A DNA stretch of 31,220 nt from a virus. Position numbers and translations under genes: made by a program. The notes under the pieces were generated by a model, which was not told the DNA's origin, ran no database searches, and saw nothing but the letters and a program-made list of their open reading frames with translations. How positions within the stretch are numbered: the stretch's first letter is position 1; each line of letters starts with the position of its first letter. Below, piece by piece: positions 1 to 31,220 of the stretch. The stretch covers positions 1 to 31,220 of the IMG/VR virus record IMGVR_UViG_3300037502_001781, one strand, 5' to 3'.

Positions 1-2
1 AG

Positions 3-113
3 AACACGCAGGATCAGCGGCTCGCGACCGCTGACGAAACTACACCCGCAGACGGCATCGCGAGTCCGCTGCATCCGCTGGTTCGCTGGCGTAGAGGAGA
101 GGATGAACGATGA
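3..113 (+). CDS. 3' end of an upstream gene (partial)
   Basis: An open frame enters from the left edge and ends at TGA 111-113, overlapping the next start codon as ATGA. The 36 visible residues are hydrophilic and end in RWRRGEDER. Overlapping stop and start codons are the rule in this window, which supports this frame over the other two. The product is not recognisable from this fragment. Confidence 0.4.
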   Translation, partial: NTQDQRLATADETTPADGIASPLHPLVRWRRGEDER

Positions 114-403
114 TTGACGCAGTATTTGCATCGGTTGGCATGAAAGAACTGTTTCGGTTTCTGGCGTTGTTTATTCTGGTTGTGGCCGGGTGGTTACTGT
201 CGGCGTTTCTCGCGTTTCGATTGCACTTCGCCAACGACACCATTCGTATGCTGCGGGCCAACGCCCTTGCGGTTACGCCAGAGGAGCGACAGGCGATGTG
301 GCGAGCGGTTGCGATCTTGAATGGCGGTCAACAGGTTGGCCCTGACACGCCGCTCGCTGGTGATGCCGCCACCATTCGCGGTCTGCTGGAGAGATTGAAG
401 TAG
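110..403 (+). CDS. Small single-pass membrane protein
   Basis: This 97-residue protein has one strong hydrophobic segment at about residues 14-36 (LFRFLALFILVVAGWLLSAF). A soluble, charged C-terminal part follows. The ATG at 110 overlaps the preceding stop and sits about 7 nt after a GGAGAGG ribosome binding site. No family is recognised. A small phage membrane protein at this place could belong to lysis, superinfection exclusion or the virion, but nothing in the sequence decides this. Confidence 0.6.
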   Translation: MIDAVFASVGMKELFRFLALFILVVAGWLLSAFLAFRLHFANDTIRMLRANALAVTPEERQAMWRAVAILNGGQQVGPDTPLAGDAATIRGLLERLK

Positions 404-564
404 CCAGCGAACCAGTGTTTCTGCTGTTCCCGATAGCCACGCCCGCCGTCGTGATAACGCGCGGCGGCCAGTGTGACGCACGGACGAAACGCAGGCGGCC
501 CGGTGCTACCGCGCTGCCGGTCGTGATAGCCCCGCTCGCTTGACACCGCCGCCACTCTGGCGGC
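404..564 (+). other. Gap of 160 bases ending in a hairpin against the rusA start
   Basis: No convincing gene lies here. A perfect hairpin, GCCGCC (548-553), loop ACTCT, GGCGGC (559-564), abuts the ATG at 565, so that gene has no usual Shine-Dalgarno sequence. A weak open frame from GTG 415 to TGA 543 (42 codons) lacks a ribosome binding site and is not called. Confidence 0.45.
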
Positions 565-963
565 ATGGCGATTACGTTCAGCATTCTCGGAAACCCCGTG
601 CCGCAGCCCAGGCCGCAGGTCTGCGTGCGGAATAACAAGCCACACGGGTACGTGAAAAAAAAGCACCCGATCCACGCCTACCGCCAGGCGGTGGCGCTTG
701 CAGCGCGGGCGGCCGGTGTTCGTCACGCCACCGGCCCGGTGAGCATCATCATCGACGCGGTCTTTGCCCGGCCAAAGTCGCACATGACCAAGAGCGGCGT
801 AAAGCCGAAGGCACCGGTGCTGCCGCGGCCCGACGTGGACAACCTTGGCAAGGCGGTGCTTGACGCCCTGCAGGACGTGATGGGCGACGACACCAACGTG
901 AGCCGGCTGCTGGTGGAAAAGTCTTGGGGCACCGAAGGACGCACGACCGTGCGAATCACATGA
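565..963 (+). CDS. rusA: RusA-like Holliday junction resolvase
   Basis: The 132-residue product matches the RusA family in length and layout. It opens with MAITFSILGNPVPQPRPQ, which resembles the RusA start (short strand, then a basic stretch), and carries the acidic cluster PRPDVDNLGKAVLDAL at about residues 87-102, with D90, D92 and D100 as probable metal ligands. RusA enzymes are dimeric nucleases that cut four-way DNA junctions; phages use them in recombination and in resolving DNA before packaging. The ATG directly follows a GC-rich hairpin, so translation may depend on structure or on coupling. It overlaps the methyltransferase gene by 4 nt. Confidence 0.85.
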   Translation: MAITFSILGNPVPQPRPQVCVRNNKPHGYVKKKHPIHAYRQAVALAARAAGVRHATGPVSIIIDAVFARPKSHMTKSGVKPKAPVLPRPDVDNLGKAVLDALQDVMGDDTNVSRLLVEKSWGTEGRTTVRIT

Positions 964-1490
964 TCAGGCCAGTGCATCGCAACATGTTCCCGCTGTTCAT
1001 GCAGACGCTCGGCGTCAGCGGAACCGCGGTTGAGGTTGGCGTTGCAGAGGGCAACTACGCCAAAGACTTCCTGCCGCTGTGGCACGGCAACTACGTCATG
1101 GTGGACCGTTGGTGCCACATCGACGGGTACGACGACGTGATGAACGGCTCAGACGAAGAGCACGAGCTGCGGTATCGCCAGGCCATGGCCGTGGCAGCAC
1201 CGTATTGTGACCGTGTCAGCGTCCTGCGTATGGACAGCGTCGCCGCCGCAGCAACGTTCGCAGACCAGTCGCTCGCCTTCGTCTACCTCGACGGCGACCA
1301 CTCCTTTGACGGCTTTGTGCGTGACTTTCGGGCGTGGTTTCCAAAGGTGAAATCCGGCGGCGTGATCGCAGGCCACGACTACTACGACAAGCCGCCTTTT
1401 CGCGTGCGGTCTGCATTGTGCTCACTCGTCAACGGCCCGTGCGGCATCACGCACGAGCCAAGCCCTTCCTGGTGGTGCCACGTGCCGTGA
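960..1490 (+). CDS. Class I SAM-dependent methyltransferase (Methyltransf_24-like)
   Basis: The 176-residue protein shows the nucleotide-binding motif EVGVAEGNYA at residues 25-34, an acidic strand-2 region (VMVDRW), and the block VYLDGDHSFDG at 108-118 followed by GGVIAGHDYY at 133-142. This pattern is typical of small methyltransferases linked to sugar or cell-surface modification. The ATG at 960 overlaps the rusA stop as ATGA; the longer frame from 924 is rejected for that reason. Two glycosyltransferase genes follow closely, so modification of a sugar on the virion or on the host surface is a reasonable inference. The substrate cannot be read from the sequence. Confidence 0.75.
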   Translation: MIRPVHRNMFPLFMQTLGVSGTAVEVGVAEGNYAKDFLPLWHGNYVMVDRWCHIDGYDDVMNGSDEEHELRYRQAMAVAAPYCDRVSVLRMDSVAAAATFADQSLAFVYLDGDHSFDGFVRDFRAWFPKVKSGGVIAGHDYYDKPPFRVRSALCSLVNGPCGITHEPSPSWWCHVP

Positions 1491-1783
1491 TGGACTCTGA
1501 GACGCAGAAGCGATTCGCCAAGTTGTGGAACACCAGGCCGAAGATCCGGCTTGAGGACATTGCTACGCAGCTTGGCTACTCGTTTCAGTCACTTGCCAAG
1601 TGGCGGATGATTCTTGGACTGCCAAAGCGTTACGGCGTCGATGAAGACGGCGAGATCCCGTCGCCAGCCGTGATCCGCCTGCGGTGCCAGCAGCAGCAAA
1701 CCAACTGGAACACGACCGAGCGACGCCTGCGGTGGCGTGGCCCGCCGCACACGATCTACGAAAGCACTTCGACCTGTGACTAA
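1490..1783 (+). CDS. Small helix-turn-helix protein
   Basis: This 97-residue protein has an N-terminal homeodomain-like HTH: FAKLWNTRPKIRLEDIATQL, then GYSFQSLAKWRMILGLPKRY, ending near residue 43. The spacing recalls GcrA-like and resolvase-like HTH domains (an IA-x-x-L-G turn, then a recognition helix and LGLP-x-R). The C-terminal half is Q- and R-rich. The start at 1490 overlaps the previous stop as TGATG. It probably binds DNA, as a late regulator or a terminase-like adaptor. Its position between a methyltransferase and glycosyltransferases does not point to a target. Confidence 0.6.
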   Translation: MDSETQKRFAKLWNTRPKIRLEDIATQLGYSFQSLAKWRMILGLPKRYGVDEDGEIPSPAVIRLRCQQQQTNWNTTERRLRWRGPPHTIYESTSTCD

Positions 1784-2543
1784 CGCCAAACGCAACACAG
1801 TCATTGTGATGACGCTGTGCAGCCGGCCGCGCTACACAAAGCGTGTGCTCGAGGCGCTGTCACGCTGCGATGACATCGACCGCTTTCCCGTCGCCATGCT
1901 GTGCGAGCCCGTCGACGATGAGGTCATCGACCTGGCCACGCAGTTCACGGCTCTGCCGCACATCAAGGCGTGGGCCATGGTCGGCCAGCAGCGTGTGGGC
2001 TGTAACGTCAACACGTACTCGGCACTGGCCTACGGGTTTGACCATCACGATCGCGTCATCGCCCTCGAGGATGACACGGTGCCCGGCCGGGACTTCCTGC
2101 GGTTTGCCGACTGGGCACTGAACCACTACGAGAAAGACGAGGACGTGTTCAGCGTCTGCGGCTATCAGCGGACGCCACCCGATGAGGTCGGATACCGAAA
2201 CGCTGTGGTGCGAGAGCGGTGGTTCACGCCGTGGGGCTGGGCCACGTGGAAAGATCGCTGGGAGAGCGTTCGGGACTCGTGGCCGGCAGACGACCGGCAG
2301 ATCTCGTGGGACACGGTGATAGACAAGCTGACGAGGAGAGATCGTTTCGAGGTTCGGCCCCTGCTTGCCAGGGTGCAGAACATCGGGGCTGAGGGTGGTG
2401 CTCACGTGCCCGGCGCGGCGTGGCATCGTGAGCACCACCTGAACCCGCACTGGGTCGAGTCTGTTCCCGGCCCACGGGCTGACGAGTTTCACGAAGTCGA
2501 CTCACGCATCACCAAGGCACTCAGGGCACACCATCCATGCTGA
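1776..2543 (+). CDS. GT-A fold glycosyltransferase (GNT-I/family 2-like)
   Basis: The start chosen is GTG 1776, which overlaps the previous stop by 8 nt; this gives 255 residues. ATG 1737 would overlap by 47 nt, and ATG 1809 would lose the first beta strand (NTVIVMTLCSRP). A GT-A nucleotide-sugar site is visible: VIALEDDTVPGRDFLRF, with the acidic triad at about residues 98-100. The block FTPWGWATWKDRW (about 150-162) is common in bacterial relatives of GNT-I-like transferases. The enzyme should transfer a sugar from a nucleotide donor. It overlaps the next glycosyltransferase by 7 nt, so the two are translationally coupled. Confidence 0.75.
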   Translation: MTNAKRNTVIVMTLCSRPRYTKRVLEALSRCDDIDRFPVAMLCEPVDDEVIDLATQFTALPHIKAWAMVGQQRVGCNVNTYSALAYGFDHHDRVIALEDDTVPGRDFLRFADWALNHYEKDEDVFSVCGYQRTPPDEVGYRNAVVRERWFTPWGWATWKDRWESVRDSWPADDRQISWDTVIDKLTRRDRFEVRPLLARVQNIGAEGGAHVPGAAWHREHHLNPHWVESVPGPRADEFHEVDSRITKALRAHHPC

Positions 2544-3226
2544 GGCTTGTGACGTACTACACGCCATCACACGCCGACATGTGCCGGCGGTTCGTTCTTT
2601 CGCGGGCGTGGGGCTTTGAGGAGCGGCGGTCGACGCAGTACGACCAGACATGTGCCAGCGGATCGTTCAAGTCAGACGGGTGGAACGAGTGCATGTTGGA
2701 CAAGCTCGACTGCCTTATGCGGCTGCCGACAGACGGACGGCCTACGGTCTACGTCGATGCGGACGTTGCGCTGTTCCCTGGCTTCTACGAGTGGTGCGAG
2801 GAGACGCTCGCCCGCATGCCGAATGACGCGGTGGCGTTTGCCGACGATGTTATTCAGTGGTGTGCCGGCGTCATGCTGTTCCGCTCGACGCCCGTGGTGC
2901 ATCGGTTCTGGCAGCTGCTCGCCGATCTGTCGCCCGTGTGGAACCTGCCAGACCAGGACGTGCTTCATCAATTGCGGATGCAGTGTGAGCAGACCGGCGG
3001 CCGGCTGCCGATTGAGCCGCGGGTGTTGCACAAGAGCGTCGTATGCAACTGGGCAACGGTCAGTGCACCGGTTGTGCCGGCTCCGTGGGATGGCGAGCCA
3101 TTCGTCGTGCCGCCGAGCTGCTTGGCGTGGCATGCCAACTGGACGGTTGGCATCGACCGCAAGCAGCGGATGCTCGAGCAGGTCGTGCTACGGGAAACCT
3201 CCGGTGCAGCGACGCAACCAGCGTAG
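2537..3226 (+). CDS. Glycosyltransferase with DxD motif (nucleotide-diphospho-sugar type)
   Basis: The 229-residue protein carries VYVDADVALFPGFYEW at about residues 71-86, where D74-A-D76 is the metal-binding DxD motif. A later CAGVMLFRSTP stretch and a D-Q-D-V-L-H segment match the layout of GT8/GT77-like enzymes that act on nucleotide-diphospho-sugars. The ATG overlaps the preceding stop codon (ATGCTGA). Together with the genes at 960 and 1776 it makes a small sugar-modification set. The acceptor is unknown; virion proteins, modified DNA bases and host surface glycans are all possible. Confidence 0.7.
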   Translation: MLRLVTYYTPSHADMCRRFVLSRAWGFEERRSTQYDQTCASGSFKSDGWNECMLDKLDCLMRLPTDGRPTVYVDADVALFPGFYEWCEETLARMPNDAVAFADDVIQWCAGVMLFRSTPVVHRFWQLLADLSPVWNLPDQDVLHQLRMQCEQTGGRLPIEPRVLHKSVVCNWATVSAPVVPAPWDGEPFVVPPSCLAWHANWTVGIDRKQRMLEQVVLRETSGAATQPA

Positions 3227-3254
3227 GCTGAGTGTGTTCGCCAGGAGGGCGGGC

Positions 3255-3686
3255 ATGGCGGGTTATGGCTACGACCGACGAGGCAACCGGATACGGGTCG
3301 AGATTGCCGCCCACACGGCGGGCATCTGCCACAGCGACGGCCGCTACAGCCGAGGCAAGATCACGTCACGGAGGACGCACCTCATGCCCAGCTTCGAGAT
3401 GACCGCTGCCGAGGAGCAGCAGTACGGCAACAGCCTCAACGTCTGGCAGGCGCTGCGGCTTCTGCAGACGTGGCACCCGCTCGTCGCCTACGGCCAGCGA
3501 TTCGTGCAGGAAGTCGACCCGTACAAGAAGGCACTAATCGTCGCTGAGGCTTCCGAGTGGGTCGCCAGCAAGACCGACGCCACGCTCGACGACCAGGCGG
3601 TCAAGCTGCTGGCCGACCTGCTGCGGACCAAGGAAGGTGAGGCCCTGGTGCGGTGGTGCCTGCTTCAGGTGGAGGCGATCCGGTGA
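3255..3686 (+). CDS. Hypothetical helical protein
   Basis: Two starts are possible. ATG 3255 has AGGAGGG upstream and gives 143 residues with GC-rich third positions throughout. ATG 3384 has GGAGG 9 nt upstream and gives about 100 residues, beginning MPSFEMTAAEEQQYG. The downstream part is predicted helical (NVWQALRLLQTWHPLVAYG, then ASEWVASKTDATLDDQAVKL). No family is recognised. The stop overlaps the GTG of the following membrane-protein gene. Confidence 0.55.
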   Translation: MAGYGYDRRGNRIRVEIAAHTAGICHSDGRYSRGKITSRRTHLMPSFEMTAAEEQQYGNSLNVWQALRLLQTWHPLVAYGQRFVQEVDPYKKALIVAEASEWVASKTDATLDDQAVKLLADLLRTKEGEALVRWCLLQVEAIR

Positions 3687-4291
3687 GCCAAGATGCGATC
3701 GTTCGCACCATCGCCGTCGTTGCCGCAGTTGGTCTGCTTGCTGCGCCGTACCGTGAGCAAATCGCAGCTTTCGGACATCAGACCGCCGAAGCCGCCCGCA
3801 AGCACGGAGCCGGCCTGGCCCGCCTCGCAGCAGCCGGGCTGATTGTGGCTGCGGCATGGGGCAAGGTTCCGCTGCCTACTCTGCCAGGCGTAGTCGATGT
3901 TCCGGCCGTAGTTGTCGAGACGCCGTCTGCGGATCTGCAGACGCTGGTGGCACCGGTTAAGGCGGCACTGGCCAGCCTGCCAGCCGACAAGCGTGCACTT
4001 TGGTCTGCGACGTGGGCAAAGGCGGCCACGGTTGTAGATGCCGAAAGCGTGACGAGCGCGCCAGTGTTCACGGACACGCCAGCCCTGCGGACGTTTACCA
4101 CGGTCGCCTTAGACATTGCGTGGCGGCGTCTCGGAGAGCAGGCCCCTGGCTCCGTTGTTGGGCTCAGGGAGGCTGTTGAGGCCGCCATTCGATCAGTGAT
4201 GGGCCTGGACGCTGTGCCCGTCACAAATGAAATGCGAGCCCGCTACGCTGCGGTTGCTCGTGCATTGGCCTGGGCTGGCACGGGGGGCTGA
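3683..4291 (+). CDS. Membrane-anchored protein upstream of the papain-like peptidase
   Basis: The start is GTG 3683, overlapping the previous stop as GTGA; this gives 202 residues. Two hydrophobic stretches near the N-terminus (TIAVVAAVGLLAAPY and AGLARLAAAGLIVAAAWG) suggest two membrane passes or a hairpin anchor. A soluble, alanine-rich helical domain follows. The gene ends 2 nt before the peptidase start. A lysis or virion-envelope role is an inference from its neighbours only. Confidence 0.55.
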   Translation: MSQDAIVRTIAVVAAVGLLAAPYREQIAAFGHQTAEAARKHGAGLARLAAAGLIVAAAWGKVPLPTLPGVVDVPAVVVETPSADLQTLVAPVKAALASLPADKRALWSATWAKAATVVDAESVTSAPVFTDTPALRTFTTVALDIAWRRLGEQAPGSVVGLREAVEAAIRSVMGLDAVPVTNEMRARYAAVARALAWAGTGG

Positions 4292-4293
4292 TC

Positions 4294-5217
4294 GTGGACC
4301 CTCACGCCTTTGGCTACCTGCCCGATCCGGCCGGCGCTGACGAGTTCGTATCGTCGCTGCCGCACCCGACGCTGGCATCCGCTGCGCCTGCGTTCGTTGC
4401 TGACGAAAAACGCGAGGTGATGCTTTACCCGGCGTTGCTGCAGTGCCTGCCCGGCTGGCGGCGCGGCTCGCAGGGTTCGGTTGGCAGCTGCGTTGGTTGG
4501 GGGGCCAGCCTTGGGGTGGACATCGTCGCTGCGTGCGATGTCATCCACCGCCAGGAGCCCGAGGTCGTGCGGGCTCGCACAATCGAAAGCAGCCTTTACG
4601 GATTCTCGCGGGTCGAGGCGAGGGGCCAGCGTTCCAACAATGGCGGCGACGGGTCCACTGGGTTCCATGCGGCCAAGGCCATCAGGGACTTTGGTGCCCT
4701 GCACTACGGCATCGACTACGGCGGCGTGGTTATCCGTGAGGAGAACAAGCAGCAACGAGACCGTGACTGGGGCCGCAACGGTGTGCCCGACGAGCTCGAG
4801 CCGTACGCCCGGCTCAGGCGGTGCAGCGAGACAACGCTCGCCGTCAACTTTGAGCAGGCTGCCGCAGCGATCCAGAACGGATTTCCAACGGTTACGTGTT
4901 CTGGTCAGGGCTTCAGCATGGCCCGAGACGAAGACGGGTTTTGCCGTCCTGGCGGTGTGTGGTGGCACTGCATGGTGTTCGCCGGCGTCCGCTGGGGCAA
5001 GCGGCCTGGCTTGCTGTGTTTCAACTCGTGGGGCGACAGTAACACGGTTGGGCGTCACTACCCAGAAACCATGCCGCAGGCTGTTCGCAACTGCTCCTTC
5101 TGGGTCGATGCGGCCACCTGCACCAAGATGCTGAGCGGCCGTGACTCCTACGTCTACGCCGGCTACAGCGGCTTTCAGCCCACGCAGCTACCTGACTGGA
5201 CGGGGGACGTGCTGTGA
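4294..5217 (+). CDS. Papain-fold (C1-like) cysteine peptidase
   Basis: The 307-residue product starts at GTG 4294. The papain catalytic set is visible in order: Q60 as oxyanion-hole glutamine, C66 in GSVGSCVGWGAS, H225 in GVWWHCMVFAGV, and N244 in LCFNSWGDS. No secretion signal or propeptide is evident. It sits among small membrane proteins and a lipoprotein, where an endolysin would be expected, and no muramidase, amidase or transglycosylase is seen elsewhere in the window. It could therefore be a cell-wall or envelope peptidase for lysis, or a virion peptidase used in maturation or entry. The fold is well supported; the role is inference. Confidence 0.75.
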   Translation: MDPHAFGYLPDPAGADEFVSSLPHPTLASAAPAFVADEKREVMLYPALLQCLPGWRRGSQGSVGSCVGWGASLGVDIVAACDVIHRQEPEVVRARTIESSLYGFSRVEARGQRSNNGGDGSTGFHAAKAIRDFGALHYGIDYGGVVIREENKQQRDRDWGRNGVPDELEPYARLRRCSETTLAVNFEQAAAAIQNGFPTVTCSGQGFSMARDEDGFCRPGGVWWHCMVFAGVRWGKRPGLLCFNSWGDSNTVGRHYPETMPQAVRNCSFWVDAATCTKMLSGRDSYVYAGYSGFQPTQLPDWTGDVL

Positions 5218-5507
5218 GGTTTGTGATCGTCCTACTCATCGCCCTGGCCGGCTGCGTTGCCACGCTGCCTGACGATGCCACCATCTCTGCGGACCTCGCC
5301 TGCGAGACGGCCAGGGCAATTGTGCAGTTGCGTGCTCGGCCCAGTGTGCCTGACGACAAGCCCAAGCCGGGCGACAAGTGCCACAACTGCGAAGGCCGAG
5401 GCTACGTTGGCGACGGTGTCGTCAAGGTGAAATGCCAGCCGTGCGGCGGCACTGGCAAGGTGCTGGCCACAGCCAACGCGTGTCCTGATGGGAGGTGCCA
5501 GCCGTGA
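5214..5507 (+). CDS. Small lipoprotein with DnaJ-type zinc motif
   Basis: The 97-residue protein begins at GTG 5214, overlapping the peptidase stop. Residues 1-14 form a lipoprotein signal peptide with lipobox LAGC (MRFVIVLLIALAGC), so the mature N-terminus should be a lipidated Cys. The C-terminal half has two CxxCxGxG modules, CHNCEGRGYV and CQPCGGTGKV, the zinc-binding repeat of DnaJ, and more cysteines at the end. By place it resembles an outer-membrane spanin (Rz1-like), but the zinc motif is not a spanin feature. It may stabilise a disulfide or zinc fold in the periplasm. Confidence 0.65.
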   Translation: MRFVIVLLIALAGCVATLPDDATISADLACETARAIVQLRARPSVPDDKPKPGDKCHNCEGRGYVGDGVVKVKCQPCGGTGKVLATANACPDGRCQP

Positions 5508-5863
5508 CGCCTGCCGATCTGAAAGAGCATGTTTGGCGCAAGCTTGGGCCACGCAAGTGGCTTGTCGGCCGCCAGCAAGTCGATTTGCTCACGCAGCTGG
5601 CCGTTGAGAACTGGCAGACCGACTTCATGCAGGCCGCCGATAGCGACCTAGAGCGGCAGATCGTCGCCCAGGCAACGCTGGCCGACATGAAGCGTGTGCA
5701 CCAGGCCGTGGGCGGCTACGGCGACCGCGAGTACGGCATGGTGTGGCTGTTCCTGCTCTCCGGCGTGGCCAGTGCAATCGTGCAGGTCATGCTGCGATGG
5801 TGGCTCGAGCGGCGAGCCAACCGAGTCATGCTGATGGTCTGGCAGCAGGAGGGGATCAAGTGA
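5504..5863 (+). CDS. Small membrane protein
   Basis: GTG 5504 is chosen because GGAGG at 5491-5495 lies 8 nt upstream and it overlaps the previous stop as GTGA; GTG 5495 is the alternative. The 119-residue product has a charged, helical N-terminal half and one hydrophobic segment (MVWLFLLSGVASAIVQVMLRW) near residues 75-95, followed by a basic tail (LERRANR). This looks like a single-pass protein with a cytoplasmic basic end. It lies in the probable lysis block. No family is recognised. Confidence 0.55.
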   Translation: MTPADLKEHVWRKLGPRKWLVGRQQVDLLTQLAVENWQTDFMQAADSDLERQIVAQATLADMKRVHQAVGGYGDREYGMVWLFLLSGVASAIVQVMLRWWLERRANRVMLMVWQQEGIK

Positions 5864-6132
5864 CGGCGGAAACTAAGGAAACCCTGCTCAGCATCTTGAA
5901 GGATTACGGCTTTGCCACTGTGCTGGCATGTGCCCTTCTGTGGGTTGGCCGGCAAGACATCATTCTGCCGATGGTCGAGGCACACCGAGAGTTTTTGCGT
6001 GACGTGGCCGAGACGCAAAAAGAAATTAGCCAGGCTATCGCAGAGCAGACCCGCTTGCTCTATGCCCTACAACCAAAGGGCAGCCAGACCAGAACAGTAG
6101 ACCTGACAGAACCGGAAGACGGGCGGAACTGA
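5860..6132 (+). CDS. Holin-like or i-spanin-like small membrane protein
   Basis: GTG 5860 overlaps the previous stop and has GGAGG upstream; the 90-residue product has one membrane segment (GFATVLACALLWVGRQDII, about residues 15-33). A helix of coiled-coil type follows (VEAHREFLRDVAETQKEISQ onward), then a polar tail. One N-terminal transmembrane helix plus a long helix resembles both short holins and inner-membrane spanins. Placement next to the lipoprotein and the peptidase supports a lysis role, but this remains inference. Confidence 0.55.
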   Translation: MTAETKETLLSILKDYGFATVLACALLWVGRQDIILPMVEAHREFLRDVAETQKEISQAIAEQTRLLYALQPKGSQTRTVDLTEPEDGRN

Positions 6133-6143
6133 GGGCAACGCGA

Positions 6144-6839
6144 ATGGCGATGAACAACCGGATATTGCGGCCACGTGCCAGCGGGTTTAACCCGAAGTCG
6201 CTTCCTGGGTTTGTCTACTGGCTGGACGCGTCGCAGTCTTCCACGATCACGGTCGAGACGGGCGTGGCTCAGTGGCGAGACGCTGGCGGAAGTTCGATCA
6301 AGGCCACACAGGTCACGGCGAACGCCCAGCCCGCTTACCAGACGGCCCAGCAGAACGGAAAGAACGCCGTGTACTTCGACGGCACCAATGACACCATGAG
6401 CCTTGGCGACTTGTCGGCGTCTTTCCCCTCCGCCGCCACGGCAATCTTTGCCTATAAGCCAAACAACCAAGACACTTACTCGATCTACACGACGAACAAC
6501 AACGCTGCGTTTTGGGCATACCCGACTGGGCGAACCTACATTGGCACCTTTAAGAACACCCGGTTTAACAACGTCGCCTCTCCGTTGATGCCAACCAACA
6601 GTAACGCCGTCGTAGCCATCGTTTCCAGTTCCTCGGCCTACCGCGTCTACATCAACGACACGCTGGCCCATGACGTTGCGGCAGACTTTATTGCGGGCAC
6701 CAACCATCGGCTTGGGCTAAATGACCTCGGCACTGTTTTCAAGGGATGGATTTACGAGGCCATCTTTTCGTCATCGGCCCTAAGTGCAACGCAACTGTCC
6801 TCGGCCTACAAGTACCTTAAAGCCAAGTGGGGGCTGTGA
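6144..6839 (+). CDS. LamG/concanavalin-like beta-sandwich protein
   Basis: The 231-residue protein has the layout of LamG-like lectin domains common in phages. It has an opening LPGFVYWLDAS segment, then Q-W-R-D, a YFDGTNDTMSLGDL strand pair, and late strands YRVYINDTLAH and GWIYEAIFSSSALSATQL. Such domains bind sugars or act as adhesin or virion decoration domains. ATG 6144 is the first start; ATG 6150 is close by. No membrane segment is present. Its neighbours are small structural-type proteins, so it is probably a virion or tail-associated protein. Confidence 0.65.
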   Translation: MAMNNRILRPRASGFNPKSLPGFVYWLDASQSSTITVETGVAQWRDAGGSSIKATQVTANAQPAYQTAQQNGKNAVYFDGTNDTMSLGDLSASFPSAATAIFAYKPNNQDTYSIYTTNNNAAFWAYPTGRTYIGTFKNTRFNNVASPLMPTNSNAVVAIVSSSSAYRVYINDTLAHDVAADFIAGTNHRLGLNDLGTVFKGWIYEAIFSSSALSATQLSSAYKYLKAKWGL

Positions 6840-7123
6840 TGCGTTTCTTTCGCTGCCTTGCCGGTGATGCGGCGTATGAGCAGGTGCGTGCGTCGCTTGA
6901 TGCCGCGTGGGGCCATCCGACACCGAGCGGCCTTACGGTGACGTGCATTGAGCCGGCCGCCACGGCACCACGCGACGGCCAAGGGCGGATTGTCTTGGCA
7001 GTGCATGACGAGTTTGTAGAGTTTCCGGCGGCTGCGGCTGTACTTCCCGACTTGCTTGCCAGCGGTGTTGTTGAGGAGACAGATGCCGCCGGCTACGACG
7101 CCGCTACAAAGCGTGTGCCATGA
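6839..7123 (+). CDS. Hypothetical small protein
   Basis: The 94-residue product (MRFFRCLAGDAAYEQVRASL at the start) overlaps the upstream stop as TGATG; an ATG-like start at 6827 would overlap more. It appears to be a mixed alpha-beta soluble protein, with VTCIEPAAT and GRIVLAVHDEFVEFP strands and a DLLASGVVEETDAAG end. The end resembles small phage accessory proteins placed after fiber or lectin genes. No function is recognised. Confidence 0.55.
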   Translation: MRFFRCLAGDAAYEQVRASLDAAWGHPTPSGLTVTCIEPAATAPRDGQGRIVLAVHDEFVEFPAAAAVLPDLLASGVVEETDAAGYDAATKRVP

Positions 7124-7329
7124 CAGGCATTGAACTGACCAACCACCTGCGGCTGCTGTCGGGCTACCACCTCGGCACCGACCTGATCGACCGGCTCACG
7201 GCAGCCGAGCGGTTCCAGCGTCAGCAACGCGAGGCACTCGCCAAGGCGGCTGATGAGATCGAGCGACTGACGGCAGAACTGGCGAAGGCCAAGGCCGAAA
7301 CCCACGCCGACGCACATCTATGCGGGTAG
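7120..7329 (+). CDS. Small coiled-coil protein
   Basis: This 69-residue protein overlaps the upstream stop as ATGA. Residues 27-62 are strongly helical with heptad-like spacing and high charge (EALAKAADEIERLTAELAKA). It has no cysteine pairs or membrane segment. Function is unknown; short coiled coils in phages often act as scaffolds or chaperones. Confidence 0.55.
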   Translation: MTGIELTNHLRLLSGYHLGTDLIDRLTAAERFQRQQREALAKAADEIERLTAELAKAKAETHADAHLCG

Positions 7330-7384
7330 GCTGATACACTAGGCCACGCATCGGGCCTGACCCGAGCCGCTCAAGGAGGAGCCA

Positions 7385-7741
7385 ATGTCTGATTCCAAAA
7401 TCCGCCGCAAGAACAAAGCGTTCCCCGTCACGCTCGACGCTGCCGTCAGCAACGCCACCGAGATCGTCTTGGCCGATATGGCCGGCGGCATGGTCTCCAT
7501 CGGCACGCAGAACACCAACGCTACCGAGCTGGCCGTGCATGTGGCGTCGGCCTCGGCCGGCACGTACCGCCCGCTGTACGCTGCGGACGGGTCGGCCGTG
7601 AAGATCACGCTGGCCCCGAGCACGGCTGACTCCCGCGTGTATGCCATGCCTGATGAGGTGTTCGCTGCACCGTTCATCAAGCTCGTGCTGAACAACACCG
7701 CAGCCAACGGGCTCACGGCAACCATCCTGGCCAAGGGCTGA
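7385..7741 (+). CDS. Beta-rich small structural protein (unrecognised)
   Basis: A strong AAGGAGG lies 7 nt before ATG 7385. The 118-residue product is rich in Ala, Thr and Val with alternating strands (VTLDAAVSNATEIVLADM, GTYRPLYAADGSAVKITLAP, FIKLVLNNTAANG). This composition resembles head decoration or virion surface proteins and is similar in style to the protein at 15522. A short hairpin, TCGGG-CCTGA-CCCGA (7351-7365), lies in the 55-nt leader. The stop overlaps the HNH gene. Confidence 0.55.
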   Translation: MSDSKIRRKNKAFPVTLDAAVSNATEIVLADMAGGMVSIGTQNTNATELAVHVASASAGTYRPLYAADGSAVKITLAPSTADSRVYAMPDEVFAAPFIKLVLNNTAANGLTATILAKG

Positions 7742-8067
7742 TGCCCGACCGCATACCTACGTTTCGACCGCCCTGGATCAACAGACGCCCGCGTCAGCGA
7801 AGCGGCATCGGACGGAATCAAGGGTGGGCTGGCTACGGCAAGCGGGCTTGGAAGCTCGCTCGAGCTGAGCGGCTGAGTATCGACAACTGGCAATGCCAAG
7901 CCTGTGGCCGTGTTGTCACTGGGCGTGAGGCACACGTCGACCACATCGTGCCAAAGTCGGCCGGCGGATCGGACTTGATGAGCAACCTGCGGACTCTGTG
8001 CCGCAGTTGCCATAGCCGCAAAACCGTCATGGAAGAGCAGGGCGGTGGATTCCACAAGAAAGGTTGA
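7741..8067 (+). CDS. HNH endonuclease (packaging-associated type)
   Basis: The 108-residue protein has the HNH layout: C52-x-x-C55, then AHVDHIVPKSAGG with H65 and H68, N82 in MSNLRTLC, and the second metal pair C87-x-x-C90 with H91. Small HNH proteins near the terminase genes of cos-type phages (HK97 gp74 is the best known) are needed for terminase-driven DNA cutting. Its position ahead of terS and terL fits that role. It starts with a TGATG overlap to the upstream gene. Confidence 0.85.
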   Translation: MPDRIPTFRPPWINRRPRQRSGIGRNQGWAGYGKRAWKLARAERLSIDNWQCQACGRVVTGREAHVDHIVPKSAGGSDLMSNLRTLCRSCHSRKTVMEEQGGGFHKKG

Positions 8068-8073
8068 CGTGGC

Positions 8074-8988
8074 ATGGATGCTGCGTTCATGGGCGACAGA
8101 ACATTAGTCAAGGCGTGTCCCGATTGCGGGGTCACGTTTCACGCACACCATCCGCTGTGCGTTCGATGTGCGCCGTGCCAACGCATCTATCGCAACGCAG
8201 AAACGTCAAAACGTGATTTGGCACGACGCAAGAGGCAGAGGTTGGCAGAGCAGGCCCAGAGCCTGCTAGGGCTGGATCGCCTTGACGTAGTGCGAGACAA
8301 CGGGCATAGGTGCCGCGAGTGCCGAAGAGTGCTGTGGATCAAATGCGGGGAGGCACCCCACTACTGCCACGAATGCCGTCGTATGCGCGATGCACTAGAT
8401 GTCGCAATAGAGGTGATTGCGTTCATTGCCGGGCATGCCATTGGCTGTGGCAATGCGTGCGTGGTATGTGGCGGAATCGTGCCAGTCGTTAGGTGGAAAG
8501 GCAGCAAGACGTGTAGCGAAACATGCAGCGTTGAACTAGGCAGGCATAGGTCAAGAGAGAAGTACGAGCGTCTGACTGGCGTAAAGCCAAAGCCGCTGAA
8601 TGCACGGCGTGTATGCAAGTGGTGTGGGTGTGATGTTATCGGCACGAACGTCAATGGACGTGGTCGCAGTGTGTGTGACCAGTGCGGAATACACCACGGC
8701 ACGTTTAAGGCGAGAGCTCGTCTTTATGGCGTGCGGTACGAACACGTAGACAGAATCGCCGTTTACCAAAGAGACGGGTGGCGTTGTCAGCTATGCGGAC
8801 GGAAGACCTTAAGGCGTGCCATCAGAAACAAGAACACGCAACGCTTGCATCCAAGGTCACCCAGCATTGACCACATCACGCCCATGAGTCGGGGCGGCGA
8901 CCACGTCGAATCAAACTGCCAGTGCGCGTGTCTGTCATGCAACGTCAGGAAGCACGCGAGGCTGATTGGCCAGCGGCGGCTTTTTTAG
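8074..8988 (+). CDS. Multi-zinc-ribbon HNH endonuclease, possible homing enzyme
   Basis: The 304-residue protein has at least five Cys-pair knuckles (C15/C18, C80/C83, C98/C101, C129/C132, C181/C184 and C201/C204). They are followed by a C-terminal HNH nuclease: C238/C241, SIDHITPMSRGGDH with D266-H267, N281, and C286/C289. This is much longer than a packaging HNH. By eye its codons are less GC-rich at third positions than those of its neighbours (many TGT, CGT and GCA codons), which suggests later arrival. Large zinc-rich HNH proteins in phages are often free-standing homing endonucleases. It lies only 0.8 kb upstream of the interrupted Walker A site of terL. ATG 8074 or 8089 may be the start. 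Confidence 0.75.
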   Translation: MDAAFMGDRTLVKACPDCGVTFHAHHPLCVRCAPCQRIYRNAETSKRDLARRKRQRLAEQAQSLLGLDRLDVVRDNGHRCRECRRVLWIKCGEAPHYCHECRRMRDALDVAIEVIAFIAGHAIGCGNACVVCGGIVPVVRWKGSKTCSETCSVELGRHRSREKYERLTGVKPKPLNARRVCKWCGCDVIGTNVNGRGRSVCDQCGIHHGTFKARARLYGVRYEHVDRIAVYQRDGWRCQLCGRKTLRRAIRNKNTQRLHPRSPSIDHITPMSRGGDHVESNCQCACLSCNVRKHARLIGQRRLF

Positions 8989-9108
8989 AACTTTGCATGC
9001 AAAAAGCAAAATCACGTACTGGGCACCGCGCGTGCGCGGCATCGAAATCGCCGGGGTTTTTCTCACACGATTTGGCACGCTATTTGTGCCGCTAAGGAGT
9101 AGGCCGCC
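8989..9108 (+). promoter_or_regulatory. Terminase leader with palindromes
   Basis: This gap of 120 bases holds no gene. It contains a perfect 12-bp palindrome TTTGCATGCAAA (8992-9003), a dyad CCGCGC-GT-GCGCGG (9026-9039), and a hairpin GGCAC-GCTATTT-GTGCC (9074-9090) just before the AAGGAG of terS. A T6 run at 8981-8986 lies at the end of the HNH gene. A cos or pac site could lie here, but nothing proves it. Confidence 0.4.
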
Positions 9109-9576
9109 ATGGCTAAAGCCGGCCGCAGACCCAAGCCCACCGCCCTGAAGATTCTTGAGGGGACCGATCACGGGCCACGCAAGGTAGAGCCGAGCCTGCC
9201 GCTAGGGATTCCGCCGATGCCGAAGCGGCTCGAGGTGGACCAGGTCGCCGTGGAGAAGTGGCACGAGCTCGCCGGCATCTTGACCCGCATGGGAGTCTTG
9301 ACGTTGGGCGATGGCGAGGCGTTGGCCACGCTGTGCGAGGTGCACTCGGCGGAGCAGTCGTGCCTGCTGCAGCTGCGGGCTGGCGGCGCTGTGATGCACA
9401 CAGACTTAGGTGGCGTGAAGCCAAACCCGGCCGGGCCGCTGTATCGGTCGCTCGTCTCGCAGAAGGCGTCGCTGCTCAGCGAGTTCGGTCTGACCCCGTC
9501 GTCGAGGACGAAACTTGCCACGAAGGCCGAAGTCCAAAAAGACGAGCTTGAAGAGTTCTTCACCGCACACGGGTGA
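9109..9576 (+). CDS. terS: Terminase small subunit (P27 family)
   Basis: The 155-residue product matches P27-type small terminases: GRRPKPTALKILEGTDHGPR at the start, followed by PMPKRL, a W-x-x-L-A helix (AVEKWHELAGILTRMGVLTL), and the conserved later region GVKPNPAGPLYRSLVSQK. Small terminases bind the packaging start site and load the large subunit. AAGGAG lies 9 nt upstream of ATG 9109. Its end overlaps the start of the large-subunit frame. Confidence 0.9.
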   Translation: MAKAGRRPKPTALKILEGTDHGPRKVEPSLPLGIPPMPKRLEVDQVAVEKWHELAGILTRMGVLTLGDGEALATLCEVHSAEQSCLLQLRAGGAVMHTDLGGVKPNPAGPLYRSLVSQKASLLSEFGLTPSSRTKLATKAEVQKDELEEFFTAHG

Positions 9577-9805
9577 GAGTCGGCCCGGCATCGACCAGGC
9601 CAAGGCGGAGCGGGTGTACGCCTTCTTTGAGAAGGTGCTCAAGCACTCAAAGGGCCAGACGGCCGGGCAGCCGTTCATGCTCCTGCCATGGCAGAAGTAC
9701 GTACTAGGAGAAATCTTCGGCCGGTGTAAGCCGGACGGTACGCGACAGTACCGCCAGGCATACATCGAGATACCGAAGAAAAATCCCTTGGCCCCTGCGG
9801 CGTAA
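9515..9805 (+). CDS. terL: Terminase large subunit, N-terminal part up to the interrupted Walker A
   Basis: This frame encodes the start of an HK97-type large terminase: ERVYAFFEKVLKHSKGQTAG, then FMLLPWQKYVLGEIFG and RQAYIEIPKKN. PWQ-x-x-x-L-x-x-x-F-G and the basic strand before the P-loop are hallmarks of the family. The P-loop should read KKNGKST, but after AAT (9782-9784, Asn) the frame runs into a hairpin and stops at TAA 9803-9805. Starts available are TTG 9515 or TTG 9548; no ATG is present. The remainder continues in another frame from 9828. Joined across the gap, the protein is about 524-535 residues, normal for the family. As an isolated 90-residue peptide it would be useless, so the two parts are probably expressed as one. 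Confidence 0.8.
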   Translation: MPRRPKSKKTSLKSSSPHTGESRPGIDQAKAERVYAFFEKVLKHSKGQTAGQPFMLLPWQKYVLGEIFGRCKPDGTRQYRQAYIEIPKKNPLAPAA

Positions 9806-9830
9806 GTCGTAGGGGCCAAGGGGACGCAAC
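9785..9830 (+). other. 46-nt hairpin insert in the terL Walker A, candidate ribosome-bypass element
   Basis: The insert lies between AAT (9782-9784) and GGA (9831-9833). Bases 9785-9796 (CCCTTGGCCCCT) pair perfectly with 9811-9822. The stem continues with five pairs (9797-9801 with 9806-9810, two of them G-U) and closes on a GTAA tetraloop of GNRA type. The loop contains the in-frame stop TAA (9803-9805). The downstream frame is closed as well by TAG 9810-9812. The last codon of the insert is AAC (9828-9830), Asn like the take-off AAT, and one tRNA-Asn reads both. AAGGGG at 9818-9823 is a Shine-Dalgarno-like run before the landing codon. Skipping 43 nt plus re-pairing gives PKKNGKST. This layout matches the T4 gene 60 bypass; the function here is inferred. 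Confidence 0.7.
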
Positions 9831-11168
9831 GGAAAGTCAACGCTGCTGGCTGGCATTAGCCTGTACGCACTCTTGGCGGACTCTGAAGCCGGCGCTGAAA
9901 TCTACGGGTGCGGATCGGATCGTGAACAAGGCTCGATCATCTACCGCGAGGCGGCGTCGATGGTCCGATCTTCGCCAGCGCTGAGCAAGGTGCTCGAGGT
10001 CGTCGACAGCCGGAAGAGCATCATTCACCGGGCAAGCAACTCGTTCTATCGGGTGCTCTCAGCGGATGCGTTCCGGGCTGAGGGTCTCAACATTCACTGC
10101 CTGCTGTTCGACGAGCTGCACGCCCAGCGAGGTGACCGCCGGCTGTGGGATGCCCTGCGGTACGGCGGTGCGGCCCGGCGGCAGCCGCTGGTGCTGTCGA
10201 TTACCACGGCCGGCGAGTTCAACAAGTCGCACCTGTGGTGGGAGCAGCACGACTACGCCGAGCGGTGCATTGCCGACCCGACCTTTGACCCGAGCTTCTT
10301 CGGGTGCATCTACGCTGCCGACCGGGAAGATGACTGGCAGTTGCCGAAGGTCTGGCACAAAGCCAACCCGTCGCTTGGCGAGACGATCAGCGAGGAGTCT
10401 TTTGCAGCCGACTGTCGTGAGGCAGCCAACTCAGCCACCAAGCTCTCGTCGTTCCTGCGGTATCGGCTCAACGTGCCGACGACCACCGACGTGAAGTGGG
10501 TGCGGCCTGACCAGATCGAGACGTGCATGGCCGGGCCGCCCGAGCCGCTCGACGGCCGGGAGTTCTGGGCGGGGCTCGACCTGGCCAGCACGTTCGACAC
10601 GTCGGCCTTTGTGGCGTGGTTCCCGGCCGATGACGGGCACGTCGATGTCTACGCCCACTTCTGGATTCCTGGCGAGAACGCTGCCCGGCGTGAGCGTGAG
10701 GACCGGGTGCCGTACTCGCAGTGGCAGCGCGATGGGTGGCTGACGATCACGGACGGCCGCAGTACCGACTACGGCGTGATTCAACGCGACATCATGGCCT
10801 TCTGTGAGAAGCACCGTTGTCGTGGGCTAGGCATCGACAGGTGGAACGCCACGATGCTGGCCCAGCAGCTCGCGGGCGAGGGCTTGCCGGTCGTCATGTT
10901 CGGGCAAGGGTTCGCCTCGATGAGCTCGCCGACCAAGCGACTTGAGGCGTTGTTAGTCGAGGGAAAACTGCGGTTGGCCGGCAATAGGCTGCTAGGCTGG
11001 CAACTAGGCAACGCAGCCGTGCAGATGGACCCGGCTGGTAACGTCAAGTTGTCAAAGGCCAAGAGCACAGAGCGGATTGACGGGGCGGTGGCCTTAGCCA
11101 TGGCGTGCGGCATCCACATGGGCGAGCAGCAAAAGCCGACCGAGATGCCGGAAATCTCCTTCTGGTGA
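9828..11168 (+). CDS. terL: Terminase large subunit, C-terminal part (P-loop, ATPase, nuclease)
   Basis: Counting from landing codon AAC 9828, the frame reads NGKSTLLAGISLYALLADSE, i.e. the second half of the Walker A and the helix after it, and continues to TGA 11168 without damage. Walker B is LNIHCLLFDELHAQ, and a coupling region with VLSITTAGEF follows. The nuclease domain begins with FWAGLDLASTFDTSAF (first catalytic Asp), with GIDRWNA and IDGAVALAMA later. These are HK97/YmfN-type terminase features. TTG 9873 and ATG 9960 could act as internal starts, but their products would lack the P-loop. The portal gene follows after 4 nt. Conservation of the full downstream domain argues against a dead gene. 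Confidence 0.85.
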   Translation, partial: NGKSTLLAGISLYALLADSEAGAEIYGCGSDREQGSIIYREAASMVRSSPALSKVLEVVDSRKSIIHRASNSFYRVLSADAFRAEGLNIHCLLFDELHAQRGDRRLWDALRYGGAARRQPLVLSITTAGEFNKSHLWWEQHDYAERCIADPTFDPSFFGCIYAADREDDWQLPKVWHKANPSLGETISEESFAADCREAANSATKLSSFLRYRLNVPTTTDVKWVRPDQIETCMAGPPEPLDGREFWAGLDLASTFDTSAFVAWFPADDGHVDVYAHFWIPGENAARREREDRVPYSQWQRDGWLTITDGRSTDYGVIQRDIMAFCEKHRCRGLGIDRWNATMLAQQLAGEGLPVVMFGQGFASMSSPTKRLEALLVEGKLRLAGNRLLGWQLGNAAVQMDPAGNVKLSKAKSTERIDGAVALAMACGIHMGEQQKPTEMPEISFW

Positions 11169-11172
11169 GGCT

Positions 11173-12426
11173 ATGAGCACCGAAACAGCCGTCCCTGAAA
11201 TCAAGTGGCTCGAGGAGCGTACGAGCCGCTGGGATGACCTGGTGATGCTCGCCGGCGATCAGGGCGTGCGGGTCACGCCCGAGACGGCGATGAAGACCAG
11301 CATCTGGTTCGCCTGTGCTCGCGTTGTGGCAGAGACTGTCGCCAGCCTGCCACTGCACCTGTACCGCCGGATTAACGACGAGCGGGTTGAGCGAGCCCGT
11401 AATCTGCCGCTGTACCGCGTGCTCGCCAAGCGGCCTAACTCGTGGCAGACGCGGTACGAGTGGGTGGAGGGCATGTGCCTGCACCTCGGGTTCTACGGGT
11501 CGGCCTACAACCTCAAGGTGCCCGGTGCCCGTGGCAGCGTGACCGAGCTGCACCCGCTGCACCCGTCTGGCATGGAGGTAAGGCAGGAAGACGACCACAG
11601 CCTCACGTACCTCTACCGGGTTCCTGGCACGGGCCGGCAGGTTGTCTACCGCGACGACCAGATCATGCACGTGCGGTGGCTATCGTTCGACGGCGTCAAC
11701 GGTGCGGTGCCAGTCGACCTGGGCAAGGACGCTATCGGCCTCGCTCGGTCGCTTGAGCAGTACGCCGCGACGTTCTACCGCAACAACGCTCAGCCGGGCG
11801 TAGTGCTGCACACCGAGCAGGCCCTGCCACGCGAGGTCCGCGAGCAGCTGCGTGAGCAGTGGAATAACAGGCACCGGGGGCCGTCTCGGGCTGGCGAGGT
11901 GGCGGTGCTCAGCAACGGCCTCAAGGTCGATACCGTCTCGGCCACCAACCAAGAGAGCCAACTGGCCGAGCTCTGGATGCAGGCGCTGCTGGCCGTGTGC
12001 CGGATCTGGAAGATGCCGCCCCACATGGTGCAGGAGCTGGGTCGGGCCACGTGGGGCAACCTCGCCAGCGAGATGGTGAGCTTTGAGAAGTTCACCATCC
12101 AGCCCTGGCTGCGTCGCATCGAAGGTGCCATTGAGCGGGACATCATCGGCGACGATGACGACCTGTATGCTGAGTTCCTGGTTGAGGGCCTGCTGCGTAG
12201 CGACATCACGACCCGCTACCAGGCGTACGAGGTTGCCGTGCGTAATGGTTGGATGACGCCCGAGGAAGTGCGGCAGAAGGAGAACCTCGGGCCGATGCCG
12301 GAGGACGACTCGCCGGGCGAGGTCGAGGGCGTGCCGGCCGACACCGTCGAAGACGTGGCGGAGGCTGTGGGCCAGTCACCCGATGACGCGCCAGACGATG
12401 GCGAAGGGATGGCCAATGGCAGTTGA
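11173..12426 (+). CDS. Portal protein (HK97 family)
   Basis: The 417-residue product has the order and length of HK97-type portals. Early comes TSIWFACARVVAETVASLPL, then LPLYRVLAKRPNSWQTRYEW, the central FYRNNAQPGVVLHTEQAL, and LWMQALLAVCRIWKMPPHMV with GRATWGNLASEM. Portals form the dodecameric ring at one capsid vertex through which DNA enters and leaves. The C-terminus is acidic and disordered (EDDSPGEVEGVPADTVEDVA). The final 11 nt overlap the protease gene, which suggests coupled expression. Confidence 0.92.
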   Translation: MSTETAVPEIKWLEERTSRWDDLVMLAGDQGVRVTPETAMKTSIWFACARVVAETVASLPLHLYRRINDERVERARNLPLYRVLAKRPNSWQTRYEWVEGMCLHLGFYGSAYNLKVPGARGSVTELHPLHPSGMEVRQEDDHSLTYLYRVPGTGRQVVYRDDQIMHVRWLSFDGVNGAVPVDLGKDAIGLARSLEQYAATFYRNNAQPGVVLHTEQALPREVREQLREQWNNRHRGPSRAGEVAVLSNGLKVDTVSATNQESQLAELWMQALLAVCRIWKMPPHMVQELGRATWGNLASEMVSFEKFTIQPWLRRIEGAIERDIIGDDDDLYAEFLVEGLLRSDITTRYQAYEVAVRNGWMTPEEVRQKENLGPMPEDDSPGEVEGVPADTVEDVAEAVGQSPDDAPDDGEGMANGS

Positions 12427-13798
12427 CCTGAAGCCCACGGCCGGCATGGCCGAGGCGGCCCGTACCGGGCTGCGGCTGCACAACGAAGGCAAGAGCGGCG
12501 ACGGGCTCAAGCCCGAGACCGTCCGGCGTGCCAACATCATCGCTGCCCGCGAAGAGCTCACCGAGGACCACGTCCGTGAGATGAGTGCGTGGTTTGCCCG
12601 GCACGAGTCCGACCGGCGGCCCGACTGGAACAAGCAAGGCGAGGAAACGCCGGGCTTCGTGGCGTGGATGCTGTGGGGCGGCGACGCTGGCCAGCAGTGG
12701 TCTGCCAGGAAGGTCGAACAACTAGACCGCGAAGACGACAGGAGCAATGCCATGGAAGGCATGATCGAAAAGCGTGATATGCCCTTTGAGGACGATGGCG
12801 AGCTGGTCATTGAGACCCGGGCCGATGGGCGGCCGGTCATTAAGGGCTACGCGGTTGTCTACAACCGGCTCAGCGTCGACCTGGGCGGGTTCCGCGAGCG
12901 GATCATGCCCGGGGCCTTTGACGCCGTGCTGAACCGGCAGCGGGGCCGCAGCGACCTGGTGAGCTACTACAACCACAACCCCGACATCCTGCTTGGCCGG
13001 GAGTCGAGCGGCACGCTTGAGGTGTTCTCGGACGAGAAGGGCGTGGGCTACATCGTGACGCCGCCGGCAACTCGGGCAGACATCGTCGAGCTTATCCAGC
13101 GCCGGGACGTGAAGGGCTCATCGTTCACGTTCAGCGTGGACAAGGGCGGCGAGGCGTTCGTCACAGACGAGACAGGCCGGGCGATCCGCGAGGTGCGGGC
13201 CGCCACGATCTACGAGCTGGGACCAGTGGTGCAGCCGGCGTACCCAAGCACGTCGGCGGCGGTGGCCATGAGGTCGTTCCAGGCATGGCTTGCAGAGCAG
13301 CGATGCGTCTGCGGCAAGCAGGACGATCACGTGCAGAAAGCCCGCCAGCAGCAAGCGGCGGCGGCCATGAGTGCCGCCATTCGGCTGACGTCTGCTCGCC
13401 TGAAGTCGTTTGTGCGTAACTGCGGAACTGGCAGCGGCGGCTTTCAGTCAGGCAACACATGCGGGAAGGGTGGTGGATCTGGAGATTCCGGGTCTGGCGA
13501 GTCAAGCGGGCCAAGCAGTGACGGCGGTGGCACTGCTCCTGGTGCTGGGCCAGGCCCAGGAGGCTTGCAAGCACCGGCTGCAAAGCACAACGTCAAAATC
13601 CCGAAAGACAAAAAGCGGCTGACCATCGATCAGTCGGCTGCGGCCCTGAAACAGCTGGGCTACAAGGTTGGCCCGACAGTAACGAAGAAAGTTGGCAAGG
13701 GCTATGTGACCATGGTGACTCTGACTGATTCCAAGGGACACAGCGCCTTGGCAACCACGGATGAAGTCAAGGACTTGGTGTACGGCAATCAATCGTGA
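12416..13798 (+). CDS. HK97-type prohead protease with extra N- and C-terminal domains
   Basis: ATG 12416 has AAGGGA upstream and gives 460 residues, far more than the usual 180-250. Residues 1-105 form an extra domain (HNEGKSGDGLKPETVRRA, and WMLWGGDAGQQW). Residues about 110-290 are the protease: VIKGYAVVYNRLS, ERIMPGAF, YNHNPDILLGR with probable catalytic H187, and KGSSFTFSV with Ser at 235/236. After it come FVRNCGTGSGGFQSGNTCG, a Gly/Ser/Pro linker and a folded-looking C-terminal domain of about 65 residues (KRLTIDQSAAALKQLGYKVG). The protease matures capsid proteins inside the prohead. The added parts may be scaffold or delivery domains. Confidence 0.85.
   Translation: MAVDLKPTAGMAEAARTGLRLHNEGKSGDGLKPETVRRANIIAAREELTEDHVREMSAWFARHESDRRPDWNKQGEETPGFVAWMLWGGDAGQQWSARKVEQLDREDDRSNAMEGMIEKRDMPFEDDGELVIETRADGRPVIKGYAVVYNRLSVDLGGFRERIMPGAFDAVLNRQRGRSDLVSYYNHNPDILLGRESSGTLEVFSDEKGVGYIVTPPATRADIVELIQRRDVKGSSFTFSVDKGGEAFVTDETGRAIREVRAATIYELGPVVQPAYPSTSAAVAMRSFQAWLAEQRCVCGKQDDHVQKARQQQAAAAMSAAIRLTSARLKSFVRNCGTGSGGFQSGNTCGKGGGSGDSGSGESSGPSSDGGGTAPGAGPGPGGLQAPAAKHNVKIPKDKKRLTIDQSAAALKQLGYKVGPTVTKKVGKGYVTMVTLTDSKGHSALATTDEVKDLVYGNQS
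12740..12754 (+). promoter_or_regulatory. Internal ribosome binding site and ATG within the protease gene
   Basis: AGGAG (12740-12744) stands 7 nt ahead of the in-frame ATG at 12752. Translation from here would give a 348-residue protease without its N-terminal domain (MEGMIEKRDMPFEDDGELVI at the start). The new start lies right at the domain boundary. Confidence 0.45.
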
Positions 13799-13959
13799 GA
13801 GCGTTCGTAGTGGCCATGATGTCGCCCGTGCTGTGGCTTGCCGAGCAGGCTACACCTGAGTCGATGCCACACGAGGTCGAACCCGACATCGTCAAGGCAT
13901 CCATGCGGCTGCGAGCCGCGCGACTCAGGAGCTTCATGCGTGGCAGTCAAGCCAGGTGA
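13795..13959 (+). CDS. Short protein sharing a motif with the protease C-region
   Basis: A 54-codon frame begins at GTG 13795, overlapping the protease stop as GTGA, and ends at TGA 13957. The sequence begins VRAFVVAMMSPVLWLAEQAT. It ends in ASMRLRAARLRSFMRGSQAR, which resembles AAIRLTSARLKSFVRN of the protease just upstream, so the two may share a binding helix or come from a partial duplication. Overlap of both ends with neighbours supports it, but no family is recognised. Confidence 0.45.
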   Translation: MRAFVVAMMSPVLWLAEQATPESMPHEVEPDIVKASMRLRAARLRSFMRGSQAR

Positions 13960-14137
13960 TACGTGCCCGGAGTGCCGCAAGGCACGGCTTCGCACGTACA
14001 GCAGCCGGCCGATGAGCGCGACGCAGCAGGTGCGTTACATCGAGTGCCCGGCCTGTGGGCATCGCACAAAGGCGATCGTGCCGGCGGAGTTCATCTACCG
14101 CCGTTCGTTCTACGTAGAAACAACCTCGCCCAAATAG
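13940..14137 (+). CDS. Small zinc-ribbon protein
   Basis: GTG 13940 has AGGAG (13927-13931) 8 nt upstream; the product is 65 residues. It has two metal knuckles, DTCPECRKA and ECPACGHRT, separated by a T-x-x-x-R-Y-style stretch (SATQQVRYIEC). The layout resembles Ogr/Delta-type small zinc activators of late phage genes, but the similarity is general. The longer frame from 13838 is the shadow part. It lies between the protease and capsid genes, an unusual place for a transcription factor. Confidence 0.55.
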   Translation: MAVKPGDTCPECRKARLRTYSSRPMSATQQVRYIECPACGHRTKAIVPAEFIYRRSFYVETTSPK

Positions 14138-14146
14138 TGCCATTCG

Positions 14147-14193
14147 TCCCGTAGCGTGAGTGACAGACACGGATTCTGTCACCCATTACGGGA
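14147..14193 (+). promoter_or_regulatory. Two-part stem-loop ahead of the major capsid gene
   Basis: The outer stem TCCCGTA (14147-14153) pairs with TACGGGA (14187-14193). The inner stem GTGACAGA (14160-14167) pairs with TCTGTCAC (14175-14182), with loop CACGGAT. The right outer arm holds GGGA of the GGGAG ribosome binding site of the capsid gene. The structure could control capsid translation, protect or process the mRNA, or weakly terminate transcription; no T run follows. Confidence 0.6.
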
Positions 14194-14202
14194 GTGCCAA
14201 GG

Positions 14203-15486
14203 ATGGCCGCTTCGCTCAACAAGCTTCAGGACCGGGCCGCCGCTGTGGCTGCCATGCTCGACGACCTGTCCAAGGTCGAGGACCGCACCGAGGCCCAGGT
14301 GGCCGAGGTCGAGAAGCTGACGGCCGAGGCGTCTGAGCTCGAGCAGCGGCTCGCTCACGAAACCGCCATCGCCGAGAAGATCGCCAGCCTTCGTGGCAAG
14401 GTCGCCGCCGCTGGCAAGCCGGTGGCCGTCGAGGCCGAGGCTCCCGTTACCCGCAAGGTGCAGCACGTCGGCCGGGTCCGTGGCTTCGCGTCGGCTGACG
14501 AGGCCGAGGTCTGCGGCCGCTGGATTCGCGGCTTCCTGCTTGGCCGCACCGAGGATCGGGCGTGGTACGAGCGGAACGTCGAGAGCCGGGCGCTGTCGAG
14601 CAACGACAACGCCAAGGGTGCTGTGTTTATCCCTGAGTCCTTTGCCGCCACCGTGATCCGGCTGGTCGACCAGTACTCGGCGATCCCCCAGCAGGCCAAC
14701 GTCATCCCGATGTCGGGCAATACGCTCTACATCCCGCGTCGGACGGGCGGCAACACGGCGTACTTCGTCAGTGACAACAGCGAGACGACCGCCAGCGACA
14801 TGGCGACCGACAACGTGCTGCTGTCCACGAAGGATTGCCGCGTGGCGACCCGCGTGCCGAACAGCCTGATCGAAGACTCGGTCATCGACCTGGCTGGGCT
14901 GGTGGCTCAGGAGTTCGCCCTGGCCCTGAGTCGCAAGATTGACGACGCCGGCTTCGCGGGTGACGGCACCTCGACCCACGGCGGCATCCGTGGGATTCAG
15001 TGGCGGTTCGAGAATGAGTCGCTCGCCGGCGAGGTCGACTCGGGCGAGAGCTCGCTGTCGGCCCTCACGATCGACGACTTCGCCGAGACCATCGGCAAGC
15101 TGCCGAGCTACGCCCGCGCGTCTGCCGCCTGGTACGTGACTCCGCAGGTGTACAGCACCTGCATGCTGCCGCTGGCCCTCGACAAGGCGGCCTCGGCTGC
15201 CGAGCTCGCTGCCGGTGCGGTTGAGACCCGATTCATGGGATATCCAGTTTTTTACAACAACTCGATGCGGACGGCCCCGACCAGCGACCAGGTCATCGCC
15301 CTCTTCGGCGACCTGCGGATGAGCACCCACTTCGGCCTGCGGTCGCAGATCGCCGTGCGTGCCTCGACCGACCGCTACATCGAGTTCGATCAGACGTACT
15401 TCCAGGCGATGGCCCGGTTCGACATCGTCACCTCGGACATCGGTGACGGCACCACGGCTGGCCCTGTCGTCTCGCTGCGGCTCTGA
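14203..15486 (+). CDS. Major capsid protein (HK97 fold)
   Basis: ATG 14203 (MAASLNKLQDRAAAVAAML) is preceded by GGGAG at 14190-14194; GTG 14194 is the alternative. The 427-residue product starts with a long charged coiled coil (about residues 1-75), the delta-domain type used as internal scaffold. The HK97 fold follows: AVFIPESFAATVIRLVDQYS, NVIPMSGNTLYIPRRTGG, an E-loop region, and a C-terminal IEFDQTYFQAMARFDIVTSD. The protease upstream probably removes the N-terminal part. Its leader is highly structured. Confidence 0.93.
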   Translation: MAASLNKLQDRAAAVAAMLDDLSKVEDRTEAQVAEVEKLTAEASELEQRLAHETAIAEKIASLRGKVAAAGKPVAVEAEAPVTRKVQHVGRVRGFASADEAEVCGRWIRGFLLGRTEDRAWYERNVESRALSSNDNAKGAVFIPESFAATVIRLVDQYSAIPQQANVIPMSGNTLYIPRRTGGNTAYFVSDNSETTASDMATDNVLLSTKDCRVATRVPNSLIEDSVIDLAGLVAQEFALALSRKIDDAGFAGDGTSTHGGIRGIQWRFENESLAGEVDSGESSLSALTIDDFAETIGKLPSYARASAAWYVTPQVYSTCMLPLALDKAASAAELAAGAVETRFMGYPVFYNNSMRTAPTSDQVIALFGDLRMSTHFGLRSQIAVRASTDRYIEFDQTYFQAMARFDIVTSDIGDGTTAGPVVSLRL

Positions 15487-15521
15487 CACACCTGACTGAT
15501 TCACAAGGAGAGACCCTGACC

Positions 15522-15977
15522 ATGAACCCCGTTGCCAACAGCCGTAGTGTCGTGAGCCTGTCGGCCGCCGCTGGCGTTGCCTCTGCCGGAACCCACACGG
15601 TTGCCATTGACTGCCTGGGCTTCGACTCCGTGAGCATCGACGTCGGCTATCGGTCGATCGCCCACACCTCGGCCCCTGCCGTTGTCAGCGTCCAGCACAG
15701 CGACACGGACGGCTCCTACGGGGCCATTTCTGGTCTGGTGCAGGGCACCGACTACACGGTCGGTGGCGTGGCCAACACGGCCACGGTCAACGTCACGCGG
15801 TTCAACCTGTCCACGAAGGATCTGAAGCGGTACCTGCAGGTGTCCGTGACGCCCAGTGCGTCGGCCACCGCGAATGCCAGCAACAACACCATCGTGGTGG
15901 CGGCCCGTCTCGGCAAGGGCGAGAAGGGCTCGGCGAACGCGGCCGACGCGAACGTCACGACGTTCGTGAGCAAGTGA
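15522..15977 (+). CDS. Probable capsid decoration or stabilising protein
   Basis: The 151-residue product directly follows the capsid gene, with AAGGAGAG upstream. It is beta-rich with low charge: HTVAIDCLGFDSVSIDVGYR, VSVQHSDTDGSYGAISGL and TIVVAARLGKGEKGSANAAD. Proteins of this type and place usually bind the capsid surface. The family is not identified. Confidence 0.6.
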   Translation: MNPVANSRSVVSLSAAAGVASAGTHTVAIDCLGFDSVSIDVGYRSIAHTSAPAVVSVQHSDTDGSYGAISGLVQGTDYTVGGVANTATVNVTRFNLSTKDLKRYLQVSVTPSASATANASNNTIVVAARLGKGEKGSANAADANVTTFVSK

Positions 15978-16019
15978 TCACTGGCTGATTGACGACTACT
16001 CCAACCAGAGGAGGATGCC

Positions 16020-16787
16020 GTGGGCGCGGCGTCACCTGTGGCGGGCGTGAAGCCTGCCGTGCTTGACACTGGCTCCGGTCCAGTGCGTGTCATGTGTGCC
16101 ATGTCCGTGCCTCGGCTCGGCTGGCAGGATCACATGTTCTGCTGGCCTCGTGGCCTCATCCCGTACGGCATCTCGCCGGTACGTCTTGAGGGTGCCTTCT
16201 GGGGCCAATGCTTGGAACGTGTGCTCACCGACATGGTCGAGATTGGCGACGATTCCAAGGCACCGCCGCTGTGGATTCTGACGCTCGACTACGACACGAT
16301 CTTCGAGGCAGATGCGGTGCCCCGCCTGCTGCAGTACGCCACGGCTAGCGACTACGACGTCGTGGCGGCGTTGCAGATGAAGCGTCGCACGGACGAGCCG
16401 CTGTTCACAATGGCGGCGACCAACGGCGAGCGGATGGCCGAGGCCCCGCGTGACTGGTTCATCCTGCACAACATCGTGAAAGCCAACACGGCACACTTCG
16501 GATTCACGATGATTAGGGCAGCGGCACTCAAGCGAATGCCGCACCCGTGGTTCTTGGGCAAGCCCGACAAGGAAGGGAAGTGGGGGCCAGAGCGGATCGA
16601 CGACGACATCCACTTCTGGCAGGTCGCTGAGAAGGCTGGCGTGAAGGCAGGCGTCTGCACGCGGGTGTGCATCGGCCACGCCGAGGTGCAGTTCAAGTGG
16701 CCCGACCAGAACATGCGTGGGCTTGTGCAGCATCCGGGTGATTTCTGGGACCGTGGCGGCAAGCCGCCGGAAAAGGTGTGGCAATGA
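16020..16787 (+). CDS. Glycosyltransferase-like protein inside the head operon
   Basis: GTG 16020 lies 5 nt after AGGAGGA. The 255-residue product has the GT-A core: VRVMCAMSVPRLGW, PPLWILTLDYDTIFEADAVP with D90-Y-D92 as DxD motif, DVVAALQMKRR, and a late DDDIHFWQVAEKAG block. It resembles family-2-like transferases. Its place between a capsid-surface protein and head-tail connector genes is unusual and suggests that the acceptor is a virion protein. The acceptor cannot be read from sequence. Confidence 0.7.
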   Translation: MGAASPVAGVKPAVLDTGSGPVRVMCAMSVPRLGWQDHMFCWPRGLIPYGISPVRLEGAFWGQCLERVLTDMVEIGDDSKAPPLWILTLDYDTIFEADAVPRLLQYATASDYDVVAALQMKRRTDEPLFTMAATNGERMAEAPRDWFILHNIVKANTAHFGFTMIRAAALKRMPHPWFLGKPDKEGKWGPERIDDDIHFWQVAEKAGVKAGVCTRVCIGHAEVQFKWPDQNMRGLVQHPGDFWDRGGKPPEKVWQ

Positions 16788-17014
16788 TTGAGACGGCACA
16801 GGTGCGGTTTCGCCGGCCATACAAGGCGTACAAGACTGGCCGCGTCTACACATTCTCCAAGGGCGTGGCTCGCTCGCTCGAGCTGTTCGGCAAGGCTGAC
16901 ATCGTGCGGCAGCCAGTGATTGAGTTCGCCACGGCCCCGGAGCCCGAGCCGGTTGAGCGTGCCGTTGCGCCGGTCGCCAGGGCTCCTCGAGGCCGGAGGA
17001 AGAAAGCCATATGA
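16784..17014 (+). CDS. Small basic-tailed protein of the head module
   Basis: ATG 16784 overlaps the transferase stop as ATGA; the product has 76 residues. The first half holds strands (AQVRFRRPYKAYKTGRVYTF); the second half is a Pro/Glu/Ala stretch ending in RGRRKKAI. Short proteins with this layout are common next to head-tail connectors. Function is unknown. Confidence 0.55.
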   Translation: MIETAQVRFRRPYKAYKTGRVYTFSKGVARSLELFGKADIVRQPVIEFATAPEPEPVERAVAPVARAPRGRRKKAI

Positions 17015-17664
17015 GCCTGTTCTATCGGGGCACAATCGCGAGCCAGTACCGCAGCCTAGTGGTCAGCGCAGCTAGTGCCGATGCTGACCGTCCGGTCAGC
17101 GTGGCTGACGCCAAGGAGCACCTGCGAGTAGTCGATACGACCGATGACGACACGTACATCGGTCTGTTGATCGACGCTGCAACCACCTGGTGCGAGGACT
17201 ACTGCGACCGCACATTCGCCGACAAATCGTACACCGTGGCGTTCGATGACTTTTTCGGGACACGCATTGAGCTACCGCGCCCGCCAGTGCGATTGAACGC
17301 GAATGCCGCGAGCGCCACGGTGACTATCTCGTATGTGGACACTGGCGGTGCAACGCAGGCGATGACGTGGGCCCAGTCTGGCACGCAGAACTTTCGGCTA
17401 GACCGGGACCACGTGCCGGCATTGATCTATCCCACGTACCTCAACGTGTGGCCGAGCGTGCGGGTTGATGACAAGAGCGTGCAGATCACGTACCTGGCCG
17501 GCTACGGCGGGGCGGCCTACGTGCCAAAGCCTGCGGTACATGCCATCAAGATGCTGGTGGGTCACTGGTACGCAAACCGTGAGGCTGTGGGGAACGTCGG
17601 AGACAACGTGCCGCTTGGCGTGGCCGCCCTGCTCGAGCCCCTGAAGTGGAAGCAGTACGCATGA
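17011..17664 (+). CDS. Head-tail connector (gp6-like, phiE125 gp8 type)
   Basis: The 217-residue product has the typical connector order. SVADAKEHLRVVDTTDDDTY is followed by LLIDAATTWCEDYCDRTF, a beta region, and a C-terminal helix (VPKPAVHAIKMLVGHWYANR, then VPLGVAALLEPLKW). Connectors of this type form a ring below the portal and close the head after packaging. It starts with ATGA overlap and overlaps the next gene. Confidence 0.85.
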   Translation: MSLFYRGTIASQYRSLVVSAASADADRPVSVADAKEHLRVVDTTDDDTYIGLLIDAATTWCEDYCDRTFADKSYTVAFDDFFGTRIELPRPPVRLNANAASATVTISYVDTGGATQAMTWAQSGTQNFRLDRDHVPALIYPTYLNVWPSVRVDDKSVQITYLAGYGGAAYVPKPAVHAIKMLVGHWYANREAVGNVGDNVPLGVAALLEPLKWKQYA

Positions 17665-18062
17665 GCATCGAAGGCCGTATTGCCATCGACGTGAACTTTT
17701 CTGACTCTTCTGACGCCGCCGGCGTGCAGTCGCTCAAGAAGATTTCGCTTACTGACACGGACAGTTACACAGTTGGAAAGGTCGCGCTGTTTACCGGAAC
17801 GTGCGGCACTGAAACCGTTACGCTCGTCAACGACGGTGCGACTACCTACAAGGACGCTGCTGGTTCAGCAGTAACGTTCTCCGCTGTTAAGCGTTGTGCG
17901 GCTCAGGCTGTCGGAACCAATGCCGTCGTCTACGACGGTGCTTTTAACACTGTTGTATGCACTCCAAGTGATGTGTGCGTATTCACTCCTGCCACCAAGA
18001 CAGTGACAGTCAATACGCAGTCTGGGACTGCCTCATACACCGTTGTTGTCTACGGGACGTGA
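17661..18062 (+). CDS. Beta-rich hypothetical protein of the connector block
   Basis: ATG 17661 overlaps the connector stop as ATGA; the frame start at 17646 is rejected. The 133-residue product is strand-rich with many Thr and Val and several Cys residues (VALFTGTCGTETVTLVNDGA, and TPATKTVTVNTQSGTASYTV). Third-position GC is lower than in neighbours by eye, so it may be a later arrival. It is probably a minor virion protein. Confidence 0.5.
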   Translation: MSIEGRIAIDVNFSDSSDAAGVQSLKKISLTDTDSYTVGKVALFTGTCGTETVTLVNDGATTYKDAAGSAVTFSAVKRCAAQAVGTNAVVYDGAFNTVVCTPSDVCVFTPATKTVTVNTQSGTASYTVVVYGT

Positions 18063-18065
18063 GCC

Positions 18066-18386
18066 ATGCTGAGAGCCGGCATCATGGACCAGATGGCCGA
18101 GATTCAGACGCCTACCGAGGGCGTCAACAGCATCGGCGAGCCGACATTTACCTACTCGGCTTTCGCCACCAGGTGGATTGCCCTGCTGCCGCTGTCTGGC
18201 GCTGAGCGGGTGGCCAGCCTGCAGAACGAGGGCACGGTGACGCACCGGGTACGGCTGCGGTACACGCCCGGCCTCAAGCCCAAGATGCGGCTGGTCAGCG
18301 AGGGCCGCACGTTTGAGATCGACTCAGTGGTCGAGCGTGGCCGCCGCCAGGAGCACGAGCTGCTGGTCACGGAGGTCGTGGACTGA
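18066..18386 (+). CDS. Head-tail adaptor (stopper-type)
   Basis: The 106-residue product matches head-closure/adaptor proteins of SPP1 gp16 type. It starts MLRAGIMDQMAEIQTPTEG and contains WIALLPLSGAERVASLQNEG. After that come THRVRLRYTPGLKPKMRLV and FEIDSVVERGRRQEHELLV. This is the small beta-barrel that joins the connector to the tail. The gene overlaps the next by one base. Confidence 0.85.
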   Translation: MLRAGIMDQMAEIQTPTEGVNSIGEPTFTYSAFATRWIALLPLSGAERVASLQNEGTVTHRVRLRYTPGLKPKMRLVSEGRTFEIDSVVERGRRQEHELLVTEVVD

Positions 18387-18979
18387 TGGCTGTGCAGCTG
18401 GGCATGTCGGTTGACGGCGTAAAGGAAGTCTTGCAAGGCTTCCAGGCGTTGCCAGTTGGCCTACAGCGAAAGTACTTGCGGGCGTCGGTCAACAAGGTAA
18501 CCAAGCCGTACATCCAGCCCGTAAAGGCCCTGATCGCTCGAGGCCCGACCGGCAACCTCAAGCGGTCGGTGGGCGTCATTACTGAGGCCAAGGTCAAGGG
18601 CCGCACCCAGACCGCCGTGCTCGGCTTCCGCCGTGGCGACAAGGGCGGCATGAACGGCAGCAAGTCGGGCTACCACGCCTGGTGGATCGAGAACGGCGTC
18701 AAGACGCGGACGCCCAAGAACGGCCGGGCACTCAAGGTGCCCATGTCCATGGCCAAGAAATACAAGTACCTCATGGGCAAGGTGGCCCTGATCGGCGGCG
18801 ACGACGGCGGCAGGGTGTTCTTCCGCCAGGTGCGTGGCTTCGCCGGCACTGGAAAGTTCGCAGCGTGGGCTGACCAGACGCTGCCGAGCATCCGCGACGC
18901 CCTGCAGACCGAGCTGGTCAGTGCCTTGGCAAAGGCTGAGGCTGAGGCCATGCGGCGAGCCGCCAAGAGGATGAAATAG
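18386..18979 (+). CDS. HK97 gp10-like tail component
   Basis: The 197-residue product has the gp10-type features: an N-terminal helix (VKEVLQGFQALPVGLQRKYL), the segment RGPTGNLKRSVGV, and YHAWWIENGVKTR typical of the family, with a long C-terminal helix. It should sit at the head-tail junction and be needed for tail completion. Order adaptor, gp10-like, then gp11-like is standard. Confidence 0.8.
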   Translation: MAVQLGMSVDGVKEVLQGFQALPVGLQRKYLRASVNKVTKPYIQPVKALIARGPTGNLKRSVGVITEAKVKGRTQTAVLGFRRGDKGGMNGSKSGYHAWWIENGVKTRTPKNGRALKVPMSMAKKYKYLMGKVALIGGDDGGRVFFRQVRGFAGTGKFAAWADQTLPSIRDALQTELVSALAKAEAEAMRRAAKRMK

Positions 18980-19392
18980 TGGCCACCGTCACCCATATCG
19001 ACGAGTCTCTGTTGCAGGTACTGACGGCCGACGCCGAAGTCGCCATGCAGGCCGGCAGCCGCATCTACCAGGTGCAGGCCCCGCAGGGCACGGCCTTCCC
19101 GTGCATCGTGTTCAATCGGGACTCGCAGCTGAAGACGCCGTTCACGCACATGCTCGGGGCCGGGGATCTCATCCGGGCCACGTACACGTTTTCGTGCATA
19201 TCAGACAACCTGCTCGAGGTGCGAAACCTCGCTCGGGCCGTCAAGGCAGCCCTACAATACAAGAGCACGTCTGCCATTCGGCTGGCGTCCTGCGTGAGCG
19301 AGGACGACCAAACGGAGCCGGCAGCGAGCGGGGAGCAGCTCCCCATCTACCGCACGGATTTGGCAGTAGAAGTCACATACAGTGAACCCTGA
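18979..19392 (+). CDS. Tail completion protein (DUF3168-like)
   Basis: GTG 18979 overlaps the preceding TAG. The 137-residue product shows the family layout: a starting helix (ESLLQVLTADAEVAMQAGSR), IYQVQAPQGTAFPCIVFN, TYTFSCISDNLLEVRNLARA, and the C-terminal strand YRTDLAVEVTYSEP. It caps the tail tube at the head side in related phages. Confidence 0.78.
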   Translation: MATVTHIDESLLQVLTADAEVAMQAGSRIYQVQAPQGTAFPCIVFNRDSQLKTPFTHMLGAGDLIRATYTFSCISDNLLEVRNLARAVKAALQYKSTSAIRLASCVSEDDQTEPAASGEQLPIYRTDLAVEVTYSEP

Positions 19393-19409
19393 GCAGGGAG
19401 GCTCAGACC

Positions 19410-19817
19410 ATGAATGACATTGGGCAGGGCACGTACGTCACTTTCGGCACTGTTGTTGGGACTGCAACGTCTAACTACAGAGTGAACAGCATTTCGCTAG
19501 GTGGCGTCTCGCGCGATGTGGTCGATGCCTCCCACCTCCTAACTGTAGGAGGCAAGGAGTTTATCGGCAGCGAGTTCTACGACCCAGGCGAGTTGACTCT
19601 TGAGATTCACCACGACCCGTCGATCAACCCTGTGAATCTGCTGACGAACGTCAGCACGAGCCAGGTGTGCAACATCTGGTTTGCCAACGGCGGAACCTCG
19701 GTGGCTAAATGGTCCGCCTTCGGCTTTGCGTCAGCCTTTGAGGCATCGGCCCCAAAGGACGACATGATGACCGGCTCGCTGACCATCAAGTTGAGTGGCA
19801 GCCTGAACATCGGCTAG
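19410..19817 (+). CDS. Major tail tube protein
   Basis: The 135-residue product is preceded by AGGGAGG and fits the tail-tube fold: GTYVTFGTVVGTATSNYRVN, a SRDVVDASHLLTV strand pair, a loop-strand region, and the terminal SLTIKLSGSLNIG. It polymerises around the tape measure. Place between the completion protein and the tail chaperone is canonical. Confidence 0.82.
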   Translation: MNDIGQGTYVTFGTVVGTATSNYRVNSISLGGVSRDVVDASHLLTVGGKEFIGSEFYDPGELTLEIHHDPSINPVNLLTNVSTSQVCNIWFANGGTSVAKWSAFGFASAFEASAPKDDMMTGSLTIKLSGSLNIG

Positions 19818-19836
19818 TCAGCAGGAGGCGCGGACT

Positions 19837-20187
19837 GTGGCTCTGACACGTGAGCAGATCAAGGCCAAGCGTGGCGTGCGGCCACGTGTGCCAGTAGAGG
19901 TGCCAGAACTGGGCACCGTCTACGTCGCCAAAATGACCGCCAAAGACCGCGATGCTTTCGAGCAGATGGTCACTGGCGGGAAGATTGGCGGCGTCAACCT
20001 GACCAACATCCGGGCGAGGTTCGTCGCCCTGGTGTGCGTCAACGAGGACGGCACCAAGATGTTTGAGGACGCCGATGCCGATTGGATCGGCGAGCTCGAC
20101 ACGGACATCGTGCAGGCCATCGTCGACGAAGGCTTCAAGCTCAACGGCATCGGCGGCAACGCTCTGGAGGACGCCACAAAAAACTAG
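19837..20187 (+). CDS. Tail assembly chaperone (gpG-like)
   Basis: GTG 19837 has AGGAGG 8 nt upstream. The 116-residue product (LTREQIKAKRGVRPRVPVEV near the start, YVAKMTAKDRDAFEQ later) has the form of gpG-type chaperones that hold the tape measure before tube assembly. The gene ends in the slippery sequence A-AAA-AAC followed at once by TAG, so part of the ribosomes can shift back one base and make a longer fusion. Confidence 0.8.
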   Translation: MALTREQIKAKRGVRPRVPVEVPELGTVYVAKMTAKDRDAFEQMVTGGKIGGVNLTNIRARFVALVCVNEDGTKMFEDADADWIGELDTDIVQAIVDEGFKLNGIGGNALEDATKN

Positions 20188-20492
20188 AGCGCCGCCCGAT
20201 CATCCTCTTCCTGTACCGCCTGGCCCTGAAGCTCGGCATCTGGAACGTCGAAGATCCGGGCGGCCTGGCTGAAACGATGAGCGTCGACCAGTTGTACGGC
20301 TGGATGGCGGCTTTCACGTTAATGCCGTGGGGCGACGAGTGGCTTAGGGACGCGGTACTCATGGCACAGCAGTACAACGCCAACCGTCCCAAGGGAAAGC
20401 CGGCTCTGAAGCCGTGGGACTTCATGCCGATCGAGCAGCGTCCACAGTCGCAAGACGAAATGTGGCGAATCCTCCAGCAGGTGAGGACGTAA
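19837..20492 (+). CDS. Tail assembly chaperone fusion (gpGT-like) by -1 frameshift
   Basis: The reading frame shifts at 20178-20184 and continues as KKLERRPIILFLYRLALKLG, ending near WRILQQVRT at TAA 20492; total about 218 residues. The added domain is helical and has no good start of its own. Its coding track begins exactly at the shift site. Lambda-like phages make the G and GT proteins at a fixed ratio to build the tail, and a -1 shift just before the tape measure gene is the conserved layout. Confidence 0.78.
20178..20184 (+). promoter_or_regulatory. Slippery heptamer A-AAA-AAC for -1 frameshifting
   Basis: The zero-frame codons are ACA AAA AAC TAG. Both tRNAs can re-pair after a one-base backward slip, and the stop codon follows directly. 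The new frame leads into the T-domain. Confidence 0.8.
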
Positions 20493-20495
20493 GCC

Positions 20496-22097
20496 ATGGC
20501 TGCCAAAAACTTCGGCCGCGTAAACGTCTCGATCACCGCCAGCACCGGCGGGCTGACGGCTGGCCTGAGCCGTGCCGGCAAGCAGCTCGCCGGCTTTTCG
20601 TCGTCTGTCGGTGGCATGAATGGCAGCTTGGCTGCACTCAGTGCCCAAGTCTCCGACGGAAGCGTGTTGTTTTCGGACGTTAGCGGTCTGCTGGGGACTG
20701 TGGCGCTGTCATTTAAAAACGGCGCTCTCGCTACGCATCTGTTTCGCGGCTCACTTCAACTTCTCATCGTGACGATTAAGGCTTTGCTAATACCGCTAGC
20801 CATAGTGACATCAGTCACATCATTTTTTTCTGCTCTAGGTTCAGCGGCTAGCGACCTAGATGAGGCGTCCAAGTCGGCGCGTCGTCTTGGCATGTCGATG
20901 ACGACTTTTCAGAACCTAAGCCAGCTAGCCGGAGAAGCTGGCGTCAGCGTCGGACAGATGTCGGGCTTGCTGACGGTAATGACTCGCAATCTTGGCAACT
21001 TAACCAACGGAAGCGCGTCGGCACAGAAAGCATTCGGTGCCCTTGGCCTGACGCTCTCTGACTTGCAGGGCCTGTCTCCAGAACGACAGTTCGAGCTCAT
21101 CTCGCAACGCATCATGGCGTTGCCTACCGCAGCCGAGCGGACGACTGCGGCCATGGCAATCTTTGGCCGCCAGGGCGCTGCGGCCATGGGCCTCATATCC
21201 GACGTGGCTGGCGGTGCCTATTCGGACATTGCCAAGCTGCGTGAGCAGCTCGGCCTCAACTTGACCGACTCACAGGTCAAGGGCATTGAGATGATGAACG
21301 ATGCCATCGGCCGCACGTCGCTCGTGTTCCAAGGCTTTATCAACCAGTTTTTGGCAGGTCTGGCTCCTGCCATCACCACGGTCGCCAACCTGTTTGTGAA
21401 GTTTTTCTCCGAGAACGCTAGCGGGTTCAGCATCGCAAAAACGCTGGCCGATTTCCTCACCGCCGCCATACGGAATATCGCAGGTGCGGTCACGTTCCTG
21501 TACGGAGCCTTTCAGGTTCTCTCGTCCTTTGTCGGTGTGTTTGTCACAGGGGCCCTCAAGGCATTTGAAGGCGTGACATGGGCGTTGCAGAACATGCTGT
21601 CAGCTATGGCAGACGCTGCGGAAGCCTTGCCTGGCTTCGACATGGGAATCGCCAGCGGACTGCGTAGCGCCGAGCAATCCGTTGCGGCCCTGTCCAACGC
21701 CGCAGGCGATGAGGCTGCCGTCTGGGGTCAGGCCGCGGCCGACAACTTTGCATCTGGCGTTCAGAACATGAGCGACCCGTTCGCGGCCTTTGACGCTGAG
21801 TTCGGCAGCGTCACGGCTCAGATGCAACAGGCTGGTGCTGCCGCTGGTACATCTGCTGGCGAGAGTATCTCAAAGCAGATCGCCGCCAGCACGCAGGCTT
21901 TGAAAGCCATCGTCGTCGGCACGTCTGACGGCGAGGCGTTCCGCAACAGCATCATGCGTGGTGCAGACCCTCGCCTCGAGGGCGACGCACAGAAGGAGAC
22001 CGCCGAGAACACTGGCGAGATGGTCGATCAGCTGGACGAGCTTAACGGCAATCTGGCTGGCTCTGGCGGGTTCGGACTCGCAACGATCACGGCATAA
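20496..22097 (+). CDS. Tape measure protein
   Basis: The 533-residue product starts with the typical FGRVNVSITASTGGLTAGLS and has long hydrophobic and helical blocks (LFRGSLQLLIVTIKALLIPL; later AIRNIAGAVTFLYGAFQVLS) and Ala-rich repeats. The segment SARRLGMSMTTFQNLSQLAG is common to phage tape measures. Tape measure length sets tail length; at about 0.15 nm per residue the tail would be near 80 nm. It follows the GT chaperone, as expected. Confidence 0.88.
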   Translation: MAAKNFGRVNVSITASTGGLTAGLSRAGKQLAGFSSSVGGMNGSLAALSAQVSDGSVLFSDVSGLLGTVALSFKNGALATHLFRGSLQLLIVTIKALLIPLAIVTSVTSFFSALGSAASDLDEASKSARRLGMSMTTFQNLSQLAGEAGVSVGQMSGLLTVMTRNLGNLTNGSASAQKAFGALGLTLSDLQGLSPERQFELISQRIMALPTAAERTTAAMAIFGRQGAAAMGLISDVAGGAYSDIAKLREQLGLNLTDSQVKGIEMMNDAIGRTSLVFQGFINQFLAGLAPAITTVANLFVKFFSENASGFSIAKTLADFLTAAIRNIAGAVTFLYGAFQVLSSFVGVFVTGALKAFEGVTWALQNMLSAMADAAEALPGFDMGIASGLRSAEQSVAALSNAAGDEAAVWGQAAADNFASGVQNMSDPFAAFDAEFGSVTAQMQQAGAAAGTSAGESISKQIAASTQALKAIVVGTSDGEAFRNSIMRGADPRLEGDAQKETAENTGEMVDQLDELNGNLAGSGGFGLATITA

Positions 22098-22099
22098 GC

Positions 22100-23056
22100 A
22101 TGGCTACCACAATCAAAGATGCCCGTGTGCTCTATTCGCTCCGTGTCACGGAGTCGAAGGGCGATAAGTCTACGGTTCAACTGTCGGCCACCGAAGACTA
22201 CTTGATTATCTGCGAGGACAAGAACCCAAGCTTTTGGGCTGTGTTGGCAGACACGACGCCGTGGCCAAACCTCGGCGGCAAGGCGCTTCCGCAGTTAGAC
22301 GACAAGCTATCTGTCAGCGGCAAAGAACTCTATGTCACATCAAGAGACTTGTCGTACTACAAGGACAACGAAAGGTCTCTTGTCCTGTCTGTGCGCTACG
22401 ATGCGAAAGACGAGGAATCAGAAGAGCCGCCTACGCCGCAAAGCACCGATCCCGAAACATGGCAACGGATCACCGTCACTAGCCAGCAGATCACAAAGCC
22501 AGCGATCGGATGGCCAACGTTCGGCGCATTGCCAGCAGAGAATGCTGACGGCGAAGGAAGCGGGGCACAAAACTCGGCCGGAGATCCTGTAGACGGCCTT
22601 GAGGAAGAGTGCTCGCTAATCAAGCTCACGTACACGAATACGCAGGTTCAGTCGCCTGTTTTCGCTGAGCTGCAGAGATACACAAACCGTTGCAACTCAA
22701 CTGAGTTTCTCGGCGGTGCCCCGTACACGGTTCGCATGGTTGGCTGGAATGCCGAGTATGACCAGAAAAACAACGTGTGGTCTGTTTCGGTAGAGTTTTT
22801 CTACAACCCAGACGAATGGAAAATCACATACTTTGACGCTGGTTACAACGAGATAGTTGACGGCGAGCGTCTTGCGATCCTCGATCTGCGCGGCAACCCT
22901 GTGAGCAAGCCTGTGCCGCTGAACGGCCAAGGACAGGCCGCACCTATTAACCCGTCGCCAACTGGCGACAATAAGCCAACAGAACCAGTCGAACTGTTTT
23001 TGTTTCCATACAAGCAGGCTGAGCTCAATCAGCTGTTCGTCAACTGCGGAATATGA
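22100..23056 (+). CDS. Tail protein (tail-tip or baseplate candidate)
   Basis: The 318-residue protein directly follows the tape measure, the place of distal tail or baseplate-hub proteins. It is strand-rich (DARVLYSLRVTESKGDKSTV; VRMVGWNAEYDQKNNVWSVS), with a central acidic linker EESEEPPTPQSTDP. No peptidase or glycosidase motif is visible. Codons are less GC-rich from here to about 24400 than in the head genes. Confidence 0.55.
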   Translation: MATTIKDARVLYSLRVTESKGDKSTVQLSATEDYLIICEDKNPSFWAVLADTTPWPNLGGKALPQLDDKLSVSGKELYVTSRDLSYYKDNERSLVLSVRYDAKDEESEEPPTPQSTDPETWQRITVTSQQITKPAIGWPTFGALPAENADGEGSGAQNSAGDPVDGLEEECSLIKLTYTNTQVQSPVFAELQRYTNRCNSTEFLGGAPYTVRMVGWNAEYDQKNNVWSVSVEFFYNPDEWKITYFDAGYNEIVDGERLAILDLRGNPVSKPVPLNGQGQAAPINPSPTGDNKPTEPVELFLFPYKQAELNQLFVNCGI

Positions 23057-23066
23057 GGATCACGAC

Positions 23067-23447
23067 ATGGCCAACGAGGTGAAGCTTTCTGTGTCTCTCC
23101 GGGTCAGCAATGGCAATGCAGACGATTCTTTTTTGGCGTCTGGGTTGCGATTTGATCAGTCGACGCAGGGGTCATTCGGTGGCATCGTTCAGATTGGAAC
23201 AGCTACGGAAACGCTTGCGATCGGCGATGTAGCCAATGCTGGATTTGCGGCTTTTAGAAATCTCTCCACTGCGACGGCCGGCACTGCGTACATCGCCATC
23301 GGCAAGTACGACGGCACAAACTTACATGAGTTTGCGTCCCTGCGTCGCGGTCAGCCGGCCGTGGTTCCGCTTGCTAGTACGATCACCATTGGCGCGCGCG
23401 CATACGGCACAGCACTGCCTTTGCGGTACGTCGTTTTTTCGGAATAG
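23067..23447 (+). CDS. Beta-rich tail-region protein
   Basis: The 126-residue product (MANEVKLSVSLRVSNGNADD at the start) is strand-rich, with small residues and no cysteine. The middle LSTATAGTAYIAIGKYDGTN and the end LPLRYVVFSE look like a single virion domain. A GAGG lies ahead of the ATG. Probably a tail-tip or decoration protein; not recognised. Confidence 0.5.
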   Translation: MANEVKLSVSLRVSNGNADDSFLASGLRFDQSTQGSFGGIVQIGTATETLAIGDVANAGFAAFRNLSTATAGTAYIAIGKYDGTNLHEFASLRRGQPAVVPLASTITIGARAYGTALPLRYVVFSE

Positions 23448-23450
23448 CCT

Positions 23451-23942
23451 GTGACCGCTTACGGGTTTAATGAGAGCGACGCCAAGCGCATTGGCCGCGC
23501 TGTGCGTGCCGTTGAGCGTGACCCTACAAAGGTGCGGCTTGGTGGGCCGAATGCGGACGGTGCCGCACCAGGCGTTCGTCTGCTGATTGCCAAGCACGAG
23601 GGCGGCAGTTGGGCCACTGACGCTACGGCAGTGGTCACTATCTACAACGGCGATCCAAATGAAGTGGCGTCTGTTGCAACGGCAGTAGCCTACAACCAGT
23701 ACATCAAGTTTGGTACGCAGCCAGTCTGCAGTTCTCGCTGGGTAGCCCTCGGCCACAACGGGTTCAACTGGATTCCAGTTGACTCGCAAGACGCCTGCGA
23801 CAACTGCGATTCAGAGGTTGGCGGCATAGATTTCTCAATCTTTCCAGGATTTGCAAAGACCAGCGTGCAAATTCTTGGCCATGACGGCAGCGGCTGCATC
23901 AAGTGGTACGACATCTTCACCTGCTCCACGGCAGCGTCATGA
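23451..23942 (+). CDS. Tail-region protein, hypothetical
   Basis: GTG 23451 follows the previous stop by 3 nt. The 163-residue protein has a helical start (FNESDAKRIGRAVRAVERDP) and a strand-rich rest with cysteines clustered at DACDNCDSE and SGCIKWYDIFTC. The start resembles the short helical N-termini of phage structural proteins. No enzymatic motif is seen. Confidence 0.5.
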   Translation: MTAYGFNESDAKRIGRAVRAVERDPTKVRLGGPNADGAAPGVRLLIAKHEGGSWATDATAVVTIYNGDPNEVASVATAVAYNQYIKFGTQPVCSSRWVALGHNGFNWIPVDSQDACDNCDSEVGGIDFSIFPGFAKTSVQILGHDGSGCIKWYDIFTCSTAAS

Positions 23943-24427
23943 GTGACTATGTCGGACGGTCTGTCTCGAACAAGATTCGCGTTCACACGCCAGATCCATG
24001 GTCGTTGCTTGTTTTTCTACAGGAGCGCGATGACACACGGAACTTGCCGTGCAAGTGCTGCGCAGATGATTGCACTGAAGAGGTAACAATATCTGTGTCA
24101 TTCTGCGGAATGACCGTGACCGAGACGCTGCCGATTCCAGGCATACTGAATCAGGGGCAGGCAAACCTGCCAGACGGTTCGTACCTCATCGTGTCTGCAC
24201 AGATATCGTGCGGCCCGTGCGGCTGGTATCTAGATATCGGGGTCTGCGCCTATTGCGATGCAACGCAGCAAGCCGCCTCCGATGGCTTTACGGCCTACAT
24301 CCCATTTGCAGAAACTCCAGCCGATGGAAACACATACTGCCCAGAGGCTGGTCCAGTAACGCTGACCTGCTTCGGAGAGCAGTTTGGCATTCCGTGCGTT
24401 ACGATCCCAAGTGCGAGCATCGCGTGA
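23939..24427 (+). CDS. Cysteine-rich tail-region protein
   Basis: ATG 23939 overlaps the upstream stop as ATGA and gives 162 residues. Twelve or more cysteines are spread through it, including PCKCCADDC, CGPCGWYL and VCAYCDAT. This is high for a cytoplasmic or virion protein and points to metal binding or disulfides outside the cell. No known domain is recognised. It ends in overlap with the transferase-like gene. Confidence 0.5.
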   Translation: MSDYVGRSVSNKIRVHTPDPWSLLVFLQERDDTRNLPCKCCADDCTEEVTISVSFCGMTVTETLPIPGILNQGQANLPDGSYLIVSAQISCGPCGWYLDIGVCAYCDATQQAASDGFTAYIPFAETPADGNTYCPEAGPVTLTCFGEQFGIPCVTIPSASIA

Positions 24428-25140
24428 TCATCGTCACCGCAACCAATGGACGCCCAGAGATCGCTGTGGCGTGGTGCGCGGCTGTTTCTGCCACGCTCAC
24501 CACTCCGCACCAGGCTCTTGTGCTGTGGCATGGGCGTAAGCCTGACTGCGACTGCCGTCTGCAGAAAGTTGCAGGCGTTAGTGCGGTGATGGGGCTGTCG
24601 CTTGACAAGTACGCTGACGGCCCAGTGCGAATGTTTCTTGAGGAGGACATGCTGCCCGTTCGGCCTTGGAGCGTTGACGATTACCCTGGCAGGATTGTGG
24701 CTGCACAGGGCAACCACCATGGGCAGCCATGGCCCGCGCTGACGATCAAGCGTGACGCAGGTGAGCCATCCGCCGCGATCGTCCCGCAGCGGTTCGTGCG
24801 TGACGGTGGCTGCCCCGATTGGCTGCCAGCCGACCTGTGCGAGCCGGCGCTGCGAGCCAACGCCAAGGTTCTGGGTGATCACTTCCTTCATCTTGACAAA
24901 ATGTACCGCCAGGATGTGCCAGAGGCTGCTGCCAAGAACGAGCTGCTCGACCTGCTTCGCCTGATGTTTGCCGACGCCCGGCCTGCCAAGCGTGGCCTTG
25001 GCGACATGGTGGCCGCTGGCCTCTCTGCCATCGGCATCACGCCTGAGCGTGTAAGCAAGGCTTTCGGCGTGAAGGACTGCGGATGCAAGGGCAGGGCCGA
25101 GGCCCTCAACGCACTCGGCCGCCGCATCGGCATCGGTTGA
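24424..25140 (+). CDS. Glycosyltransferase-like protein with C-terminal CGCKGR domain
   Basis: GTG 24424 overlaps the previous stop as GTGA; the longer frame is shadow. The 238-residue product opens IIVTATNGRPEIAVAWCAAV and holds an acidic metal site RMFLEEDMLPVRPWS at about residues 69-83, as in GT-A transferases. It is short for one, so the call is tentative. The last 60 residues are helical and end in VKDCGCKGRAEALNALGRRI, a small Cys module seen in phage tail-region proteins. This end may serve as an anchor to other virion proteins. Confidence 0.5.
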   Translation: MIIVTATNGRPEIAVAWCAAVSATLTTPHQALVLWHGRKPDCDCRLQKVAGVSAVMGLSLDKYADGPVRMFLEEDMLPVRPWSVDDYPGRIVAAQGNHHGQPWPALTIKRDAGEPSAAIVPQRFVRDGGCPDWLPADLCEPALRANAKVLGDHFLHLDKMYRQDVPEAAAKNELLDLLRLMFADARPAKRGLGDMVAAGLSAIGITPERVSKAFGVKDCGCKGRAEALNALGRRIGIG

Positions 25141-25174
25141 CAGCCTTGCCATAGTGCGGGCGAAAGGACGGCCG

Positions 25175-25465
25175 ATGCCCGAAGACCACGATGTCACCAT
25201 CGACGGGAAGCGGTGGCTGCTGCGGTTCACTCGCCTCAAGGGCGACGCCGCCGGGTGGACATTCTTTGACAACGCTAAGCGGCCCCGGATTCTGATTGAC
25301 GAAAAGCTGAGTGGCGGCCAGCGGCTCGAGACGATACTGCACGAGCTGGCCCACGCGGTGCTCGGGCCGTCGATTTCAGAGGAGAGCATCACGGAGTTGG
25401 CACGGGTGCAGCGGCGTGTGCTCAAGATGCTTGGCTACAGGGAGGGCAACAATGGGCCTGGCTGA
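25175..25465 (+). CDS. Small zinc metallopeptidase-like protein (HELAH)
   Basis: ATG 25175 has AAAGGA 7 nt upstream; the product is 96 residues. ETILHELAHAVLG contains HExxH (H56, E57, H60), a zinc site, as in SprT-like and ImmA-like small peptidases. The downstream helix with acidic residues (SISEESITELARVQ) may supply the third ligand. In phages such proteins cleave repressors or act in DNA metabolism; no repressor is next to it, so the target is open. Confidence 0.6.
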   Translation: MPEDHDVTIDGKRWLLRFTRLKGDAAGWTFFDNAKRPRILIDEKLSGGQRLETILHELAHAVLGPSISEESITELARVQRRVLKMLGYREGNNGPG

Positions 25466-25694
25466 CGAAATAGCCGCCGCGGACCCAAGTGCGTTTCGGC
25501 GGCGCACGTGGTTCGACAACCTGCCGGCCGAGGCTTCCGAAGAACTGCTTGCGGTTCGGCAGCGGTTCCAGGCCGGTGGCTACGAGCTCAAGCCGCTGCA
25601 GATTGCCAGACTGCTGTACGCGAAATGCCAGGCCAAAGGATGGAAAACCTGTGACGCTACGAGGCTTGCGCAATGGCTACACCAAAACGACTAG
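25452..25694 (+). CDS. Small helical protein, possibly DNA-binding
   Basis: ATG 25452 has GGAGG 6 nt upstream and gives 80 residues. It begins MGLADEIAAADPSAFRRRTW and is predicted all helical; the C-terminal LKPLQIARLLYAKCQAKGWK then CDATRLAQWLH looks like an HTH. It shares the LADEIAAA start with the next protein. It overlaps both neighbours. Confidence 0.5.
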   Translation: MGLADEIAAADPSAFRRRTWFDNLPAEASEELLAVRQRFQAGGYELKPLQIARLLYAKCQAKGWKTCDATRLAQWLHQND

Positions 25695-26755
25695 CGGACG
25701 AGATTGCGGCGGCTGCGTCTACGCAGCAGCAGCTGCAGGCCGACGCTGAGCTCGCCCGGTTGCGTGCCGAGGTGGCCGGGCTGCGGACCAAGTACAAGGC
25801 AGCGCTGTCGCAGATTGACGCAGAGCGGGAGCGGGCCGACCGTTTCACAGCGTTACAGGGCGTTACGCCAAAGCCCTTGACCAAATCTGTCCAGGGCAAA
25901 AAGAAGCGGTCCAAGCACGAAGCCACGGCCATTCTCATGCTCTCGGACATCCATTGCGAAGAGCGCGTGCTTCCCGAGACAGTCAACGGCGAAAACGACT
26001 ACTCGCTTGATGTATGTCAACTTCGGCTGGCCGAGCTTGAGGAACGGTTTTTGGACTGCCTCGAGCACGAGCGGAACCAGGCCGACATCCGGCGGGTTGT
26101 GATCTGGATCGGCGGCGACCTGATTACTGGTCACATTCATCCCGACTGCGTCGAGGTGGCCCAACTCTCGCCGATGAACGCCACACGGTGGATCGCCGAG
26201 CGGATGCGTGGCCTCATCGACCGGGTGGCCCAAGCGGCAGACGAAGTCATCGTCTGCACCAACGCTGGCAACCACGGGCGAAGCACAGAGAAGAACCGCA
26301 TTGCCACAGAGCTCGAGCACTCGTGGGAACAGATGATGTACTTCACGCTCGCCCGGGAGGAGACCAACAAGAACGTGCGGTGGCAGATTGCCGAGGGCCA
26401 CCTAGGCTACGTCGACCTAGACGGGTTCCTGCTACGCACCACTCATGGTCACTCAATCAGGTTTGCTGGGGGCGTCTACGGCCTGGCCTTGCCGGCGAGC
26501 AAGGCGATTGCCAGATGGGACGCAGGACGCAAAGCCGACCTGACGATCTTCGGCCACTATCACACTTGGGGCTGGCTGCGTGGCGCTCGCTACGTCGCCA
26601 ACGGCAGCGTGATTGGACATTCGCCATACGCTGAGCGTGTCGCTTCACCGGAAAGACCGTGCCAAGGAATGGCCATCGTGGATCACGGGCGTAACGAGGT
26701 GACGCGAGCGTACCCGCTGTTTTGTGATAGAGACCTAAGAAAGGCCAAGGAATGA
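25673..26755 (+). CDS. Calcineurin-like metallophosphoesterase
   Basis: The 360-residue protein has all the family motifs in order: D92-I-H94, G148-D149, G199-N200-H201, H258-G-H260 and G294-H-Y-H297. Its N-terminal 80 residues form a coiled coil (AELARLRAEVAGLRTKYKAA) and a basic stretch (KKKRSKHEA). Two metal ions should be bound. Phosphoesterases of this type in phages may act on nucleic acids or nucleotides. The next gene, a MazG-like protein, fits a nucleotide-related module. Confidence 0.8.
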   Translation: MATPKRLADEIAAAASTQQQLQADAELARLRAEVAGLRTKYKAALSQIDAERERADRFTALQGVTPKPLTKSVQGKKKRSKHEATAILMLSDIHCEERVLPETVNGENDYSLDVCQLRLAELEERFLDCLEHERNQADIRRVVIWIGGDLITGHIHPDCVEVAQLSPMNATRWIAERMRGLIDRVAQAADEVIVCTNAGNHGRSTEKNRIATELEHSWEQMMYFTLAREETNKNVRWQIAEGHLGYVDLDGFLLRTTHGHSIRFAGGVYGLALPASKAIARWDAGRKADLTIFGHYHTWGWLRGARYVANGSVIGHSPYAERVASPERPCQGMAIVDHGRNEVTRAYPLFCDRDLRKAKE

Positions 26756-27291
26756 CCACGACGCTGGAAGAAGCCAACCGGAAGATGCGTGCCGCCGTGA
26801 AAGAGCGGCTCGACAACACCGACCCGGCCGACGAAAAGCTCATCGGCTACAAGCCGCCACCGCTGGCCGGCTGCGAACCTGCCCAGGCGTGCGCGTCCGA
26901 GTTGCTGAACCAGGCGTGGCAACGCGAGTCCTGCTGTGAAGGGCAGCGCCTGCGTGGCGATTCGCTGGTTGCTGCCTCTGACGTCCACCCAACCAGCCAG
27001 CGGTTTTACGATCTGTGCGACGCCTTAAAGGCGATGCACGCCAGCAAGTCGCGTGACTACGGTTGCCCGTCTGGCACAGACCCGCTCGCCAACATTCGCA
27101 ACGGTGCGGCGTTCGTCGGCATCCCATCGTGGAAAGGCGCGATGGTCAGGCTGTCTGACAAGGTCACGAGACTAGCCAGCTACAACGCCACCGGCCGGCT
27201 AGAGAACGAGTCGGTTGCCGACAACCTTCTGGACCTGGCGAGCTACAGCCTGCTGGCATTGCTGCTTCACCAGGAAGAACACGGTGTCTAA
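26752..27291 (+). CDS. MazG/DUF1599-like nucleotide hydrolase-type protein
   Basis: The C-terminal half of this 179-residue protein matches small all-alpha nucleotide pyrophosphatase-like domains in phages: KSRDYG, then LANIRNGAAFVGIPSWKGAM, RLSDKVTRLASY, and SVADNLLDLASYSLLALLLH with D157 and D161. The N-terminal 80 residues are less conserved. It may remove a nucleotide or help make a modified one. It overlaps the phosphoesterase by 4 nt, which suggests linked work. Confidence 0.65.
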   Translation: MTTTLEEANRKMRAAVKERLDNTDPADEKLIGYKPPPLAGCEPAQACASELLNQAWQRESCCEGQRLRGDSLVAASDVHPTSQRFYDLCDALKAMHASKSRDYGCPSGTDPLANIRNGAAFVGIPSWKGAMVRLSDKVTRLASYNATGRLENESVADNLLDLASYSLLALLLHQEEHGV

Positions 27292-27487
27292 GCCGCTCAC
27301 CGATGACGACCTGGTGCAGATCGAGCGGCGGGCTCGCCGGTCTGGTGCGGCCAACTGCTGGACCGGCACCAGCGGCACGCTGGCGTCGGACGTCATGCGT
27401 CTGCTGGCTGAGCGCAACCGGCTGCTGATTGAGATCGCCAGACGCCAAGAGGCCCAAGAGCCGTATTGGCGGCACGCTCACGATTGA
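27284..27487 (+). CDS. Small helical protein
   Basis: GTG 27284 overlaps the previous stop; the product is 67 residues, mainly helical (TLASDVMRLLAERNRLLIEI). It lacks a known domain. It is the last + strand gene before the - strand pair. Confidence 0.45.
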   Translation: MSKPLTDDDLVQIERRARRSGAANCWTGTSGTLASDVMRLLAERNRLLIEIARRQEAQEPYWRHAHD

Positions 27488-27555
27488 GCCGGGCGGCGGG
27501 TTGAGGTCGGCGTAGGGTCATCCTTTCCCCCGCGACGCCTCCCCGCTTGCCTGGC

Positions 27556-27858
27556 TCATGGAATGTTCGTGAACGACGGTGATGCGCTGCTAGCCCGTTG
27601 CACGGAACGCTTGCCGGAACCGACACGTTTCCAGCCACGCTCTAGGTACGAATGCTCAACGCACCGGTACGCAAAGAACGGATATATGACCCAGCTGACT
27701 CCCAGCGTGCAGACAGCCGCGCCAAAGCTCAGCAGTGCGTGCTTCCAAGCACCCTTGTAGGCGAAGTAAAAGACACCAAACACCAAGCATCCGAGAAACG
27801 CACCGATCTCCGAAACGCTTTGCGTGTATCCGTTTTGCGGGTTTTTGAAAGAGGCCAT
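27556..27858 (-). CDS. Small inner-membrane protein (DUF2628-like)
   Basis: The 100-residue product has an N-terminal FKNPQNGYTQSVSEIGAF, then two hydrophobic segments (GCLVFGVFYFAYKGAWKHAL and LLSFGAAVCTLGVSWVIYPF) and a polar tail with YLERGWKRVG. This matches a family of small bacterial membrane proteins. AGGAG lies 6 nt upstream of the ATG (27858). Next to the integrase on the same strand, it looks like a lysogenic accessory (moron) gene, perhaps for superinfection exclusion; that is inference. Confidence 0.6.
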   Translation of the reverse strand: MASFKNPQNGYTQSVSEIGAFLGCLVFGVFYFAYKGAWKHALLSFGAAVCTLGVSWVIYPFFAYRCVEHSYLERGWKRVGSGKRSVQRASSASPSFTNIP

Positions 27859-27892
27859 AACGCACTCCTATTAGGGAGCCAAACCTACGGCC

Positions 27893-27909
27893 GCCTGGTG
27901 ATTCCAGGC
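27893..27909. terminator. Hairpin after the integrase gene
   Basis: GCCTGG-TGATT-CCAGGC lies between the integrase stop and the small membrane gene, on either strand. No T run follows, so terminator activity is weakly supported; it may also be part of an attachment site. Confidence 0.35.
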
Positions 27910-27922
27910 AACTGAACGCCTG

Positions 27923-28849
27923 TCACACGGCCGGCTTTTGGGGCGGCCCGCCTAAGTCGAGCGGCGGCAAAAAGTCTAGGGCCGACTCAACGCCCGTGAT
28001 CCGCTCGTCGTAGTAGTGGGTTTCGGCCATCTCCTCGCTGCTGTGGCCCAGCTGCTTCTTGGCCGACTTGCCAGCCTTCTTGAGGTATGAGGCCGTCGCC
28101 TTTCTGATGCTGTGGAAAGGGTGGTACGGCACGCCTGCCGTGCGGCACAGAACCTTGAGAGAGGCGTAGCAGCTCAGGATCTTGCGATCTTCCAGCCAAG
28201 GCCATACGAGGGCGTCTGGCGGGCCTTTCTGCGTGGCCATCAGTCTGGCCAGCTCTGGCGTGATCGCCCGTGTAATCGTCTCCTGGCGGCCCTTGCGGGT
28301 GGCGGCCAGGAAAGTGAGCGTGCATCGCTCTAGGTCAACCTCACGCCACCGCAGAGCCAGCACGGCCCCGATCCGCTCGCCCGTCTGAAACATGGCCTGC
28401 AACTTTGTGAGCCAGTACCAGGCGGCCGGCTTGCCGGCTACAAGCCCTTTGCGGTTCCGAGCTGCTCTGACCAGGGCGCTAAGCTCCTCGGCCGTATAGG
28501 CCACAGGGCGTGGCTTGGGGACGCGTGGACGTGCATAGTCTGGGAACTCGAGCAGCTCGCCGTTGGACTTCTTCCACCGTTTCTTGGCCAGCCACGTCCA
28601 GAGGCTGCGAAGGTGGGCCGAGTCTTTTGCCAGGCTGGCCGGCGAGATGAGCTTGTAGCGACTGTGCTGGGTGGTCTGCCTCCACCGCAAGAACTTGGCC
28701 GCAGTCAGGTCGTCCAAGTCATCAACCGTTGGCTCGTGCCCGAGAAAGTCTCGGAACCTGTCCAGTGTGGCCTCGTACATCACAACCGACCGATCGCTTA
28801 GGTTTTTGAGTGGCGCGATACGGTCCCGCAGAAGCTCTCTCAGAGTCAT
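27923..28849 (-). CDS. int: Tyrosine-type integrase
   Basis: The 308-residue product has the N-terminal core-binding helices (about residues 15-95) and the catalytic domain. Catalytic residues are visible: R159 in GERIGAVLALRW, K186 in TRKGRQ, H246-x-x-R249 in HPFHSIRK, H269 in QLGHSS, and the Tyr in THYYDER (Y279 or Y280). GGGAGG lies 6 nt before the ATG. It marks the phage as temperate and faces away from recT and the regulators. Confidence 0.93.
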   Translation of the reverse strand: MTLRELLRDRIAPLKNLSDRSVVMYEATLDRFRDFLGHEPTVDDLDDLTAAKFLRWRQTTQHSRYKLISPASLAKDSAHLRSLWTWLAKKRWKKSNGELLEFPDYARPRVPKPRPVAYTAEELSALVRAARNRKGLVAGKPAAWYWLTKLQAMFQTGERIGAVLALRWREVDLERCTLTFLAATRKGRQETITRAITPELARLMATQKGPPDALVWPWLEDRKILSCYASLKVLCRTAGVPYHPFHSIRKATASYLKKAGKSAKKQLGHSSEEMAETHYYDERITGVESALDFLPPLDLGGPPQKPAV

Positions 28850-29056
28850 GGAAACCTCCCTTTTTTGATGCCAAGGGAGGACAGTCTAGCCGACGTGTAC
28901 AGATGTTTAATCTACACCCCGTCCGCTTGAACAATCTGCCCTTGGCGGGCTGTTTGATACTGTACAGACTTTCGAGTGCCAGAGGCAAGGCGAGACCCGG
29001 CCTGAGTCGTTTCGGACGGCCGGTTGGCGGCTTGCGAATACTTGCCCAGTGGCGGT
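28850..29056. promoter_or_regulatory. Integrase upstream region with TGTACAGA repeats
   Basis: No gene is seen in these 207 bases. TGTACAGA occurs at 28896-28903 and 28961-28968; the second is part of the palindrome CTGTACAG. A further dyad surrounds the first: GTGTA-CA-GAT ... ATCTACAC. AACA..GCCC-TTGGC-GGGC-TGTT at 28930-28954 can fold. The sites may be arm-type sites of attP or operators of int; no core site can be named. Confidence 0.4.
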
Positions 29057-29084
29057 TTGACACCTCTACCGCCTGCGGTAGAGT
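29057..29084 (+). promoter_or_regulatory. Promoter with operator, driving the HTH gene
   Basis: TTGACA (29057-29062), 16-nt spacer, TAGAGT (29079-29084). The spacer and -10 carry the perfect dyad CTCTACCG-CCTG-CGGTAGAG (29064-29083). The ATG at 29091 is 7 nt after the -10, about where transcription should start. Confidence 0.75.
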
Positions 29085-29090
29085 TGGAGC

Positions 29091-29351
29091 ATGGTTTGCA
29101 TGACACCGGACGGGAAGTGGTGCAGCGTTGAGGAGGCCGTCGAGATCGCCGGCTGCACGGACGGCCTAATTCGCCTGCGGCTCAGGGAGGGGCGGCTGGC
29201 CGGGTTCAAGGCCAACGAGCGGGCCTGGCTGGTCAGCGTCGAGGGCTGCCATGCGCTGCGGAAGGAGCTGGCCCCCCACTCCAATGTCCGCAAGGCGGAA
29301 AAGCGGGCCGAGGCCAAGCCCAAGAAGGCCAGCCGGCGAAAAGCCCGCTAA
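29091..29351 (+). CDS. Small HTH regulator (MerR/excisionase-like), probably leaderless
   Basis: The 86-residue protein holds an excisionase/MerR-type winged HTH: WCSVEEAVEIAGCTDGLIRL, RLREGRLAGFKANERAWLV. After it come a short helix and a basic tail (RRKAR). The start is ATG 29091 or ATG 29100; both are so close to the -10 box that the mRNA has almost no leader, as with some phage repressors. Its own promoter carries the operator shared with two others, so it may bind them and regulate itself. It could also be an excisionase for the nearby integrase. Confidence 0.7.
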   Translation: MVCMTPDGKWCSVEEAVEIAGCTDGLIRLRLREGRLAGFKANERAWLVSVEGCHALRKELAPHSNVRKAEKRAEAKPKKASRRKAR

Positions 29352-29394
29352 CTCCCGGAGTTTCTAGGGTTCCCGAAAAATCTTTCATCCCCTG

Positions 29395-29422
29395 TTGACA
29401 TCTTTACCGATAGCGGTAAACT
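29395..29422 (+). promoter_or_regulatory. Promoter with operator TTTACCG-ATAG-CGGTAAA
   Basis: TTGACA (29395-29400), 16-nt spacer, TAAACT (29417-29422). The perfect dyad at 29403-29420 fills the spacer and part of the -10. It drives the gene at 29477. Confidence 0.78.
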
Positions 29423-29476
29423 AGTGGCATGACGCGGGCACGTGAGACCCGCAAGCCGCCAGCCAGGAGACGAACG

Positions 29477-29713
29477 ATGACGACCGCCACGATGACTGCC
29501 GCCCGCCACAAGGTGACGCACATTGAGTGCACCCGCGGAATCCTGACCGTCGCTGAAGCTCTTGCGATTCTGGCTGCTGGCCAATCCATCAACATGGCGT
29601 TTTCGCAGGTCGTGATGGGCGTTTATCCCGACGGCCGTAAGACGAGCCTCAAGGGCCGCCGGGACGGCCTCTACAACATGGGCGGATCGCTGAGCAGCGA
29701 GGTCGCCCAGTAG
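29477..29713 (+). CDS. Small operator-controlled protein, unknown
   Basis: ATG 29477 has AGGAGA 7 nt upstream and gives 78 residues; ATG 29429 in the same frame is just after the promoter and is a less likely leaderless start. The protein has VTHIECTRGILTVAEALAIL and a basic RKTSLKGRRDGLYNMGGSL part. No family is recognised. Its promoter carries the shared operator, so it is probably expressed in a lysogeny- or early-switch-dependent way. Confidence 0.6.
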   Translation: MTTATMTAARHKVTHIECTRGILTVAEALAILAAGQSINMAFSQVVMGVYPDGRKTSLKGRRDGLYNMGGSLSSEVAQ

Positions 29714-29726
29714 GCTGACCAGCCAA

Positions 29727-29752
29727 GCCAGCCGGCAACAGGGCCGGCTGGC
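29727..29752 (+). terminator. Strong hairpin after the 29477 gene
   Basis: GCCAGCCGGC (29727-29736), loop AACAGG, GCCGGCTGGC (29743-29752): a perfect 10-bp stem. No T run follows, so it may be an mRNA-end or attenuator structure rather than a classic terminator. Confidence 0.45.
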
Positions 29753-29783
29753 ACAGGACTCTACGGCCAAGGAGGGCCACACG

Positions 29784-29855
29784 ATGACGACTCAGTTCTG
29801 GCTCGAGCTTCTGATCATCGCCCTGCGGATCGTTTCCGCCGGCATGGCCGGTTGA
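29784..29855 (+). CDS. 23-residue hydrophobic microprotein
   Basis: AAGGAGG lies 9 nt before ATG 29784. The peptide MTTQFWLELLIIALRIVSAG plus MAG is hydrophobic and long enough to cross a membrane. Its TGA overlaps the next TTGACA box. Strong ribosome binding site and compact place support it; there is no homology to use. Confidence 0.5.
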   Translation: MTTQFWLELLIIALRIVSAGMAG

Positions 29856-29907
29856 CATCTTTACCGCTATCGGTATCCTGCTGCAACGCTTTACCGATAA
29901 CGGCAGA
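29852..29907 (+). promoter_or_regulatory. Promoter with two operator-like dyads
   Basis: TTGACA (29852-29857), 16-nt spacer, TATCCT (29874-29879). TTTACCG-CTAT-CGGTATC (29860-29877) covers the spacer, and TTTACCG-ATAA-CGGCAGA (29890-29907) lies just downstream. Both right arms are imperfect. Downstream, CGTGTACACG (29911-29920) is a perfect palindrome of another type. Confidence 0.7.
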
Positions 29908-29964
29908 GAACGTGTACACGGATTCGACTCCCCAACTCACCGTGTTGCGGCTGTTTTTGGCCGC

Positions 29965-29997
29965 TTGACTCTTCGATGGACGTGCGTACAGTACGCA
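29965..29997 (+). promoter_or_regulatory. Promoter overlapped by palindrome TGCGTAC-A-GTACGCA
   Basis: TTGACT (29965-29970), 16-nt spacer, TACAGT (29987-29992). The palindrome at 29983-29997 covers the -10. It is unlike the TnTACCG family, so a different protein probably binds it. It drives the gene at 30024 and perhaps recT. Confidence 0.7.
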
Positions 29998-30023
29998 ACC
30001 CACAAGCAAAGGAGGCCCCCAAC

Positions 30024-30254
30024 ATGACTACAGATCCCCACTATGCCGAGGCCGCTGCAGCCTCGGCCGCAATGGCTGAGTTTTACGGCACCGTCTGGAA
30101 GCCGAAGCCCGGCGACTTGGTCCGCTGCCCGAGGGCGTTTGGCGGCGGCTACCAAGACGGCACCGTCTTCGGCCCGGATCGTGACGGCTACCTCGTAGAC
30201 ACCGCAGAAGGCCGGCTTTTCCTCTACCTCGAGGAGCTCGAGCGGATTCGCTGA
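30024..30254 (+). CDS. Small beta-domain protein ahead of recT
   Basis: ATG 30024 has AAAGGAGG upstream and gives 76 residues; the frame start at 29976 lies before the transcription start. The N-terminal 20 residues are Ala-rich and helical; the rest (GDLVRCPRAFGGGYQDGTVF, then GYLVDTAEGRLFLYLEELE) looks like a small SH3-like barrel. No function is known. It is the first gene of the recombination operon. Confidence 0.6.
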   Translation: MTTDPHYAEAAAASAAMAEFYGTVWKPKPGDLVRCPRAFGGGYQDGTVFGPDRDGYLVDTAEGRLFLYLEELERIR

Positions 30255-30358
30255 ACACGGAGACCCGGTGGAACCGGGGACGCAGGGACGCAGGGAGCGG
30301 CCGACGCAGGACGGGGACGCCGCTGGCTTTAAGGACGCAACACGAAAGGACACGACCT
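30255..30358 (+). repeat. recT leader with hairpin and ACGCAGG repeats
   Basis: CCCGGT-GGA-ACCGGG (30264-30278) forms a tight hairpin. ACGCAGG occurs at 30280, 30288 and 30304, with further ACGC steps after it, in a purine-rich strand. The repeats may bind protein or be a relic; no gene is present. Confidence 0.4.
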
Positions 30359-31165
30359 ATGAGCACAGAGCTCAGCACCAACACGACGCCCGCCAAGGGG
30401 CTGGCGTTGCAGACCATGGCCGACGCCATGAAGTTTGGCGAGATGGTGGCGGCGAGCGACTTCGCCCCCAAGGATTTCAGAGGCAAGCCGGCCAGCTGCG
30501 TGCTGGCTATTCAGGCCGGGGCCGAGATCGGGCTGAGCCCGATGCAGGCACTGCAGTCGATTGCCGTGGTGAACGGCCGCCCGAGCATCTTCGGTGACGC
30601 CGCTCTGGCGGTGGTCAAAGCCAGCCCGGTGTGCGAGTACGTGACCGAGTCTGTGGACGGCGACGGCGAGCAGATGGTGGCCACCTGCACCGCCAAGCGG
30701 CGCGGCTACCCGACGCCAACCGTGGTGAAGTTCACCGTGGCCGACGCCAAGAAAGCCGGCTTGTGGGGAAAGTCTGGCCCGTGGACGCAGTACCCCAAGC
30801 GGATGCTGCAGATGCGAGCCCGTGGCTTTGCTCTGCGTGATGCGTTCCCTGACGCCTTGCGTGGCATGGTGACGGCCGAGGAAGCCCAGGACTACCCGGC
30901 TGCACCTGTGACGGCTGAGCCGGTCGTGGTGCGGCCCAAGTTTGATACGCCGACGCAGCCGGCCGACGAGCGTGCCAACCCGTATGAAGTGGCAAAGGCT
31001 GCCATCGACGCCGAGCGTGACATTGCCAAGCTCGACCGCATGCGGGCTCACATCGACAAGCGCCTGAAGGACAAGGCCTTCACGCCGTTCCAGGCCGACG
31101 AGCTGCTGGACCAGATCCACGCCAGGGTCGAGTTCCTCGAGGCCGAGAGCGAGGTGACGGCATGA
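30359..31165 (+). CDS. recT: RecT-family single-strand annealing protein
   Basis: The 268-residue product matches RecT recombinases. The region SDFAPKDFRGKPASCVLAIQ then AGAEIGLSPMQALQSIAVVN and GRPSIFGDAALAVVKASPV is diagnostic. ADAKKAGLWGKSGPWTQYPK and RMLQMRARGFALRDAFPDAL follow. The C-terminal 90 residues are a linker and helices. RecT anneals ssDNA in phage recombination, usually with an exonuclease partner, which may be the next gene. AAAGGA lies ahead of the ATG. Confidence 0.92.
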   Translation: MSTELSTNTTPAKGLALQTMADAMKFGEMVAASDFAPKDFRGKPASCVLAIQAGAEIGLSPMQALQSIAVVNGRPSIFGDAALAVVKASPVCEYVTESVDGDGEQMVATCTAKRRGYPTPTVVKFTVADAKKAGLWGKSGPWTQYPKRMLQMRARGFALRDAFPDALRGMVTAEEAQDYPAAPVTAEPVVVRPKFDTPTQPADERANPYEVAKAAIDAERDIAKLDRMRAHIDKRLKDKAFTPFQADELLDQIHARVEFLEAESEVTA

Positions 31166-31220
31166 GCGACACACGGCCGCGCCGCTATCTCGCCCACCTG
31201 ACTGAGCGCGCAACGCTTGG
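31162..31220 (+). CDS. Start of next gene (partial)
   Basis: ATG 31162 overlaps the recT stop as ATGA; 19 residues (MSDTRPRRYLAHLTERATL) are visible before the window ends. An exonuclease partner of RecT is expected here in many phages, but this fragment is too short to say. Confidence 0.5.
   Translation, partial: MSDTRPRRYLAHLTERATL

Follow-up and report, generated by a model that had tools for sequence, protein, structure and literature searches.

The window analysed here, a 31,220-nt stretch (positions 1 to 31,220 of IMG/VR virus record IMGVR_UViG_3300037502_001781), contains a terL gene that is cut between PKKN and GKST by a 46-nt insert at 9785–9830. A sequence-only reading of this DNA had described the insert and proposed that ribosomes bypass it, and the features on which it relied are present base for base. 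The locus is laid out as follows, the take-off and landing roles being putative.

9515..9784, plus strand: terL exon 1, an open frame up to the take-off AAT (list of open reading frames); tblastn alignment to intact relatives stops at 9784
9722..9767, plus strand: predicted 5′ stem-loop (fold), its end separated from the take-off codon by 14 nt
9782..9784, plus strand: take-off codon AAT, Asn of PKKN (sequence read)
9785..9830, plus strand: inserted element, type A, 46 nt with the landing codon included; missing in 25 of 26 close relatives, present in contig L008
9785..9822, plus strand: 17-bp hairpin (fold), in which the single stem change of L008 still pairs
9785–9801, plus strand: hairpin 5′ arm CCCTTGGCCCCTGCGGC (sequence read)
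9802–9805, plus strand: hairpin loop GTAA (sequence read)
9803..9805, plus strand: TAA stop in the exon 1 frame (sequence read)
9806–9822, plus strand: hairpin 3′ arm GTCGTAGGGGCCAAGGG (sequence read)
9810..9812, plus strand: TAG stop in the exon 2 frame (sequence read)
9823..9827, plus strand: unpaired tail GACGC between stem and landing codon (sequence and fold)
9828..9830, plus strand: landing codon AAC (Asn), after which reading resumes GGAAAGTCAACG (sequence read)
9831..11168, plus strand: terL exon 2, GKST to stop, 445 aa, holding the rest of TerL_ATPase and TerL_nuclease (Pfam); dN/dS 0.066 against L008

The hairpin with its GTAA tetraloop, the two stops inside it and the pair of Asn codons, all claimed beforehand, are borne out by the sequence and, for the hairpin, also by folding. 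The start codon of exon 1 is uncertain, homology to intact TerL beginning at about 9572. Because TAA lies in the exon 1 frame and TAG in the exon 2 frame, the halves cannot be joined by a single frameshift; the third frame is open from 9730 to 9981, and the stops alone do not exclude a double shift. A chance hairpin was ruled out by stability, the 90-nt region having a minimum free energy (MFE) of −43.9 kcal/mol against a mean of −26.1 for shuffled sequences (z = −5.6; 0 of 200 shuffles). One proposed feature failed: AAGGGG, read as a Shine-Dalgarno-like aid before the landing codon, merely forms the end of the 3′ stem arm and does not recur in the sister elements described below. Rfam gave no family at gathering threshold anywhere in the window, and no group I or group II intron covariance model matched there. 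Another intact terL, which would have counted against the sequence-only reading, was found neither in the window record, where the only other match was the hairpin's own reverse complement, nor in a 40-kb relative (G009), where only its own split terL copy was found.

Searching IMG/VR with the downstream part of TerL as query yielded 30 relatives (best segments 83–98% identity), of which the 26 with sequence across Walker A were used for comparison of the insert. This comparison with close TerL genes, suggested beforehand as a check, supports an insertion: in 25 of the 26 the 46 nt are missing, and PKKN or its equivalent runs straight into GKST with 0 extra nt. Two of these 25 (L029 and L030) have a different insert further on in terL. 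The same 46 nt are present in L008, a contig from another metagenome, with one stem change, A to G, that keeps the pairing; a stretch of ~80 nt upstream of the insert is identical in both, and a stem pattern search found L008 as the sole contig besides the window. Since an independent contig carries the insert with a pairing-compatible change and 25 other relatives read through, the insert is, on this comparison, not an assembly error. The contigs are metagenomic and amplification can create hairpins, and an assembly or amplification artefact could be suspected on that account, but the window insert occurs in two different metagenome records and an element at a second site, site B, in about 15 contigs. 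This recurrence, together with compensatory variants and exact boundaries, led us to reject an artefact, to which we give next to no credence.

The insert thus stands as originally described, but not as a solitary one: it is only one member of what appears to be a mobile family at seven catalogued sites. Systematic tblastn between loci, which gave exact breaks, and a hairpin scan located hairpin inserts of 46–52 nt (known lengths 46, 48, 50, 51 and 52 nt); six of their sites lie in terL and the seventh in a glycosyltransferase-like gene. They are given here with the codon that precedes the gap and the final codon within it.

Site A: between PKKN and GKST, Walker A; 46 nt; AAT/AAC
Site G: between PKKNG and KST, Walker A, one codon downstream of A; 48 nt; GGG/GGT
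Site F: between ADR and EQ; 46 nt; CGG/CGA
Site B: between EGL and NIHC; 50 or 48 nt; CTG/CTG, once CTG/CTA (L038)
Site D: between DEL and HAQR, inside Walker B; 50 nt; CTG/CTG
Site E: between RLW and DALRY; 50, 51 or 52 nt; TGG with AGA or CGC
Site C: glycosyltransferase-like gene; 50 nt; TGG/TGG

All elements contain a hairpin stem-loop, with stems of 17–22 bp, and the stems show kinship between sites (A with G, E with F, B with D, C with D). Element B was first seen as a 50-nt break in terL of L029 and L030, where the sequence reads GGA CTG, a hairpin of 20 bp or more that has TTCG as its loop, then a short tail, CTG and AAC; ten contigs found by a search with its stem have the element at precisely this position, and further ones came from a core-pattern search. 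A stop stands directly after the take-off codon in no element; C and some B forms have it as the second codon, and in the others it lies deeper. Apparent frame breaks in L070, L076, L079, L016, L017 and L135:1579 were set aside as alignment effects at gene ends or as lacking a hairpin, and matches to the UUCG-core pattern in other viral contigs were mostly ordinary short terminator-like hairpins. The terL gene of L034 (minus strand, about 5380–5550) has B and E inserts of 50 nt each, so that bypass would have to happen twice in the space of about 20 codons to give the protein; in L039, B occurs together with C. The 50-nt hairpin in the glycosyltransferase-like phage gene, seen in L039 (about 910–958), L062 and L064, has a stem like that of terL element D.

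Exon 2 of carriers has a dN/dS of 0.06–0.18 in most pairs, at dS 0.1–1.1, and of 0.28–0.33 in the most diverged pairs, and no decay beyond the insert was seen among 27 distinct carriers. Judged by these substitution ratios, the split reading frames are preserved under purifying selection. If the insert instead killed or split terL, leaving nonfunctional phages or a TerL made as two polypeptides, open halves and stops that block read-through and single frameshift would be expected features, but the low ratios at high dS and the lack of decay would not; moreover, the break lies inside the P-loop and the first start codon of the exon 2 frame comes no earlier than 9873. We regard such a loss or division of the gene as improbable.

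The stems were compared across nine distinct B and D elements, in which 97% of cells are paired, with 11 double-change cells and none of 500 shuffles scoring as high; sliding the pairing by one base lowers it to 53% or less. In the D element of a distant clade (L242), GAG/CTC has become GCG/CGC with pairing kept. The stem is, by this covariation, under selection. Insert lengths fall in all reading frames while the exons remain intact (B has forms of 48 and 50 nt, and E has forms of 50, 51 and 52 nt), so that no single frameshift or read-through rule rescues the protein, and to judge from these lengths the insert must be ignored as a unit. Stop read-through or a double frameshift, producing TerL with about 16 extra residues, could draw on the open third frame of the window and on the 48- and 51-nt forms, which keep the frame but contain one stop (L078, L153 and the L104 group). 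Yet the coexisting 50-, 51- and 52-nt forms at one site would each need a different recoding, the added residues would fall inside Walker A or B, and the stem is kept by covariation, not by codons; we consider this reading very improbable.

At six of the seven sites (A, B, C, D, F and G), E being the exception, the codon that precedes the gap is identical to or synonymous with the final gap codon. All four mismatches outside E (AAT/AAC, CGG/CGA, GGG/GGT and, in L038, CTG/CTA) are at the third position and synonymous, and we calculate that, with random triplets, chance would give synonymous landing codons at these six sites with a probability of about 1e-7. The matched-codon criterion of T4-type bypassing is met by the window element if the synonymous Asn codons AAT and AAC count. 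By itself, an exactly repeated triplet could also have arisen as a target-site duplication during insertion; that could account for B, C and D, but it leaves unexplained why every pair that differs is synonymous. At site E, represented by at least ten contigs, the take-off codon is TGG and the landing triplet AGA or CGC; in carriers L104, L106–L110, L135, L199–L201, L244 and L034 the last insert triplet is always Arg and the take-off codon Trp. Because tRNA-Trp cannot pair with AGA or CGC, site E does not fit re-pairing. Take-off at upstream Arg codons instead (skipping Leu-Trp) was rejected, giving no consistent codon match either. Site E would involve either positional landing, a product other than the one drawn, or excision.

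Excision is the core of another explanation, under which the elements are tiny RNA introns and an unknown RNA-processing reaction removes the hairpin and joins the exons before translation. Removal would have to be exact and independent of frame (50, 51 and 52 nt at E), and such a reaction would accommodate the unmatched codons of site E, the juxtaposition of exon ends by the stem and a scatter in conserved motifs that is typical of homing introns. However, excision blind to codon phase would not predict codon-phased synonymous triplets at six of seven sites with every difference at the third position, neither boundary has a conserved splice-site sequence, and the lack of an Rfam match means that no group I or II intron is involved. 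We know of no self-contained 46–52-nt hairpin intron in bacteria. RNA excision is not excluded, and we think it unlikely.

A TerL tree was built quickly with FastTree from columns downstream of all sites and comprises 125 distinct sequences, of which the 27 element carriers are scattered over the tree; this scatter implies that the elements move. Counting strongly supported branches only, the minimum number of changes is 5 for B, 6 for E and 4 for D, and gain cannot be told from loss by these counts. The 39 nt just upstream of site B are identical in eight diverged carriers (L029, L030, L033, L034, L038, L040, L153 and L165): 13 codons are frozen at every synonymous position, with a sharp end, and the downstream side diverges at once. 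From its conservation, this tract would be either co-transferred or a 5′ signal. It can pair as CTGAGTGC-TGAC-GCATTCAG, a fold more stable than in about 94% of non-carriers, and in the window the region −75..−13 has an MFE of −27.8 compared with −19.8 (sd 3.3) in non-carriers. The 5′ structure exceeds non-carriers in predicted stability at A, B and D but not at E, F and G; a uniform requirement for a 5′ stem-loop is unsupported, and the one predicted at 9722..9767 is suggestive only, a lead. Homing by means of an upstream HNH endonuclease was also considered and found to have no association with the inserts. The HNH gene concerned lies at 8074–8988 of the window, upstream of terS, and occurs in relatives with and without inserts alike.

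We consider it probable, with no RNA or protein data to hand, that the insert belongs to a family of small (46–52 nt) mobile elements that are tolerated through ribosome bypass. Bypass as a mechanism is supported by the absence of the insert from relatives, the purifying selection, the codon match at six of seven sites, the covarying stems and gaps that fall within the range of T4-type sliding, which is processive up to 56 nt (PMC11194080); the event itself is inferred, without RNA or peptide evidence. A translating ribosome would arrive at the take-off codon, next to which a very stable hairpin begins, and peptidyl-tRNA would detach there; the ribosome would then cross the folded hairpin, which brings both codons within about 1–9 nt, and re-pairing on the matching landing codon just past the hairpin would give full-length TerL. 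The elements themselves would spread between phages like homing elements, into conserved terL motifs. Bypass would explain the codon phasing, the synonymous third-position differences, the stable hairpins and the gap lengths. The main problem for it, as far as the codons tell, is the landing of TGG on AGA or CGC at site E; hairpins that by comparison are much longer than the T4 take-off loop, and a modelled 5′ stem-loop suggested for only three of the sites, also speak against it. More tentatively, and with slightly more doubt than belief, we suggest an undescribed class of sub-60-nt mobile elements that spread horizontally among phages, sit between codons of the most conserved motifs of essential genes and are hidden by ribosome hopping over a folded hairpin, at E without codon re-pairing.

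Bypassing in T4 gene 60 involves a 50-nt gap, matched codons, a take-off stem-loop, a stop directly after take-off, a 5′ stem-loop and a nascent-peptide signal, with a Shine-Dalgarno-like sequence before landing that has a modest effect (PMC5009743, PMC11194080). The phage family resembles it in gap length, in matched or synonymous codons at all sites but E, in stops within the gap, in a hairpin that starts at the take-off codon and possibly in a 5′ stem-loop for elements A and B. It differs in occupying many sites in two genes, one encoding an essential packaging ATPase, in its much longer stems, in codons that are synonymous and not always identical, in the placement of the stop, in having no evidence for a Shine-Dalgarno aid or nascent-peptide signal, in being mobile and scattered, and in the unmatched site E. 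The mitochondrial byps of Magnusiomyces capitatus, in which take-off and landing codons are matched in many, but not all, cases, likewise form a family whose small inserts lie in essential genes and have to be skipped (PMC5009743). Unlike byps, the present elements are found in phage contigs, with bacterial and not mitochondrial ribosomes inferred, and have strong covarying hairpins, related elements being common to sites and phage lineages. Streptomyces phage Hau3 also has a proposed bypass in a terminase gene, with a short gap described as linked to a rare UUA codon (PMC5009743). That gap is much shorter than those of the hairpin family, and Hau3 represents no such family. In phage terminase genes, homing introns and inteins occupy the most conserved motifs and have a scattered distribution. 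The hairpin elements share both properties, whereas they are far smaller, encode no endonuclease and have no intron signature. The best reading of these comparisons is that the elements would work like T4 gene 60 and the yeast byps without being demonstrably members of either; we do not file them under one or the other because the Shine-Dalgarno feature fails, stop placement and the 5′ loop are indecisive and the yeast setting is inapplicable.

To our knowledge, nearly all evidence for programmed bypassing has so far come from a single phage gene and a single group of yeast mitochondria. With dozens of natural variants, spread over seven sites, two genes and many phages, the rules of bypass could be tested comparatively, including codon matching, stem, tail and gap length. 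If the proposal is true, the elements would correspond, at the level of translation, to inteins and introns and would give selfish DNA a third means of residing in essential genes without harm; were RNA excision responsible instead, the intron would be smaller than any known to us in bacteria. Automatic gene finding probably overlooks such elements, as they interrupt the reading frame of terL. No report of a terL hairpin-insert family was found in the literature searched, which left out most subscription journals, and element B with its flanks had no match among isolated phages.

The carrier contigs are phage, with terS, terL and portal genes. In genome collections the nearest TerLs are from Phycisphaerales and other Planctomycetota assemblies. 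TerL relatives occur in 21 of 397 Phycisphaerae genomes and have no internal stops there, and two core patterns searched in the 397 genomes gave one core-only match for the UUCG core and zero for the GAGA core. Because the elements were essentially not found in these genomes, the host of the window phage is an inference. Near the end of the window, at 29048–29875, there are three 33-nt direct repeats around TTGACA..CTTTACCG...CGGTA, possibly promoter or operator repeats.
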